Positions 1 through 63,387 of a stretch of DNA of 63,387 nucleotides are shown in pieces; position 1 is the stretch's first letter; every line of letters starts with the position of its first letter. The notes beneath the pieces were generated by a model. That model ran no database searches, had not been told where the DNA came from, and saw nothing but the letters and a program-made list of their open reading frames with translations. Where the stretch lies: the NCBI GenBank assembly GCA_035936835.1, contig DASYVT010000123.1, forward strand, positions 1-63,387. The letters run 5' to 3'. Position numbers and translations under genes: made by a program. This stretch comes from Candidatus Methylomirabilota bacterium (GTDB lineage Bacteria; Methylomirabilota; Methylomirabilia; Rokubacteriales; CSP1-6).

Positions 1-1102
1 TGCCGATCTCGCCCTGCGCCACGGGCAACCCCTCGTCGTCCACGATGCGCGCCGCGTACCCCGGCACCGCGAGCCCGCTCGAGCCCGGTCTCGCCCGCCC
101 CGGCGGGTTCGAGAGGAAGATGTGCAGGATCTCGGTCGTGCCGATGCCGTCGAGGATCTCGACGCCGAAGCGCTCGCGCCAACGCTTGTAGATCTCCTCC
201 GGCAGCGCCTCGCCGGCCGACACGCAGCGGCGCACCGAGGAGAAGTCGTAGCGCTTCTCGGCCTCCTTGACCTGGAGCATGGCGGCGTAGAGCGTCGGCA
301 CGCCGAAGAAGATAGTCGGCTTGTGGCGGTGGATGACTTCGAACATGGCCTCGGGCAGCGGGCGATGCGGGTAGAGCACTGCCTGCGCGCCCACACGCAT
401 CGGAAAGTACATGTTGTTGCCGAGGCCGTAGGCGAAGAAGAGCTTGGCCGCCGAGAAGGTCCTGTCCTCGGGCGTGATGCCCAGCACCTGGAGCGCGTAC
501 GTGTCGGTGCAGACCACCATGTCGTGCTGGAGATGGACCGCGCCCTTTGGAAAGCCGGTCGAGCCCGAGGAGTAGAGCCAGAAGCAGACGTCGTCCTTGG
601 ACATGTCCACGGCCTCGAGGGTGGACGAGGCCTTGGCGAGCCACGGGTCGAAGCCGATCTGCCCGGCGCCGGGCTTGCCGACCACGACAACGTGCCTGAG
701 GTGGCGCGATTGGGCGAGTATGGGCCCGGCCTCGGCCAGGAGCGGCTCGGAGATCACGGCGACCCGGGCGCGGCTGTCGTTCAGGAAGTAGAGGTAGTCC
801 TGGCCGCGCATCATGGTGTTGATCGGGATGGGCACGGCCCCGATCTTGATGGCGCCCCAGAAGGTGGCGAGGAAGGCGGGCGAGTCCAGCAGCAGGCACA
901 GCACGCGGTGCTCGGGCTCGACGCCGAGGCCAAGCAGCGCGTTGCCTGCGCGGTTGACCAGCTCCTGGAGGCCGGCATAGGTCAGCTCGCCTTCCTCGTG
1001 GAGGAAGGCAACCTTGCCCCCGCGGCCCTCGGCGATGTGCCGGTCCACGAAGAAGGTGGCGGCGTTGAAGCGGTCGGGCACCTCGAACGGCGACGTTGCC
1101 AT
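1..1102 (-). CDS. bclA: Benzoate-CoA ligase family protein (3' end outside window)
   Basis: This gene activates benzoate or a related aromatic acid to its CoA thioester with ATP, the entry step for the box genes upstream of it. About 367 residues are visible; the C-terminal part lies beyond the window edge. The ANL-superfamily phosphate-binding loop YSSGSTGFPKG is present near residue 190, and the N-terminus (MATSPFEVPDRFNAATFFVD) looks like benzoate-CoA ligases. The ATG at 1102 lies 26 nt after the ridA stop, so it is probably the last visible gene of the hcr-box operon. Exact substrate (benzoate, 4-hydroxybenzoate or both) cannot be read from the sequence. Confidence 0.88.
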   Translation of the reverse strand, partial: MATSPFEVPDRFNAATFFVDRHIAEGRGGKVAFLHEEGELTYAGLQELVNRAGNALLGLGVEPEHRVLCLLLDSPAFLATFWGAIKIGAVPIPINTMMRGQDYLYFLNDSRARVAVISEPLLAEAGPILAQSRHLRHVVVVGKPGAGQIGFDPWLAKASSTLEAVDMSKDDVCFWLYSSGSTGFPKGAVHLQHDMVVCTDTYALQVLGITPEDRTFSAAKLFFAYGLGNNMYFPMRVGAQAVLYPHRPLPEAMFEVIHRHKPTIFFGVPTLYAAMLQVKEAEKRYDFSSVRRCVSAGEALPEEIYKRWRERFGVEILDGIGTTEILHIFLSNPPGRARPGSSGLAVPGYAARIVDDEGLPVAQGEIG

Positions 1103-1128
1103 GTCGGTTTCTCCGTGCGGCGCGCGGC

Positions 1129-1599
1129 CTAGCGGCGACGTTTGACGGGCGGCCGCTTCGCGGTCTTGGCTGTCCGCCGCGGCGTCGTTGGGGCCTTCGC
1201 GGGCTTGACGGCCATGGCTTCGATCTCGACAAGCAGCTCCGGCTTCACGAGCCGCGTGACGACGAGGAGCGTGTTCGGCGGGTAGGCGCCGTCAGGGAAG
1301 TAGCTCGGGAAGACCTCGGCGCGCGCCTTCATGAAGCCGTCGATGTCCCCGGCGTGGGTCAGGAAGGTCTGGAACCGTACGATGTCGCGCATCGCGCAGC
1401 CGGCCGCCTCCACGACGGCGCGCACGTTGTCCAGAGCCTGCTTCGTCTGCGCGACGACGTCTCCGCCTGCGACCTGGCCGCCCTGCCCCATGCCGACCTG
1501 GCCGGCGACCACGACGATCTCCCCGCCCGGCGCCACCATCCCGTGCGAGTACATCCCCAGCGGAGCTCCAAAGCTCTTCGGCGTCACGACCTTGGGCAT
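1129..1599 (-). CDS. RidA/YjgF-family protein with basic C-terminal tail
   Basis: A 156-residue member of the RidA (YER057c/UK114) family, which includes enamine/imine deaminases. The start is the ATG at 1599, preceded by GGAGG; upstream codons in this frame overlap boxB and are not needed. The core ends near residue 128 and is followed by a Lys/Arg/Pro-rich tail of about 28 residues ending in VKRRR, unusual for the family (typically about 130 residues). It sits 11 nt after boxB and before the CoA ligase, so it is part of the operon. Its role in aromatic catabolism is unknown; removing a reactive intermediate is only a guess. Confidence 0.85.
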   Translation of the reverse strand: MPKVVTPKSFGAPLGMYSHGMVAPGGEIVVVAGQVGMGQGGQVAGGDVVAQTKQALDNVRAVVEAAGCAMRDIVRFQTFLTHAGDIDGFMKARAEVFPSYFPDGAYPPNTLLVVTRLVKPELLVEIEAMAVKPAKAPTTPRRTAKTAKRPPVKRRR

Positions 1600-1610
1600 G
1601 ATTCCTCCGA

Positions 1611-3029
1611 TCAGGCCAACCGCACGTACTCGAAGTCCACGGGTTGGCCGTTGATGCCGCGCGCGGGCGGGGCGATCCAGTGGGCGAATTTGCCGGGCTC
1701 GGTCACCGGCTGCATGAGGCTCTCGATATACGCCTTGTCCTCCTCGGTCGGCAGCCAGTCGCGGTGCTTGGCGTCCCACTCGGCCTGGCTGATGACCCGT
1801 CCGTCGGGCGCCACGCGCGCCTCGGCGAAGCTGCCGATGGCGCGGTGGAAGGCCCGGTGCGGGAGCCGCAGCTCGAAGTCGATCCCGTGCTTCTTGATGA
1901 CCTCGTTCCACCGGGCGACGCCCCGGGCGCAGTCGGCGACGTAATCGTCGCGCAGCCGCTCGTTGAGCGAGACCAGCGCCGGCTCCTCGCGCATCACGAT
2001 CCGCTCGCCCTCGAGCTCGGCGACGGTGTATGTCGCCTCCTTGAGCAGGTGGTCATCGTGTTTCTTGATCTCCTCGAAGCGCCCCTTGAGCCCCGCGGTG
2101 TAGAAGTTGGCGGCGTTGGTGGAGATCTCCGAGCCGAAGAGGTCCAGCGAGACCGAACAGTGGAAGTTCAGGTACCGCTGCATCGTGCGCAGGTCGATGC
2201 CGCCGTGCTTCCGGAGATCGTCCGTCTTGTGCTCGCGCATCAGCTCGCAGGCGCGCTGGACGATCCGCATGATGCCCGCTTCGCCCACGAACATGTGGTG
2301 CGCCTCTTCCGTCAGCATGAAGCGGCAGGTCTGCGACAGCGGGTCGAAGCCGCTCTCCGCCAGGCTCGCCAGCTGGTACTTGCCGTCGCGGTCGGTGAAA
2401 AAGCAAAACATGAAGAAGGACAGCCAATCGGGGGTCTTTTCGTTGAAGGCGCCCAGGATGCGCGGCTTGTCGGCGTCGCCTGAGCGGCGCTGAAGCAGGG
2501 CCTCCGACTCCTCGCGCCCGTCGCGGCCGAAGTGCGCGTCCAGGATGTAGACCATGGCCCAGAGGTGCCGCCCTTCCTCCACGTTAACCTGGAAGAGGTT
2601 GCGGAGGTCGTAGAGCGATGGACAAGTCCGGCCGAGGTGGCGCTGCTGCTCGACGGATGCCGGCTCGGTGTCTCCCTGGGTGACGATGAGGCGGCGAAGC
2701 GTGCCGCGGTACTCGCCCGGCACCTCCTGCCACGCGGGCTGGCCCTTGTGGTCGCCGAAGTTGACCTGGCGCCCCGGCTCGGGCTCGGCGAGGAAGATGC
2801 CCCAGCGGTAGTCCGGCATCTTCAGGTAGCCGAACTTCGCCCAGCCCTGCGCGTCCACGCTGATGGCCGTCCGGAGGTAGACGTCCTTCGTCTGGAATCC
2901 GGTCGGCCCCATGTCCTGCCACCACTCGAGGAACTTCGGCTGCCAGTCCTCGAGCGCCCGCTGGAGCCGCCGGTTCTCGTGCAGGTTGACGTTGTTCGGG
3001 ATCAGCGTGGTGTAGTCGATGCCGGCCAT
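1611..3029 (-). CDS. boxB: Benzoyl-CoA 2,3-epoxidase, di-iron oxygenase subunit
   Basis: BoxB is the class I di-iron oxygenase that converts benzoyl-CoA to its 2,3-epoxide in the aerobic box pathway, taking electrons from BoxA. The 472-residue length matches the family. Di-iron ligand motifs are visible: VEEGRH near residues 151-155 and TEEAHHMFVGE near 240-250, with FFTDRDGKYQL between. The ATG at 3029 overlaps the boxC stop by one base (TGATG), indicating translational coupling. No boxA reductase is visible in the window; it may lie further left or be supplied elsewhere. Confidence 0.94.
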   Translation of the reverse strand: MAGIDYTTLIPNNVNLHENRRLQRALEDWQPKFLEWWQDMGPTGFQTKDVYLRTAISVDAQGWAKFGYLKMPDYRWGIFLAEPEPGRQVNFGDHKGQPAWQEVPGEYRGTLRRLIVTQGDTEPASVEQQRHLGRTCPSLYDLRNLFQVNVEEGRHLWAMVYILDAHFGRDGREESEALLQRRSGDADKPRILGAFNEKTPDWLSFFMFCFFTDRDGKYQLASLAESGFDPLSQTCRFMLTEEAHHMFVGEAGIMRIVQRACELMREHKTDDLRKHGGIDLRTMQRYLNFHCSVSLDLFGSEISTNAANFYTAGLKGRFEEIKKHDDHLLKEATYTVAELEGERIVMREEPALVSLNERLRDDYVADCARGVARWNEVIKKHGIDFELRLPHRAFHRAIGSFAEARVAPDGRVISQAEWDAKHRDWLPTEEDKAYIESLMQPVTEPGKFAHWIAPPARGINGQPVDFEYVRLA

Positions 3030-4702
3030 CACACTCTCCTTCGGTCGAACTCGCTGCGCTGGCCCGTGCCGTAGACGCGGAGCGCACCCTTGTCCCCGAC
3101 GGCGTTGGGGCGCTGGAAGATCCAGTTCTGCCACGCCGACAGGCGGCTGAAGATCTTGCTCTCGAGCGTCTCGGGCCCGCCGAAGCGGAGCGAAGCCTCC
3201 ATGCCGGTGAGCGCGTCGGGCGAGAACGCGGCGCGCGCCTCGATGCCGACGCGGACCTCGTCCTCCCAATCGATGTCGTCGGGGGTGAAGGTGACGAGCC
3301 CCGCGTCAGCCGCGGCGGGAGCCTCCATGTCCTCGCCGATGCGCCGCTTGAGGTCGTCGGAGCGCGCCGGCTCGTCGAGGAAGCGGCTCGCGAGGCGCGT
3401 CAGCCCGTTGACCATCGGGTACGGCCCGAAGTTCATCCCGGTCAGACGCACGGCGGCGGGCTTGCGCGTGTCGCCCTCGAGAGCGCCGTCGAGCATGTAG
3501 GACCGATCGGCCGCCAGCGCCAGCTCGAGCAGGGTGCCCGCGAAGCAGGAGCCCGGCTCGACCAGGACGAAGATGGACCGTGACGAGACGTCGAGGCGCT
3601 TGAAGGTGCGCTTGAGGTAGAGCCGGATCTCGCGCACCAGCCAGTCCGCCGCGTGCTCCTGGAGCGCGCGGTCATGGGCCTCGACGAGATCGGCGCTCCC
3701 CTCCGTCTTGAACACCCAGATGCCGATCTCCTCCTCGTTGGCGCGAAGGTGGAGGATGAGGTCGTCGAGCTCGCGCGCCAGGGCGAGCGGCCAAAAGGCG
3801 GCGCCGGCGGCATGAATAGCCTCGAGGGTGGCAGGAGGCTGAGCGCCGGGCCCCTTGACCGTGATCTCCGCGACGCTTCGCCCACGGTCGAGGGCGCAGG
3901 TGATGGTGCCGTAGGTGATCCGCATACCTTCGATCGCGCGCCGGAGCGGCGTGAGGCTGATGCCCTTGGCGGCCGCGGGCCGGTCGGTGCGCGCGGCGCG
4001 CTCGGCGGCCCGGCGCTTGACCGTCTCCTCGAGCTTGGAGCGCGGCACGACCTCGTCCACGAGCCGCCATTCGACGGCGCGCTGCCCCTTGATGCCCTCC
4101 TCGAGCGTCGAGAAGAAGTCGGCACGGTCGCGGCGGACATGCCGCTTGTCCACCAGGCGCGTCAGGCCTCCGGTGCCGGGCAGGACGGCAAGAAGCGGAA
4201 CTTCGGGAAGCGCCACAGTGGTCGAGCCGTCGTCGGCCATGATGATCCAGTCGGTCGCCAGCGCCATTTCGTAGCCGCCGCCCGCGCAGGGGCCGTTGAC
4301 CGCGCAGAGATAGCTCTGGCGAGACTCGGCGGTCGCATCCTCGATCGAGTTACGGGTCTCGTTGGTGAACTTGCAGAAGTTAACCTTCCAGCCGTGGGAG
4401 GACTGGTTCAACATGCGGATGTTGGCGCCGGCGCAGAAGATGCGCTCCTTGCCCGAGGTCAGCACCACCGCCCCGACTTCGGGATGCTCGAAGCGCAGAC
4501 GCTGGATCGCGTCGTAGAGCTCGATGTCCACGCCGAGATCGTAGGAGTTGAGCTTGAGCTCGTACCCCGGCTTGAGCCCGCCGTCTTCCCTCACGTCCAT
4601 CGCCAGCGTGGCGACGGGACCGTCGAAGGACAGCTTCCAGTGCTTGTATTTCGCGGGCTCGGTGCGGAAATCCACCGTCATCGGTACGCCGCCGTCAGCC
4701 AT
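3029..4702 (-). CDS. boxC: Benzoyl-CoA-dihydrodiol lyase / 2,3-epoxybenzoyl-CoA dihydrolase
   Basis: BoxC, a long crotonase-superfamily enzyme, hydrolytically opens 2,3-epoxybenzoyl-CoA to 3,4-dehydroadipyl-CoA semialdehyde and formate. The protein has 557 residues, the usual BoxC length and about twice a single crotonase. The N-terminal half carries crotonase landmarks such as FCAGANIRML and NGPCAGGGYEMALA. I chose the ATG at 4702 (MADGGVPMTVDF), which has AAAGGAG 11 nt upstream; an in-frame ATG at 4681 is also possible. It follows the regulator gene by 51 nt and directly precedes boxB. Confidence 0.93.
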   Translation of the reverse strand: MADGGVPMTVDFRTEPAKYKHWKLSFDGPVATLAMDVREDGGLKPGYELKLNSYDLGVDIELYDAIQRLRFEHPEVGAVVLTSGKERIFCAGANIRMLNQSSHGWKVNFCKFTNETRNSIEDATAESRQSYLCAVNGPCAGGGYEMALATDWIIMADDGSTTVALPEVPLLAVLPGTGGLTRLVDKRHVRRDRADFFSTLEEGIKGQRAVEWRLVDEVVPRSKLEETVKRRAAERAARTDRPAAAKGISLTPLRRAIEGMRITYGTITCALDRGRSVAEITVKGPGAQPPATLEAIHAAGAAFWPLALARELDDLILHLRANEEEIGIWVFKTEGSADLVEAHDRALQEHAADWLVREIRLYLKRTFKRLDVSSRSIFVLVEPGSCFAGTLLELALAADRSYMLDGALEGDTRKPAAVRLTGMNFGPYPMVNGLTRLASRFLDEPARSDDLKRRIGEDMEAPAAADAGLVTFTPDDIDWEDEVRVGIEARAAFSPDALTGMEASLRFGGPETLESKIFSRLSAWQNWIFQRPNAVGDKGALRVYGTGQRSEFDRRRV

Positions 4703-4716
4703 GCTCGGTGATTCTC

Positions 4717-4750
4717 CTTTAGCCCCCAATTTTTCTTTAGCCCCAACTTT
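4717..4750. repeat. Short direct repeat upstream of boxC
   Basis: Two adjacent imperfect copies of CTTTAGCCCC(C)AA followed by a T-rich stretch lie in the 51-nt gap between the regulator and boxC. The copy nearer boxC contributes its ribosome-binding region. Function is unknown; a small tandem duplication is the simplest reading. Confidence 0.5.
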
Positions 4751-4753
4751 GCA

Positions 4754-5302
4754 TTATCCCAAGATGACCCAGAGCGCCTTGGCGCTCTTGGGCCCGAGGT
4801 TCTCCCAGCCGTGGGGCGTCCCGCCGTCGAGGTAGGCGCTGTCGCCCGCCTCGAGCTGCTGGGAGCTTCCATCGTAATGCAGCGCGACCTTGCCCTCGAG
4901 CACGTAGAAGAGCTTCATCTGGCCTGGGTCAATGACGACCTTGTCGGTCTTGACGCCCTTGGCGCGCGGACCGAGCGTCGAGACCACAGCGCGAATCTTA
5001 CCCTGAAAGAGCCCCGCGCCGAGCACGTGCCACTTCTCCGTGGTCCCGTCGAAGGAGACCACCGGGTACTCGCTCTTCCGGGTCACGTGGAGCCGCCCGT
5101 GTGGCGTGGGCTCGAAGAGCGAGGCGATCGGGACGCCGAGGGCGGCCGCGAGCTTCCCCAGCGTCGGCAGCGACGGCGTCAGCCTCCCCGCTTCGATCTG
5201 GGACACCATGCTCGGTGTCATGCCGGCCTTCTCGGCGAGCTGCCGCTGCTGGAGCCCCCGCTCCGCCCGCAGTCCCTTGATGCGCGCCCCCAGTGAGGTC
5301 AC
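4754..5302 (-). CDS. XRE-family regulator with cupin domain
   Basis: A 182-residue transcription factor with an N-terminal lambda-repressor-like helix-turn-helix (residues about 3-60, including LAEKAGMTPSMVSQIEAG) and a C-terminal cupin sensor domain (about 100-182) of the PuuR/SutR-like type. The GTG at 5302 overlaps the hcrB stop as GTGA. It lies between the hcr and box genes, so regulation of this operon is likely. It lacks the shikimate-kinase-like domain of the classical benzoyl-CoA regulators BoxR/BzdR and is therefore a different type. Its ligand is unknown. Confidence 0.85.
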   Translation of the reverse strand: MTSLGARIKGLRAERGLQQRQLAEKAGMTPSMVSQIEAGRLTPSLPTLGKLAAALGVPIASLFEPTPHGRLHVTRKSEYPVVSFDGTTEKWHVLGAGLFQGKIRAVVSTLGPRAKGVKTDKVVIDPGQMKLFYVLEGKVALHYDGSSQQLEAGDSAYLDGGTPHGWENLGPKSAKALWVILG

Positions 5303-6282
5303 AGGCCCGCCAGCCGGCGGAGCGCGCGCGCCACGAACACCCGCGTCATCTTCTTGCGGTACGGGTGCGTCAGGTCGGTATTGTCGAGGGGCTTCGACGG
5401 CTTGAAGGCGGCATCGGCGACGCGGTCGATCAGCTCCGGCGTGAGCCGCTCGCCGACGAGGAGGGCGGCCGCCGCCGGCGTAGGCCGTGGCTGGGAAGCG
5501 ACGGCGCCGAGCGTGATCGACGCTTCCCTCACCGTGTCGCCGTCCATGCGAAGCGCCACGGCGACGCCGAGAATCGGGAAGTCGATTGACCCACGCCGGC
5601 GGAGCTTGAGATAGGTCGAGCGCCAGCCGTCCGCGGGCGGCAGCACGATGGCCGTCACGACCTCGCCCGGCTCCTTGCTCAGGTACTGGATGCCGTCGTC
5701 CCGGTAGAGCGCCGAGATGGGAATGACGCGCTCGCCCTTCGGCCCCGCGAGCCTGACGCTGGCGCCGAGGCTCCAGAGCATCGGCGCCGTGTCCGACGAG
5801 GACACGGCCCAGCAGCGCGAGCTGCTGGGCGCCACGAGGCAGATGTCGCCGTCCTTCTTCATGCAAAAGTTGACGGCCTTCCGCCACTCGTAGGACTGGT
5901 TGTAGTAGTTGCAGCGCGTGTCCACGCAGACGTTGCCGCCGAGGGTGCCCATGTTGCGGATCTGCGGGCTCGAGACAAGCCCCGCGGCCGTCGCCAACCC
6001 CGGGTAGTGGCGCGCGACATCGGCATGGGACGAGACGTCGCTGAGCGTCGTGCCCGCGCCGATGGTGAATCCGGTCTTCGCCGACCCGCTCACGCCGGCG
6101 ATGTCCCGGATGCCCCGCAGCCCGATCAGCACCGACGGCTCGAACTGGCCGCGCTTCATGTTCGGGTAGAGATCGGTGCCTCCCGCCACGAACATCGCTT
6201 CGGGCCCGTGGTCGGCCATGAGCTTCACGGCATCGCCGACCGAAACCGGCGCGAGGTACGTGAACGGCGGCAGTCGCATCAT
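5299..6282 (-). CDS. hcrB: 4-hydroxybenzoyl-CoA reductase, beta (FAD/[4Fe-4S]) subunit
   Basis: This is the FAD-binding subunit of a xanthine-oxidase-family enzyme (327 residues; AGGTDLYP and GTLGGN FAD motifs). It contains an insertion with cysteines at 124, 140, 148 and 157. That spacing (16, 8, 9) equals the spacing of the [4Fe-4S] ligands known from Thauera HcrB, which is diagnostic for 4-hydroxybenzoyl-CoA reductase rather than ordinary xanthine dehydrogenases. The enzyme reductively removes the para-hydroxyl group, giving benzoyl-CoA. The ATG at 6282 overlaps the hcrA stop (ATGA); the next codon, at 6279, is also ATG. Confidence 0.92.
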   Translation of the reverse strand: MMRLPPFTYLAPVSVGDAVKLMADHGPEAMFVAGGTDLYPNMKRGQFEPSVLIGLRGIRDIAGVSGSAKTGFTIGAGTTLSDVSSHADVARHYPGLATAAGLVSSPQIRNMGTLGGNVCVDTRCNYYNQSYEWRKAVNFCMKKDGDICLVAPSSSRCWAVSSSDTAPMLWSLGASVRLAGPKGERVIPISALYRDDGIQYLSKEPGEVVTAIVLPPADGWRSTYLKLRRRGSIDFPILGVAVALRMDGDTVREASITLGAVASQPRPTPAAAALLVGERLTPELIDRVADAAFKPSKPLDNTDLTHPYRKKMTRVFVARALRRLAGL

Positions 6283-8705
6283 TTGGCGAAAGGCCTCTGG
6301 GGGCCGAAGGGCCTCTCGACGATCTTTTCCGCGGGCTGCCCGAAGGCCGACTCAACCGCCCTCGCCTCGGGGAACTTGAAGAGCGGCAGCTTGTCGGGTC
6401 CGATGCGCGCGGCCTTGCCCTGGCGCTTCAGGTCGAGCGCCCTCAGAACCTTGTCGGGCGAGATCGGGATCTCGTCGATGCGGACGCCGACGGCATTGTG
6501 GACGGCGTTGGCGACGGCCGGAATGACTGGCAGGAGCGGCCCCTGTCCCGCTTCCTTGGCGCCGAACGGGCCCTCGGGGTCGTCGGTCTCGATCAGGATG
6601 GTGTGGATCTCGGGCGTCTCGAGCGTCGTCGGGCTCTTGTATTCCAGCATCGATGGCGCCTTGTGGACGCCCTTCCGGAAGACCTGCTCCTCCATCAGGA
6701 CCTCGCCCAGCCCCATGTAGACCGAGCCCTCGACCTGCCCCTCGACCAGCAGCGGGTTCAGCGCGCGGCCGACGTCGTGCGCGATCCAGATTTCTCTCGG
6801 CTTGACATCGCCCGTGTCGACGTCCACGTCCACCTCGACGACACAGGCCGAGTAGGAGTAGCAGGGAGAGGGCCCCACACCACCGCCCTTGTATTTGCCC
6901 GCACGCTTGGGCGGCGCGTAGGAGCCCGGGAAGGCAAGGACGCCGTGCATGCTCTCGCCCAGCACCACCGCCTGGGCGAAGGAGATGCCCCTGTCCTCGT
7001 CGCCCTCGACGAAGACGCGGCGGTCGCGCGCGACGAGCGTGTCGGCCGCGACCTCGAGCTTCTTCGCCACCGCCTCGAAGATCTTGTCGCGGAGCCGCGT
7101 CGCCGCCTGGATGGCGGCGTTGCCCGCCATGAGCGTAACGCGCGAGGAGTAGGAGCCGAGATCCACGGGCGTGAGGTCCGTGTCGGCCGGGTGGACGCGA
7201 ATATCCTTGGGCTCGATGCCGAGCACCTCAGCGACGAGGTAGGCGAGGACCGAGTCAGAGCCCTGGCCGATGTCCGTCGCGCCGCAGAGGACGGCGACGA
7301 GCCCGCTCCGGTCGGCCCGGAGGACGACGCCCGAATGCGGCATGTCGTTCCAGTAGATCGCCAAGCCCGCGCCCGTGAGGTACGACGAGCATGCGATGCC
7401 GATTCCGCGCCCGGGCGGGAGCTTGCCGCGCTTCTCCCGCCAGCCCGAGGCCTCGACCGCGCGGTCGATGCACTCGCCCAGCCCGATCGTGCTGACCGTC
7501 AGGTGGTTGGCCGTCTTCGTGAAGGGCTCGGCGAGGTTGCGCCGCCGCATGTCGGCCGGATCGAGACCTAGCTGCTCGGCGGCCTTGTCGATCTGGCACT
7601 CCATGGCGAAGCGCGGCTGCGGCGTCCCGTGCCCGCGCTTGGGCCCGCAGGGCGGCTTGTTGGTGAAGATGCGCGCCCCCTCGAACTTGTAGACCGGAAT
7701 CTTGTAGGTGACCGTCTGGAGCGCCCCCGTGTAGAAGACAGAGGCAACGCCATAGGAGCCGTAGGCGCCGCCGTCGAGCCACGAGCGGAAGTGCATCCCG
7801 GTGATGGCGCCGTTCTTCGTAAAACCGGTCTTGATCCACATGAGCACCGGGTGACGGCCGCGGTGGACGTAGAAGACCTCCTCGCGCGTGAGCGTGATCT
7901 TCACCGGCCGGCCCGTCAGCTGGGAGAGCCTGCACGCCGCGATCTCGTGGGCGAAGGGGTCGAGCTTGCCGCCGAAGCCGCCGCCGACGGGCGCCGCCAC
8001 CACCCGGATGTGCGCCTGCGGCAGGTCGAGGATCTTGGCGAGGAGGCGGTGGACGTAGTGCGGCGTCTGGGTCGAGGACCAGAGGGTCAGCTTGCCGTCC
8101 GGCCCCCAGTGCGCGACGGCCGAGTGCTGCTCCATGGGCAGGTGCGTGTTGCCCTCGAAGAAGAAGACGTCCTCGCGGACAAGGTGCGAGCCCGCGAACG
8201 CCGCCTCGACGTCGCCGAACTGGAGCGAGACGGCCTTGTGGACGTTGGGGCCGTCGCCATACTCGTGGATACGCACGTCCGGGTTCGCGAGCGACTCCTC
8301 GATGGACATGAGGGGCTTGAGCGGCTCGTACTCGACCTCGATCAGGCGCGCTGCCCGATCGGCCGTCTCCTCGTCCACCGCGGCGACGGCGGCGACGGCG
8401 TCTCCCACCATCCTGACCTTCTCGACGCAGAGCGCTTCCTCGTCCTGCGAGACCGGCAGGATGCCGAACTTGACCCGCGGCAGGTCGTGCCCCGTGATGA
8501 CGGCGTAGACGCCGGGCAGCGCCGCCGCGCGCGCGGTGTCGATCCGCTTGATGAGCGCGTGCGGGTGCGGGCTTCTCAGGAGCTTGCCGTGGGCCATGCG
8601 CGGCAGTACCAGATCATCGGCGAACTTGGTCTCGCCGGTAACCTTGGCCCAGGCGTCGATCTTGGGCAGCGACTGGCCGATGACCGAGAGCTTGTTGTTC
8701 TTCAT
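6279..8705 (-). CDS. hcrA: 4-hydroxybenzoyl-CoA reductase, alpha (molybdopterin) subunit
   Basis: The 808-residue molybdenum-cofactor subunit of the xanthine-oxidase family. Visible landmarks are the N-terminal domain (GETKFADDL, LRSPHPHA), the Moco-binding glycine loop GGGFGGK, and the conserved C-terminal active-site segment GAKEAGQGP with its Glu. It carries out substrate reduction at the Mo centre with electrons relayed through HcrC and HcrB. The start is the ATG at 8705 (MKNNKLSVIG), 34 nt after hcrC; a longer upstream frame only shadows hcrC. Assignment to the hydroxybenzoyl-CoA type rests mainly on the partner HcrB and the box genes. Confidence 0.9.
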   Translation of the reverse strand: MKNNKLSVIGQSLPKIDAWAKVTGETKFADDLVLPRMAHGKLLRSPHPHALIKRIDTARAAALPGVYAVITGHDLPRVKFGILPVSQDEEALCVEKVRMVGDAVAAVAAVDEETADRAARLIEVEYEPLKPLMSIEESLANPDVRIHEYGDGPNVHKAVSLQFGDVEAAFAGSHLVREDVFFFEGNTHLPMEQHSAVAHWGPDGKLTLWSSTQTPHYVHRLLAKILDLPQAHIRVVAAPVGGGFGGKLDPFAHEIAACRLSQLTGRPVKITLTREEVFYVHRGRHPVLMWIKTGFTKNGAITGMHFRSWLDGGAYGSYGVASVFYTGALQTVTYKIPVYKFEGARIFTNKPPCGPKRGHGTPQPRFAMECQIDKAAEQLGLDPADMRRRNLAEPFTKTANHLTVSTIGLGECIDRAVEASGWREKRGKLPPGRGIGIACSSYLTGAGLAIYWNDMPHSGVVLRADRSGLVAVLCGATDIGQGSDSVLAYLVAEVLGIEPKDIRVHPADTDLTPVDLGSYSSRVTLMAGNAAIQAATRLRDKIFEAVAKKLEVAADTLVARDRRVFVEGDEDRGISFAQAVVLGESMHGVLAFPGSYAPPKRAGKYKGGGVGPSPCYSYSACVVEVDVDVDTGDVKPREIWIAHDVGRALNPLLVEGQVEGSVYMGLGEVLMEEQVFRKGVHKAPSMLEYKSPTTLETPEIHTILIETDDPEGPFGAKEAGQGPLLPVIPAVANAVHNAVGVRIDEIPISPDKVLRALDLKRQGKAARIGPDKLPLFKFPEARAVESAFGQPAEKIVERPFGPQRPFAK

Positions 8706-8739
8706 ACGCGGTCTTCGTGAATTGCTCGCCTCGTGACGC

Positions 8740-9246
8740 TCATGCCTTCGGCACCTCGGCCGTCCCTCGGCTCGCACTGCCGCGCATACGCAGGGCGGCG
8801 AGCTCGACCGCGTCGAGGATCTTGGTGTAGCCGGTACAGCGGCAGAGGTTGCCGGCGAGCGCCTCGCGGACCTCATCGCGTGTCGGCGTCGGCGTCTCAT
8901 CCAGCAGCGCCTCGGCGGTGAGGAGTATGCCGGGGATGCAGTACCCGCACTGGGCGGCGCCCAGCTCGGCGAAGGCCTGCTGGAGCGGGTGGAGGTGGCC
9001 GTTCTCGGCCATGCCCTCGACGGTCTTGATCTCCAGCCCCTGGAGCTCGACGGGCAGCGCGAGGCACGAGAGCACGGGCACGCCGTCCACAAGCACCGTG
9101 CAGGTGCCGCATTCCCCGAGCTCACAGCCGTGCTTGGTGCCGGTGAGGTTGAGGTCCTCGCGGAGGACTTCGAGCAGGGACTTGTGCACAGGGACGATTA
9201 CGTCCCGCGTCTCGCCATTGACCGTGAGCGTGAGCTGCGTCTTCAC
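8740..9246 (-). CDS. hcrC: 4-hydroxybenzoyl-CoA reductase, gamma (2x[2Fe-2S]) subunit
   Basis: A 168-residue iron-sulfur subunit with the two [2Fe-2S] signatures of this family: plant-ferredoxin-type cysteines C41, C46, C49 and C61 (GCELGECGTC), and C100, C103, C135 and C137 (CGYC, CRC) in the helical domain. It transfers electrons between the donor and the Mo centre of HcrA. It is the first gene of the minus-strand operon and has a putative promoter just upstream. Confidence 0.92.
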   Translation of the reverse strand: MKTQLTLTVNGETRDVIVPVHKSLLEVLREDLNLTGTKHGCELGECGTCTVLVDGVPVLSCLALPVELQGLEIKTVEGMAENGHLHPLQQAFAELGAAQCGYCIPGILLTAEALLDETPTPTRDEVREALAGNLCRCTGYTKILDAVELAALRMRGSASRGTAEVPKA

Positions 9247-9293
9247 GTGCCGCCCCCCGTCGGGTGAGCCCCGGGCTGATTACGGATACACGA

Positions 9294-9335
9294 AAGTCGA
9301 CTTAAGTAATACTAAATCGCCCGGAGGGCTGTCAA
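9294..9335 (-). promoter_or_regulatory. Putative promoter and palindrome upstream of hcrC
   Basis: On the minus strand a perfect -35 TTGACA (9330-9335) is followed after 18 nt by TATTAC (9306-9311). Immediately downstream is the 10-bp palindrome AAGTCGACTT (9294-9303), at or near the expected transcription start, a plausible operator position. The -10 is weak, so the exact promoter is uncertain. A link to the XRE-cupin regulator is inferred from position only. Confidence 0.5.
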
Positions 9336-9359
9336 GCGGCTTTACGCCACCCCCCACTC

Positions 9360-9384
9360 CCCTCTCCCCCACCGGGGGAGAGGG
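9360..9384. repeat. GC-rich hairpin repeat
   Basis: A perfect 11-bp inverted repeat, CCCTCTCCCCC and GGGGGAGAGGG, separated by ACC, then GCCAGGGTGAGGGG. Sequences of this form occur as dispersed repeats in many GC-rich genomes (general knowledge, not checked here). It marks the boundary between the hcr operon and the restriction-system remnant and could also act as a transcription terminator. Confidence 0.65.
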
Positions 9385-9405
9385 CCAGGGTGAGGGGCCG
9401 AGGCC

Positions 9406-10638
9406 CTACACCTTCCTCCCCGTCAATGCCCGAAGCGCCGCCAAAGCTTCCGCCACCTCCCGCCCCTTGGCCTTGATGATGTCCAGCAGCTCCTCGGGCG
9501 TCCGCGTGTCCTCATCGCGCTTGGCGTGCGGGTTGACCGCCTTGAGGTCGTAGCCTCGCGCGTCGATCTCCTTCCGTTCCACCGTCCACGAGTACTCACT
9601 GTCGCCCCGCGCGGGTAAGAGCCGGAAGAACTCCTCGAAGTGGGCGAGCGTCAGCGGGCTCTTCTTCCCCATCTTGATGTCGGAGAGGTCGTAGTACCAG
9701 ATGCGCTCGGTGGGCTTGCCCCGGGTGAAGAAGAGCAGGTTCGTCTTCACACCCGCGCCCGCATTCACGAAGGCGCCGGAGGGCAGGCTGACGATGCACC
9801 AGAGGTCGCACTCGTCGAGCAGCTTCCGCTTGGTCTGGGCGAAGGCCGTCTCGTTGGTGCGGAACAGCACGCCTTCATCCAGCACGATGCCGCAGCGCCC
9901 GCCCGGCTTGAGGCTAAGGTCCCCACTGAACGCCCGACGCACCAGCGCCGCCGGCAGGGCCTTGGCGGCTTCGAGCTGAGCCTTGGCCGTTGCCCGCGCC
10001 CGCTCCACCGCCGCCATCTGTACTCCGACGATGTTCGCTATACGCCGCTGCTCGTCTAAGAGCGGGAGCGGGATTTCGGGAGATTCCAGAAATCCGGACC
10101 GAATGCTATGAACGGTGGCGCCTTTCTTGACGCCATCACTGAGGATCACGGACTCATAGGCTTTCAGCACCCGGTACAAGAACCACACGTCAACCTTGGC
10201 AGGATCAGCCTCAATCGACTTGATGTCCCGATTGAACGCCACGCGGACCGAGGCCACAGCAATGAGAGCCGTCTGAGCCAGAATTCCGGATCTTACGACG
10301 GCAAGGATGCTCCAGGGCTAAGCGAGATTCGTGGCGCTGTCTCGTACTGCTTCTTCCGAAATGTGATCCTGGGCATCTTCGGTCGTGGTCGAGCGCATGT
10401 CGTTCGGAGACACCCAAGGGATGTTGCCCGCCCAGAAGGAAGGGTTGTCCTTGCTTGGCGTACCGCCATGAGTGACTCGGTAGAATCTATCAAGCCGCAC
10501 CCAACGCCATCCTGCGGGAAGCCGATGCTTGTCGGTGCTCGCGGAGCCGGGGCTGACGATGCTCACGCGGCGAAGTACCCGCCTTTGCTCGGGGGCAGCA
10601 TGTCGGTGGGCGGGCCGGGCACGAGACGATCTGGCCAC
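9406..10638 (-). pseudogene. Chimeric type I restriction remnant: HsdS half fused to HsdM C-terminal part
   Basis: One continuous minus-strand frame begins with an HsdS target-recognition domain (HRLPAGWRWVRLDRF), is interrupted by an in-frame TAG at 10318-10320 (GCT TAG CCC, probably once AAG), and continues through the HsdS conserved region (PLPLLDEQRRIANIV, LPAALVRRAFSGDL). It then passes without a stop into the C-terminal half of an HsdM N6-adenine methyltransferase (GIVLDEGVLFRTNE, VKTNLLFFTRG). The catalytic NPPF motif and N-terminal half of HsdM are missing, so it cannot methylate DNA. It reads as a deletion product plus nonsense mutation of a former hsd locus. The upstream start (GTG at 10638 or 10566) is uncertain. 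Confidence 0.85.
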
Positions 10639-10639
10639 G

Positions 10640-11239
10640 TCACTTCAGCAGCTTCAGCTTGCGGTTGACGGCGGCCAGGTTGAAGCGCTCGGGGTCGAAG
10701 CCGCGGCCCGCCCAGGCGAACATGTCCCTGTGCTCCGGGTGGCTGCGGTCGTGCAGCACGTCGAGCAGGTTCGCGTAGCCGGGCACGCCGCCGCAGTCCT
10801 CGGGCGGACAGGCGCGCTCACCTGCGAGGCATGCCGAATGCTTGAACGGAGCCGTGGGAGCCTGGATCGCCTCCACCAGCGCCTCGTGACCCCACCCATC
10901 GCCGAGGTCGTAGACGTAGCGGAACCGTACACCTTCGGTGGGCGCGGCTGCGCGCAGTGTCAGCTTCCACTCGGGCTCTACTTTGTAGTGCGGCTCGTCC
11001 GGCTCCGGCCGGCCGTAGCGCCTGCCGCCGACTTCGAACTCATGGAGATGCACGTCGCGCCAGCCCATGGCTTTTTGAATGACCGTGTGAAGCCGCTCGA
11101 GCGTGATGGAGCCGGGCACCTGGACACGGCGCCACACCGGCGGTTCGACTTCCTCGAGCGTGATCCTGAGAACGTAGAGCGTGTCCTCGCGAGGGGCGAC
11201 GGTGAGGCGGCGTCTCGGAGTCCGTGCAGTCGGCGTCAT
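10640..11239 (-). CDS. Plasmid pRiA4b ORF-3-like family protein
   Basis: A 199-residue protein with the pRiA4b ORF-3 fold: LYVLRITLEEVEPPVWRRVQ near the N-terminus, LERLHTVIQKAMGW, YDLGDGWGHEALVE in the middle, and ERACPPEDCGGVPGYANLL toward the end. The family is common in accessory DNA and its biochemical role is unknown. The ATG at 11239 overlaps the stop of the HsdR stub (ATGA), and its stop lies 2 nt from the HsdS frame, so it sits inside the broken restriction locus as an apparently intact passenger. Confidence 0.88.
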   Translation of the reverse strand: MTPTARTPRRRLTVAPREDTLYVLRITLEEVEPPVWRRVQVPGSITLERLHTVIQKAMGWRDVHLHEFEVGGRRYGRPEPDEPHYKVEPEWKLTLRAAAPTEGVRFRYVYDLGDGWGHEALVEAIQAPTAPFKHSACLAGERACPPEDCGGVPGYANLLDVLHDRSHPEHRDMFAWAGRGFDPERFNLAAVNRKLKLLK

Positions 11240-11505
11240 GCGGCGAAGAGCCTTTCTTTAATCTGGCGCGGGAAACGCTCAGCCTTGGCTCCGATGAGCG
11301 CCACAGCCACAGGCTGGCTCGCCTGGTTCACCCGGACCCGCAGCGTGTAATCCGCGCGACCCTTTGCGCGCCGCCGGGCTTGCCCTTCAACCACCGCCAC
11401 TGCCCCCGCCGTCTCCTCGCTTCGGATAAGGTCTTCCGTCCACCCACAGGCGTGGAGCGCCGGATCGATCAGCTTGGCCCGTGTGTCGGACTCGCCCAGT
11501 GACAT
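11236..11505 (-). pseudogene. Truncated HsdR (type I restriction subunit) N-terminus
   Basis: 89 codons matching the start of HsdR proteins (DTRAKLIDPALHACGWTEDL, RRRAKGRADYTLRVRVN, QPVAVALIGAKAE). The frame leaves the family at about residue 77 and stops. The nuclease core residues are only partly present and the helicase motor is absent, so this is a stub of a gene normally around 800-1000 codons. It is the 5'-most piece of the same restriction remnant and is still coupled by ATGA overlap to the pRiA4b-like gene. Confidence 0.82.
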
Positions 11506-11611
11506 GCCGGCCCATTATAAGGGGAAGCGATTGCTACAAATGCGTGACGGGAGGGCACGCGGCGCATCCCAGTTCTGCTTGCCAGGGCCACCCGTGCCGC
11601 ATACTCCGCTC

Positions 11612-12094
11612 ATGGGAACGAGTGCGGACACGGATCAGGGCGGAGGACGTCCACCGTATCGGCTGATCGGGCTCGGCACGATGACCCTGGGTCTCTTCAT
11701 CATCCTGATCTCGGCGAACGTGATTCCCGTCGCCGACTCGCGCTTCTCCGCGCCGCGATGGATTGCCGGCTGCGCGGGCCTCAGCTTCCTGCTGGCAGGC
11801 GCCGCGGTCGCGCTGGCCCGTCCCGGCGCCACACCGAACAGTATCGCGGCCAATCCCTATCTCGGGGGCGCCGCCGCCCTGGTGCTCGTCCTCATCCTCA
11901 ACTGGATCGCGTTCGGGGCGGGCCCACGGCACTTCAGCGGCGGCGTCGCGATCCCCTTCGTATCCTGGTCGGGTCCATCGAGCGACTGGACCGGCCGCGC
12001 GGCCTTCGGCATCTGCGCCGCGATCATGGATTTCATCGTCGTCTGGCTCCTCATCCGCGGCGTGCGCGGCGCCTTCCACCGGCGCGAGCGCTGA
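11612..12094 (+). CDS. Small integral membrane protein, unknown function
   Basis: A 160-residue protein with about four hydrophobic segments (for example LIGLGTMTLGLFIILISANV, then WIAGCAGLSFLLAGAAVALA, then GGAAALVLVLILNWIAFGAG, and IMDFIVVWLLI near the C-terminus), ending in a basic cytoplasmic tail. I chose the ATG at 11612 because upstream codons in this frame lack membrane-protein character. It stands alone between the restriction remnant and the CoA-transferase cluster. I do not recognise a family. Confidence 0.6.
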   Translation: MGTSADTDQGGGRPPYRLIGLGTMTLGLFIILISANVIPVADSRFSAPRWIAGCAGLSFLLAGAAVALARPGATPNSIAANPYLGGAAALVLVLILNWIAFGAGPRHFSGGVAIPFVSWSGPSSDWTGRAAFGICAAIMDFIVVWLLIRGVRGAFHRRER

Positions 12095-12168
12095 CGCCCG
12101 GGATCCCGCGCCGGTCAGTCGAACCGGTCGAACGCCTGCCGCACGGGACCCTGGGGTAGTATGGCCGG

Positions 12169-13089
12169 GTGCCCCAAGACAAGGTCGTCCCAATGCGCGA
12201 GGCGGTGGCGCGCTTCGTGCCCGACGGCGCCTCGGTCTGCATGGGCACGGCGCTGGAGGCGCTCATCCCCTTCGCCGCCGGCCATGAGCTGATCCGCCAG
12301 CGCCGGCGGGATCTGACACTGATCGGCCCGATCTCGGACATCCTCTTCGACCAGCTGATCGCCGCGGGCTGCGTCGCCCGCATCCAGGCCGCCTGGGTGG
12401 GCAACGTCTCGGCCGGGCTCGGCCACAACTACCGCCGCGCGGTGGAGCACGGCGTCCCCCACCCCGTCGCCGTCGAGGACCACTCCAATCTCAGTATCGC
12501 CCTGGCGCTCCAGGCAGGCGCGATGGGCGCGCCCTACATCCCGACCCGCTCACTTCTGGGCACGGGGCTCCTCGACTCCAACCCGTCCTTTAAAGAAGCC
12601 CGCGACCCGTTCTCAGGCGATCCCGTGGTCCTGATCCCGGCGCTCAGGCCGGACGTGGCCATCCTCCACGTCCAGCGCTCGGACGCGGAGGGCCACGCGC
12701 ACTGCTGGGGCACTCTCGGCGTTACGCGGCAGGCGGCGATGGCCGCCCGAAGGGTCATCATCGTGGCCGAGGAGATCTGGCCGCGCGAGCGCATCCTCTC
12801 CGACCCCGGCCTCGTGCTGGCGCCCGCTCTCAAGGTCGCGGCCGTGGTCCACGAGCCCTTTGGCGCCTATCCCTCGCCGGTCCAGGGCTACTACGGGCGC
12901 GGGCACGACTTCTACCACCGCTACCACGAGGAAACGCGGACGGTGGAAGGCACGCGGGCCTGGCTCGACCATTGGATCTTCGATGCCGGCGATTGGAAGG
13001 GCTTTCTCTCAACGCTGGGTCCCGAGGCCCGCGAAGCCGTGCGGGTCAAAACGCCGCGCCTCTCTGAACCTCTCGACTTCGGAGCCTGA
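12169..13089 (+). CDS. CoA-transferase subunit A (glutaconate CoA-transferase-like)
   Basis: A 306-residue family I CoA-transferase alpha subunit resembling GctA: an N-terminal glycine-rich region (VPDGASVCMGTALEALIPFA), central RPDVAILHVQRSDAEGHAH, and the late FGAYPSPVQGYY segment. With the beta subunit at 14294 it would move CoA between a carboxylic acid and an acyl-CoA. The GTG at 12169 is the first plausible start; an in-frame ATG at 12193 is an alternative. An enolase-superfamily gene is inserted between the two subunits, suggesting a shared pathway. Confidence 0.82.
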   Translation: MPQDKVVPMREAVARFVPDGASVCMGTALEALIPFAAGHELIRQRRRDLTLIGPISDILFDQLIAAGCVARIQAAWVGNVSAGLGHNYRRAVEHGVPHPVAVEDHSNLSIALALQAGAMGAPYIPTRSLLGTGLLDSNPSFKEARDPFSGDPVVLIPALRPDVAILHVQRSDAEGHAHCWGTLGVTRQAAMAARRVIIVAEEIWPRERILSDPGLVLAPALKVAAVVHEPFGAYPSPVQGYYGRGHDFYHRYHEETRTVEGTRAWLDHWIFDAGDWKGFLSTLGPEAREAVRVKTPRLSEPLDFGA

Positions 13090-13093
13090 GCCC

Positions 13094-13119
13094 ATGAAGA
13101 TCATAGCCCCATGAAGATC
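13094..13119 (+). repeat. Duplicated start region before the enolase-superfamily gene
   Basis: ATGAAGATCA occurs twice, 17 nt apart (13094 and 13111). The first copy opens a six-codon frame (MKIIAP) whose TGA overlaps the second ATG as ATGA. A small tandem duplication of the start site is likely; the mini-frame could couple translation from the preceding gene. Confidence 0.6.
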
Positions 13120-14238
13120 ACATCTATCGAGGCGATCTGTCTCGCCATCCCGATGAAACCGCTCGACCCGCCGTCGCCCTGGACCGCGGCCACGCGCAAG
13201 CAGATCGTCGTGCGCGTCAGGACCGACGCGGGACTCACGGGCGTGGGCGAGGCCTTCGCCTACGGCGCGCCGCTCGCGGTCTGCAACGTGATCGAGGAGA
13301 GCCTGGCGCCGCTGCTGATCGGCCAGGACCCGCTCAGGATCGAGTATCTGGCGGACCTCATGCACCGCGGCACCATGATCTACGGCCGGCGGGGGCTGGC
13401 GATGTTCGCCATCAGCGGCGTGGACATCGCGCTGTGGGATCTTCTCGGCAAGGCGCTGAACGCCCCCGTCCATGCACTCCTGGGAGGCGCGACACGTCCC
13501 ACGCTACCCGTGTACGCGAGCCTCATGCGCTACGACTCGCCCAAGGACGTGGCGGGCGCCTGCAAGGGCTTCGTCGCCCAGGGCTTCACGATGCTGAAGC
13601 TCCACCAGACCGACGTGGCCTCGGTCCGCGCGGCGCGTGAGGCCGTGGGGCCGAACGTGGAGCTGATGCTCGACGTGAATTGCCCCTGGACTCCCGCCGA
13701 GGCCATCGGTATGGCGCGGGCGCTCGCGCCCTACCGGCTCTTCTGGTTCGAGGAGCCGGTGTGGCCTCCCGAGGACTACACGGGGCTCGCTGAGGTAGCG
13801 CGGGCCACCGACACGCCCATCGCGCTGGGCGAGAACGAGTCCACGCTCTACGGCTTCCGCGAGATCATCGAGCGCCGCGCGGGCGACATCCTCCAGCCCA
13901 GCATCACCAAGGTCGGCGGCATCACGGAGTTCAAGAAGATCGCAGCGCTCGCCCAGGCGGCCAACCTGCCCATCGCGCCGCACTCCTTCTATTTCGGCCC
14001 GGGGCTGGCGGCCACGCTCCATGTGGCGGCGACCTTGGGTAGCGCGATGCCCGTGGAGTTCCCGACGGGCGAGCACGAGACGTCTTTTCTCGCGCGCCCT
14101 ATCCAGGCGCACGACGGCCACGTCGAAGTACCTATGGGTCCCGGGCTCGGCGTCGAGATCAACGAAGAGGCCATTCGCCGCCATCCCTACGCCGCCTCGG
14201 GCGCCAAGCCTTTCGTGCTCCATGGCACTTCGAGCTGA
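13111..14238 (+). CDS. Mandelate racemase/muconate lactonizing enzyme family protein
   Basis: A 375-residue enolase-superfamily enzyme. The catalytic barrel shows a KxH pair (K163, H165 in LKLHQT), metal ligands D188 (MLDVN), E214 (FEEPV) and E241 (GENE), and H291 (APHSFYF). This is the acid-base set of the mandelate-racemase branch, which includes several sugar-acid dehydratases, rather than muconate cycloisomerases. The substrate is not evident. Its place between two CoA-transferase subunits and before an MFS transporter suggests uptake and dehydration or isomerisation of a hydroxy acid followed by CoA activation. Confidence 0.88.
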   Translation: MKITSIEAICLAIPMKPLDPPSPWTAATRKQIVVRVRTDAGLTGVGEAFAYGAPLAVCNVIEESLAPLLIGQDPLRIEYLADLMHRGTMIYGRRGLAMFAISGVDIALWDLLGKALNAPVHALLGGATRPTLPVYASLMRYDSPKDVAGACKGFVAQGFTMLKLHQTDVASVRAAREAVGPNVELMLDVNCPWTPAEAIGMARALAPYRLFWFEEPVWPPEDYTGLAEVARATDTPIALGENESTLYGFREIIERRAGDILQPSITKVGGITEFKKIAALAQAANLPIAPHSFYFGPGLAATLHVAATLGSAMPVEFPTGEHETSFLARPIQAHDGHVEVPMGPGLGVEINEEAIRRHPYAASGAKPFVLHGTSS

Positions 14239-14293
14239 ACGTCGGCCGGGGCCAAAGGCCCAGGTCGATGTGAGGCGAGGGCTGAGATAACCC

Positions 14294-15055
14294 ATGCCGG
14301 AGTACACCGATCGCGAGCTGATGGTCATCGCCGCGGGGCGCGAGATCCGCGACGGCGACCTGGCCTTCGTCGGCATGCGGCTGCCTCTCCTGGCCTTCGC
14401 CTTTGCCAAGCGCACGCACGCCCCCGGCGCGATTGGCCTCTTCGAGAACGGCATCGTGCGCGACCAGCCGGCGCCGGAGACCCTCATGACCATGAGCGAC
14501 ACGCCGAATATCCCGGGCGCGCTCTGGTCCACAGGCACGCTCGAGATCATGTCGCTCCTCCAGCAGGGGCTGGTGGATCTTGGCTTCATCGGCGGCGCCG
14601 AGATCGATAAGCACGGCAACCTCAACACCAACTACGTCGGCGACTGGCGCATGCCGAAAGTCCGGCTGCCCGGCAGCGGCGGCGGCGCGGACATCGCGAG
14701 CCTGGCTAAGCGCTTCGTGGTCATCATGCCGCAGGAGAAGCACCGCTTCAAAGAGCGCGTGGACTTCATCACCTCGCCGGGCTTTGGCGACGGCGCCGGC
14801 TGGCGCGAGCGCGTGGGGCTGCCGGGCGGCGGTCCGGCCGCGGTCATCACGACGCTCGGCGTCTATCGCTTCGACCCCAAGACCCGCGAGATGGTCCTCG
14901 CCTCCTGGCACCGGGGGCAGAGCGCCGAGTCGGTGCGAGCCGCGACAGGCTGGGATCTGCGCGTGGCGGACGGCTGCCGCCAAACGGCGATACCGACGGC
15001 AGCGGAGCTCGAGATCGTGCGCGCCTGCGACCCCGCGGGCTTCTGGACCCGCTAG
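14294..15055 (+). CDS. CoA-transferase subunit B (glutaconate CoA-transferase-like)
   Basis: A 253-residue family I CoA-transferase beta subunit. The FENG motif (about residue 50) holds the probable catalytic Glu, and GFIGGAEIDKHGNLN and LPGSGGGADIASLAKR match GctB-type subunits. It pairs with the alpha subunit at 12169. Its TAG is followed 3 nt later by the GTG of the MFS gene, so the cluster is probably one transcription unit. Confidence 0.84.
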   Translation: MPEYTDRELMVIAAGREIRDGDLAFVGMRLPLLAFAFAKRTHAPGAIGLFENGIVRDQPAPETLMTMSDTPNIPGALWSTGTLEIMSLLQQGLVDLGFIGGAEIDKHGNLNTNYVGDWRMPKVRLPGSGGGADIASLAKRFVVIMPQEKHRFKERVDFITSPGFGDGAGWRERVGLPGGGPAAVITTLGVYRFDPKTREMVLASWHRGQSAESVRAATGWDLRVADGCRQTAIPTAAELEIVRACDPAGFWTR

Positions 15056-15058
15056 CGC

Positions 15059-16342
15059 GTGGAGCAGTCGCCCGCCCGTCTCCGCTGGATCATGTGGGGC
15101 ATCCCCGCTTTCGTCTTCTTCTTCGCGTTCCTGCACCGCGTCGCCCCCGGCGTCATCGTCAAGGAGATCATGCAGGCCTTCGGCGCGACCGGCGAGATCG
15201 TCGGGCTCCTCTCCGCGATGTACTTCTACTCGTACGCGGCCTTCATGATCCCGGCCGGTGTCCTCATCGACGGCTTCGGTGTCCGCCGCGTGGTCGCCGC
15301 AGGCAGCGCCGTCATGGCGCTGGGCTCTCTCGCGATGGGGCTCGCCGCCTCGCAGGGCGCGCTCATGACCGGGCGCTTCCTCGTCGGCGCGGGCGCGACG
15401 GTCACCTTCATTGGGTGCCTCAAGATCGCGGCCGACTGGTTCCCGCCCTCCCACTTCGGCACGCTCTCGGCCGTGACGGCGACGGTCGGCATTCTCGGAG
15501 CGCTCGGGGGTACGCTGCCGCTGGCGGCGCTGGTCGCCCTCGCGGGCTGGCGCGGTGCGTTCACGGTGATCGCCGCGCTGACGCTCGCCGGCGGCGCCGC
15601 GTGCTTCCTTTTCGTCCGTGATCATCCGCCGGGCGCCTCAGCCGCGACGGCGGCGGCGCCGAGCCTCGGCCACGTGCTCCGCGGCGTCGCGAAGGTGCTC
15701 GCCAACCGGCACACCTGGCCACCCTTCCTCGCCTTCTTCTTCTTCTACGCCGCGATCGGCAACCTCATGCTCTGGGCCGTGCCGTTCCTCCACGACATCT
15801 ACGGACTGACGACGACCAAGGCCGCGGGGTACGCCTCCCTCGTGGCGTTCGCCCTGCTCTTCTCGGCGCCGCTCACCGGCTACCTCTCCGACCGGGTCCT
15901 ACGCCGGCGCAAGCTCCCCTATACCGTGCTCTCCGGGTGCTTCTTCGTCTTTTGGGCGGCGCTGGCGCTGACCGCGGGGACGCTGCCTCTCTGGGGTGTG
16001 GCCGCGCTCCTCTTCGGCATGGGCGCGGTCGGCGGCGCGTTCGTGCTGACCTGGCCGATCGCCCGCGAGGTCAACCTGCCGCAGCTCGCGGGAACTGCCG
16101 TGGCCGTCTCGAACATGGGCGGCTTCGTCGGCGCCGCGCTGACCCAGAAATACGTCGGCCGCGTGCTCGACGCCGGCTGGACCGGCGCGATGGTCGAGGG
16201 CGCGCGCGTCTACCCCGCGGCGGCCTACGCGGGCGCCTTCAAGCTCTGCGCCGTCTTCGTCCTGATCGCGGCGGGGCTGAGCCTGCTCCTGCGCGAGACC
16301 CGTGGGCGCAACATCTATCACGAGCTCTACCCGGGAAACTAG
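15059..16342 (+). CDS. MFS transporter
   Basis: A 427-residue major facilitator with about 12 hydrophobic segments. The conserved loop between helices 2 and 3 reads GVLIDGFGVRRV, and the corresponding half-repeat loop is TGYLSDRVLRRRKLP. The GTG at 15059 lies 3 nt behind the CoA-transferase beta subunit, so uptake of the substrate processed by the preceding three enzymes is likely. Direction and substrate cannot be determined. Confidence 0.86.
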   Translation: MEQSPARLRWIMWGIPAFVFFFAFLHRVAPGVIVKEIMQAFGATGEIVGLLSAMYFYSYAAFMIPAGVLIDGFGVRRVVAAGSAVMALGSLAMGLAASQGALMTGRFLVGAGATVTFIGCLKIAADWFPPSHFGTLSAVTATVGILGALGGTLPLAALVALAGWRGAFTVIAALTLAGGAACFLFVRDHPPGASAATAAAPSLGHVLRGVAKVLANRHTWPPFLAFFFFYAAIGNLMLWAVPFLHDIYGLTTTKAAGYASLVAFALLFSAPLTGYLSDRVLRRRKLPYTVLSGCFFVFWAALALTAGTLPLWGVAALLFGMGAVGGAFVLTWPIAREVNLPQLAGTAVAVSNMGGFVGAALTQKYVGRVLDAGWTGAMVEGARVYPAAAYAGAFKLCAVFVLIAAGLSLLLRETRGRNIYHELYPGN

Positions 16343-16348
16343 CCTCCG

Positions 16349-16475
16349 GCAGGCGGCCGAGAAGGGTCCAGCTGCGAGGCGGCGCGCGAAGGCCGCACGG
16401 GAGGCGTAGTCTCTCTACGTTGAGCGTGCGGCCGAGGGCGCCAACGAAGCAGATGGGCCCTTATCGGCCGCCTGC
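16349..16475. repeat. Nested inverted-repeat element between convergent genes
   Basis: Outer arms 16349-16370 and 16454-16475 are 22 bp with two mismatches. Nested inside are GGCCGCAC (16391-16398) with GTGCGGCC (16426-16433), and CGTAG/CTACG (16405-16409, 16415-16419) around the loop TCTCT. The element fills the space between the MFS stop and the crotonase stop. It could be a bidirectional terminator or a dispersed palindromic element of REP/MITE type. Confidence 0.75.
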
Positions 16476-17203
16476 TAGGCGCGCTCGAGGAAGCCCTCGG
16501 TCATCGCGTTCACGACGGGGATGCCGTTGGACGCGATGGCGTTGATGCGCGCCTTGACCTCGGCGAGCGCGCGGAAGGGCTTCTTGAGCAGGTGCTCGGC
16601 GTAGTCCTTCACGGCCTGTTCGAGTTCCGAACCAGGCACGACGAGCGTCACGAGCCCCATGGCGTGGGCCTCGGCCGCCGAGTAGCGGTGGCAGCCCATG
16701 ATGATCTCCTTGGCCTTGGTCGGGCCGACGAAGCGGACGAAGCGCGTCGTCGAAGCCACGCCGAGCGGCACGCCTAGGTCCACCTCGGGAATCCAGAACT
16801 GCGCCTCGGCCGCGGCGAAACGGAAGTCGCAGGCCAGCAGCAGGCCCCAGCCGCCGCCGACCGCGTGGCCGTTGACCATCGCGATCGTCGCCTGCTCAAG
16901 GGTCTCGAGCGCTCCCGTGGCCCGCTCGAAAAGCCTGCGGAACTGGCTCTTGTTCTCCTTGAAGAGGCGCCGGCGCTCCTCGTCCGTCTTGGCGCGGGCG
17001 TGTGGCGCGTCCGCCCCGGCCGAAAAAACTGGCGGCGCGCCCGTCAGGATGACGACGCGCGTGCCCGCGTCGTCCCGCAATTCGGCGAGCGCCGCCCCGA
17101 GGTCGGTCAGCATGGCGTCGCTCAGCGAGTTGCGTCGCTCGGGACGGTTGAGCGTGAGCGTGGCCACAGCCCCGTCCCGCATCAACGTGACGTGGCCGCT
17201 CAC
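16475..17203 (-). CDS. Enoyl-CoA hydratase/isomerase (crotonase) family protein
   Basis: A 242-residue crotonase with oxyanion-hole segments FSAGADAPHA and NGHAVGGGWGLLLACD. In classical enoyl-CoA hydratase two Glu residues act; here the first position, in GGGWGLLL, is Gly, while the second (WIPEVDLG) is kept. It may therefore be an isomerase or another crotonase activity rather than a hydratase. The GTG at 17203 overlaps the stop of the truncated IorA-like gene (GTGA), so the two are co-translated. Confidence 0.85.
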   Translation of the reverse strand: MSGHVTLMRDGAVATLTLNRPERRNSLSDAMLTDLGAALAELRDDAGTRVVILTGAPPVFSAGADAPHARAKTDEERRRLFKENKSQFRRLFERATGALETLEQATIAMVNGHAVGGGWGLLLACDFRFAAAEAQFWIPEVDLGVPLGVASTTRFVRFVGPTKAKEIIMGCHRYSAAEAHAMGLVTLVVPGSELEQAVKDYAEHLLKKPFRALAEVKARINAIASNGIPVVNAMTEGFLERA

Positions 17204-17646
17204 GAGCGCGCGGCCTCGAGGAGCGCCGACTCGATGCCCTTTTCGTCGGCGAGGAGCTTCTCGCGTGTCTCGCCGACGATGTCCCGGGCGCGCGCATAGC
17301 CCTTCCCGGCCGCCCGGTTGCGGGCGACGGCCGGCGCCAGGATCCCGATGGACTTCCAGGTGACGGCCCCCCGCATGGGGTAGTTAATAGATGCGCCCAG
17401 GAGGGCGGCGGCGGCGGCCTCGCTGGCCGAGGCGTCCAGGTAGACTCCCATGGGCTTGAGCACGCGCTCGTTGGCGTCCGCCATGACGTCGAGGAGATGG
17501 GACACAGGCGCGCCCGGGTAGCCGCCGACATAGGACACGCCCGACTGGAGGAGAGCCTTGGTGATGGCGAGGATACCCTCGCCCCGGAGGACCTGCCCCT
17601 GCCCGAGCTGGAGCTGCTTGACTTCCTCCGCGAACGACCGTTCCAT
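17200..17646 (-). CDS. Truncated indolepyruvate ferredoxin oxidoreductase alpha-like protein
   Basis: 148 residues. The first ~105 match the thiamine-diphosphate PYR domain start of IorA-type 2-oxoacid oxidoreductases (LGQGQVLRGEGILAITKALL, SYVGGYPGAPVSHLLDVM, MRGAVTWKSI). The next ~43 (AGKGYARARDIVGETREKLL...) do not resemble the expected continuation, and the several hundred remaining residues of IorA are absent. The start is the ATG at 17646. It is either a decayed gene or a small PYR-like protein whose partner is elsewhere. It overlaps the crotonase gene by four bases. Confidence 0.6.
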   Translation of the reverse strand: MERSFAEEVKQLQLGQGQVLRGEGILAITKALLQSGVSYVGGYPGAPVSHLLDVMADANERVLKPMGVYLDASASEAAAAALLGASINYPMRGAVTWKSIGILAPAVARNRAAGKGYARARDIVGETREKLLADEKGIESALLEAARS

Positions 17647-17686
17647 AGGGCCCTCTTTTACCACATTCCGCATCCGGAGGGCGGCC

Positions 17687-18496
17687 ATGCCCCACTCGAC
17701 CACGCGCGACGGCGTCAGGGTCTACTACGAGGAGCACGGGCGGGGCGAGCCGGTCCTGCTGGCCTACGCCATCGGCGGCAATGCGGGCATGTGGGAGCCC
17801 AATATCGGAGCGCTCTCCGCCGGCCACCGGCTCATCCTCTGGGAGCCGCGCGGGCACGCGCGCTCCGACAGCCCCGAGGACCCGAAGAAGGTCACCTTCG
17901 CCCACTGGGTCTGGGACCTCCACGACCTCATGGACCATCTCGAGCTCGAGCGGGCCGTCGTGGGCGGACTCTCGCTCGGCGGGGGCATCGCGACGCGCTT
18001 CACGCTGGCGCACCCCACGCGCGTGCGTGCCCTCCTCATCATCGACTCGTCCTCCGCGTCGGGCCTGCCGCTGGGAGTGGACAATATCGTGATGCGCGCG
18101 AAGAGCATCGAGGTGACGCTCAAGGGCGGGATGGACGCCATGGCGGAGTTCGCCATCGAGTCCAACCCGAACGTGGCGGGGCGGATCAAGCTGGACCCAT
18201 CGGCGCGGAAGGAGTTTTTCGACTACTACCGCATGCTCACGCCCATCGGCTACGCCAACGCGCTGCGGGCCCTGCTCCAGATGGACTACATCACGGATCG
18301 CCTGGGCGAGATCACGGCGCCGACCCTCCTCGTCTGCGGCGACGAGGACCCCTCGCTCGGACCCATGCGAGAGATCCAGAAGCGCATCGCGCACACCCGC
18401 TTCGCCCTGCTCTCCCTGGCCGGCCACTTCGCCAACCGGGATCAGCCCGTGGCGTTCAACCGCGCTGTCGTCGAATTCCTGTCCGGCCTCGCCTGA
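17687..18496 (+). CDS. Alpha/beta hydrolase
   Basis: A 269-residue alpha/beta-fold hydrolase. The nucleophile elbow is GLSLGGG (Ser near residue 97), a probable acid Asp lies in CGDEDPS near residue 221, and the His is in AGHFANRD near residue 248. The ATG at 17687 follows GGAGGG. It is transcribed divergently from the IorA-like gene across 40 bp. The substrate is unknown; 3-oxoadipate enol-lactonase-like and ester hydrolases share this pattern. Confidence 0.85.
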   Translation: MPHSTTRDGVRVYYEEHGRGEPVLLAYAIGGNAGMWEPNIGALSAGHRLILWEPRGHARSDSPEDPKKVTFAHWVWDLHDLMDHLELERAVVGGLSLGGGIATRFTLAHPTRVRALLIIDSSSASGLPLGVDNIVMRAKSIEVTLKGGMDAMAEFAIESNPNVAGRIKLDPSARKEFFDYYRMLTPIGYANALRALLQMDYITDRLGEITAPTLLVCGDEDPSLGPMREIQKRIAHTRFALLSLAGHFANRDQPVAFNRAVVEFLSGLA

Positions 18497-18559
18497 GGCG
18501 CCGCGCCCGCGCCGGCGTCGAGTTCCAGAAAGACCTCGCTTGACCTGCATCCGTCCGTG

Positions 18560-19927
18560 ATGAGTTCGACGCCCTCGGCCGGGCCCGTGGCGGCCCGCAC
18601 GAAGCGGCTGCTCGAAGCCCCCGTCGTCCCGACCCTGCTGCGCCTGGCCGCGCCCACTGTCTTCGTCACCATTCTCCAGGCGACCGTCGGCACGCTCGAC
18701 GCCGTCTTCGTGGGCTGGCTCGGCTCGAGCGCGCTCGCGGGGGTGTCGCTGGTCTACCCACTGCTCATGCTCATGCAGACCATGTCGGCCGGCGGCATGG
18801 GCGGCGGCGTCGCCTCGGCCGTGGCGCGCGCGCTGGGCGCCGGCAGGCGCGCCGAGGCGCAGGCGCTGGCGGCTCACGCCCTCGTGATCGCGATCGGCAT
18901 GTCCGCGCTGCTCACCACCGGGCTCCTCTGGGGGGGACCTGCGCTGTACCGCGCCATGGGCGGGACAGGCGCCACCCTCGAGGCCGCGTTGACCTATTCC
19001 CGCGTGATCTTCGGCGGCGCCGTCGTTTATTGGCTCCTCAACACGCTCTCGAGCATTGTCCGCGGCACGGGCACCATGGTGCTGCCGGCGGCCGTCAATA
19101 TCGGCTCGGCCATCATCTATCTGAGCCTGGCGCCGGCTCTGGTGATGGGCTGGGGCCCGTTACCGCGGCTCGGGGTGGCGGGCACGGCGACGGCGAATCT
19201 CATCGCTTTCGGCGCCTCGACGCTCGTGCTCGGCGCCTATCTGCTGTCGCCGCGAAGCACGGTGCGGCTGTCCTGGGAGGCCTTCCGGCTGCGGCGGGCG
19301 CTCTTCTGGGAGATCCTGCGCGTCGGCGCTCCCGCCTCGCTCAACACGATCCTGACCAACCTGACCGTGGTGCTGATGACGGGCCTCGTCGGCCCGTTCG
19401 GCGTAGCCGCCCTGGCCGGCTACGGCATGGGCGCGCGGCTCGAGTATCTCCAGATCCTGCTCGCCTTCGGGATGGGCTCGGCGCTGGTCGCGATGGTCGG
19501 CGCCAATGTGGGCGCGGGGCAGATCGCGCGCGCCGAGCGTATCGCGTGGACGGGCGCGGGTATCGCCGCGGCCGTGACGGGCGCGATCGGCCTTTTCGCC
19601 GCCATCTTCCCGGGTGCGTGGCTCGGACTCTTCACGACGGACCCGGAGGTGATCGCCGCGGGCGCGAGCTATCTCCGGATCGTGGGCCCGGTCTACGGCT
19701 TCTTCGGCCTGGGGCTGACTTTGTACTTCGCCTCGCAGGGCGCGGGACGCCTCGGCTGGCCCCTCGCGGCCGGTTTCGCGCGCCTCTTCCTCGCGGCGGC
19801 GGGGGGCTGGGTCGGCGGCTATTGGCTCGGCTGGGGCCTGCCTGGGATCTTCGCGGCCATGGCGGCGGCCCTCGTCGTGCTTGGCGGCACGATCGCCGCG
19901 GCTGTCAGATGGGGCGCCTGGCGCTAG
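18560..19927 (+). CDS. MATE family efflux transporter
   Basis: A 455-residue protein with about 12 hydrophobic helices in two halves. The first half has the MATE pattern LRLAAPTVFVTILQATVGTL followed by DAVFVGWLG; the second begins near EILRVGAPASLNTIL. These proteins export cationic compounds in exchange for protons or sodium. A GTG directly precedes the ATG at 18560; I chose the ATG. It is not clearly linked to its neighbours. Confidence 0.88.
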   Translation: MSSTPSAGPVAARTKRLLEAPVVPTLLRLAAPTVFVTILQATVGTLDAVFVGWLGSSALAGVSLVYPLLMLMQTMSAGGMGGGVASAVARALGAGRRAEAQALAAHALVIAIGMSALLTTGLLWGGPALYRAMGGTGATLEAALTYSRVIFGGAVVYWLLNTLSSIVRGTGTMVLPAAVNIGSAIIYLSLAPALVMGWGPLPRLGVAGTATANLIAFGASTLVLGAYLLSPRSTVRLSWEAFRLRRALFWEILRVGAPASLNTILTNLTVVLMTGLVGPFGVAALAGYGMGARLEYLQILLAFGMGSALVAMVGANVGAGQIARAERIAWTGAGIAAAVTGAIGLFAAIFPGAWLGLFTTDPEVIAAGASYLRIVGPVYGFFGLGLTLYFASQGAGRLGWPLAAGFARLFLAAAGGWVGGYWLGWGLPGIFAAMAAALVVLGGTIAAAVRWGAWR

Positions 19928-19984
19928 GCCGAGCGCCGGAGCGGTCGTTGCCCGCGTCACCGCACCTGTGAAACAATCGGGCGC

Positions 19985-21166
19985 ATGAGCCGCCGCGCCC
20001 GCGCCGTTCTCGGTACCGCCTGCGGCACGCACTTCGTCCACGACGGCTTCTCCGATATCCTCTACGTCCTCTTCCCGGTCTGGGCCCGCGAGTTCGGGCT
20101 GACCTTCGCCCAGGTCGGCCTGCTACGCACGGTGTACAGCGGCGGCATGGCGGCTTTCCAGATCCCGGCAGGGCTCCTCGCGGAGCGCTGGGGCGAGGCG
20201 CGGCTCCTGGCGGCGGGGACGGCCGCCACGGCGCTTGGCTTCGTCGTGGCGGGCTTCGCGGGAGGCTATGCGGCGCTCCTGGGATGTCTCCTCGCCGCGG
20301 GGCTCGGCTCGGGCGTCCAGCACCCGCTCTCGTCCTCGCTCGTGTCGCATGCCTACGAGGACGGGCGCCGCCGCGTGGCGCTGGGCACGTACAACTTCTC
20401 GGGCGATCTCGGCAAGGTCGTGGTGCCCGCGGCGGTGGCCTTCGCCGTCCCGTGGCTCGGCTGGCGTGGGGCCGTCGAGAGCTTCGCCGCGGTCGGGATG
20501 GTGGCCGCCGTCCTTGTGCTCGTGGCGCTCACTAGCCTCCGAGTGGGCCACGCCCCCCTCCCAGCGGAAGGCGGAGGGCGGCGGTCGGTGTCCGACTGGG
20601 GCATCCGCGACGTGCGCGGCTTCCAGGCGCTGTCCGTGATCCACGTGATCGACAACTCGACACGCACGGGCTTCCTCACCTTCCTGCCCTTCCTGCTGAT
20701 CGCCAAGGGGTCGTCGGTCCGGGCCGTGGGCTTCGCGCTGATGCTGGTCTTCGCGGGTGGCGCGGCGGGCAAGTTCGCCTGCGGCGTGCTGGCTGAGCGG
20801 CTCGGCGTGATCCGCACCGTGATCATCACCGAAGCGGCGACGGGCGCCGGCATCCTGCTGCTGCTCGGGCTGCCGCTCGGCCCATCGCTGGCGCTGCTCC
20901 CCGTCCTCGGGATCGCGCTCAACGGCACGTCGTCTGTCCTCTACGGCACCGTCGCCGACCTGGTCACCAGTGACAGGCGGGGGCGCAGCTACGCAGTCTT
21001 CTACACCGTGGGTGTCGGCGCGTCGGCTTTGTCCCCGTCGGTCTACGGCGTCGTCAGCGACTGGGGTGGTGTGCCGCTGGCCCTCGCCATTGTGGGCTCG
21101 CTCGTCTTCCTGACGCTCCCGCTGACGCTCCTGCTGCGGCGCCCGCTCGCGGCCGCGCCAGTTTAG
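19985..21166 (+). CDS. MFS transporter
   Basis: A 393-residue major facilitator with about 12 hydrophobic segments. The helix 2-3 loop reads GLLAERWGEARLL and the half-repeat equivalent CGVLAERLGVIRTV. It resembles Fsr/YNFM-type exporters only loosely, so the substrate is open. Its TAG overlaps the TAA of the convergent secreted-protein gene by three bases. Confidence 0.85.
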   Translation: MSRRARAVLGTACGTHFVHDGFSDILYVLFPVWAREFGLTFAQVGLLRTVYSGGMAAFQIPAGLLAERWGEARLLAAGTAATALGFVVAGFAGGYAALLGCLLAAGLGSGVQHPLSSSLVSHAYEDGRRRVALGTYNFSGDLGKVVVPAAVAFAVPWLGWRGAVESFAAVGMVAAVLVLVALTSLRVGHAPLPAEGGGRRSVSDWGIRDVRGFQALSVIHVIDNSTRTGFLTFLPFLLIAKGSSVRAVGFALMLVFAGGAAGKFACGVLAERLGVIRTVIITEAATGAGILLLLGLPLGPSLALLPVLGIALNGTSSVLYGTVADLVTSDRRGRSYAVFYTVGVGASALSPSVYGVVSDWGGVPLALAIVGSLVFLTLPLTLLLRRPLAAAPV

Positions 21167-21795
21167 CGCGCGAGGGACGGCACCGAGACGCGCTCGGTCA
21201 CCCGTTCCCGGCCCGGCCCCTTGAGCCAGGTGAAGGTCAGCCGCCCGTCGGGGCCGAAGCGGATTTCCTTGATCGCCTCGCCGGGGGAGAACCCCGGCGC
21301 CCAGTCCCGCTCGATCCGGAGCACCTCACGCGCCGAGAAGATCTGCCGGATGGCGAGAGCGCGGCCGTCCGGCTGGGCCATGAGCAGCCGCCGGTAGTCC
21401 GCGTTGAGCACGTCCCGTCGCGGCTCGGAAAGCTGGTGGCGCCTGGCCTCGAAGAAGTAGCTCCAGGTGCACCGCCGGCCGCAGTCGAAGCGCGCCTCGG
21501 CGAAGGTCGCGGTGTGCCAGATGACTTCGGGCTTGCCCAGCCCGGCCATGCCGGCGGGCGGGGTGAACCAGGTCGCCCGCTCGGGCCCACCGTAGTAGTA
21601 GCCGACGCGGCAGTCACGGTCACTCCGGCAGTCGGCGACGATACCCGCGCTCGGCAGCACCGACCGGTAGAGGCAGTGGGACGGGCCGCTGCCGCCGGGG
21701 CCCGAGCATTCAGCTGCCGCCGGCGTGGCCGCCGAGACCGGGCCTTGCGCGAGCAGGAGGAGAGCGCCGAGAGGCAGCAGCCGGAAAAGAAACAG
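21163..21795 (-). CDS. Putative secreted protein, unknown function
   Basis: About 210 residues starting with a signal-peptide-like stretch (LLPLGALLLLAQGPVSAATP) and containing six or more Cys in the mature part (ADCRSDRDCRVGYYYGG, FDCGRRCTW), consistent with disulfides in the periplasm. No ATG, GTG or TTG start exists in frame before the signal peptide, short of codons far inside coxG. I placed the start at a CTG (21795), which is a guess. It lies 14 nt downstream of coxG. I do not recognise the family. Confidence 0.5.
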   Translation of the reverse strand: MFLFRLLPLGALLLLAQGPVSAATPAAAECSGPGGSGPSHCLYRSVLPSAGIVADCRSDRDCRVGYYYGGPERATWFTPPAGMAGLGKPEVIWHTATFAEARFDCGRRCTWSYFFEARRHQLSEPRRDVLNADYRRLLMAQPDGRALAIRQIFSAREVLRIERDWAPGFSPGEAIKEIRFGPDGRLTFTWLKGPGRERVTERVSVPSLAR

Positions 21796-21809
21796 GGGAC
21801 GACCTCGGG

Positions 21810-22253
21810 CTAACCGCCCTCGGCGAGGATCTCGGTCATCCGGGTGAAGAACTGCTCCAGCATCATCTTGCTGACGCCGCCCAGCATGCGCTGGCCGACG
21901 CTGGCGATGAGCCCGCCCACCTGCACATCCGCGCTGTAGCTGACTCGCGTGCCGCCGTCCGCGTCGGAGAGCTCCATGCCCGCCTCTCCGCGCACGAAGC
22001 CGGGCCCGCCACTGCCCTCGAGCGCCATCCGGTAGCGGGTCGGCGACTCCAGGTCGAAGAGCCGCACCTTGCCCTCGAACGTGCCCTTGATGGCGCCGAC
22101 GCCGATCTTCATCTTCGCCTTGTACTCGCCGGGACCGATGGCCTCCAGGCCCTCGCAGCCCGGGAGCGCGCGGGCGAGCGTATCGGGATCGAGAAAGGCC
22201 GCCCACACGCGCTCGCGCGGGGCGGGGATGTCGTTGGCGCCTTCGATCTTCAT
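21810..22253 (-). CDS. coxG: CoxG-like SRPBCC-domain protein
   Basis: A 147-residue protein of the CO dehydrogenase subunit G (CoxG/DUF1857-like START) group: MKIEGANDIPAPRERVWAAF at the N-terminus, LPGCEGLEAIGPGEYKAKMKI, and a C-terminal helix FFTRMTEILA. CoxG helps anchor molybdenum hydroxylases to the membrane, but homologues occur without Cox genes, as here. The ATG overlaps the aminotransferase stop (ATGA). Confidence 0.85.
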   Translation of the reverse strand: MKIEGANDIPAPRERVWAAFLDPDTLARALPGCEGLEAIGPGEYKAKMKIGVGAIKGTFEGKVRLFDLESPTRYRMALEGSGGPGFVRGEAGMELSDADGGTRVSYSADVQVGGLIASVGQRMLGGVSKMMLEQFFTRMTEILAEGG

Positions 22254-23440
22254 CCTTCGAGCGCGCGCACGGCCGCGGCCATCCGGCTCATGCCTTCCTT
22301 GATGGTTTCGAGCCCCGTCGCGTACGAGAGACGGATGTGGGCGTCCGAGCCGAAGTCTACGCCTGCCACCGTGGCGATCAGGGCTTCTTCCAGGAGAAAG
22401 GCGGAGACGTCTCCGGATCCCTTGAGCGTGCCGCCTTTCCAGCGCTTGCCGAAAAGCCCCGAGACGTTGGGGAAGACGTAGAAGGCGCCCTTGGGCATGA
22501 CGCAGCTGATGCCGGGGATGGCGTTGAGCGCCTCCACGATAACGCGGCGGCGCCGGTCGAACTCGCCCGCCATCTTGGCGACCTCATCCTGCGGTCCTGC
22601 CAGCGCCTCGACGGCCGCCCACTGGGCGATCGAGGTCGGGTTCGACGTCACCTGGCTCTGGATGTCGGTCATCGCCTTGATGATGAGCTTGGGGCCCGCG
22701 GCGTAGCCCAGCCGCCAGCCCGTCATGGCGTACGCTTTGGAGCAGGTGTTGACGACGAGGGTGCGCGCCTTGATCTCCGGCGAGAGCGACGCAATCGAGA
22801 CGTGGCGCCCCTCGTAGGTCAGCGCCTCGTAGCATTCGTCCGAGACGATCCAGAAGCCGCGCTCGACGGCGAGCTGCCCCACCTCCTTGAGCGCCGCCGC
22901 CGAGAAGACCGCCCCCGTCGGGTTTCCAGGGCTGTTGAGCACCAGGATCCTGGTCTTTGCCGTCACCGCCCGCTGGACAGCCTCGGGATCGAGGTCGAAG
23001 CCGGTGGACTCGAGCGTCTCGACGGGCACGGGAACGCCGCCCAGGAGCCGCACCTGCTCGGGATAGGACACCCAGAACGGGCTCGGGATCACGACCTCGT
23101 CGCCCGGGTTCACCAGCGCCATGACGATGTTGTAGAGCGTGTGCTTGGCGCCGCAGGAAGCGGTGACCTCGTCGGGCGCGTACTCGAGGCCCAGGTCGCG
23201 CTTGAGCTTGTGGCAGATCGCTGCGCGCAGCTCGGGGATGCCGCCGACCTCGGTGTACTTGGTCTGGCCGCTCTCGAGCGCGCGGATCGCCGCGTCCTTG
23301 ATGCGGCGGGGAGTGTCGAAGTCGGGCTCCCCCGCCCCGAAGGAGATGACGTTGATGCCCTGCGCGCGCATGGCCTTGGCCCTGGCCTGCATGGCGAGCG
23401 TGGGCGAAGGCTGGAGCGTCTTGAGGCGGTCGGCGAGCAT
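22250..23440 (-). CDS. PLP-dependent aminotransferase, aspartate aminotransferase type
   Basis: A 396-residue class I aminotransferase (fold type I). The motif NSPGNPTGAVFS binds PLP, SDECYEAL carries the conserved Asp, and SKAYAMTGWRLGYA contains the Schiff-base Lys. A C-terminal Arg in IRLSYAT binds the substrate carboxylate. It most likely transfers the amino group between aspartate and 2-oxoglutarate; some members also accept prephenate. The gene follows coaD by 9 nt. Confidence 0.92.
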   Translation of the reverse strand: MLADRLKTLQPSPTLAMQARAKAMRAQGINVISFGAGEPDFDTPRRIKDAAIRALESGQTKYTEVGGIPELRAAICHKLKRDLGLEYAPDEVTASCGAKHTLYNIVMALVNPGDEVVIPSPFWVSYPEQVRLLGGVPVPVETLESTGFDLDPEAVQRAVTAKTRILVLNSPGNPTGAVFSAAALKEVGQLAVERGFWIVSDECYEALTYEGRHVSIASLSPEIKARTLVVNTCSKAYAMTGWRLGYAAGPKLIIKAMTDIQSQVTSNPTSIAQWAAVEALAGPQDEVAKMAGEFDRRRRVIVEALNAIPGISCVMPKGAFYVFPNVSGLFGKRWKGGTLKGSGDVSAFLLEEALIATVAGVDFGSDAHIRLSYATGLETIKEGMSRMAAAVRALEG

Positions 23441-23449
23441 GCGGAAACC

Positions 23450-23953
23450 TTACTTTCTGGAGAATTTCGCGTTCAGCCGCTCCTCGACCAGCGGCGGCAC
23501 CATCCCGGTGACGGCGGCGCCGAGCGACGAGACCTCCTTGATGAGGCGGGAAGAGATGTACGTGTACTTCTCGTGCGGCATGAGGAAGACCGTCTCCACC
23601 GTGTGGCGGAGCTTGCGGTTCATCAGCGCCATCTGGAACTCGTACTCGAAGTCCGACACCGCGCGGATGCCCCGGACGATGCAGTCGGCCTGCTCCCGAT
23701 GCGCCAGGTCTATGAGGAGCCCGTCGAAGGACGTGATGCGCATGCGTCCCATGCCGGCCGTCGCCTCGTCGATCATCTCGAGCCGCTCCTTGACCTCAAA
23801 GAGCGGCTGCTTGGACGGATTGGCGACCACGGCGACGATCAGCTCGTCGAAGATGCGCAGGCTCCGCTCGATCAGGTCGAGGTGCCCGTTGTGCATCGGA
23901 TCGAACATCCCCGGGTACACGGCTCGCTTGCCCACGGCGTCCCCCGCTCGCAT
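23450..23953 (-). CDS. coaD: Pantetheine-phosphate adenylyltransferase
   Basis: CoaD adenylates 4'-phosphopantetheine to dephospho-CoA. The nucleotidyl-transferase loop reads YPGMFDPMHNGHLDLIERS, slightly different from the common SFDP-TNGH form, and the C-terminal YISSRLIKE motif is intact. The ATG at 23953 gives 167 residues. A GTG at 23935 preceded by GGGGG would give 161, nearer the family norm, and may be the true start. It follows rsmD by 32 nt, a common pairing. Confidence 0.93.
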   Translation of the reverse strand: MRAGDAVGKRAVYPGMFDPMHNGHLDLIERSLRIFDELIVAVVANPSKQPLFEVKERLEMIDEATAGMGRMRITSFDGLLIDLAHREQADCIVRGIRAVSDFEYEFQMALMNRKLRHTVETVFLMPHEKYTYISSRLIKEVSSLGAAVTGMVPPLVEERLNAKFSRK

Positions 23954-23985
23954 GTCGCGAAAGGTTTGGAAAAACCACGCTCACT

Positions 23986-24540
23986 CTACGCGCCGCGGCG
24001 AAAGAAAGTCAAGGTGGTCTCCCCGAAACGACGGCTCTTCCAGAGCGTGAGGGCACCGGGTTCGGCCGGCGGGGGCGCCTTGGTCGAATGCTGCGCCACG
24101 ACGATTGCACCGGGCAGGAGGCAGTCGCCGCGCGCGAGCCGCTCGAGAGCGGGCGCCACGTCGGCCGAGGCGTAGGGCGGGTCGAGGAAGACGACGCCGA
24201 AGCGGGCGCCTTCGCGGGCGAGCGCCTCGAGCGCGCGGAGGACGTCCTGCCTGAAAGCCCTGGCGCGGCCGGTCAGGCCTAGCCGTTCGATGTTGTCCTC
24301 GAGCGCCGTCACGGCCTGCCGGTCCTGCTCCACGAAGCAGGCCGACGGCGCCCCGCGCGAGAGCGCCTCGATGCCGACGCCCCCCGCGCCGGCGAACAAG
24401 TCGAGGAAGGGCCCGGTCTCGAGATAGGGCATGAGCGTGTCGAGGCAGGCGATGCGGACCTGGTCTGCCGTCGGCCGCGTGGTCCGCCCCTTGGGCGTGG
24501 TCAGGCGCTGGCCCTTGAGCGCGCCGGCGATGACGCGCAT
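23986..24540 (-). CDS. rsmD: 16S rRNA (guanine(966)-N2)-methyltransferase
   Basis: RsmD methylates G966 of 16S rRNA in assembled small subunits. The 184-residue protein has the typical MRVIAGALKGQRL start, the SAM-binding DLFAGAGGVGIEALSRGA segment and the catalytic DPPY motif (VVFLDPPYAS). Its ATG overlaps the recG stop by one base (TGATG), so recG, rsmD and coaD form one transcription unit. Confidence 0.93.
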   Translation of the reverse strand: MRVIAGALKGQRLTTPKGRTTRPTADQVRIACLDTLMPYLETGPFLDLFAGAGGVGIEALSRGAPSACFVEQDRQAVTALEDNIERLGLTGRARAFRQDVLRALEALAREGARFGVVFLDPPYASADVAPALERLARGDCLLPGAIVVAQHSTKAPPPAEPGALTLWKSRRFGETTLTFFRRGA

Positions 24541-26672
24541 CAGCCGATCCCCGCCAGATCGAGCTTGCCGCGCCAGCGCGCGAGGAGGGCGCCGCGCAGA
24601 CCCCGGTGCTCGGATGCCATGAGCTGCGGGTCGGCGTGAACGAGGGCGAAGGCCTCGCGTCGCGCCTCCTCCAGCATGGCCCCGTCTCTCAAGAGATCGG
24701 CGACGCGGAACTCGGGCAGCCCCGACTGCCGGGTGCCGAAGAAGTCACCGGGCCCGCGCAGCTCCAGGTCGACCTCCGCGATGCGGAAGCCGTCGTTGGT
24801 CCCGGTCATGGCGGCGATTCGGCGCTGCGCGTCCTCCGAGGACGAGCCTGCGAGGAGAATGCAGTAGCTCTTCCACGACCCCCGCCCCACCCGACCGCGC
24901 AGCTGGTGGAGCTGGGAGAGCCCGAAGCGCTCGGCGTGCTCGACCAGCATCACCGCGGCGTTGGGCACGTCGATGCCGACCTCGATCACGGTGGTGGAGA
25001 CGAGGACGTGGACCACGCCCTCCTTGAACTCGCGCATGACGCGCTCCTTCTCCTGGAAGCCCAGCCGCCCATGGAGAAGCCCGACCCGACGCTCCGGGAA
25101 GACCTCGCGCTGGAGACGCTCGGCCATCTCGGTGGCGGCCCTGAGATCGGAGTCCTCGGACTCCTCGACCAGCGGGCAGACGACGTAGATTTGTCGCCCT
25201 TCGCCGATCTGCTGGCGGAGGAAATCGTAAATCTCGCGGCGCTTGGACTCGCCGCGCGCGACCGTGACGACGGGCCGGCGTCCGGGCGGCAGCTCGTCGA
25301 GGACCGAGACGTCGAGGTCGCCGTACACGGTCAGCGCCAGCGTGCGCGGGATGGGCGTGGCCGTCATCACGAGGACGTCCGGGCTCTCGCCCTTGCCGCG
25401 GATCGCCGCCCGGTGTGCCACGCCGAAGCGGTGCTGCTCGTCGATCACGGCCAGCCCCAGCCGCTTGAAGCCCACACCCCCCTGCACCAGCGCGTGGGTA
25501 CCGATGACGCACCCTGTCTCTCCCGTCTCCGCCGCCGCCGCGGCCGCCTGCCGCGCCTTGCCCTTGACCGCTCCCGTGAGGAGCACCACGCGCACGCCCA
25601 GCGGCTCGAGCAGTTGGGAGAGCGTGATCATGTGCTGCTCGGCCAGGATCTCGGTGGGTGCCATGAGCGCCGCCTGGTAGCCGGACTCGATCGCGGTCAG
25701 GATGGCGAGGGCTGCGACGACCGTCTTGCCCGAGCCGACATCGCCCTGGAGGAGACGGCTCATCGGATAGGGCTCGGCCATGTCGGTGCGGATCTCGCCC
25801 CACACGCGCTCCTGCGCCGCCGTCAGCGTGTAGGGCAAGGACGCCCGCAAGCGGCGCACGAGCGCGCCCGGCGGATTCATCGCGAGACCGCGGCGACGGC
25901 CCTCGCGGTGGCGGCGGATGGCGAGCCCGGTCTCGAGCAGGAAGAAGTCGTCGAAGACGAGCCTTCGGTGGGCCGCGGCCTGCTCGACCGAAGTCTCAGG
26001 GAAGTGAGCGCCCCTGATCGCCTGGGGCAGCGGCAACAAGGCGCGCCCCACCCGGACGCGGTCGGGCAGCGGATCGTCGATCTGGTCGGCCCAGCCGTCC
26101 ACCAGGCGCTTCATCAGCCGCCGGAACGGCCTCTGGGTCAGCCCCTCAGTGAGCGGGTAGACCGGCACGAGGCGTCCCGTGTGGAGCATCTCGTCCGGGC
26201 CGTCCTCGACGACCTCGTAGTCCTTCACCAGCATCTGCAGCGGCCCGCGGCCGTACGGCTGGACCTTGCCGTGAACGATCAGGCGCTGGCCGCGCTTGAA
26301 GACGCGCGCAAGATACGGCTGGTTGAACCACGCGCAGTTGAGGAAGCCGCTCACGTCCCGGATCATGACGACGAGCGGCATGCGCGGGCGCCCGCGCGGG
26401 GGCGGGCTGATGCCGGCGATGGCGCCGGCGCAGGTGCGGGCCTCCCCCACTGAGACGCGCCCGAGCGGGATGATGCGGCTCCGGTCCTCGTGGCGCAGCG
26501 GCAGGTGTTGGACGAGGGCGTCCTCGATGGTGGCGAGGCCGAGCTTGGCCAGGGCCTTGGCGCGCTGCGGGCCGACGCCGGCGAGGTCTCCGAGCGCCGT
26601 CCGCGGCCCGGGCGCCGCTTCCGCCACGGTCACCGCGCTGCCGCGTCCCGGTTTCCCTCTCGCAGGGGTCAA
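24540..26672 (-). CDS. recG: ATP-dependent DNA helicase RecG
   Basis: RecG reverses stalled replication forks and branch-migrates Holliday junctions. The protein (up to 710 residues) has the N-terminal wedge/OB region (LGDLAGVGPQRAKALAKLG, then the CAWFNQPYLARVFKRG segment), Walker A GDVGSGKT, the DEQHRFG box and later helicase motifs (TATPIPRTLAL, QLRGRVGRG). The frame opens with TTG at 26672; GTG codons at 26633 or 26627 are equally plausible starts. It is divergent from rpmB across about 80 bp. Confidence 0.94.
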   Translation of the reverse strand: MTPARGKPGRGSAVTVAEAAPGPRTALGDLAGVGPQRAKALAKLGLATIEDALVQHLPLRHEDRSRIIPLGRVSVGEARTCAGAIAGISPPPRGRPRMPLVVMIRDVSGFLNCAWFNQPYLARVFKRGQRLIVHGKVQPYGRGPLQMLVKDYEVVEDGPDEMLHTGRLVPVYPLTEGLTQRPFRRLMKRLVDGWADQIDDPLPDRVRVGRALLPLPQAIRGAHFPETSVEQAAAHRRLVFDDFFLLETGLAIRRHREGRRRGLAMNPPGALVRRLRASLPYTLTAAQERVWGEIRTDMAEPYPMSRLLQGDVGSGKTVVAALAILTAIESGYQAALMAPTEILAEQHMITLSQLLEPLGVRVVLLTGAVKGKARQAAAAAAETGETGCVIGTHALVQGGVGFKRLGLAVIDEQHRFGVAHRAAIRGKGESPDVLVMTATPIPRTLALTVYGDLDVSVLDELPPGRRPVVTVARGESKRREIYDFLRQQIGEGRQIYVVCPLVEESEDSDLRAATEMAERLQREVFPERRVGLLHGRLGFQEKERVMREFKEGVVHVLVSTTVIEVGIDVPNAAVMLVEHAERFGLSQLHQLRGRVGRGSWKSYCILLAGSSSEDAQRRIAAMTGTNDGFRIAEVDLELRGPGDFFGTRQSGLPEFRVADLLRDGAMLEEARREAFALVHADPQLMASEHRGLRGALLARWRGKLDLAGIG

Positions 26673-26676
26673 GTCG

Positions 26677-26705
26677 TTGCTCCGCTCACTCGATCATGCT
26701 ATAAA
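26677..26705 (+). promoter_or_regulatory. Promoter of rpmB
   Basis: TTGCTC (26677-26682) and TATAAA (26700-26705) are separated by 17 nt, a good sigma70-type arrangement. The predicted start point is about 40 nt upstream of the rpmB ATG. It lies in the gap between recG and rpmB. Confidence 0.7.
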
Positions 26706-26754
26706 AAGGCCTCGCGTCCGGCAAATCAGACGCAGATCCCCTCAAGGAGTCAGC

Positions 26755-26952
26755 ATGGCTCAGCGTTGCGACGTCTGTGGAAAGGGCCCGTCCGTCGGCC
26801 ACAAAATCAGTCACGCCCACAATGTCACCAAGCGGCGCTGGCTGGCCAATCTCGTTTCGATGCGGGGCAAGATCGGGACGGCAGGCGTCGTGCAGCGACT
26901 GCGCGTCTGCACCCGCTGCCTCAAGGCCGGCAAGGTCACCAAGGTCCTGTAA
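26755..26952 (+). CDS. rpmB: 50S ribosomal protein L28
   Basis: L28 of the large ribosomal subunit, 65 residues (MAQRCDVCGKGPSVGHKISH). It is the zinc-binding (C+) form: CDVC near the N-terminus and CTRC near residue 47. The ATG at 26755 follows AAGGAG. It is a single-gene unit with its own promoter and a strong hairpin downstream. Confidence 0.96.
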   Translation: MAQRCDVCGKGPSVGHKISHAHNVTKRRWLANLVSMRGKIGTAGVVQRLRVCTRCLKAGKVTKVL

Positions 26953-26970
26953 GGCCCAGGTGAAAACGCG

Positions 26971-26998
26971 CGACGGGGGGCGTTGCCGCCCCCCGTCG
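26971..26998 (+). terminator. Hairpin terminator after rpmB
   Basis: A perfect 12-bp stem, CGACGGGGGGCG (26971-26982) and CGCCCCCCGTCG (26987-26998), closes a TTGC loop 18 nt after the rpmB stop. The following sequence is only mildly T-rich. It may serve both rpmB and the convergent small ORFs. Confidence 0.75.
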
Positions 26999-27062
26999 GG
27001 TCCTGCTGTTGCAGCGTGGTAAACGCCGGTGGAAGGCCGCCACCTCCCACCAGCCCAAAACA

Positions 27063-27104
27063 CTACTTCTTCTTCTTCTTGGCCGCCTTCTTCTTCTTCG
27101 CCAT
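27063..27104 (-). CDS. 13-residue lysine-rich mini-protein
   Basis: The frame reads MAKKKKAAKKKKK then TAG, all nine lysines encoded by AAG. An AGGGGGTGA Shine-Dalgarno (27112-27120, one mismatch to the ideal) lies 7 nt before the ATG. It is 51 nt downstream of a second lysine-rich frame on the same strand, and probably on the same transcript as the AbiEi-like gene. It is too short for homology; nucleic-acid binding is a guess from charge. The ribosome-binding site argues that it is translated. Confidence 0.6.
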   Translation of the reverse strand: MAKKKKAAKKKKK

Positions 27105-27155
27105 TTGGAAGTCACCCCCTTTCCTCTGCAATCGTACGGCTTAGTAGCAGCGCGG

Positions 27156-27227
27156 CTAGTGCCGCTTCCGCCCCTTCGTCGCCTTCCTCCGCTTTGCGCT
27201 CTTCTTCTTCGCCTTCTTCTTCGCCAT
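27156..27227 (-). CDS. 23-residue lysine/arginine-rich mini-protein
   Basis: The frame begins MAKKKAKKKSAKRRK and ends GRKRH before TAG; 14 of 23 residues are Lys or Arg. Its ribosome-binding site AAGGAGGTGA (27236-27245) is a complete match to the 16S 3' end, with 8 nt to the ATG, about as strong as possible. It starts 54 nt after the AbiEi-like gene and precedes the 13-residue frame, with which it shares the MAKKK start. The composition resembles short histone-H1-like tails. Function unknown. Confidence 0.68.
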   Translation of the reverse strand: MAKKKAKKKSAKRRKATKGRKRH

Positions 27228-27281
27228 TGGAGGGCTCACCTCCTTCCGGTCCCGCGTCTGGCCGGTCCCGCGTGTGGACGT

Positions 27282-28328
27282 CTAGAAACCCATGGCCTCG
27301 CGGCGGAGGTGGGCCGCCTGCTCTCGGCCCCGCCGCTCGTAGTGGTAGAGGTCCGCGTACAACTGAGGCAGGGACACGACCGGCACCCCGCTCTTCGTGA
27401 TTGGCGCGTGGAAGACACCCGGGTCATAGGGCGCCAGGAGGTGGACGTTGCCCTCGTCCTCGCCGGGCCTCAGCCCAAGGGCCTTCGCCACCGGCTCGGG
27501 GTCACCCTCGATGTAGCAGTGGATGGCCGGAAAACGGACATTGGGCGCCACGAGTGCCGCGCCCGCATGGAGCGTGAACGCGAAGCGCCGATCCGCCTCT
27601 TGGGCAGCGCGGGCGAGGTCGCCGACCAGCTTCCGTGTGATCCGCTCCGGCGAGAAGTAGGTCGCGATCTCATTGAGGCGATACGTGTAAGCGTCTACCC
27701 ATGCGTCGAGCAGATCGGCCGGCTTGCTCAGGTGGATACGCTGCTGCTCGCCGCGCTCGACCCACGCCAGGTCGCCCAGCCGCTTGACCACGTTGTGGGC
27801 GTGGCCGAGGCTGACCTGCGAGGCCTTCGCCAGCTCGTCGAGCCGCCAGAGACGGCCGGGATCGACGAGGAGCGTCCGGACCACTCGGGTCGCCCGGGGC
27901 GCGAAGAGGGCCTTGAGCGGGCGCGTGGACGGCCTGAGGTTGGGCTTTCCTTCCTTCTCGATCAGGACATTCCCGAAGGCGAGATAGCAATTCCCGGACA
28001 GGTCGAGGTAGCCCAGCCCATTTCGCTTGAGCAGCCCGGCCCCCTGGGGGCTGATGTACTGGGCGACGGCAACCGGGTAGGCCCCGTCAATCTCCGCGCG
28101 AAGCTCTCCCAGCCTGGTAATAGCCTCACGGATCTGCTTGGGCTGACCGACGGAAGTTACTTCTAGGAGCAAGGTCTGATCCTGGCCTCCGAGCTTGAAT
28201 TTCACCAGCAGATCAGTCTTTTGGCCCTTAACCTTGGGGCCGGCAGACTCCTCCCATGCCACAGCCTTCGGGAACAGCTCCCGAAGTCGCTGGGCCGCCG
28301 ATCGCCTGATTTCCTGCGTATTCTCCAT
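27282..28328 (-). CDS. AbiEi-like (type IV antitoxin family) winged-helix protein
   Basis: A 348-residue protein resembling stand-alone members of the AbiEi antitoxin family. It has an N-terminal domain with TDLLVKFKLGGQDQTLLLEV, a GYLDLSGN segment, a probable winged helix (RLWRLDELAKASQVSLGHAH with VVKRLGDLAWVERG), and a C-terminal region ending SLPQLYADLYHYERRGREQA. The start is the ATG at 28328; an upstream in-frame extension would run through the promoter. No AbiEii nucleotidyltransferase toxin is adjacent. A palindrome at its start point suggests autoregulation. Family assignment is from memory of sequence features. Confidence 0.68.
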   Translation of the reverse strand: MENTQEIRRSAAQRLRELFPKAVAWEESAGPKVKGQKTDLLVKFKLGGQDQTLLLEVTSVGQPKQIREAITRLGELRAEIDGAYPVAVAQYISPQGAGLLKRNGLGYLDLSGNCYLAFGNVLIEKEGKPNLRPSTRPLKALFAPRATRVVRTLLVDPGRLWRLDELAKASQVSLGHAHNVVKRLGDLAWVERGEQQRIHLSKPADLLDAWVDAYTYRLNEIATYFSPERITRKLVGDLARAAQEADRRFAFTLHAGAALVAPNVRFPAIHCYIEGDPEPVAKALGLRPGEDEGNVHLLAPYDPGVFHAPITKSGVPVVSLPQLYADLYHYERRGREQAAHLRREAMGF

Positions 28329-28347
28329 GGTTTCATTGGTTGTACGA

Positions 28348-28394
28348 TTTTCAGCGTACGCTGAAAACATACGAACAATTGAAAGTGCTGTCAA
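28348..28394 (-). promoter_or_regulatory. Promoter and 20-bp palindromic operator of the AbiEi-like gene
   Basis: On the minus strand, TTGACA (28389-28394) and TATGTT (28366-28371) are 17 nt apart. The perfect palindrome TTTTCAGCGTACGCTGAAAA (28348-28367) overlaps the end of the -10 and covers the expected transcription start, ending 19 nt before the ATG. A dimeric DNA-binding protein here would block transcription; the AbiEi-like product itself is the obvious candidate. Confidence 0.82.
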
Positions 28395-28455
28395 GGGAAA
28401 AGGTTCTCCCGCCGGCGCCTAGAACACCCAGGAGGTCTTCATTGGCGGGAGGGGA

Positions 28456-28475
28456 GCGGCCGGACGGTCGGCCGC
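28456..28475 (-). terminator. Hairpin downstream of the secretion/Rel gene run
   Basis: GCGGCCG (28456-28462) and CGGCCGC (28469-28475) form a 7-bp stem around GACGGT, 30 nt after the metallopeptidase stop. There is no U-tract, so an intrinsic terminator is only possible. Confidence 0.4.
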
Positions 28476-28505
28476 CGGGCCGAGTCGAGAGCCAGACCGG
28501 GCTTG

Positions 28506-28877
28506 CTACTGGCCCTGCTCGATGCCTTCCATCGTGTCGTCGTCGAGGCCGAAGTAGTGCCCGATCTCGTGGATGACCGTGTCCCGGACAAGCTCGGCCA
28601 TCTCCGCGGCGTCGGCGCAGTCTTCCTCGATGGGCCCCTGATAGATGTGGATCGTGTCGGGGAGGACGTTGCCGTACGAGGTATCGCGGTGGGTCAGGTC
28701 GATCCCGCGGTAGAGACCGTAGAGGGTCTCGGGCGGCTCGATGTCGAGCTCGCGCAGCGTCTCGTCGTCGGCCCAGTCCTCGACCACGATGGCGACGTTG
28801 GCGATCTTTTCCTTGAACCGGCGGGGCAGCGTGCGCAGGGCCCGCTCGACGAGGGCCTCGAACTCGCTGTGGGTCAC
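28506..28877 (-). CDS. Minimal metallopeptidase family (zincin-like) protein
   Basis: A 123-residue protein of the compact zincin-like metallopeptidase family found in many bacteria. The zinc motif is HEIGH (residues 103-107) followed by FGLDDDTM, where an Asp probably serves as third ligand. LYGLYRGIDLTHR and LPDTIHIYQGPIEE are typical of the family. The GTG at 28877 overlaps the rel stop (GTGA). The physiological substrate is not known. Confidence 0.85.
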   Translation of the reverse strand: MTHSEFEALVERALRTLPRRFKEKIANVAIVVEDWADDETLRELDIEPPETLYGLYRGIDLTHRDTSYGNVLPDTIHIYQGPIEEDCADAAEMAELVRDTVIHEIGHYFGLDDDTMEGIEQGQ

Positions 28878-31021
28878 AGCCCTCTGACGCGCTCGACGTT
28901 CATCACGTCCTTCACGTCCCGAATGCCCTGCATGATGCTTTGGAGCTGGTGGAGATCCTCCACCTCGATCACGAAGTGGTTGATGCCCTTGCGGTCGTCG
29001 GTGACGGTGATCTCGGCTTTGGTGATATTGCCCCGTTGCGAGGAGATGGCCGCGGTGATCTCCGCCAGGAGCCCGGGGCGGTCCCGGCCGATGTAGACGG
29101 CGATCTTGACGGGGCGCGTGGCCGGCTCCCCGCCGTCCCACTCGACCGCCAGCAGACGCTCCTTGTCGAGCACGTTCTTGACGACGGTCAGGCAGTCGCG
29201 CGCGTGCACCGTCAGCCCGCGCCCCCGCGTGATGAAGCCCACGATGCCGTCGCCCGGCACCGGCGAGCAGCACTTGCCGAAGCGCACCAGGACGTCGTCC
29301 ACGCCGCGGACGCGAACGGCGCCCTCGCTCTTCCGGGCGGCCTTCTGGGGCTTGGACTCGGGCGCCTGCTCGTGGTCGCGGACCACGGCGGGAGCCAGCT
29401 TGCCCAGCACCTGGTGGACGGACGCCTTGCCGTAGCCCATCGAGGCCAGCAGGTCGTCCGCGGTGGCGTAGCCCATTTCGGCGAGGAGCTTCTTCATCTC
29501 CTCCGAGGCCAGGAGCGTGGCCGGGACCAGGCGGTACTTCTTGGCCTCGCGGTCGAAGAGCCCGCGGCCCAGCTCGAGCGAGCGGGCCCGCTCCTCGACC
29601 TTGAGCCACTGGTTGATCTTGGCCTTGGAGCGGCTGGACTTGACGATCTTGAGCCAGTCCCGGCTCGGATGCTGGGTGGGCGACGCGACCACCTCGACGA
29701 TGTCGCCCTGGCGGAGCGTGTAGCGCAGCGGCACCAGCTTGCCGTTGACCTTTGCGCCGACGCAGTGATGCCCGACGTCCGTGTGGACGGCGTAGGCGAA
29801 GTCGATGGGCGTCGAGCCCTCGGGGAGCGCCTTGACGTCGCCCTTTGGCGTGAACACGTAGACCTCGTCCGGGAAGAGGTCGAACCGGACCGTGTCGAGG
29901 AACTCCTTCGGGTCCTTCATCTCCTTCTGCGATTCCATCAGCTGCCGGAGCCACGTGAAGGCCTCGTCGAAGCGGTCCCGGTCGCCCTTCTTCTCCTTGT
30001 AAAGCCAGTGGGCCGCGATGCCTTCCTCCGCCACGCGATGCATCTCCCAGGTGCGGATCTGGATCTCGACCGGATCGCCCTTGGGCCCGATGACCGTCGT
30101 GTGAAGCGACTGGTACATGTTCACCTTGGGCATCGCGATGAAGTCCTTGAAGCGGCCGGGCACGGGTTTCCAGAGGGAGTGGATGACGCCGAGGGCGCCA
30201 TAGCAGTCGCGCACGGTCTTGGTCAAGACCCGCACGGCAGTCAGGTCGTAGATCTCGTCGAACTCCCGCCCGCCCTCGTGCATCTTCTTCCAGATCGAGT
30301 AGAAGTGCTTGGGCCGGCCCGCGATCTTGGACTCGATGTCGACCTCTCCGAGCTTCTCCTGGAGCAGGGCGATCAGGGAGTTGATCTCGGCCTCGCGCTC
30401 GAGCCGGCGCTTGGCCACCCGGCGCATCAGCTCCTGGTAGTCCTCCGGCTGCATCACCCGCAGCGCCAGGTCCTCGAGCTCGGCCTTGACCTTGGCCATG
30501 CCGAGCCGGTGCGCCAGCGGGGCGTAGATGTCGAGGGTCTCCTGGGCGATCTTCTTGGCCTTCTCGGGCGCCAGGTAGTCAAGCGTGCGCATGTTGTGCA
30601 GGCGGTCCGCGAGCTTGATCATCAGCACGCGCAGATCGTGGGCCATGGCCACGACCATCTTCCGGAAGTTCTCCGCCTGCCGCTCCTCTCGCGACGAGAA
30701 GGAGAGCTTGCCGATCTTGGTCACCCCGTCGACGAGCTCGGCGATTTCCGGCCCGAACTCCCGCGCCAGGTCGTCCTTGGTGGCCCGCGTATCCTCGAGC
30801 ACGTCGTGCAGGAGGCCGGCGATGACCGTGGTGACGTCCATCTTGAAGTCCACGAGGAGGCCGGCGACTTCCAGTGGGTGGGAAAGGTAGGGCTCGCCCG
30901 ACGCGCGCTGCTGGCCCTCGTGGCTCTTCTCGGAGAAGCGGTAGGCGCGGTTCACCAGGTCCAGGTCGGCACCCGGCTGGTACTTCGGAATCTCCTCAAT
31001 CAGCGTCTGTAACTGGATCAA
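28874..31021 (-). CDS. rsh: Bifunctional (p)ppGpp synthetase/hydrolase (RelA/SpoT homologue)
   Basis: A long Rsh protein of 715 residues. In order it has the HD hydrolase domain with HDVLED (72-77), the synthetase domain (IWKKMHEGGREFDEIYDLTA, then MPKVNMYQSLHT), a TGS domain (VYVFTPKGDVKALPEGSTPI), a zinc-finger-like region (FGKCCSPVPGD) and a C-terminal ACT domain. The complete HD motif suggests it can also degrade (p)ppGpp. The start is TTG at 31021 with GGAGGG upstream. An AT-rich 68-bp gap separates it from secF. Confidence 0.94.
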   Translation of the reverse strand: MIQLQTLIEEIPKYQPGADLDLVNRAYRFSEKSHEGQQRASGEPYLSHPLEVAGLLVDFKMDVTTVIAGLLHDVLEDTRATKDDLAREFGPEIAELVDGVTKIGKLSFSSREERQAENFRKMVVAMAHDLRVLMIKLADRLHNMRTLDYLAPEKAKKIAQETLDIYAPLAHRLGMAKVKAELEDLALRVMQPEDYQELMRRVAKRRLEREAEINSLIALLQEKLGEVDIESKIAGRPKHFYSIWKKMHEGGREFDEIYDLTAVRVLTKTVRDCYGALGVIHSLWKPVPGRFKDFIAMPKVNMYQSLHTTVIGPKGDPVEIQIRTWEMHRVAEEGIAAHWLYKEKKGDRDRFDEAFTWLRQLMESQKEMKDPKEFLDTVRFDLFPDEVYVFTPKGDVKALPEGSTPIDFAYAVHTDVGHHCVGAKVNGKLVPLRYTLRQGDIVEVVASPTQHPSRDWLKIVKSSRSKAKINQWLKVEERARSLELGRGLFDREAKKYRLVPATLLASEEMKKLLAEMGYATADDLLASMGYGKASVHQVLGKLAPAVVRDHEQAPESKPQKAARKSEGAVRVRGVDDVLVRFGKCCSPVPGDGIVGFITRGRGLTVHARDCLTVVKNVLDKERLLAVEWDGGEPATRPVKIAVYIGRDRPGLLAEITAAISSQRGNITKAEITVTDDRKGINHFVIEVEDLHQLQSIMQGIRDVKDVMNVERVRGL

Positions 31022-31089
31022 CCCGCACCCTCCTAAGGTTGACCCGCAATTTTGCCACTGAAATCAGTATTTTGCTACGACTTTTTACC

Positions 31090-32028
31090 TCAGGCCTTCG
31101 CCTTGGCTGGGACCTTGCCCCCCGCTCGGGCGCGGGCCCGGCTCCAAGTCTCCCAGTCCATGACCAGGGAGGCCGCGGCGATGGAGGAGTAGGTCCCGGT
31201 CACCACCCCGACCAGGAGCGCGAAGGAGAAGTCCCTGAGCACCTCGCCTCCGAAGAGGAAGAGCACAAGGGCCGACAGGAAGACGGTGAAGGACGTCAGC
31301 ACCGTCCTGGACAGGGTCTGGTTCATGGCCGTGTTGACCACCTCGGCCCAGGTCTGCCCCTTCCGGAGGCCCTTCCCGCGGCTCTCGCGGATGCGGTCGA
31401 AGACCACGATGGTGTCATTGATCGAGTAACCGACGATGGTCAGGAGGGCCGCCAGCACCGGTAGCGACATCTCCCGGTGGGTGAGCGACATGACCCCCAG
31501 CGTGACGATGATATCGTGAGCGATCGCGACCACGGAGATCGCGCCGTCGCGGTAGTGGAAACGGAATGCAACGTAGATCAGGATTCCCGCCATCCCCGCC
31601 AGGACCGCATACAGGGCCTGGAGCTGGAGGTCCCGACCCACCTGGGGTCCAACGAACTCAACGCGCCTGATCTCGACCTTGGCATCCGCCGCCTTCGCCA
31701 GCGCGTCCTGCACCTGCTTCGACAGCTGGTCGGGCTTCTCCCCGCCCTGGGGCAGGCGGATCAGGTACTCCTGGACGTCGCCGAACTGCTGGATGACCGC
31801 GCCGCCCAGCTTGATCTCGTCGAGGCCCCGCCGCACGAGGTCGACGGTGGCGGGCTTGTCGTAGCGCACCTGCACCAGGGTGCCGCCCGTGAAGTCGATA
31901 CCGTAGTTGAGACCGCCGCGGAAGAGGATCGTGGCCAGGCTCAGGAGCATGAACCCGCCCGAGGCGACGTAGAACCACCGCCGCTTGCCGATGAAATCGT
32001 AGTTGGCATTGACGAAGATCTGGAGCAT
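31090..32028 (-). CDS. secF: Protein translocase subunit SecF
   Basis: SecF, 312 residues, six membrane segments, works with SecD to drive late steps of Sec export using the proton gradient. Signature segments are GLNYGIDFTGGTLVQV in the first periplasmic domain and VGYSINDTIVVFDRIRE in helix 4-5. It follows secD by 24 nt. Confidence 0.95.
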   Translation of the reverse strand: MLQIFVNANYDFIGKRRWFYVASGGFMLLSLATILFRGGLNYGIDFTGGTLVQVRYDKPATVDLVRRGLDEIKLGGAVIQQFGDVQEYLIRLPQGGEKPDQLSKQVQDALAKAADAKVEIRRVEFVGPQVGRDLQLQALYAVLAGMAGILIYVAFRFHYRDGAISVVAIAHDIIVTLGVMSLTHREMSLPVLAALLTIVGYSINDTIVVFDRIRESRGKGLRKGQTWAEVVNTAMNQTLSRTVLTSFTVFLSALVLFLFGGEVLRDFSFALLVGVVTGTYSSIAAASLVMDWETWSRARARAGGKVPAKAKA

Positions 32029-32052
32029 CTATGGGGTCTCTAGTTGGGGCCT

Positions 32053-33606
32053 CTAGATCGAGATGCTTTCGACGCGCCGGCCGCGCATGTAGATGAGGTC
32101 GAAGACGAGGCGCGTGAAGAACACGGCGGTGAAAAGGCTGGCGAAGATACCGATCGCCAGCGTCACGGCGAAGCCCTTCACGGGCCCCGTCCCGAACTGG
32201 TAGAGGATGGCCGCGGAAACGAGCACGGTGACGTGGGTGTCGATCACGGTGCGGAAGGCACGCGCGAATCCGGACTCGATGGCGGCGCGCACCGTCTTGC
32301 CGGACCGTAGCTCCTCCCGAATCCGCTCGAAGATGAGGATGTTGGTGTCCACGGCCATGCCGATGGTCAGGACCACGCCGGCGATGCCGGGCAGGGTCAG
32401 CGTGGCGTGGAAGCCCGCCATGGCCGCCAGCAGGATCAGGAGGTTGAGCGCGAGCGCCACGTCGGCGATGAGGCCGGAGAGGCGGTAGTAGATGAGCATG
32501 AAGAACACGACCGCGATGGCTGCGGCGGCGCTGGAGAGGATGCCCTTGCGGATCGAATCCGCGCCGAGCGAGGGCCCGACCGTGCGCTCCTCGAGGATCT
32601 GCACGGGCGCGGGCAGCGCGCCCGCGCGCAGGACGATCGCGAGGTCGGTCGCGTCCTCTGAGTTGAAGCCGCCCGTGATCTGGGCCTGGCCCGAGGGAAT
32701 GCGCTCGCGGATCACCGGAGCCGAGTAGAGGTTGCCGTCGAGGACGATGGCCAGGCGCCGCCCCACGTTGGCCGAGGTCAGGTCCGCGAACAGCCGGCCG
32801 CCGGCCCCGGTCAGCTCGAGCGAGACGTAGGGCTCGCTCGTGTTCTGGTCGATCGACACGCGGGCGTTGGCGACGTCCGCGCCGGTGAGCAGGGCCTTCT
32901 TTTCCACCACGAAGGGGACCCGGCGCTCCTCCTTGGTCTCCTTGTCCACGCGGCGCTGGTAGAGGAGCTCCGAGCCCGGCGGCACCTGCCCCGCGATGGC
33001 CTGCTCGACACCGGCGCCGTCGTTGACGAGCTTGAACTCCAGGAGCGCGGTCTTGCCGATGAGCGCCTTCGCCCGCTCGGGGTCCTGCACGCCGGGGAGC
33101 TGGATGAGGATGCGGTTGTCGCCCTGCTGCTGGATGGACGGCTCGGTCACGCCGAACTGGTCGACGCGGTTGCGGATGGTCTCGAGCCCCTGCTTCACGA
33201 ACCACTCGCGCTGCGCCGCCACCTCTCGGGGCCGCATCGAGAGCACGAGGCGCCCCGCGGACTGGTCGGCGTCCTTGACGTCGAAGATGGGCAGGTCCTT
33301 GAGCACGGGCTGTGCGTCGGCCCAGGCCTGCGGCGACGCCAGCTGCACGGTGAGCTCCGTGACGCCGCGGCGCTCGACGGACTTCACGCCGACGCCCTTT
33401 TTTTCCAGCGCGGCGCGCACGGTGTCGCCGGCGCGCTCCGTCTGCACCTGGAGGGCCTTGTCGATGTCCACGCCGAGCACGAGGTGGATGCCGCCCTGGA
33501 GGTCGAGGCCGAGGTTGATGGACTTCTTCGGCGGGTAGAGGTAGAAGACCGCCGCCGCCGCGACGACGGCGACGATACCGATGCGGAGCCAGAGCCGCCG
33601 CGTCAT
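32053..33606 (-). CDS. secD: Protein translocase subunit SecD
   Basis: SecD, 517 residues, with an N-terminal helix, a large periplasmic domain (NLGLDLQGGIHLVLGVD; NRVDQFGVTEPSIQQQG) and five further helices including the GMAVDTNILIFERIREEL motif. Partner of SecF. Its ATG overlaps the yajC stop by one base (TGATG). Confidence 0.95.
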   Translation of the reverse strand: MTRRLWLRIGIVAVVAAAAVFYLYPPKKSINLGLDLQGGIHLVLGVDIDKALQVQTERAGDTVRAALEKKGVGVKSVERRGVTELTVQLASPQAWADAQPVLKDLPIFDVKDADQSAGRLVLSMRPREVAAQREWFVKQGLETIRNRVDQFGVTEPSIQQQGDNRILIQLPGVQDPERAKALIGKTALLEFKLVNDGAGVEQAIAGQVPPGSELLYQRRVDKETKEERRVPFVVEKKALLTGADVANARVSIDQNTSEPYVSLELTGAGGRLFADLTSANVGRRLAIVLDGNLYSAPVIRERIPSGQAQITGGFNSEDATDLAIVLRAGALPAPVQILEERTVGPSLGADSIRKGILSSAAAAIAVVFFMLIYYRLSGLIADVALALNLLILLAAMAGFHATLTLPGIAGVVLTIGMAVDTNILIFERIREELRSGKTVRAAIESGFARAFRTVIDTHVTVLVSAAILYQFGTGPVKGFAVTLAIGIFASLFTAVFFTRLVFDLIYMRGRRVESISI

Positions 33607-33941
33607 CAGGAGGAGGCGCCGCCCTCGCCCGAGGCGGGCACGATGCGCCCGATCGCCGAGCGGTCGAACTCGAGGCGCACCTGGTCGGCGACCTTGAGGG
33701 TGACGCCGTGCTCGGAGAGCTTCACCACGGTGCCGTGGAGCCCGCTCGACATCACCACGCGGTCGCCCGGCTTGACGGCGGACAGCATGGTCCCGCGCTC
33801 GCGCTTCTGCTTCTGCTGCGGCCGGATCAGGAGGAAGTAGAAGATGGCGAAGATCGCCGCGAAGAACGCCAGCTGCACCATCATTGAGCCGCTGCCCTGC
33901 CCGCTCGGCGCTTGCGCCGCGGCGTACGCGAAGTCGACCAT
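33606..33941 (-). CDS. yajC: Preprotein translocase subunit YajC
   Basis: A 111-residue single-span membrane protein associated with SecDF. The helix MMVQLAFFAAIFAIFYFLLI is followed by the typical RPQQKQKRER and a small beta domain (VKPGDRVVMSSGLHGTVVK). The ATG at 33941 is 5 nt downstream of the tgt stop, placing the Sec genes behind tgt and queA in one run. Confidence 0.94.
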   Translation of the reverse strand: MVDFAYAAAQAPSGQGSGSMMVQLAFFAAIFAIFYFLLIRPQQKQKRERGTMLSAVKPGDRVVMSSGLHGTVVKLSEHGVTLKVADQVRLEFDRSAIGRIVPASGEGGASS

Positions 33942-33946
33942 GAGCC

Positions 33947-35107
33947 TCAGGCCTCCGTCTGTGTCGAAGTGGGGTCCGAACCGCCCACGGATTCTACCCC
34001 ATATCGGTCCAGAAACCGAGAGCGGAATGGCCCGAACGCGCCGTCGGCAACCGCGCGCCGCATCGCCGCCATCAGACCAAGGTAGAAGGTCAGATTGTGC
34101 AGCGACAGGAGCCGGTACGCGAGGAGCTCGCGCGAGAGGAAGAGATGCCGGAGGTACGCCCGCGAGAAGCCTTGGCACGCCTCGCAGGGGCACGCGGCGT
34201 CGAGCGGCTCGGGGTCCCGCGTAAACCGCGCATGGGTGATGGTCAGCGGCCCGTCGGCAGTGAAGACCTGCCCGTTGCGGGCGTTGCGCGTCGGCAGGAC
34301 GCAGTCGAAGAGATCCACGCCGCGCGCGACGGCCTCGACCAGATCGTGCGGCTTGCCCACGCCCATCAGGTAGCGCGGCCGGCCGGCCGGCAGGAGACCG
34401 GCGACGAGCTCCGCGATGTCGTAGAGGAGCGATTTCGTCTCGCCCACCGCCAGGCCCCCGATGGCGTAGCCCGGCAGGTCGTAGGCGCAGGTCGCCTCCA
34501 CGGCGCGGCGCCGGAGCATCTCGTACCCGCCGCCCTGGACGATGCCGAAGAGCGCGCGTCCGTCGCCGGCCGCGGCGTGAGCCGCCACGGAGCGGCCGAG
34601 CCACCTGAGCGTCAGCGCCAGGGAGCGCTCCGTGTCGCCGAGGGGCGCCGGATGGGGCAAGCACTCGTCGAGCGGGTGGAGGATGTCCACGCCCAAGGCG
34701 TGCTGGATCTCCACACAGATTTCCGGCGTCAGGAGCCGCAGCGAGCCGTCGATGTGCGAGCGGAACTCGACGCCCTCCTCCGCGAGCCGGCGGAGCTTCG
34801 AGAGGCTGAAGACCTGGAAGCCGCCGGAGTCGGTCAGGATGGGCCCGTCCCAGGCCATGAAGCGATGGAGCCCGCCCATCTCGCGCACCAGCTCATGGCC
34901 GGGACGCAGGAAGAGGTGGTAGGTGTTGGCCAGCACGATCTGGGTGCCCGCGGCGCGCAGGTCGGCCGGGCTCACGCTCTTCACCGTGCCCTGCGTCGCG
35001 ACCGGCATGAAGGCCGGAGTCTCCACCGCGCCGTGGGGCGTCGTGAGCCGCCCGGCGCGCGCGGCGCCGTCCTGCTTGAGCAGCTCGAAGCTGACCCGCG
35101 CCGTCAC
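33947..35107 (-). CDS. tgt: tRNA-guanine(34) transglycosylase
   Basis: Tgt exchanges G34 for preQ1 in GU(N)-anticodon tRNAs during queuosine synthesis. The 386-residue protein has TDSGGFQVFSL, the nucleophile region GVDLFDCVLPTRNARNG and the zinc site CPCEAC with a distal His (SLHNL). The GTG at 35107 overlaps the queA stop (GTGA). Confidence 0.95.
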   Translation of the reverse strand: MTARVSFELLKQDGAARAGRLTTPHGAVETPAFMPVATQGTVKSVSPADLRAAGTQIVLANTYHLFLRPGHELVREMGGLHRFMAWDGPILTDSGGFQVFSLSKLRRLAEEGVEFRSHIDGSLRLLTPEICVEIQHALGVDILHPLDECLPHPAPLGDTERSLALTLRWLGRSVAAHAAAGDGRALFGIVQGGGYEMLRRRAVEATCAYDLPGYAIGGLAVGETKSLLYDIAELVAGLLPAGRPRYLMGVGKPHDLVEAVARGVDLFDCVLPTRNARNGQVFTADGPLTITHARFTRDPEPLDAACPCEACQGFSRAYLRHLFLSRELLAYRLLSLHNLTFYLGLMAAMRRAVADGAFGPFRSRFLDRYGVESVGGSDPTSTQTEA

Positions 35108-36141
35108 AGGATCAGCATGGCGTCGCCGTAGGAATAGAAGCGGTACCCGAGGGCGATGGCGTGGAGGTAGGCGTCGAGCACCCGGTCGCGGCCGGCGAAG
35201 GCTGAGACAAGGAGCAGAAGGGTCGAGCGCGGCAGGTGGAAGTTGGTGACGAGGGCGTCGACGACTCGGAAGCGATAGCCGGGGTAGATGAAGAGGTCGG
35301 CGCCGCCGCGGCCCGTGCGGACCCGGCCGGTCTCGTCGGCCGCCCACTCGAGGGTGCGCGTGGTGGTCGTGCCCACCGCTATGACCCGGCGGCCCTGGGC
35401 GCGCGCGCGATTGACGGCCTCAGCCGTCGCGGCCGGGACCAGGGCGGCCTCGGGCTCGAGCCGGTGCTGTTCGACCTCGGCCGCGCGGATCGGCCGGAAA
35501 GTCCCGGCTCCCACGTGGAGGGTGACGCGATGGATCTCGACACCCGCCGCGCGCAGGCGCTCGAGCAGCGCCGGGGTGAAGTGAAGTCCGGCAGTGGGCG
35601 CCGCCACCGAGCCCTTCTCGGTCGCATAGACTGTCTGGTAGCGCTCCCAGTCCTCCGGCTTTGGCGCATCGTGCCTCTCGATATAGGGCGGCAGCGGCGG
35701 CAGGCCGTGGCGCTCCATCAGCTCGTCGACCGGCCACGGCGCCTCGATCTCGACCGCGCGCGCGCCCAGGGCGCGGTGCTCGAGCACCGTGGCGCGCGCC
35801 GCGCCTCCCGCGAGCGTGACGCGCGCGCCGAGGCCGCAGCGCTTCCCCGGGCGGACCAGCGCCTCCCAGCGCCCGCCATCGAGCGGGCAGAGCATCAGGA
35901 GCTCCACAGGCCGTCCGTCTCCTTCGAGGGCGCCGATGAGCCGGGCCGGGATCACCCGGCTCTCATTCACGACGAGGCAGTCCCCCGCCCTGAGCCAGCG
36001 CGGCAGATCCGAGAAGCGCGCATCCTCCCGCGCCCCCCGCGCCCGATCCAGGACGAGCAGCCGCGAGGCATCCCGCGGCTCCGCGGGCTCCTGCGCGATC
36101 CTCTCGGGCGGCAGCTCATAGTCAAACAGTCCGACGTCCAT
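35104..36141 (-). CDS. queA: S-adenosylmethionine:tRNA ribosyltransferase-isomerase
   Basis: QueA builds epoxyqueuosine by transferring ribosyl from SAM to preQ1-tRNA. The 345-residue protein begins MDVGLFDYELPPERIAQEPA and has the conserved GSVAAPTAGLHFTP, HVGAGTFRP and TNFHLPRSTLL segments. The start is the ATG at 36141. It opens the queA-tgt-yajC-secD-secF run. Confidence 0.95.
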   Translation of the reverse strand: MDVGLFDYELPPERIAQEPAEPRDASRLLVLDRARGAREDARFSDLPRWLRAGDCLVVNESRVIPARLIGALEGDGRPVELLMLCPLDGGRWEALVRPGKRCGLGARVTLAGGAARATVLEHRALGARAVEIEAPWPVDELMERHGLPPLPPYIERHDAPKPEDWERYQTVYATEKGSVAAPTAGLHFTPALLERLRAAGVEIHRVTLHVGAGTFRPIRAAEVEQHRLEPEAALVPAATAEAVNRARAQGRRVIAVGTTTTRTLEWAADETGRVRTGRGGADLFIYPGYRFRVVDALVTNFHLPRSTLLLLVSAFAGRDRVLDAYLHAIALGYRFYSYGDAMLIL

Positions 36142-36208
36142 GTCGTGTGAGTCTACAGTTTGCGCCGCACCAGGGCCAACCGCCGAAGACGGCGAAAAAT
36201 CACGCATA

Positions 36209-36292
36209 GCCCGGCCGGGGCCGGGGGATGCCCCCCGAACCCCCGTGCAGTTGGGGGTGACGGGGGCGCCCCGGCCTCGGGCGGGCGGGGGT
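36209..36292. repeat. GC-rich inverted-repeat stretch between queA and the csaA remnant
   Basis: Roughly 80 bp of G/C runs with several overlapping inverted repeats, including GGCCGGGGC with GCCCCGGCC and GGGGGATGCCCCCC. No reading frame fits. It may be a dispersed repeat or a terminator region; nothing else is visible between 36142 and 36311. Confidence 0.45.
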
Positions 36293-36311
36293 AATCTGCC
36301 GAACCAGAGAG

Positions 36312-36645
36312 CTACCCGATCTTTGACCCCGGAGTGACGTCGAAGTCGGAACGCAGCAGGATCACGTGCCCTGGCTCATCGAAGGCGCCGAGCACGAGCA
36401 CCTCGGAGACGAACGGCCCGATCTGCTTGGGCGGGAAGTTGATCACGGCATCACGCGCCGGCCCACGAGCACAGCAGGCGCGTAGCGCTCCGTGATCTGG
36501 GCGCTCGAGCGCGCTTCACGCCCAACGGGCCGACATCGATCCAGAGCTTGAGGGCGGGCCGCCTGGCCTCGGGAAAGGGCTGGGCGTCGACGACGATGCC
36601 CACGCGCATGTCCACCCGCTCGGAATTGGCCCACGTGATCGCCAT
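36312..36645 (-). pseudogene. csaA: csaA-like tRNA-binding chaperone, broken by two frameshifts
   Basis: Spliced across three frames, the sequence matches a complete CsaA (about 110 residues): MAITWANSERVDMRVGIVVD to LWIDVGPLGVK, then SSAQITERYAPAVLVGRRVM, then INFPPKQIGPFVSEVLVLG to the stop at 36312-36314. The first shift is a missing base near the GCGCGCTCGAG segment (about 36510), the second a missing base at GTGATGCCGTG (about 36450). Each fits one deleted nucleotide. Either the gene is recently dead or the assembly has two errors. CsaA binds tRNA and assists protein export, which suits the neighbouring Sec genes. Confidence 0.85.
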
Positions 36646-36665
36646 GGGGCGCTGGCCCGGCTGGA

Positions 36666-37901
36666 CTACTTCAGCGACGAGATGCCGGTCAGCGAGGACA
36701 GCGTGGCGCCCGGATAGTAATACTGGACGATCTGGCGCGCCGTGTAGCCCTGATCGGCCATGGTCTTCGCGCTCCACTGGTCGAGGCCGACGCCGTGCCC
36801 GTAGCCGCGGCCGGCGAAGCGGGCGTAGCTCCGGTCCACCGAAACTGCGAAGAGCGTGCTCTTGAGCGTGTCGTAGCCCACGAGCCGCCTGAACTCGTTT
36901 CCGCGCAGGGTCGCCGACCCGCGCGTGCCCAAGACGGAGATGCGCGAGACGCGGAGCGATACGCTCCGCTCCAGCACCCGCAGGCCCGTGATGCTGCCTA
37001 CCGAGACGCCGCCCCGCCTGAGCGCGGCCGCGAGGTCGCCGAGCGCCACGTCGAGGCTCCACGCGTGATGCGGCGAGTGCGAAGGAAATTCCACGCGCAC
37101 AGGCTGGAGCGCCGGCATATTGGCGGCCGCGAACACCACGCGCGGGTCCTCCGTGTGGCCGCCGCTGTCCGTATGGTAGAAGGCGGGGAAGAGGTCACCC
37201 TCCCAGAGCAGCACCTGCCCTTCCGTGTCGAGAACCGCGGTCCACGCGGGCGAGTCGGCATTGACCCGGCCGGCGTACTGCTGGTTCGCCGTGCCGGCGA
37301 CGATGTGGTACGGCTTGGCGGCGTTGAGGCGGCGGTGGTAGGCCGTGTAGGTGCGGGCGACGATGGCTTGGGCCTTGAGCATCTCGATGGGCATCTTGTC
37401 GCCCGCCTCCGCCTTCACCGCGCCGACCAGGTACTCTTCGAAGGGCAGCTCGTTGACCACGATCAGCCCCTCGGGCGCGCCCACCAGATCGATGATCCCG
37501 GCGTACGGCCGCTGCTGGAAGCGCAGCGGGGCGGCTCCTGCCGGAACGACGCGTACCCCCGGCACGCGCCGGCCGCGCCATTCGACGGCGCCGTCCTTGC
37601 GCAGGACACGGAGCGAGGTGACCGGGTCTTCGGCCATGGCGCGCCCGCTGAGATCCTGGACGAGCATCGGCGCGCCGCTCAGCTCGACGGCCGCCAGCCC
37701 CTCGCCAAGCCCCACGCGGATGTCGCCCGCGGCGTGAGCCGGAGCGGGAAGGGCGAAAACGACTGCGAAGGCTAGCGCCGGGAGAAGAGCCAGAGGAGCA
37801 GCGACAACACGACGGAGAGAAGGATGGAGGTGCCGAGCGGGAAGTACAACCGCCAGTTCTCTCGCTCGATGGAGATGTCGCCCGGCAGCCGTCCGAGCCA
37901 T
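36666..37901 (-). CDS. SpoIID/LytB-domain protein, secreted
   Basis: A SpoIID/LytB-domain protein, related to the peptidoglycan glycosyl-lytic factor SpoIID. Visible landmarks are NELPFEEYLVGAVKAEAGDK with MLKAQAIVARTYTAYHR, FYHTDSGGHTE, and the C-terminal GRGYGHGVGLDQWSAKTMAD with QIVQYYYPG. A hydrophobic export segment (LALLPALAFAVVFALPAPAHAA) sits about 38 residues into the frame. The ATG at 37901 gives an unusually long N-region that overlaps the DUF2905-like gene by 130 bp. A nearer non-ATG start is likely, so the 5' end is uncertain. Confidence 0.8.
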   Translation of the reverse strand: MARTAAGRHLHRARELAVVLPARHLHPSLRRVVAAPLALLPALAFAVVFALPAPAHAAGDIRVGLGEGLAAVELSGAPMLVQDLSGRAMAEDPVTSLRVLRKDGAVEWRGRRVPGVRVVPAGAAPLRFQQRPYAGIIDLVGAPEGLIVVNELPFEEYLVGAVKAEAGDKMPIEMLKAQAIVARTYTAYHRRLNAAKPYHIVAGTANQQYAGRVNADSPAWTAVLDTEGQVLLWEGDLFPAFYHTDSGGHTEDPRVVFAAANMPALQPVRVEFPSHSPHHAWSLDVALGDLAAALRRGGVSVGSITGLRVLERSVSLRVSRISVLGTRGSATLRGNEFRRLVGYDTLKSTLFAVSVDRSYARFAGRGYGHGVGLDQWSAKTMADQGYTARQIVQYYYPGATLSSLTGISSLK

Positions 37902-38011
37902 GGCACCTTTCCGGCGGAGTTGCCCGCCAATAGGAGGATTCCACCCAGAACTACCATCACGAGCCCCAAACCCAGAAGGATTTTCCCCAGATCGGCCACG
38001 GCGGCACGCAC
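37772..38011 (-). CDS. DUF2905-like small membrane protein
   Basis: A 79-residue protein with two hydrophobic helices (LLGLGLVMVVLGGILLLAG and SILLSVVLSLLLWLF) flanking a GRLPGDISIERENWRLYFPL loop, the hallmark of DUF2905. Function unknown. The GTG at 38011 overlaps the ruvB stop (TAGTG), and its 3' end overlaps the SpoIID-like gene. Confidence 0.88.
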   Translation of the reverse strand: MRAAVADLGKILLGLGLVMVVLGGILLLAGNSAGKVPWLGRLPGDISIERENWRLYFPLGTSILLSVVLSLLLWLFSRR

Positions 38012-39045
38012 TAGAGCGGCAGCTGCCCCTGGCCGCCCGGCGCGGCGGGGGCGCTGATCCCGAGATGGACATAGGCCGGGGGCGTCACCTTGCGGCCGGT
38101 GGGCGTACGGATGAGGAAGCCGATCTTGAGCAGGAAGGGCTCGACCACCTCGGCCAAGGTCTCGGCCTCGTCATTGATGGTCGCCGCAATAGCCTCGAGC
38201 CCGACGGGACCGCCGCCGTACTGCTCGATGATGGCGCCGAGGAAGCGGCGGTCGAGCCTGTCGAGGCCGGCCGAGTCTACGCCCTCGCGGTCGAGCGCGT
38301 CGACGGCCCCCGCGGCCGTCACCACGCCGCTGCCCTTGACCTGGACGTAGTCTCGCACCCGGCGCAGGAGCCGGTTCGCGATCCGCGGCGTCCCGCGCGA
38401 GCGCTTCGCGATGGCGGCGGCGCCATCGGGCTCGACGTTGGCGCCCAGGATGGAGGCCGAGCGGGCGACGATGGCCTGCAGCTCTTCCAGCGAGTAGAAG
38501 TCGAGGTGGTGGAAGATGCCGAAGCGCTCCCGGAGCGGAGAGGACAGCATCCCCGGCCGCGTGGTCGCGCCCACCATGGTGAAGGGGCGTAGCGGGATGC
38601 GCATGGTCCGGGCGTTCAGACCCTTGTCCATGATGAAGTTGACCGTGAAGTCCTCCATCGCCGGGTAGAGCAGCTCCTCGACCACCGGCGGCAGCCGGTG
38701 GATCTCGTCCACGAAGAGGACGTCGCGCTCGTTGATATTGGTCAGGATGCCCATGAGGTCGCCGCCGCGCTCGAGCGACGGCCCCGCCGTCGTGACCATG
38801 GCGGCGCCCATCTCGTTGGCGAGGATGGTCGCGAGCGTGGTCTTGCCGAGGCCCGGCGGTCCCGAGAGCAGCACGTGATCGAGCGGCTCGCCGCGCTGAC
38901 GCGCCGCCTCGACCGACACCCGCAGGCTCTCGACGGTCGCGCGCTGGCCCACGTACTCATCGAGCCGCTGGGGGCGCAGCTGGCGCTCGATCTGCGTCTC
39001 CTCCGGCAGGGCAATGCGGCTCATCACGCGGGCCTCGTCGGTCAC
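38011..39045 (-). CDS. ruvB: Holliday junction branch migration helicase RuvB
   Basis: The AAA+ motor of the RuvAB complex, 344 residues: DEYVGQ, Walker A GPPGLGKTT, Walker B DEIHRL and ATTRPGMLSSPLRERFG, with a C-terminal winged helix. The GTG at 39045 overlaps the ruvA stop (GTGA). Confidence 0.96.
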   Translation of the reverse strand: MTDEARVMSRIALPEETQIERQLRPQRLDEYVGQRATVESLRVSVEAARQRGEPLDHVLLSGPPGLGKTTLATILANEMGAAMVTTAGPSLERGGDLMGILTNINERDVLFVDEIHRLPPVVEELLYPAMEDFTVNFIMDKGLNARTMRIPLRPFTMVGATTRPGMLSSPLRERFGIFHHLDFYSLEELQAIVARSASILGANVEPDGAAAIAKRSRGTPRIANRLLRRVRDYVQVKGSGVVTAAGAVDALDREGVDSAGLDRLDRRFLGAIIEQYGGGPVGLEAIAATINDEAETLAEVVEPFLLKIGFLIRTPTGRKVTPPAYVHLGISAPAAPGGQGQLPL

Positions 39046-39698
39046 GGCTTGGCTCCGCGGTAGATCTCGTCGAAGAGCTCTTCTGGCGTGACGATGCGGG
39101 GGTTGCGGCCGAGGGCCGTCGAGATCAGCTGGGCAGCCTCACTGGGCCGGTGCCCGAGCTGCTTGGTCAGGATCTCGAAGACGGCGCCGCGCAGCCCGTC
39201 CTCGTCCATGCCGCCCGGCACAGGCCCGGCGGCGCTGCCGTCTACGGGGGCTCCAGGCTGGGAGAGGGCGAACTTCGCGACCTTCGAGGACAGCTGCGCC
39301 ACGATGTTCTTGGCCTTCTGGGGTCCGATGCCCGGCAGCCGCCGCAGGTACGCCTCGTCCTGGCGCGCGATGGCGGCGGCGATCTCGGCGACGGGAGCGG
39401 CCAGCGACCGGGCGGCCACGAGGGGCCCCACGTCCTTGACCGTGATGAGCTTCTCGAAGAACTCCTTGTCGAGCCCCGAGAGGAAGCCGATCAGGACCGG
39501 CGAGGGCTGGTTCTGCGTCGCGTGGTAGTGGATCTCGAGCGTCACCTCCGCGGCTCCATCGCCGTCGCTCGCCATCGCGCCCACGAGCGCGCGCTGAACC
39601 ACCGGCGGCAGCACCACCTCGTAGCCCACCCCGGCGGCCTCGATCACGACGCGATCCTCGTGCTTGCGCCTGAGCCTTCCCCTGATGAGCGCTATCAT
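39042..39698 (-). CDS. ruvA: Holliday junction branch migration protein RuvA
   Basis: RuvA, 218 residues, tetrameric junction-binding partner of RuvB. It has the N-terminal OB domain (MIALIRGRL), helix-hairpin-helix motifs (VKDVGPLVAARSLA, LPGIGPQKAKNIVAQL) and a C-terminal RuvB-binding domain (FEILTKQLGHRPSEAAQLI). Confidence 0.95.
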   Translation of the reverse strand: MIALIRGRLRRKHEDRVVIEAAGVGYEVVLPPVVQRALVGAMASDGDGAAEVTLEIHYHATQNQPSPVLIGFLSGLDKEFFEKLITVKDVGPLVAARSLAAPVAEIAAAIARQDEAYLRRLPGIGPQKAKNIVAQLSSKVAKFALSQPGAPVDGSAAGPVPGGMDEDGLRGAVFEILTKQLGHRPSEAAQLISTALGRNPRIVTPEELFDEIYRGAKP

Positions 39699-39718
39699 TT
39701 GGGAACGGGGGCCTCGAA

Positions 39719-39797
39719 ATGGCCCCCGTACTCCCCCCGTCGGCAGTCCTCCCGTGCGGGTCTCATCGAATGGCCCCCGTACTCCCCCCGTCGGCAG
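39719..39797. repeat. 28-bp direct repeat between ruvC and ruvA
   Basis: An identical 28-bp unit starting ATGGCCCCCGTACTCC occurs at 39719-39746 and 39770-39797 (period 51), each preceded by TCGAA. It occupies most of the ~115-bp spacer between the ruvC stop and the ruvA start. Role unknown. Confidence 0.8.
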
Positions 39798-39813
39798 CCT
39801 CTACGTTGACCCC

Positions 39814-40317
39814 TCATCGGACGGCTCGCGCCCTTGGGGTGATGCCGGTCACACGGGCGAGGCCCGTGACGGCGAGACCGAGAGCGTCGGCTACGTGCGA
39901 GGGCCGCGGCAGATCCTTGAGGCCCAGCAGCGTCTGGACGCCGCGCTGGACCTGCGCCTTGCCGGCCGAGCCGCTGCCCGTCACCGCGCGCTTGACCTCC
40001 GACGGCGCCAGCGCTGTGACGCCGACGCCCAGCTGGCGGGCCGCGAGATAGATGACGCCGCGGGCGTGGCCCATGAGGATAGCGGTGCGCGGGAACTTGT
40101 ACTCCGTGTAGAGGTCCTCGACCACGAGGAAGGTCGGCGTGCGCGCCTCGATGATCTGGAGCACGGCGCGGTAGATGGCGTTGAGCCGGGCCTCCAGGGG
40201 CTGGGTGCTGGCGGTCGTGATCACGCCGGCATCGAGGACGGTGACGGCGCCCGGCGCGGCCTCGAGGACCCCGAAGCCGGTGGCGACGAGCCCCGGGTCC
40301 ACGCCCATCACGCGCAA
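39814..40317 (-). CDS. ruvC: Crossover junction endodeoxyribonuclease RuvC
   Basis: RuvC, the Holliday junction resolvase, 167 residues. The acidic residues sit in MGVDPGL, VEDLY and the C-terminal HVADALGLAV. The TTG at 40317 (LRVMGVDPG), 4 nt after the yebC stop, gives the usual N-terminus; GTG at 40311 and ATG at 40308 are alternatives. Confidence 0.93.
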   Translation of the reverse strand: MRVMGVDPGLVATGFGVLEAAPGAVTVLDAGVITTASTQPLEARLNAIYRAVLQIIEARTPTFLVVEDLYTEYKFPRTAILMGHARGVIYLAARQLGVGVTALAPSEVKRAVTGSGSAGKAQVQRGVQTLLGLKDLPRPSHVADALGLAVTGLARVTGITPRARAVR

Positions 40318-40321
40318 GCCG

Positions 40322-41074
40322 CTAGGCCGCGGAGATGGCGTCGAAGATCTCGTCGGGAATGTCGTAGTTGGAATAGACGGCCTGGACGTCTTCCTGCTCC
40401 TCCAGCGCCTCGATGAGCCGCAGCACGGCGGCGGCGTCCTTGCCCTCCACCCGCACGGTGGACTGGGGGACCATGGCGGCTTCCGCCTCGAGCACCGGCA
40501 TCCCCTTCGCTTCGAGCGCGTGGCGCACCGTCTCCATTTCATCAGGCGTGGTGGTGATCTCGAAAACTTTTTCCACGGTCCGCATGTCCGTGGCGCCGGC
40601 CTCGAGCGCCTGCTCCAGCACCTCGTCCTCCTTGGACTTCTCGGCGTCCACCTGGATCACGCCGCGGCGGTCGAACATCCACGCGACGGAGCCCGCCACG
40701 CCCATGCGGCCGCTCTGCCTCTCGAAGATGTGCCTGATCTCGGGCCCAGTCCGGTTCTTGTTGTCCGTCAGGACCCGCACCAGCACCGCCACGCCGCCCG
40801 GGCCATAGCCCTCGTACGTGATCTCCTCGTACTGCTCCCCCGGCAGCTCGCCCGTGCCCTTCTGGACGGCGCGCTTGATGTTGTCGGCGGGCATGTTCGC
40901 CGCCTTGGCCGACTCGATCGCCGCCTTGAGCCGCAGGTTGCCCTTGGGGTCGCCGCCGCCGTGCTTAGCCGCCACTGTAATCTCTCTGAGGATCTTGGAG
41001 AAGAGCTTTCCGCGCTGCACGTCGGCCTTGCCCTTCTTCCGCTTGATCTGGGACCACCGGGAGTGTCCGGACAT
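40322..41074 (-). CDS. yebC: YebC/PmpR-family protein
   Basis: A 250-residue YebC/TACO1-family protein (MSGHSRWSQIKRKKGKADVQ; ITYEGYGPGGVAVLVRVLTDN). Members have been described as DNA-binding regulators and, more recently, as factors easing translation of proline stretches. The position before ruvC is the classical arrangement. Confidence 0.94.
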   Translation of the reverse strand: MSGHSRWSQIKRKKGKADVQRGKLFSKILREITVAAKHGGGDPKGNLRLKAAIESAKAANMPADNIKRAVQKGTGELPGEQYEEITYEGYGPGGVAVLVRVLTDNKNRTGPEIRHIFERQSGRMGVAGSVAWMFDRRGVIQVDAEKSKEDEVLEQALEAGATDMRTVEKVFEITTTPDEMETVRHALEAKGMPVLEAEAAMVPQSTVRVEGKDAAAVLRLIEALEEQEDVQAVYSNYDIPDEIFDAISAA

Positions 41075-41078
41075 GTCC

Positions 41079-42062
41079 TCACCTTCCCTCTTGGATGGAT
41101 GCCTTGAGCCGCTTGACGCGCTCGAGCCTGTGCGCCCGCCGCTCCTCGGCCTCGGCCCAGCGCCGCCTCTCGCCCGGGGTCTCGGGCACGAAGCGCGGGC
41201 ACGGCCGGGGCCGGAGGTCCGGGCCGAGGTGTACGAAGGTCAGGTAGGCCGTGCAGGCGTGACGCACCTCCCCGGACCAGGGCACCTCGGTCAGGACCTT
41301 GACGCCGACTTCGAGCGACGAGCTGCCGACGTGGTTCAGCGCCGCCTTGAACGTGACGACCTCGTGGGTGGAGATGGGCGCGTAGAAATCGAGCGCGTCG
41401 AGGCACGCCGTCATCACGTGGCCACGGTTGTAGCGCATGGACAAGATGCCGCCCGCCTCGTCGATGTCCATGAGGAGCTTGCCGGGAAACATGGTGTTCC
41501 CGAAAATCGTGTCCTCTGGCAGTACCGATCGGCAGGACTCGAACGCCCACCTGAGCTCCTCGCCGCCTTCGTCGCGGACCTGCGCGGCGGCTGAGCGCCG
41601 GCGGCTGAGGCGCTCGAGCCGCTGGCGCCGACGCTCCTGCGCCGCGGTAAACAGCGCCTCCTCGACGGCCCCTTTGGGCGCGATGGCCGTGGGCACGGGC
41701 GCAGGCTTGAGGTGCTCGTCCACCTTCACGAAGACCAGGTGCGAGTTGAGAGTCATGGCCCGGGCCCCGGAGGCCAGGTTCTCGGCAAAAACCTGGACCC
41801 CCACCTCGATCGAGCAGCGCCCGATCGCCTCGACCTGAGCCCGCAGGAGGGCGATCTCCCCCACCTTGACCGAATGGAGGAAGTCGATGTCGTCCATGGC
41901 GCCGAGCAGGCACTGGCCGCGGGCCACGCGCGCGGCGGCCATGTTCCCCACTGTGGCTATCCACTGCATCATGCGTCCGCCGTGGATCTGCCCGGGCGCT
42001 CCCGCGTGCTCGGGGAACACCCACTGGACCATCTCGGTGACGGTGTCGTTGATCGATAGCAT
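41079..42062 (-). CDS. Double hotdog acyl-CoA thioesterase
   Basis: A 327-residue protein with two hotdog-fold acyl-CoA thioesterase domains: the first with GGRMMQWIATVGNMAAARVA, the second with FPGKLLMDIDEAGGILSMRYNR. They are joined by a charged, Arg-rich linker (about residues 135-170). Such proteins hydrolyse acyl-CoA; chain-length preference is not evident. It lies 4 nt before yebC. Confidence 0.87.
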   Translation of the reverse strand: MLSINDTVTEMVQWVFPEHAGAPGQIHGGRMMQWIATVGNMAAARVARGQCLLGAMDDIDFLHSVKVGEIALLRAQVEAIGRCSIEVGVQVFAENLASGARAMTLNSHLVFVKVDEHLKPAPVPTAIAPKGAVEEALFTAAQERRRQRLERLSRRRSAAAQVRDEGGEELRWAFESCRSVLPEDTIFGNTMFPGKLLMDIDEAGGILSMRYNRGHVMTACLDALDFYAPISTHEVVTFKAALNHVGSSSLEVGVKVLTEVPWSGEVRHACTAYLTFVHLGPDLRPRPCPRFVPETPGERRRWAEAEERRAHRLERVKRLKASIQEGR

Positions 42063-42142
42063 GGGTCAGCGCCGGGACAGGCGTAAGTCCTTCATTTATC
42101 TACCATGCGGCCCGCGCCAAGTCCAGCCGCGTGGCCGCCGCG

Positions 42143-43696
42143 CTACGGCGTGCGGGGCGCGAGCGGTTGAGCCTGCGGCGGGGCGTCTACCCAAGCGCGA
42201 TCGAGACGGTGATTGCCGCTCGGGTGCAGCCGGAAGTTGCGCACCTCGGGCCGCGCTACTACCCAGTGACGGCGCACGTAGAGGGGGATCCACGGGATCT
42301 CCTCGGCGAGGAAGGCCTGGGTCCGCGCGTAGACGCGCTGACGCTCCAGCCTGAAGGAGATCTGGCTCGCGCGGATCAGGAGATCGTCGAGCCGTGCGTT
42401 GCGGTAGAAGGAGAAGTTGGTCGCGGTCGGCCCGCGGACCGCGCCCTCGCTGGTGGACAGCGGGTACAGCAGCAGGTGCGGGTCACCCGCCTCCGCCCTC
42501 GCCTCGGCGAGCGCCAGGTCGTTGGCGCCGCCCTGCATCGCCGCGAGGGCCGCGTCCGTCGCCTCGGCCCGCACGCTCACTGTGATGGATGCGGCGCCGA
42601 GCGCCTCCCGGATCGTCTCAGCCACCCGCGCGATCTCGGGCCCCGCACCCGCGTCGGCGACCAGGGAAGCCGTGAAGCCCCGGCCGACGCCAGCCTCTCC
42701 CAGGAGGCGCTTGGCCGCCGCGACGTCGCCCAAGGCCAACGGCGGGGTCTCGGTCCACGCCCACACGCCGCGAGGCAGGAAGAGACCGAGGGCGACCGCC
42801 AGCGGTTCGACCGACGTGGTGATCGCCGCGGGCGAGAGCGCGGCGGCGATGGCCTGGCGGACCTTCTTCCGCTTGAAGGGCTCCTTTTCAGTCTGCACGG
42901 CCAGGTAACCGATCCGCCAGCCCGGCACCGACAGCGCCCCCTGCATCCGTGAGGGCGCGCCCAAAGGGACAAGGAGATCGAGGCCGCGCGAGTCGAGATC
43001 GGCCTCGGCCTTGGCGGGGTCGCCGGCGTCGAGCAGCACGACCCGCGCCGAGCGCGGCGGCGCGGCCCAGTACGAGGGATTGGCGTCGAGCGTGATGCGG
43101 CCGGGGCTGACCTCGCTGACTGAATAGGGCCCCGTCCCGATCCAGCGCATGGCGCCCGTGCCCGAGTGCGCGACGGAGAAGACGGGGTGCGCGAGCACGG
43201 TGAGGAGCGGCGCGTACGGCAGGGCGAGGTTGATCTGCACCGTTCGCTGGTCCGGCGTCAGAATCTCCCTCACTACGCCGGGCGAACCCCGCAGGAGCCG
43301 GGAGGGCGCCGGGTTCGGCGAGGGCGCCATAGGGTGGCCGGGCACGATGATGCGGTCGAGGCTCTCCGCCACGTGGCGCGCCGCGAGCGGGGTGCCGTCG
43401 TGGAAGCGGACACCGTCGCGGATGCGGAAGGTCCACTGGAGCCCGTCGCGGGAGACCGTCCACGAGGTCGCCAACCCGGGCTCCACGTCGCTCGAGCCCT
43501 CGCGGTACTGGACAAGGGTGTCGAACACCTGGCGCGCGATCAGGGGCACGGAGCCATCGAGAGCCGTGGCCGGATCCAGTGCGGCGGGAATGGACGGCAG
43601 GCCGACCCGGAGCGGGACACCTTGGGCTGCAGCAGGGGCGGGCGTCGCGACGGCGGCCAGCACCGCCAGGATCAGGCCGCCGAACCTGCAGGACAT
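42143..43696 (-). CDS. ABC transporter substrate-binding protein, peptide/nickel (SBP_bac_5) family
   Basis: A 517-residue periplasmic binding protein. A signal peptide (GLILAVLAAVATPAPAAAQG) is followed by the family 5 pattern: LDPATALDGSVPLIARQVFD, DVEPGLATSWTVSRDGLQWT, FRIRDGVRFHDGTPLAARHV. No permease or ATPase genes are adjacent, so it is an orphan component here. Ligand unknown. It is divergent from the proteasome operon. Confidence 0.9.
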   Translation of the reverse strand: MSCRFGGLILAVLAAVATPAPAAAQGVPLRVGLPSIPAALDPATALDGSVPLIARQVFDTLVQYREGSSDVEPGLATSWTVSRDGLQWTFRIRDGVRFHDGTPLAARHVAESLDRIIVPGHPMAPSPNPAPSRLLRGSPGVVREILTPDQRTVQINLALPYAPLLTVLAHPVFSVAHSGTGAMRWIGTGPYSVSEVSPGRITLDANPSYWAAPPRSARVVLLDAGDPAKAEADLDSRGLDLLVPLGAPSRMQGALSVPGWRIGYLAVQTEKEPFKRKKVRQAIAAALSPAAITTSVEPLAVALGLFLPRGVWAWTETPPLALGDVAAAKRLLGEAGVGRGFTASLVADAGAGPEIARVAETIREALGAASITVSVRAEATDAALAAMQGGANDLALAEARAEAGDPHLLLYPLSTSEGAVRGPTATNFSFYRNARLDDLLIRASQISFRLERQRVYARTQAFLAEEIPWIPLYVRRHWVVARPEVRNFRLHPSGNHRLDRAWVDAPPQAQPLAPRTP

Positions 43697-44017
43697 GGAG
43701 CCTTTATATCAAAGCATGGAACTTGATGTGCCGTGGCGCGGCACACGCTGCTCATCCTTTCCGCACGGGTCCGCACCGGCGCGGCCGTCTGCGGCGGGCA
43801 TGGGGCTGTTCTCATGGCTTTCCGGCTCCGGCCCTTCCGTGGCACCAAACGTGCTCTGTTCTCTGGCAGGAACAAAGGGGCCCTTCGAGCCATCGCGGAA
43901 CCGGCATCGACGGCCGCAAGTTGCACTTGATGAGAGCCATCGGAGGAGCCGAAGAGACGAAATGGAAAAACTCGAATGAATTCAATAGCTCTGAACCGTC
44001 ATCCGGGGCCAATTCCC
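43697..44017. other. Intergenic region upstream of the proteasome operon, no gene seen
   Basis: About 320 bp between the divergent binding-protein gene and the arc promoter. Short frames exist (for example 43733-43930), but they lack ribosome sites or family resemblance, and none has the acidic composition or Gly-Gly-Gln/Glu end of a pup gene. The GC content drops toward the promoter. Confidence 0.7.
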
Positions 44018-44047
44018 TTGACTTATTTCAAACCGGCCCCCTATACT
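44018..44047 (+). promoter_or_regulatory. Promoter of the arc-dop-prcBA-pafA operon
   Basis: TTGACT (44018-44023) and TATACT (44042-44047) are separated by 18 nt, a strong sigma70-like promoter in an AT-richer patch. The predicted start near 44054 leaves a 5' leader of about 100 nt before the arc ATG. Confidence 0.82.
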
Positions 44048-44114
44048 GAGAAAAATTTCGGGACCACCGACTGAGAGCAGGGGCTGGCGACTGAGAGCAG
44101 AGGCCGGCTCTCAG
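44045..44114 (+). promoter_or_regulatory. Repeats and alternative hairpin in the arc 5' leader
   Basis: ACTGAGA occurs at 44045, 44070 and 44090; the last two lie in a 13-bp direct repeat CGACTGAGAGCAG with a 20-nt period. A single complementary GCTCTCAG (44107-44114) can pair with either CTGAGAGC (44071-44078 or 44091-44098), giving two mutually exclusive hairpins. This could be an operator array on DNA or a switchable RNA structure. Confidence 0.55.
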
Positions 44115-44152
44115 GAAGCGCCCGCTGGACCACCAGAAAGGAACGGGCGAAC

Positions 44153-45982
44153 ATGAAGGAGTTCGAGAAGAAGACTCCGAGCCGGGAGCCGTCGTCCGAA
44201 CGGATGACGGGCCTGTCCAAGTTTCTGCCCATGTCCGATTCCAACTACCGCCGCCGGCTGACCGAGTACGAGGTCCAGGTCCAGGACCTCCAGGCCTACG
44301 TGCATTCGCTCGAAGCCGAGACCGGCCGCCTGCGCAAGAAGCTCGAGGACGCGCCGAAGGAGTTCATGGTCCTCGAGAACAAGCTGCGCGAGGCCAACCG
44401 CCAGCTCGTCCAGGCCTTCAACCAGAACGAGAAGCTCGTCAACGCGCTCTACGAGGCGCGGGAGCAGATCACCTCGCTGAAGGAGGAGGTGGACAAGCTC
44501 TGCGCGCCGCCGTCGACGTACGGCGTCTACCTCTCGGTCAACGAGGACGGGACGGTCAACGTGCTGTCCCAGAGCCGCAAGGTCAAGGTCAACCTGCACC
44601 CGTCCATCAAGCCCGACGGGCTCAAGCCCGGCCAGGAGCTGGTGCTGAACGAAGGGCTCAACGTGGTCGAGGCGGCGGGCTACGAGATCCAGGGCGACGT
44701 GGTCATCCTGAAGGAGCTGCTCGAGGAAGGCCGCGCGATCGTCACGCTCCGCGCCGACGAGGACAAGGTCGGCATCGTGGCCGATCCGCTCCGCTCCGTG
44801 AAGCTCAAGGTCGGCGACCACATCCTGATGGACGGCAAGAGCGGCTACCTGCTCGAGAAGCTGCCGAAGAGCGAGGTCGAAGACCTGGCGCTCGAGGAAG
44901 TGCCGGACATTAACTACGAGGACATCGGCGGTCTCACGACCCAGATCGAGGCCATCAGGGACGCCGTTGAGCTGCCGTACCTCTACGCCGACTACTACCG
45001 CGAGCACCAGCTGAGGCCGCCCAAGGGCGTGCTGCTCTACGGCCCTCCGGGCTGCGGCAAGACCATGATCGCCAAGGCGATGGCGAACAACCTCGCCCAG
45101 AAGATCTCCGAGAAGCGCGGCGAGAAGGTCAAGGGCTACTTCCTGAACATCAAGGGCCCCGAGCTGCTCAACAAGTATGTCGGCGAGACCGAGCGGAAGA
45201 TCCGCGAGATCTTCGTCAAGGCCCGCGAGAAGGCGGCCGAGGACGTGCCTGTGATCGTCTTCTTCGACGAGATGGACGCGCTGTTCCGCACGCGCGGCTC
45301 GGGCATCTCGTCGGACGTGGAGACGACCATCGTGCCGCAGCTCCTGGCCGAGATCGATGGCGTCGAGTACCTGCGGAACGTCATCGTCGTCGGCGCCTCG
45401 AACCGCCAGGACCTCATAGACCCGGCCATCCTGCGCCCCGGCCGGCTCGACGTGAAGATCAAGATCGAGCGGCCGGACGCGGCCGCCGCCGTGGACATCT
45501 TCAACAAGTACATGACCGCCGAGCTGCCGATCCACGAGTCGGAGCTCAGCCAGAACGGCGGCGAGATCCAGCCGGCGGTTGACCGCATGATCGCGGCCGC
45601 CGTGGCGGAGATGTACAGCCTGGAAGAGGAGAACCGCTTCCTCGAGGTGACGTACGCCAACGGCGACAAGGAAGTCCTGTACTTCAAGGACTTCTCGTCG
45701 GGGGCAATGATCGAGTCCGTGGTGCGCCGGGCCAAGAAGCTGGCGCTGAAGCGCTATATCAAGACGAGCGAGAAGGGCATCAACCTCGACGACCTCCTCA
45801 ACGCCGTCCGCGAGGAGTTCAAGGAGAACGAGGACCTGCCCAACACGACGAACCCCGACGACTGGGCCAAGATCGCCGGCAAGAAGGGCGAGCGGATCGT
45901 CTACGTCAAGCCGCTGATGGGCGAGGCGAAAGAGAAGCAGCGGGCCGTCGAGCGGGTGATCAACACCGGCCAGTACCTGTAA
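44153..45982 (+). CDS. arc: Proteasome-associated AAA ATPase (Mpa/ARC)
   Basis: The ring ATPase that unfolds tagged proteins and feeds them to the 20S core. The 609-residue protein has an N-terminal coiled coil (about 31-117), tandem OB domains, and an AAA module with Walker A GPPGCGKT (297-304), Walker [10 protein letters not shown] and [11 protein letters not shown]. The C-terminus GQYL is the penultimate-tyrosine motif that docks Mpa onto the proteasome. The coiled coil is where Pup binds in mycobacteria. It opens the operon, with its own promoter. Confidence 0.95.
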
Positions 45983-45988
45983 GCATCC

Positions 45989-46023
45989 CGGCGGGAGGGG
46001 GGCATAAGCACCTCCTCCCGCCG
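45989..46023 (+). terminator. Hairpin between arc and dop
   Basis: A 13-bp stem with one G-U pair (45989-46001 with 46011-46023; CGGCGGGAGG on the left) around GCATAAGCA, followed by TCTGTTCTC. It lies between the arc stop and the dop ATG, so it could attenuate transcription or stabilise the arc message. Confidence 0.6.
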
Positions 46024-46058
46024 TCTGTTCTCACCACGAGCTGTCGTCCGGGGGCTCC

Positions 46059-47558
46059 ATGGCGATTCCGAAAGTGATGGGCATCGAGACCGAGTACGGG
46101 ATCACGGTCAAGAACCAGCCCGACTTCAATCCGATCCTCTCGTCGCTCCTGCTCATCAACTCGTACGAGACGTACCGCTCCTCGCGCATCCGGTGGGACT
46201 ACGAGGCCGAGAGCCCCCTCCGGGACGCGCGCGGCTTCGAGTACATGGAGGAGAAGGAGACGCCGTCGAAGGAGGAGTCGCGCCTCATTAACCTCATCCT
46301 CTCGAACGGCGCGCGCTTCTACGTCGACCACGCGCACCCCGAGTACTCCTCGCCGGAGACGACCAACCCGCGCGACTGCGTCATCTGGGACAGGGCCGGT
46401 GAACGCATCCTGGACCTCGCCCGCACGCGGGCGGAGGCCGTCTCGCCTCCCGAGCAGCGGATCCTCATCTACAAGAACAACACCGACTCGAAGGGCAACT
46501 CCTACGGCACCCACGAGAACTACCTCATGGACCGCAAGGTGCCCTTCGCGCGCATTGTCCAGTACCTGATGCCGTTCTTCGCGAGCCGGCAGGTCTTCAC
46601 CGGCGCGGGCAAGGTCGGCGCCGAGAACAACACGGAGCACTGCGACTACCAGGTCTCGCAGCGGGCCGACTTCCTCGAGACCGAGGTGGGGCTGGAGACG
46701 ATGCACAGCCGCCCCATCATCAACACGCGCGACGAGCCGCACGCCGACCCGGAGAAGTACCGCCGCCTCCACGTCATCGTGGGCGACGCGAACATGAGCG
46801 AGGTCGCGAACTATCTCAAGTGCGGCACCATGGCGATCGTGCTCAGCATGATCGAGGACGACTTCATCGAGCGGGACCTCTCGCTCGAGAGCCCGGTGCT
46901 CGCGTACCGCATGGTGTCCCGGGACCTCGCCTGCCGCGAGACCTTCAAGCTCAAGGACGGCCGCGCGCTCACCGCCGTGGACCTCCAGCAGGAGTTCCTC
47001 GCCCTCGCGCGCGAGTACTACCGCACCCGCGAGCACGAGCCCTGGGTGGACGACGTCATGGCGCGCTGGGGCTCGGTGCTCGACCGCCTGGCGAGGGACC
47101 CGATGAGCCTCGGCCGCGAGGTCGACTGGGTCATCAAGCGCTCGCTCATTCAAAGCTACATGGGCAAGCACAGCCTCGAGTGGTCCGACTCGCGCGTGGC
47201 GATGATCGATCTCCAGTACCACGACATCCGGCCGGGCAAGGGGCTCTACTACAAGCTCGAGGAGTCCGACGCGGTCGAGCGCATGACCTCGGAAGACGAG
47301 GTGACCAAGGCGATCTACGACCCGCCCAAGGACACGCGCGCCTACTTCCGCGGCATGTGCCTGCAGAAGTACTCGGACGAGGTCGTGTCGGCGTCCTGGG
47401 ACTCGGTGATCTTCGACCTCAAGGAAGGCCCGCTCAAGAAGATCTTCATGCTGGAACCGCTGCGCGGCACCGAGGCGCACGTCCGACAGCTCTTCGCCGA
47501 ATCCGCCACCGCCAGGGACCTGCTGCGCAACCTCGGCAAGCCGACGGGTGACGTGTGA
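46059..47558 (+). CDS. dop: Deamidase/depupylase of Pup (Dop)
   Basis: Dop, a glutamine-synthetase-like enzyme that deamidates Pup-Gln to Pup-Glu and removes Pup from substrates. The 499-residue protein starts MAIPKVMGIETEYGIT, contains the Dop-specific loop (about residues 36-78), which PafA lacks, and has the conserved Asp at 90 (FYVDHAHPEYSSPE). It is normally adjacent to pup; here it overlaps prcB directly (GTGA). Confidence 0.94.
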   Translation: MAIPKVMGIETEYGITVKNQPDFNPILSSLLLINSYETYRSSRIRWDYEAESPLRDARGFEYMEEKETPSKEESRLINLILSNGARFYVDHAHPEYSSPETTNPRDCVIWDRAGERILDLARTRAEAVSPPEQRILIYKNNTDSKGNSYGTHENYLMDRKVPFARIVQYLMPFFASRQVFTGAGKVGAENNTEHCDYQVSQRADFLETEVGLETMHSRPIINTRDEPHADPEKYRRLHVIVGDANMSEVANYLKCGTMAIVLSMIEDDFIERDLSLESPVLAYRMVSRDLACRETFKLKDGRALTAVDLQQEFLALAREYYRTREHEPWVDDVMARWGSVLDRLARDPMSLGREVDWVIKRSLIQSYMGKHSLEWSDSRVAMIDLQYHDIRPGKGLYYKLEESDAVERMTSEDEVTKAIYDPPKDTRAYFRGMCLQKYSDEVVSASWDSVIFDLKEGPLKKIFMLEPLRGTEAHVRQLFAESATARDLLRNLGKPTGDV

Positions 47559-48376
47559 GCATGACGCCTGACCGTTGGCAGGGCGCGTTCTTCGACTACG
47601 CCACGTCGAGCTTCGCGGACATCCTCCGCAACTCGGCGCCCCATCTCTTGCCGCACCCTGAGGACCTCCCCCGCGAAGAACGTGGCCCGCACAGCGCCCC
47701 GGCGGTGCCCCACGGCACGACGGTGCTGGCGCTCCGCTACCGCGACGGCGTGATCATGGCCGGCGACCGGCAGGCCAGCGAGGGCTACCAGGTCGCTTCC
47801 CGCCGCATCGACAAGATCTTCAAGTCCGACGACCTCTCCGGCGTCGGCATCGCGGGCGCGGCCGGGCCGGCCATGGAGATGGCGCGCCTCTTCCAGACCG
47901 AGCTCGAGCACTACGAGAAGGTCGAGGGCGAGAACCTCTCGCTCGACGGTAAGGCCAACAAGCTCGGGCAGATGATCCGGATGAACCTGCCCATGGCCAT
48001 GCAGGGCCTCGTCGTGGTGCCGATCTTCGCGGGCTTCGACGAGCGGGCGGGCGTGGGGCGGCTCTTCAAGTACGACGTCACCGGCGGCCGCTACGAGGAG
48101 ACCGACTACTTCGCCCAGGGCTCGGGGGGCAAGGACGCCCGCGACTCGCTCAAGAAGCGCTTCAAGCGCGACATGGCCAAGGACGAGGCCGTGCGCGTGG
48201 CCATCGAGGCCCTGATGGACGCCGCCGACGAGGACCTCGGCACGGGCGGGCCGGACCTCCAGCGCGGGATCTACCCGACCGTCAAGACGATCACGCGGTC
48301 GGGCTTCGGCGACGTGGCGGACGACGAGATCCGCCGGTATTGCGAAGCCATCCTGGGCGAGCGAGGGCGCCTGTAG
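47555..48376 (+). CDS. prcB: Proteasome subunit beta
   Basis: The catalytic 20S subunit, 273 residues. A propeptide of about 54 residues precedes the processing site HG|TTVLAL, giving Thr55 as the active N-terminal nucleophile; the conserved D and K (MAGDRQAS, SRRIDKIF) follow. The GTG at 47555 overlaps the dop stop; an in-frame ATG at 47561 is an alternative. Its own stop overlaps the prcA start by one base. Confidence 0.95.
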   Translation: MSMTPDRWQGAFFDYATSSFADILRNSAPHLLPHPEDLPREERGPHSAPAVPHGTTVLALRYRDGVIMAGDRQASEGYQVASRRIDKIFKSDDLSGVGIAGAAGPAMEMARLFQTELEHYEKVEGENLSLDGKANKLGQMIRMNLPMAMQGLVVVPIFAGFDERAGVGRLFKYDVTGGRYEETDYFAQGSGGKDARDSLKKRFKRDMAKDEAVRVAIEALMDAADEDLGTGGPDLQRGIYPTVKTITRSGFGDVADDEIRRYCEAILGERGRL

Positions 48377-49086
48377 TGCCGCTGCCGTACTACGTATCGC
48401 CCGAGCAGATGATGAAGGACAAGGCGGAGTATGCCCGCAAGGGCATCTCCCGCGGCAAAGCGATCGTGGCCCTCGAATACCGCGACGGCGTGCTGCTGCT
48501 CGCCGAGAACCCTTCGACGCTCCTGCACAAGATCTCGGAGATCTACGATCGCATCGCGTTCGCCGGCGTGGGCAAGTACAACGAGTTCGAGAACCTCCGG
48601 GTGGCGGGCGTCCGGCACGCGGACATCAAGGGCTACTCCTACAGCCGCGGGGACGTGACCGCCAAGTCGCTCGCCAACGCCTACTCCCAGGCGCTCGGCA
48701 ACATCTTCACCCAGGACAACAAGCCCTTCGAAGTCGAGGTGCTGGTGGTCGAGGTCGGCGACAGCAACGACACGAAAAACGAGATCTACCACATCCTCTA
48801 CGACGGCACGATCGAGGACGAGAAGAACTACGCGGCCATGGGGGGACAGTCAGACGAGATCCGGCGCTACCTCAAGGACAACTACCAGGAGGGGCTCGAC
48901 TTCGCGGGCGCCGTCAAGCTGGGCGTCCGGGCCCTCATGGTGACGCAGAACAAGACCCTGACCGAGCGCGACCTCGAGGTTGCCGTCCTGGACCGCGGCA
49001 AGGAGCGCCGAAAGTTCCGCCGCATCCCGGCCGAGGTGCTCCATCAGCTCCTCGCGGACGACAAGTCGCCCCCCCACTCGGAATAG
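48376..49086 (+). CDS. prcA: Proteasome subunit alpha
   Basis: The structural alpha subunit forming the gated outer rings, 236 residues, without a catalytic Thr. I placed the start at the GTG at 48376 (TAGTG overlap with prcB), giving MPLPYYVSPEQMMKDKAEYA, the expected N-terminal helix; frames extending to 48340 are artefacts. YSRGDVTAKSLANAYSQALG and the C-terminal RKFRRI are family-like. Confidence 0.95.
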   Translation: MPLPYYVSPEQMMKDKAEYARKGISRGKAIVALEYRDGVLLLAENPSTLLHKISEIYDRIAFAGVGKYNEFENLRVAGVRHADIKGYSYSRGDVTAKSLANAYSQALGNIFTQDNKPFEVEVLVVEVGDSNDTKNEIYHILYDGTIEDEKNYAAMGGQSDEIRRYLKDNYQEGLDFAGAVKLGVRALMVTQNKTLTERDLEVAVLDRGKERRKFRRIPAEVLHQLLADDKSPPHSE

Positions 49087-49124
49087 TTGCCCTCGGTCCC
49101 CTGCCCTGCTAGGCTGAGTCCCTC

Positions 49125-50480
49125 ATGAAGCGCCGCATCTTCGGTATCGAGAACGAGTACGGCCTGACGTGCACGCTCAACGGCCAGCGGCGCCTGTCGC
49201 CGGACAACGTCGCGCGCTACCTGTTCGAAAAGGTCATCCCCGGCGCCCGCAACGCCAACGTCTTCCTCGAGAACGGCGCCCGGCTCTACCTCGACACGGG
49301 CTTCCACCCCGAGTACGCTACGCCCGAGTGCGACGACATCACCGACCTGGTCATCCACGACAAGGCGGGCGAGCGGATCGTCGAGGACCTCCTGCACCAG
49401 GCCGAGAAGCGGCTGCGCGAGGACGGCATCTCGGGCAACATCCTGCTCTTCAAGAACAACACGGACTCGGCCGGCAACTCCTACGGCTGCCACGAAAACT
49501 ATCTCGTCAGCCGCGACGTCTCGTTCCAGCGCCTGGCCGAGGGGCTGATCCCCTTCTTCGTCACGCGGCAGATCTTCGCCGGCGCGGGCAAGGTGCTCCA
49601 GACCCCGCGCGGCTTCCACTACTGCCTCTCGCAGCGGGCGCAGCACATCTGCCAGGAGATCTCCGGCGCCACGACCTCGTCGCGCTCGATCATCAACACC
49701 CGCGACGAGCCGCACGCCGACGCCGAGAAATACCGGCGCCTGCATGTCATCGTGGGCGACTCGAACATGTCGGAGGTGGCGACCTACCTCAAGGTCGGCA
49801 CCACCGCGCTGCTGCTCGACATGATCGAGGACGGCTTCTTCGACAAGGACTACAGCCTCCAGTCGCCGGTCCAGGCCATCCGGGACATCAGCCACGACCC
49901 GACGCTGCGGGAGACGGTCAGGCTCAAGGACGGGCGGACGATCACGCCGCTACAGCTGCAGACGGAGTACCTCGAGCACGCGACGCGCTACGTCAACTCG
50001 ATCGACGCCGACCCCGTGACGAAGGACGTGCTCGCGCGCTGGACGCACGTGATCGAGGCCCTGCACGGCGACCCGATGAACCTGTACCGCGAGGTGGACT
50101 GGGTCATCAAGAAGCGCATCATCGAGTCCTTCATGGAGAAGCACCGGCTGTCCTGGCGCGACCCCAAGGTCTCGCTCATGGACCTCCAGTACCACGACAT
50201 CCGCCCCCACAAGGGTTTGTACTGCCAGCTGGTCAAGCACGACATGGTCGACCGGATCACGACGGACGACGCGATCGAGCGCGCCAAGCACCTGCCGCCG
50301 CAGACGACGCGGGCGCGCCTGCGGGGCGAATTCATCCGGCAGGCCAACCTCAAGGGGAAGGACTACCGCGTGGACTGGGTGTACCTGAAGCTCAACGACC
50401 CGGAGCGCGAGACCATCCTCTGCAAGGACCCGTTCCAGAGCCACGACGAGCGGGTGGAGCGCCTGATCCGCTCCTTCTAG
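49125..50480 (+). CDS. pafA: Pup-protein ligase (PafA)
   Basis: PafA attaches Pup through its C-terminal Glu to substrate lysines using ATP. The 451-residue protein starts [15 protein letters not shown], has the catalytic Asp at 57 ([15 protein letters not shown]) and lacks the long Dop loop. Both a ligase and a depupylase are thus present, implying an active tagging cycle. It is 38 nt downstream of prcA. Confidence 0.94.
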
Positions 50481-50510
50481 CGTCGGCGGCCGCCTGACCA
50501 GGCGACGTCC

Positions 50511-52715
50511 ATGAGCCTCACTTCCGAAGCCATCCAGATGCTGGTCACCGGGGAGCACGGCGATCCCTTCTCGGTGCTGGGTCCTCACGCGTCCCGCGAC
50601 GGCAGCGTCACCGTCCGCGCCTTCCTGCCCGGCGCCGGCGAGGTCGCGGTCGTGGCCGACGGCGGCGCCTTCCTCGCCCATCCGCTCAAGCCGATCCATC
50701 CGGACGGGCTCTGGGAGGGCGAGATCGCCGGGCGGCCGCCGCTGGCGTATCGTCTCCGGGTGACGGACGGCGCGGGACACGTCGCCGACGTCGAGGATCC
50801 GTACCGGTTCCCGCCGACGCTGTCCGGCTTCGACCTCCACCTGCTCAGCGAAGGCACCCACTACCGCGTCTACGACAAGCTCGGCGCCCATGCGGCGTCC
50901 CTCGACGATGTGGCGGGCGTCATCTTCGCCGTGTGGGCGCCCAACGCGAAGCGCGTCAGCGTGGTCGGCGACTGGAACGGCTGGGACGGGCGCAGGCACC
51001 CGATGCGCCTGCACCCGGGCAACGGCGTCTGGGAACTCTTCCTGCCGGGCGTGGCCGAGGGCGCGCGCTACAAGTTCGAGATCCTGTCCAACTCAGGCGC
51101 GCCGCTCGCGCTGAAGAGCGACCCGTACGCGTTCGGCTTCGAGCCCGACGAGCCCCGCACGGCCTCCGTGGTCGAGCGCCTCGACGGCTACCCGTGGTCC
51201 GACGGCGCGTGGCTTTCCGAGCGCGGCAGGCGGCAGGCGCTCGATGCGCCCATGAGCGTCTACGAGGTGCATCTCGGCTCGTGGCGCCACAAGCCCGAGG
51301 AGGGCCACCGTTCCATGGACTACCGGGAAGCCGCCGAGCAGCTGGCGGACTACGTGACGGAGATGGGCTTCACGCACGTGGAGCTCCTGCCCGTGATGGA
51401 GCATCCCTTCTACGCCTCGTGGGGCTACCAGACGCTCGGGTACTACGCCCCCACGCGGCGCTTCGGCCGCCCGCAGGACTTCATGGCCTTCGTGGACCAT
51501 CTGCACAGGCGCGGGATCGGGGTGCTCCTCGACTGGGTGCCGGCCCACTTCCCCCGGGACCCGCACGGGCTCGCCTACTTCGACGGCACGCATCTCTTCG
51601 AGCACGCCGACCCGCGCGAGCGCGAGCACCCCGACTGGGGCACGCGCGTCTTCAACTACGGCCGGCGCGAGGTCGCCAACTTCCTGATCGGCAACGCGCT
51701 CTTCTGGCTCGAGCGGTACCACGTGGACGGCCTGCGCGTGGATGCGGTCGCCTCGATGATCTACCGCGACTACTCGCGGAAGGCCGGCGAGTGGGTGCCG
51801 AACGTCCACGGCGGGCGCGAGAACCTCGAGGCCATCGCGTTCCTGAAGCGGCTCAACGAAGTTGTCTACGGCGCTCACCCCGGCGTCGTCACCGTCGCCG
51901 AGGAGTCCACGGCCTGGCCCATGGTCTCGCGGCCCGTGCACCTGGGGGGTCTGGGCTTCGGGCTCAAGTGGAACATGGGCTGGATGCACGACGTGCTCGA
52001 CTACATGCGCCGGGAGAGCGTGCACCGCAAGTACCACCACAACCAGCTGACGTTCGGGATGCTCTACGCCTGGACGGAGAACTTCGTCCTGCCGCTCAGC
52101 CACGACGAGGTCGTCCACGGCAAGGGCTCGCTGATCGCCAAGATGCCAGGCGACGACTGGCAGCGCTTCGCCAACCTGCGCCTCCTGTACGCTTTCATGT
52201 GGGCGTACCCCGGCAAGAAGCTCCTCTTCATGGGCAGCGAGTTCGGCCAGTCCGGTGAGTGGAACCACGACCAGAGCCTCGACTGGCATCTGCTCGACAT
52301 GGGGCCCTACCACCGCGGCCTCCAGCGCCTCGTGGGCGAACTCAACCGCCTCTACCGCGCGGAGCCCTCGATTCACCAGCAGGATTGTGAGCCGGCGGGC
52401 TTCGCCTGGATGGATTGCGCCGACGCGGAGCAGAGCGTCGTCGCGTTCGCCCGCTTCGCGCGCGACCCCAGCCGCCTCACGCTGTGCGTCTGCAACTTCA
52501 CGCCGGTGCCGCGCCACGGCTACCGCGTCGGCGTCCCCACCCCCGGCTTCTACCGGGAAGCCCTCAACAGCGACAGCGGTCTCTACGGCGGCTCGGACGC
52601 GGGCAATGGCGGGGGCGTCAGGAGTGAGCCGATCGCCTGGCACGGCCAGCCTCACTCCGTGCTCCTGACGCTGCCGCCGCTCGGCGCGCTGTGGCTCACG
52701 CTGGTGGAGGGCTAG
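50511..52715 (+). CDS. glgB: 1,4-alpha-glucan branching enzyme
   Basis: GlgB forms alpha-1,6 branches in glycogen. The 734-residue GH13 enzyme has two N-terminal carbohydrate/early-set domains, the nucleophile region [18 protein letters not shown], the acid/base in [10 protein letters not shown], and [17 protein letters not shown]. It begins 30 nt after pafA in the same direction. Confidence 0.95.
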
Positions 52716-52720
52716 GCGCG

Positions 52721-56136
<3,416 letters not shown>

Positions 56137-56152
56137 CTGGGCCGAATCCGTC

Positions 56153-57301
56153 GTGACGGCCCGGAGCTTCGATCTCATCGTGGTCGGTGGGGGCGTCTTT
56201 GGGCTCAGCACGGCGCTCGAGGCCGGGCGGCGGCGGCGGCAGACGCTGGTCGTCGATCGGCGCGAGGTGCCGAATTCCATCTCGGCCTCGTATGGCCCGT
56301 CGAGAAAAATTCGTTCCACGTACCTTGACCCGCACTACACGCGCCTCGCCCTCGAGGCGATGGCGGGATGGCGGCGGATCGAGGCCGAGACGGGCAAGGC
56401 GCTCTACGTCGCCGCCGGTAATCTGAACGTGAGCGACAGCCCAGCCGACGCGCATCTGGAAACGCTCGAGGCCAATGCCCGGCGGGGCGGCGCGAAGGTC
56501 CGCTGGCTCGACGCGGCCACACTGCGCCGGGAGTTCCCGCAGTTTCGACGCGGTCACCGCGCCCTCCTGGAAGAGGAGGCCGGCTTCCTCCGCGCCACGG
56601 ACTGCGTCACCGCGCTCAGGGAGCTGGCCGAGAAGCACGGCGTCCTGTTCGCGACCGGACACGAAGCCGCCGTAGCGCGCAGCGGCAGCGGGGTGGAAGT
56701 CCGGACGGATACGGCGACGTATCACGCTCCCCAGGTCGTCGTGGCGGCCGGTGGCTGGTCGAATCACCTCTTTCCCGAGCTGGGGCGCGCCCTCTGGCAG
56801 TGCCAGCAGGGCATCATGTACCTCGAAGGTGTGCCCGCGGCGTTCTGCCGCCCCGCGTTCGTCCCGTACTCGGGAGCCGACACGGGCTTCTACGGCTTCC
56901 CCGCCGAACCCGGCCGCGCGGGCCTCAAGCTGGCCCGGCATCTCGTCACCCATCCCATCGACGATCCCGACTTCGACCGGCGGACGACGCCAAGGGGATT
57001 CATCGAGGCTGCCGGGGAGTTCATGCGTAGCTGGTTCGGTGTCGATCCCGGCGACTACCGCGCCACCTACGAGAGCTGCATGTACAACCTCTCCACGAGC
57101 AACGACTTCCTGCTCGACTTCCACCCCGAGATGCCCGGCGTCTTTCTCGCGACCGCCGGATCCGGCCACGGCTTCAAGTTCGGCTCCCTGCTCGGCCGGA
57201 TCGTCCTGGATCGCCTCGACGGGATCCAGAGCGACCGGTGGACGGCGCAGTTTTCCTACGATTCCTTCCTCACCGCGAGCTCGCGTCCCCGCCTCCTCTG
57301 A
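56153..57301 (+). CDS. FAD-dependent oxidoreductase, monomeric sarcosine oxidase/MTOX-like
   Basis: A 382-residue DAO-family flavoenzyme. The N-terminal FAD fold is [18 protein letters not shown], and the C-terminal [13 protein letters not shown] carries the Cys that holds FAD covalently in monomeric sarcosine and N-methyltryptophan oxidases. GSGHGFKFG is also typical. It probably oxidises a secondary amino acid or amine; the substrate is open. The GTG at 56153 lies 16 nt after the dehydrogenase, ending the co-directional run. Confidence 0.88.
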
Positions 57302-57334
57302 TCATCGACGCCCCGAGTGTATCCAATCGGAGAC

Positions 57335-57363
57335 TTGCGGAACGTGCCGCGGGTCCCTATACT
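57335..57363 (+). promoter_or_regulatory. Promoter of the integron integrase
   Basis: TTGCGG (57335-57340) and TATACT (57358-57363) with a 17-nt spacer lie 20 nt before the intI ATG. The short leader contains AGGGAG as ribosome-binding site. I saw no convincing LexA-type operator overlapping it. Confidence 0.75.
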
Positions 57364-57383
57364 CCCCGGCCACAGGGAGCAGA

Positions 57384-58466
57384 ATGCCGGTGATGGCCAT
57401 CGTCGAAACCCGCTCGCTCGCCCCGTACGCCAAGCTGCCAGCGGGCGGCGGGGACATCGCCGCGTGGTCCTTCCGCGAAGCTAACAGTCCGGAACCCGCG
57501 AGGCCTCGCCTCCTCGACCGCGTCCGCCATGCCCTCCGCGCCCGGCACATGAGCCGCAGGACCGAGGAGGCGTACGTTGGCTGGATCCGGCGCTACATCT
57601 TCTTTCACCACAAGCGCCATCCCGCCGAGATGGGCGCGCCGGAGGTCACGAAGTTCCTCACGTCCCTGGCAGTCGACGGGCACGTCGCCGCCTCCACCCA
57701 GAACCAGGCGCTGAGCGGCCTGCTGTTCCTGTACCGGGATGTGTTGGAGATCGACCTCCCATGGCTCGACGGCATTGTGCGCGCGAAGCGCCCCGAGCGG
57801 CTGCCCGTCGTCCTCACGCGCGACGAGGTACGCGCCGTGCTCCAGCGGCTCGACGGCGTGCCGCGCCTCATGGCCTGCCTGCTCTACGGCGCCGGCCTCC
57901 GGGTGCTCGAGTGCTGCCGGCTCCGAGTCCAGGACATCGACTTCGCCACCAACCAGATCGTCGTCCGCGGCGGCAAGGGCGACAAGGACCGGGTCACGAT
58001 GCTCCCCGCCACCGTCAAGACCGACCTCACGCGGGACCTCGAGGCTGTCCACGCTCAGCATCACCGTGATCTTGCCGCCGGGGCCGGCTGGGTGGAGCTG
58101 CCGACCGCCCTATCGAGGAAGTACCCGAACGCGGGGCGGGAGTGGGTCTGGCAGTGGGTCTTCCCCGCCACCCGGCTCTACCGTGACCGGCTGACCGGGC
58201 AGCGCCGCCGCCATCACCTGCACGAGTCGGTGCTGCAGCGCGCCGTGAAGGCCGCGGTCCGCCGCGCGGAGCTCCCGAAGCGCGCGAGCCCCCACACCCT
58301 GCGCCACTCGTTCGCGACGCACCTGCTCGAGGACGGCCACGACATCCGGACCGTCCAGGAGCTACTTGGGCACCGGGACGTGACCACCACCATGATCTAC
58401 ACCCACGTCCTGAATCGTGGGCCGGCCGCGGTGAGAAGCCCAGCGGACCGGATGTTCGGCCCATGA
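57384..58466 (+). CDS. intI: Integron integrase (IntI-type tyrosine recombinase)
   Basis: A 360-residue tyrosine recombinase. Catalytic residues are R173 (GAGLRVLE), K198 (GGKGDKDR), H304 and R307 (HTLRHSF), H330 (LLGHRDV) and Y339 (IYTHVL). The integron-specific extra segment is clear at about 237-262: [20 protein letters not shown] then QWVFPA, which is absent from XerC/D. An N-terminal extension of about 40 residues precedes the SAM-like domain ([20 protein letters not shown]). It inserts and excises cassettes at attC/attI. All catalytic residues are intact. Confidence 0.95.
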
Positions 58467-58689
58467 CCCCGCCCGCGGCCCTGGGTGCTATACGCATCGG
58501 GATACGCTGCGCCCCGTCGCAGCCTATCTCGACTCGGGCAGGTCGGTCCCTACGACCACAAACGGCGGGTTCGAAACGCCGATGTGCTCCATCGGCGCGT
58601 CGGCTCCAAATCACGATACGCTGCAGGAGGTCGCAGGGATCGTCGTATTATGCAGACCGGCCTATCCAGTGGTCGAATTCTAGTTAGGC
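58467..58689 (+). other. Putative attI region
   Basis: The 217 bp after intI end in GTTAGGC (58683-58689), a perfect GTTRRRY core, directly before the first cassette gene. Inside are a 10-bp direct repeat GATACGCTGC (58501-58510 and 58615-58624), which might be accessory integrase sites, and a -10-like TATTAT (58646-58651) without a clear -35. There is no gene here. Confidence 0.6.
58577..58597 (+). terminator. Hairpin after intI
   Basis: CGCCGATG and CATCGGCG form a perfect 8-bp stem around TGCTC, 110 nt downstream of the intI stop. There is no U-tract; it might separate intI transcription from the cassettes. Confidence 0.4.
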
Positions 58690-58705
58690 CCATGGAGCAA
58701 GTCAC

Positions 58706-59512
58706 ATGCTAACAATGTGCAAATCGTTGGTGAAGAGAGCCTTTTTCACAGTTGCCCCTCAGACAGCGACAAAGATCATGTCTGCGCGAGCGCGAGCACA
58801 TTCACACAAGCTGGTGAAGGAATGGGGGCTCTTTCAGCTCAATCAGAAATTGATGCGGGAAGTCGGGACCCAGATCATCTCCGGGCCGTTCAAGGGCATG
58901 ACCCTCACCCCGATGACCTATGAGGAGCATATTGGCCCCTACCTGCTCGGCACCTACGAGATGGAGCTGCATCCGTGGTGGGAACACGTATTCCTGCAGT
59001 CGTTCGGGCAGATCATCGACGTAGGCGCCAAGTTTGGGTATTATGCGGTCGGCCTCGCGCACAGGTTTCCTCATGCCCCCATCGTCGCGTTCGACACCGA
59101 CTGGTGGGCACGAGACGCGGTCCGAGAGATGGTCGCCGCGAATCGTGCGGCAGGTGTCTCCGTCCAGGGCTTCTGTAGCCCGGCGTGGCTGAAGAAGAAC
59201 CTGCACGAGAATGCGCTGATCATCAGTGACTGCGAGGGGTATGAGCGCGAGTTGTTCTGTACTACCGAGATCCCAACGTTGACGAGCGCGACGATGATCA
59301 TCGAGACCCACGAGAATTTCGTGCCAGGGGTGTTGGCGGATATTGTTACCCAATTCGCGCGGACACACATTGTCCACGAGGTCAGTTCACGCTCGAACTC
59401 GCCAATTCCTGAGGTGCGCGTGCACTCGCTCACGGAAGACGAGATGCGCCGTGCAAGCAATGAGGTGCGCCCGCACCAAACATACGTGTTCCTGGTTCCG
59501 AGACCGGCCTAA
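58706..59512 (+). CDS. Cassette 1: FkbM-like SAM methyltransferase
   Basis: A 268-residue protein with a Rossmann SAM-binding motif IIDVGAKFGYYAVGLA near residues 93-108, followed by VAFDTDWWARDAV and IISDCEGYERELF, the pattern of FkbM-type methyltransferases (the DCEG step is characteristic). Target unknown. The N-terminal ~45 residues are basic. The ATG at 58706 is 17 nt inside the cassette; its stop TAA lies within the attC core GCCTAAC, as often in cassettes. Confidence 0.7.
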   Translation: MLTMCKSLVKRAFFTVAPQTATKIMSARARAHSHKLVKEWGLFQLNQKLMREVGTQIISGPFKGMTLTPMTYEEHIGPYLLGTYEMELHPWWEHVFLQSFGQIIDVGAKFGYYAVGLAHRFPHAPIVAFDTDWWARDAVREMVAANRAAGVSVQGFCSPAWLKKNLHENALIISDCEGYERELFCTTEIPTLTSATMIIETHENFVPGVLADIVTQFARTHIVHEVSSRSNSPIPEVRVHSLTEDEMRRASNEVRPHQTYVFLVPRPA

Positions 59513-59594
59513 CAACGCCTTGCAGCTGACTGCCTCCAGCCTCCGCTCCTACGTCGCTCCGGCTTCCGGCAGCAGCTGAAGGCGGGCGTTGGAC
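59507..59594 (+). repeat. attC site 1
   Basis: 88 bp from inverse core GCCTAAC (59507-59513) to core GTTGGAC (59588-59594). Inner arms AACGCC/GGCGTT and TTGCAGCTG/CAGCTGAA form the folded-strand stem, and one arm has an extra base as expected for extrahelical-base attC sites. Confidence 0.88.
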
Positions 59595-59611
59595 CAAAGG
59601 AGGAGCAACCG

Positions 59612-60073
59612 ATGTCAGAGCCCACTCCGGCTCAGCGAATCGAGCTCGTCATCAGAACGTATATCCAGGCATGCAACGATGCCGACGCGAAAGCAATTGC
59701 CGCATGCTTCAGCCCGGAGGCGGTCCATTATTCTCCTTCAAGTCCCAAGTGGGTGGGCGCAGCCACCATCGGTAACAATTTTGCGCAGCGAGTCCGGGAA
59801 AAAGGGCAGTGCTGGACCGTGGACGAACTGGTCATCGACGTCGACCGCTGCTCGGCGACACTGGAGTGGACGAGGTTTGATCCCACCACCATGCCCAACG
59901 TCCTCCGCGGAGTGGATTGGTTTGTCTTTGAGCCCAACTCATTTCGTATTCGCGAGATCCGTCCCTACGTCGCAGCACCACTCCATCCCGACAAGGCGCG
60001 CCAAGAATTGCTGGATTTCGATTATGCAGGGCGAGGGTATCCGACGACACTTCCTGCAGCGCACACCCGATGA
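59612..60073 (+). CDS. Cassette 2: SnoaL-like/NTF2-fold protein
   Basis: A 153-residue protein with the NTF2/SnoaL pattern: an N-terminal helix IELVIRTYIQACNDADAKAI, AACFSPEAVHY, and alternating strands (CWTVDELVIDVDRCSATLEW). Such folds include ketosteroid-isomerase-like enzymes and small-ligand binders; no catalytic set is identifiable. AAAGGAGGAGC stands between the attC core and the ATG. Confidence 0.72.
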   Translation: MSEPTPAQRIELVIRTYIQACNDADAKAIAACFSPEAVHYSPSSPKWVGAATIGNNFAQRVREKGQCWTVDELVIDVDRCSATLEWTRFDPTTMPNVLRGVDWFVFEPNSFRIREIRPYVAAPLHPDKARQELLDFDYAGRGYPTTLPAAHTR

Positions 60074-60101
60074 GGCCCCATGAGAGCCGCGATAAGTAGC
60101 G

Positions 60102-60172
60102 GTCCAACTGCCCGCTTCAGCGGTCCGGAGGCTCGCAATCGCTCGCGCCGGCCGCTGAGCGGTGCGTTGGGC
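60102..60172 (+). repeat. attC site 2
   Basis: 71 bp from GTCCAAC (60102-60108) to GTTGGGC (60166-60172). Inner arms CGCTTCAGCGG and CCGCTGAGCG pair with one unpaired T. Confidence 0.88.
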
Positions 60173-60189
60173 ATCGTAGGAGAAAGGAA

Positions 60190-61038
60190 ATGACCCGCCT
60201 AGCTGTCGCAACCGTACTTTTTATGAGCGCATGCTCTTCGACTCCGTTGTTGGAGGATCACCCTGTGCAAATTCCTACATCAGCGCAAGTCACGACGGAC
60301 ATTGCCGGCAAGGCCGCAACGGCCGTGAAGCAGGGAGTACTAAGAGTCATATGCCGCTCAACGTCTTCTGGCGGAACAGGGTTTCTTCACAGCAGCGGCG
60401 GTGTCCTTACCGCCGCTCACGTCGTTAAGGATTGCAAGGCTCAAGACTTGGTCCTTGTGACTCCGGGCGGAAAAGATTTTGGTGTTGCGGCGATCGATGC
60501 AGATGACGCGTTGGATCTCGCGCTGCTTCGACCGGGAAGCGCAATACCTGGACAGCCCCTGTCAATTGGCCCCGTGGCACCACCGGCAATCGGGATGCAA
60601 GTTGCTACTTGGGGTTATCCCGGCGGCTACTCGGGTCTGGCACCGCTTCTTAGCGTTGGGTATTTGGCTGGGACACAAGAGTTCAAGGAAGGGGGAGCAA
60701 CGATTCAACGCTGGGTAATAAACGCTGCGTTCAACGGCGGTAACTCGGGCGGCCCCGTTCTGTCACTGGAGGATGGAAGCATCGTCGGCGTCGTATCTAG
60801 CAAGCTGGCGCCCGTCCCAAAGGAGATCGCTACGATCCTAGAGCTTCTCTCAAAGCAACAATCTGGCCTCACCTACGAGGGTACAAAGGCGGACGGATCC
60901 AAAGTTACTTTCACGGAAGGGCAACTAATCGGCGAGGTGCTGCAATATCTGCGTAGCCAGGTGCAACTTGTAATCGGTTACGCCGTGTCGCCAGAAGATA
61001 TCGCCAAGTTTCTGAAGGCTCGAAACATAAAACCCTGA
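60190..61038 (+). CDS. Cassette 3: trypsin-like serine protease lipoprotein
   Basis: A 282-residue S1-type serine protease. The catalytic triad is His in LTAAHVV, Asp in DALDLALL and Ser in GGNSGGPV; STSSGGTGFL at the start of the domain is typical. The N-terminus VATVLFMSACSS has a lipobox with Cys15, so it should be a lipoprotein in the cell envelope. There is no PDZ domain as in HtrA; the last ~75 residues are unassigned. AGGAGAAAGGAA precedes the ATG. Confidence 0.85.
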   Translation: MTRLAVATVLFMSACSSTPLLEDHPVQIPTSAQVTTDIAGKAATAVKQGVLRVICRSTSSGGTGFLHSSGGVLTAAHVVKDCKAQDLVLVTPGGKDFGVAAIDADDALDLALLRPGSAIPGQPLSIGPVAPPAIGMQVATWGYPGGYSGLAPLLSVGYLAGTQEFKEGGATIQRWVINAAFNGGNSGGPVLSLEDGSIVGVVSSKLAPVPKEIATILELLSKQQSGLTYEGTKADGSKVTFTEGQLIGEVLQYLRSQVQLVIGYAVSPEDIAKFLKARNIKP

Positions 61039-61042
61039 CGAT

Positions 61043-61141
61043 GCCCAACCCGCCGCTGCAGCGGACGGTGCAGGCCTTCGGCGTTGCACTTCCCTCACAA
61101 CGCTTCGCGTTGTTCGGCGCCGCTGAGCTTTTTCGTTAGGC
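61043..61141 (+). repeat. attC site 3
   Basis: 99 bp from GCCCAAC (61043-61049) to GTTAGGC (61135-61141). Inner arms GCTGCAGCGG and CCGCTGAGC pair with one extra G in the first arm. It begins 4 nt after the protease stop. Confidence 0.9.
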
Positions 61142-61150
61142 GGACGAACC

Positions 61151-61879
61151 ATGGCTTTTGAGAACCCCGATCCTACATTCGCACACCAGGCCGACCGTGT
61201 TTACGGTCTGTGCCAACTTGTCGCTGATGTCCGTGACAGGCACAGCTCCGTGGACGCTGATGCTCGTCGGGTCAACTTGAACAACATCATGATGGCTGCC
61301 AATGCAGCCACAGCAACGCTCCGCATGCTCTGGTGGGCTAAGCAGGGGGGCGAATCGGTAATGATCCAGGCACTCGGCCTTTCGAAGCCGGAGTACGTCA
61401 ACCTTGTTGCCGAAGACCTCCTTCGGTCGACAAGGCTGTTCCTTGTCCTGGAGTCACAATTTCAAATCGAAACTCTCTTTCGTAATATTCTTACTGCCCT
61501 TGGCAAGCCAGCTACGAAGCAGGGTTTTTATGTTGTCGCCAAAGAGTTGTTAAATGCTAGCGGTATTCCGGACCCGGAGGCGAGGCTTGGCGCTCTAAAT
61601 GTCGGCGCTCTGTTGCGAAATAGCATGCATTCGAATGGCATTCATCATGGCTATCAAGGCGCAAGCACGGTCGAGATAATCGATGGGGTAGAGTTTCGAT
61701 TCGACCACGGTCAGCGAGTTCAGTGCGGCAGTTGGTTCCATATCGTTGCCGCGCTTCGGGCGAGTTTGGGCATTGTTGACGAACTCCTCGCAACGTCAGT
61801 AATCAAAGGCTTAGCGGTAATCCGTGACGAATATGCCGCGCAACGCGCGACCGACAACAGCGATGGTGCAGCCACCTAA
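61151..61879 (+). CDS. Cassette 4: unknown protein with a HEPN-like motif
   Basis: A 242-residue, mostly helical, soluble protein with no family I can name. The segment LLRNSMHSNGIHHGY (about residues 153-167) resembles the R-N-x-x-H type motif of HEPN ribonucleases and related helical proteins. The N-terminal half (LCQLVADVRDRHSSVD; LNNIMMAANAATATLRML) is amphipathic. The ATG lies 10 nt after the attC core, and the stop is inside the next attC. A defence role is conceivable but only a guess. Confidence 0.6.
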   Translation: MAFENPDPTFAHQADRVYGLCQLVADVRDRHSSVDADARRVNLNNIMMAANAATATLRMLWWAKQGGESVMIQALGLSKPEYVNLVAEDLLRSTRLFLVLESQFQIETLFRNILTALGKPATKQGFYVVAKELLNASGIPDPEARLGALNVGALLRNSMHSNGIHHGYQGASTVEIIDGVEFRFDHGQRVQCGSWFHIVAALRASLGIVDELLATSVIKGLAVIRDEYAAQRATDNSDGAAT

Positions 61880-61942
61880 CACGGTTTGCAGCCGACGGCG
61901 GCGCGACAATGAGCCGCCGCGGCTGAAACCTGGCCGTTGGGC
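61874..61942 (+). repeat. attC site 4
   Basis: 69 bp from ACCTAAC (61874-61880) to GTTGGGC (61936-61942). Inner arms GGTTTGCAGCCG and CGGCTGAAACC pair with one extra G. Confidence 0.9.
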
Positions 61943-62147
61943 GCCATGGCAGTGCGCGCGTTCTTTTGACCCGAGGTTGCCAGTCGAGAATGCGGGAAAG
62001 TCATCCCCCGGCGCTGCCGAATGCCCTTTTATGGGCATTCCAAGTGCGTGGATTTCCAGTCAGACTCGGTCCCAAGGCGAGGTTGCCATGGGTTGGCCGC
62101 AAGGCTCTTTCACTTAGATTGTTCATCGTTGGACAAAAGGAGGGGCA
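61943..62147 (+). other. Gene-less cassette remnant with an orphan core site
   Basis: About 200 bp without a credible frame. It contains an 8-bp inverted repeat GAATGCCC/GGGCATTC (62019-62040) and a lone GTTGGAC core (62128-62134) with no matching inverse core upstream. The core is followed by AAAAGGAGGGGCAA, nearly the same as the start of cassette 2 (GTTGGACCAAAGGAGGAGC), suggesting a true cassette boundary whose attC has decayed. Confidence 0.6.
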
Positions 62148-62876
62148 ATGGCGACGTATGTACTTGTTCACGGTGCATGGCAGGGCGCGTCTACCTGGGC
62201 CTTCGTCGAGGAGGGACTACGCGCCGAGGGTCACAAGGTCCACACTCCGACCATGTCAGGCGCGGGCATTCGGCGATACGAACTGAGGCCCGAACTCACC
62301 CTAGAGACGCATGTCAAGGATGTGCTGGGCGTACTCGAGTTCGAGGATCTGCGAGACGTTATCCTCGTCGGACACAGCTACGGAGGGATGATCATTACTT
62401 CCGTGGCCGAACACGCGGCGGATCGCGTGGCGACCCTGGTGTACGTAGATGCGTTTGTACCCAGGGACGGCCAGTCGGCCTTCGAGTGTTTCCCGCCGTG
62501 GCTGGCAGACGCCCTCGTTCAACAAGCCGATGAACTGGGGGACGGGTGGAGATTGCCGGGCTTCGAAGGGCGACTTGATCTTTGGGCACTGAAGGATGGG
62601 CCACACCGGGATTTCGTGCGCACCAAACTGACGGACTTTGCCATGTCCTGCTTCAAGAGTCCCGCAAGACTTCCGACCCACGCCGCCACTAAACTCAAGC
62701 GCGCCTTCATCGCGTGCAAAGTCGAGGGCTACAGGCTCGGGGAAGTATTCGAGCCGTTTGCCGCCCAGGCGCGTCGCGAGGGCTGGCCGTACATAGCCCT
62801 CCCGACGGGCCATGATTGCCATGTCGAAGCGGCGGACGAGTGCGTTTCCTTCCTGTTGGGATTGGCAAGAGACTAA
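62148..62876 (+). CDS. Cassette 5: alpha/beta hydrolase
   Basis: A 242-residue alpha/beta hydrolase starting MATYVLVHGAWQGASTWAFV. The nucleophile is Ser in VGHSYGGMI (near residue 85), the His is in LPTGHDCHVE near residue 226, and the overall pattern resembles salicylate-esterase/EstC-type small esterases. The AGGAGGGG ribosome site lies just after the orphan core. The substrate is unknown. Confidence 0.85.
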   Translation: MATYVLVHGAWQGASTWAFVEEGLRAEGHKVHTPTMSGAGIRRYELRPELTLETHVKDVLGVLEFEDLRDVILVGHSYGGMIITSVAEHAADRVATLVYVDAFVPRDGQSAFECFPPWLADALVQQADELGDGWRLPGFEGRLDLWALKDGPHRDFVRTKLTDFAMSCFKSPARLPTHAATKLKRAFIACKVEGYRLGEVFEPFAAQARREGWPYIALPTGHDCHVEAADECVSFLLGLARD

Positions 62877-63020
62877 CCGGACTGGCTGCTTTGTGGGTAG
62901 ATCCGTCTTTCTTGGCCGGATACGGTGCGCACCCGTCTCCCTCAATGCGGCTCGCAGACCGCCTGATCGAGTGACTAGAATGGCTGAATTCCGACCCTCC
63001 ATCCGGCCGTGAAGATTGGC
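62877..63020 (+). other. Non-coding stretch before attC 5
   Basis: 144 bp between the hydrolase stop and the next attC. I see no supported gene or clear structure. Confidence 0.5.
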
Positions 63021-63101
63021 GCCCAACCATGCGATGCAGCGGACTGCTTCACATCGGGCTTCCGCCCGCTGTGTCGCGGCCGCTGATCGCGGACGTTAGA
63101 C
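63021..63101 (+). repeat. attC site 5
   Basis: 81 bp from GCCCAAC (63021-63027) to GTTAGAC (63095-63101). Inner arms GCGATGCAGCGG and CCGCTGATCGC pair with one extra G. It is the last attC seen and may mark the end of the array. Confidence 0.9.
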
Positions 63102-63186
63102 CGAAGCGGCTTTCGAAGCGTCCAGCACGGAACCGACCGGCGCGAATAAATCACCGGGCCACCGGGAGCGCGCCCCAATCTGCCTG

Positions 63187-63387
63187 TCAGACGTCCGACC
63201 CGCGCGCGGCGCGCCCTCGCTCGCGGCGGGACAGCGCAAGAGCGCGCCAGTACACGACGAGGTTCAGCGCCAGTACGGCCGTGCCGAGCACGAGCTGCGC
63301 CTCGCGGGTGAGCCCTGCCGGATAGAGCGCGGCCGTCACATAGTGTTCGATGAATCCGCCTTGATAGCCCGCCCGTCCGCCGAGCCG
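63187..63387 (-). CDS. DUF2784-like membrane protein (5' part outside window)
   Basis: The final 66 codons of a minus-strand gene. GYQGGFIEHYVTAALYPAGL followed by the hydrophobic LVLGTAVLALNLVVYW is typical of the C-terminus of DUF2784 proteins. Only this end is visible. It is GC-rich like the chromosome and opposite in strand to the cassettes, so it probably lies outside the integron. Confidence 0.72.
   Translation of the reverse strand, partial: RLGGRAGYQGGFIEHYVTAALYPAGLTREAQLVLGTAVLALNLVVYWRALALSRRERGRAARGSDV

Follow-up and report, generated by a model that had tools for sequence, protein, structure and literature searches.

Tandem lysine-rich mini-ORFs with exceptional ribosome-binding sites are conserved at the ends of small operons in Methylomirabilota and many Nitrospirota

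The window analysed here, the whole 63,387-nucleotide stretch of a Candidatus Methylomirabilota bacterium (order Rokubacteriales), has a G+C content of 68% and belongs to a genome of 4.1 Mb. It carries an AbiEi-like gene, c0, whose neighbours are a zincin-like metallopeptidase gene, RelA/SpoT, two mini-ORFs, rpmB and recG. Consistent with the initial annotation, which had described two tandem Lys-rich mini-ORFs on the same strand as the AbiEi-like gene, both frames were found on the minus strand. At this locus the order of transcription is the 23-mer and then the 13-mer. The features are as follows.

28506-28877: zincin-like metallopeptidase gene, adjoining c0
27282-28328, minus strand: c0, AbiEi-like protein of 348 amino acids with likely start MENTQEIRR; predicted N-terminal PD-(D/E)xK nuclease-like fold, central winged-helix (wHTH) domain and C-terminal AbiEi_2 domain (PF09952; structural model and Foldseek)
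27236-27245, minus strand: Shine-Dalgarno (SD) site of mini-ORF 1, AAGGAGGTGA, 8 nt before the ATG
27156-27227, minus strand: mini-ORF 1 (proximal), 23 residues, MAKKKAKKKSAKRRKATKGRKRH, stop TAG (read from the sequence)
27112-27121, minus strand: SD site of mini-ORF 2, AAGGGGGTGA, 7 nt before the ATG, with a G.U wobble to the anti-SD
27063-27104, minus strand: mini-ORF 2 (distal), 13 residues, MAKKKKAAKKKKK, stop TAG (read from the sequence)

The near-perfect SD sites that had been claimed, an exact decamer at 8 nt and a one-mismatch version at 7 nt, are thus borne out. Within the 63 kb window the exact decamer stands before a start codon only once, and the only other one-mismatch sites, at 23355 (+) and 23742 (+), lie ahead of frames antisense to coaD and seem fortuitous. 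In GGGGGTGA the 'mismatch' G pairs with the anti-SD U as G.U, so that both sites are pairable over their full length; this variant is frequent among mini-ORF SDs. The SD/anti-SD duplex energy of the mini-ORFs has a mean of -17.6 kcal/mol (range -18.8 to -16.0), whereas for eight neighbouring genes the average for the best possible SD is -5 to -9 kcal/mol. An SD-sequestering hairpin was rejected as a general feature, being present at some loci only (mean z -0.5 versus mononucleotide shuffles).

None of 60 first-order Markov shuffles of the window yielded a Lys-rich short frame with such an SD, which upholds the earlier suggestion that the sites are unlikely by chance, and 10 window shuffles gave no such frame regardless of SD. 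The genome contains 43 (A/G/T)TGGCNAARAAR sites, and inspection of 30 gave only three mini-ORFs with a strong SD. A third genomic copy, MAKKKKAAKKKKR, lies on another contig (G000:C135:42372), 3' of a phosphoribosyltransferase gene (c9). Longer histone-H1-like proteins of the form MAKKK...AAKK, whose genes lack strong SDs, are encoded in the same genome (L082, 1500 minus; L088, 1500 plus).

Lack of conservation in relatives had been set beforehand as the refuting condition, and the data go decisively the other way. A c0 orthologue with 58-98% identity is present in every genome searched of families f1-f4, a few as contig-end fragments, and one or two Lys-rich mini-ORFs lie closely 3' of c0 in all 59 syntenic orthologue loci with downstream sequence, across four families. 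There are two mini-ORFs in 51 loci and one in 8 (49 and 10 under a stricter filter), each with an (A)AGG(A/G)GGTGA-type SD. The gene content upstream of c0 varies among genomes, and c0 and the mini-ORFs were never seen separated by another gene. At distant c0 paralogue loci mini-ORFs were found in 0/16. Frame, start, SD and stop are all kept, as expected of the real, related and unannotated genes with exceptional ribosome sites that had been proposed. Together, the shuffles and the conservation rule out a chance origin. That both frames are genuine micro-genes is not seriously in doubt; their function is what we infer below.

The arrays extend beyond c0. In other Methylomirabilota families the core gene set comprises c24 (wHTH plus NTase-like) and c20 (HEPN), and Lys-rich mini-ORFs with the same SDs stand at the end of the c24 locus in 30/30 loci examined outside Rokubacteriales. 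They are 12-24 residues long in families other than f5; in the Methylomirabilis-type family f5 the proximal mini-ORF mostly has 23-32 residues, is rich in K, A and P and frequently has GRGC or GKGC at its C-terminus. Among Nitrospirota, 69 of 198 genomes contain a c24 homologue, and 28 of the best 30 loci carry one to three mini-ORFs, including loci where c20 was undetected. Of the two exceptions, one contig ends too early and the other locus (L407) is without a convincing frame. One Nitrospirota c24 locus carries a 74-aa (AAKKKTTKKK)n form. In genome G173 (L377) of the same phylum, the gene after the c24-mini array is the zincin-like metallopeptidase gene also found beside c0 in the window, so that the synteny spans two phyla. 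The c9 site has a single mini-ORF, in about 10 genomes (e.g. L053 4518-5500).

In total, conservation covers about 117 loci in two phyla, plus negative controls. No mini-ORFs were detected in 199 kb around profile-detected c24 homologues of Acidobacteriota (30 loci) and Desulfobacterota (30 loci); three loose matches there are not Lys-rich and were lost under a stricter scan. A reversed-pattern control gave 0 in 60 and in 95 genomes. The expectation that the mini-ORFs always neighbour the AbiEi-like gene therefore holds within the order Rokubacteriales (59/59) and fails elsewhere, where the partner is an unrelated wHTH-NTase gene or the phosphoribosyltransferase gene; a link to AbiEi only was rejected, as the partner gene changes across families and Nitrospirota. 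Since the same arrays stand behind c0 and the unrelated c24/c20, it is the mini-ORFs that stay constant and the partner protein that is exchanged. The array is found throughout one phylum, Methylomirabilota, and in many members of another, Nitrospirota, and no described gene family covers the mini-ORFs.

The distal mini-ORFs show an excess of third-position differences (0/5000 permutations as large); in the proximal ones the excess is not significant (P 0.27). After the Met, residues are K (70%), A (18.5%), R (3.6%), T (3.5%) and G (2.7%). The AAA share of Lys codons is 8.0% versus 7.8% in neighbouring genes, and K-to-R replacements occur mainly through CGN codons. The genomic AAA share and the mostly CGN arginines suggest that charge is kept, rather than an AAG tract or RNA motif.

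Both ends of the c0 operon carry conserved elements.

28366-28394, minus strand: c0 operon promoter, consensus TTGACA-17-TATGTT, 10/12 consensus matches
28348-28367, strandless: probable operator, perfect 20-bp palindrome TTTTCAGCGTACGCTGAAAA overlapping the -10 region (sequence and conservation)
27025-27054, minus strand: conserved RNA hairpin after the distal stop, core GGTGGGAGGTGGCGGCCTTCCACC at 27028-27051 (fold and conservation)
26971-26998, minus strand: second hairpin, GC-rich and followed by a short T run, probable operon terminator common with convergent rpmB (fold; it failed the 5-T rule of the terminator scan)

In the 40 distinct c0 upstream regions listed, TTGACA is followed about 17 nt later by a -10-like element and after it by the palindrome TTTCAGCN4GCTGAAA (imperfect in L057); throughout Rokubacteriales, about 37-40 nt separate this palindrome from the c0 start. 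The copy at 28348-28367 is the only exact match in the window, and with up to 2 mismatches allowed the chance expectation is 0.08. Before most c24 genes, the -10 element lies between GTTGACA and a TCAAC repeat. Operators through which wHTH proteins repress transcription are typically found at such positions. The palindrome before c0 is likely to be an autoregulatory operator; it is from operator position and the wHTH content of c0 and c24 only that we infer autorepression.

The location of the mini-ORFs bears on whether they could be leader peptides attenuating a downstream gene. Short frames, strong SDs and repeated codons would suit such a role, which is nevertheless barely credible here: the mini-ORFs stand at the operon 3' end, convergent rpmB comes next at the c0 site, and the genes downstream differ among c0, c9 and c24 sites. 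An attenuator or leader was rejected, there being no conserved regulated gene immediately downstream at these three kinds of site.

In Rokubacteriales the hairpin core, GGTGGGRGGTGGCGGCCTYCCACC, starts 11-20 nt past the distal stop in 56/59 loci. Three positions of the stem form G.U pairs, in 35, 8 and 40 of 45 distinct sequences respectively; read from the opposite strand these pairs would become A.C mismatches, which means that the hairpin acts, if at all, in the mini-ORF (minus-strand) RNA. The c0-site hairpin has one copy in its own genome. The hairpins at c9 and most c24 sites differ in sequence, and none is obvious in f5. At the c9 site the mini-ORF stop is followed, about 18 nt on, by a hairpin of its own, CGGCCCTGTCGGCCCCATCCCGGCAGGGCCG, which is very conserved. 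Rfam 15 covariance models gave no gathering-level match in the window, and chance-level matches only in this region. An ACTCAT-like motif common to the regions after the hairpins is too weak to claim.

A strand-specific conserved hairpin and full-length SDs are also what would be expected if the purine-rich SD/AAG tract and hairpin acted as RNA, for example as an anti-SD sponge or as a protein-binding or 3'-end element, with the peptide incidental. We consider this improbable, given the codon-phase pattern and the CGN arginines. Moreover, the frames persist at c9 and c24 sites, where the hairpin differs, and in the Methylomirabilis group, where no comparable one exists, and Rfam gave no match.

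The mini-ORFs end in TAG or TAA in 212/212 cases and in TGA in 0/212 (sets of 108, 60 and 44, not phylogenetically independent), a large contrast with c0 itself, which ends in TGA in 50/62. Avoidance of a GTG restart in AAGTGA would not account for the f5 frames ending TGC TAG. The absence of TGA points to selection on termination, and thus fits a model in which the peptide is a by-product of a ribosome trap: maximal SDs would load ribosomes and consecutive Lys codons would slow them a few codons after the start, so that, with tandem frames, two or three ribosomes would sit on each mRNA and thereby throttle translation or shield the mRNA 3' end. SD strength, the tandem copies and the onset of the Rokubacteriales hairpin core 11-20 nt after the stop are in keeping with this, as is the published slowing of E. 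coli ribosomes in vitro at consecutive AAG codons, from the second lysine on (PMC4363877). However, the proximal mini-ORFs of the Methylomirabilis group are mostly without KKK runs (MAAKKPAAKKAAPKK...), longer K/A/P-rich forms exist, and the codon used, at genomic proportion, is AAG and not the more strongly pausing AAA. On balance the trap appears rather unlikely. The scarcity of KKK runs in f5 peptides and the longer H1-like Nitrospirota forms favour instead a reading in which the peptides themselves are the active products.

The upstream proteins were also compared with known families. The c0 protein matches PF09952 (AbiEi_2) with an E value of 5.8e-7 and 30.4 bits, against a cutoff of 21. 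Its AlphaFold model, built from 5 sequences, has a mean pLDDT of 58.7 and is poor beyond residue about 125 except in the wHTH; it suggests a PD-(D/E)xK-like N-terminal domain (NucS/EndoMS, E 4e-4) and a MarR/IclR-like wHTH, the C-terminal half being unreliable. No lysine is conserved at the c0 ExK position, and the acidic residue is sometimes replaced. Outside the window, c24 matches PADLOC PDC-M05A (E 4.4e-38) and c20 matches PDC-M05B (E 2.2e-7), whereas c0 matches PDC-M05A in the wHTH only (E 0.0006). The HEPN RX4-6H (RX4H) histidine is kept in 4/30 c20 rows, and the MNT GSx...DxD active site is missing from the Methylomirabilota c24 rows, which read GAIDVL, GPIRLM, GAIFLL and similar. Profile comparison detected no homology of c0 with c24 or c20, though c0 and c24 both contain a wHTH.

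These matches raise the possibility of a toxin-antitoxin or defence module, in which AbiEi-like or HEPN/NTase proteins would act together with the cationic peptides as toxin or modulator. Like AbiE type IV systems, c0 has an AbiEi_2 domain, a wHTH and a palindromic operator upstream, and c24 with c20 recalls HEPN-MNT (type VII) systems and PADLOC PDC-M05A/B in its model matches and in the presence of the gene pair; the operon also appears to be operator-controlled. On the other hand, no AbiEii-type NTase gene was seen beside c0 among the ORFs read and the synteny clusters, c0 has an added N-terminal nuclease-like domain and is followed by poly-Lys genes, and both c0 and c24 are vertically kept core genes. 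The NTase active-site residues, the nuclease ExK and the HEPN histidine are not conserved, and such degenerate motifs argue against a working toxin-antitoxin pair. The mini-ORFs cannot be a general feature of all PDC-M05A homologues, being absent at 60 loci in two other phyla. A toxin-antitoxin or defence role thus has a low probability. As the enzyme sites look decayed, the upstream proteins seem to be regulators rather than toxins.

Our preferred reading, in which we have moderate confidence, is that the mini-ORFs encode free polycationic micro-peptides that are released when a wHTH autorepressor lets go and that probably bind nucleic acid, either DNA or rRNA. The mini-ORFs would be the last cistrons of a small, probably self-regulating operon whose promoter overlaps a palindromic operator. 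The winged-helix protein of the first gene (c0, or elsewhere c24, often with the HEPN protein c20) most likely binds this operator and keeps expression low. Once repression is lifted, one to three mini-ORFs with SDs fully complementary to 16S rRNA would be very efficiently translated, giving free, disordered polycations that consist of K and A with a few T, R, G, P and S and measure about 10-32 residues, or more in some Nitrospirota. The peptides most likely act in trans on DNA or rRNA, like detached histone-H1-like tails. Action in trans is suggested by upstream genes that are not detectably homologous and downstream genes that differ between sites, and the H1-like character by the Methylomirabilis-group forms (MAAKKPAAKKAAPKKAAPKK...) and the 74-aa Nitrospirota form. 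Nucleic-acid binding is suggested by the charge of the peptides, the low-complexity sequence carrying little fold information.

Several points stand against this peptide reading. A free 12-residue polylysine could be quickly degraded, the proximal mini-ORFs lack a significant third-position excess, and the total absence of TGA, also after codons not ending in G, is unaccounted for. Of the three functions first offered for the mini-ORFs, a nucleic-acid-binding peptide fits best, Lys-dependent stalling is less likely in view of the forms with few or no KKK runs, and a toxin is without positive support. More tentatively, and with a lower probability, the arrays may represent a new autoregulated operon type. 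In it, a wHTH protein that arose from toxin-antitoxin or defence components and whose enzyme sites have decayed would control a burst of poly-Lys micro-peptides, encoded behind the strongest possible SDs, that globally slows translation, whether as ribosome traps or as rRNA- or DNA-binding polycations.

AlgP, chlamydial Hc1/Hc2 and the HupB C-terminal tail are histone-H1-like, K/A/P-rich, acid-poor polycations, and the mini-proteins resemble them as judged by composition only; they differ in being about 10-32 residues long and tandem, with their own maximal SDs and linkage to wHTH operon genes. In size and basicity the 23-mer also falls in the range of bTHX, bL37 and bS22. By analogy with these, the mini-ORFs might encode small ribosomal or ribosome-associated proteins, and the strong SDs would be in keeping with that. 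We regard this as very improbable: most copies have only 10-14 residues with little specific sequence, the arrays hold one to three copies per locus of varying length, and they lie outside ribosomal operons, apparently under operator control.

The NCBIfam curated library matched the 23-mer with 0 families, and a literature search, incomplete in coverage, found no description of mini-ORF arrays. The GMSC small-ORF catalogue predicts ORFs down to 30 nt and counts Methylomirabilota and Nanoarchaeota among those phyla with the highest smORF density; the main-text passages found hold no description of the mini-ORF array, and individual mini-ORF sequences may be listed in it (PMC11364881). The biochemical role of the arrays could still prove to match that of small nucleic-acid-binding proteins of a kind already described. 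Standard annotation and proteomics would both miss the mini-ORFs because 10-14 codons are below the usual limits and trypsin cuts such peptides up. They offer a case, with unusually strong evolutionary evidence, on which the shortest of conserved protein-coding genes can be tested, and in which decayed toxin-antitoxin proteins may have found a new use as regulators. They are also a test case for what a cell gains from placing the strongest possible ribosome site before almost pure lysine.

Among the GTDB matches listed are look-alikes with SDs next to unrelated genes in DPANN archaea, at L173 in Nanoarchaeota (4001) and L146 in Woesearchaeota (4170), and one with an SD beside unrelated genes in Parachlamydia (L167). 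A further DPANN look-alike mini-ORF is found at L152 (2950 on minus), and a Nanoarchaeota look-alike, MAKKKAKKAKKKKK, has the SD AAGGAGGTGA. Some Methylomirabilis-group and Nitrospirota mini-proteins end in a cysteine (GRGC, KKKKRC, KKGKC; L339-L352, L379-L382, L391-L394), which suggests disulfide dimers or attachment.
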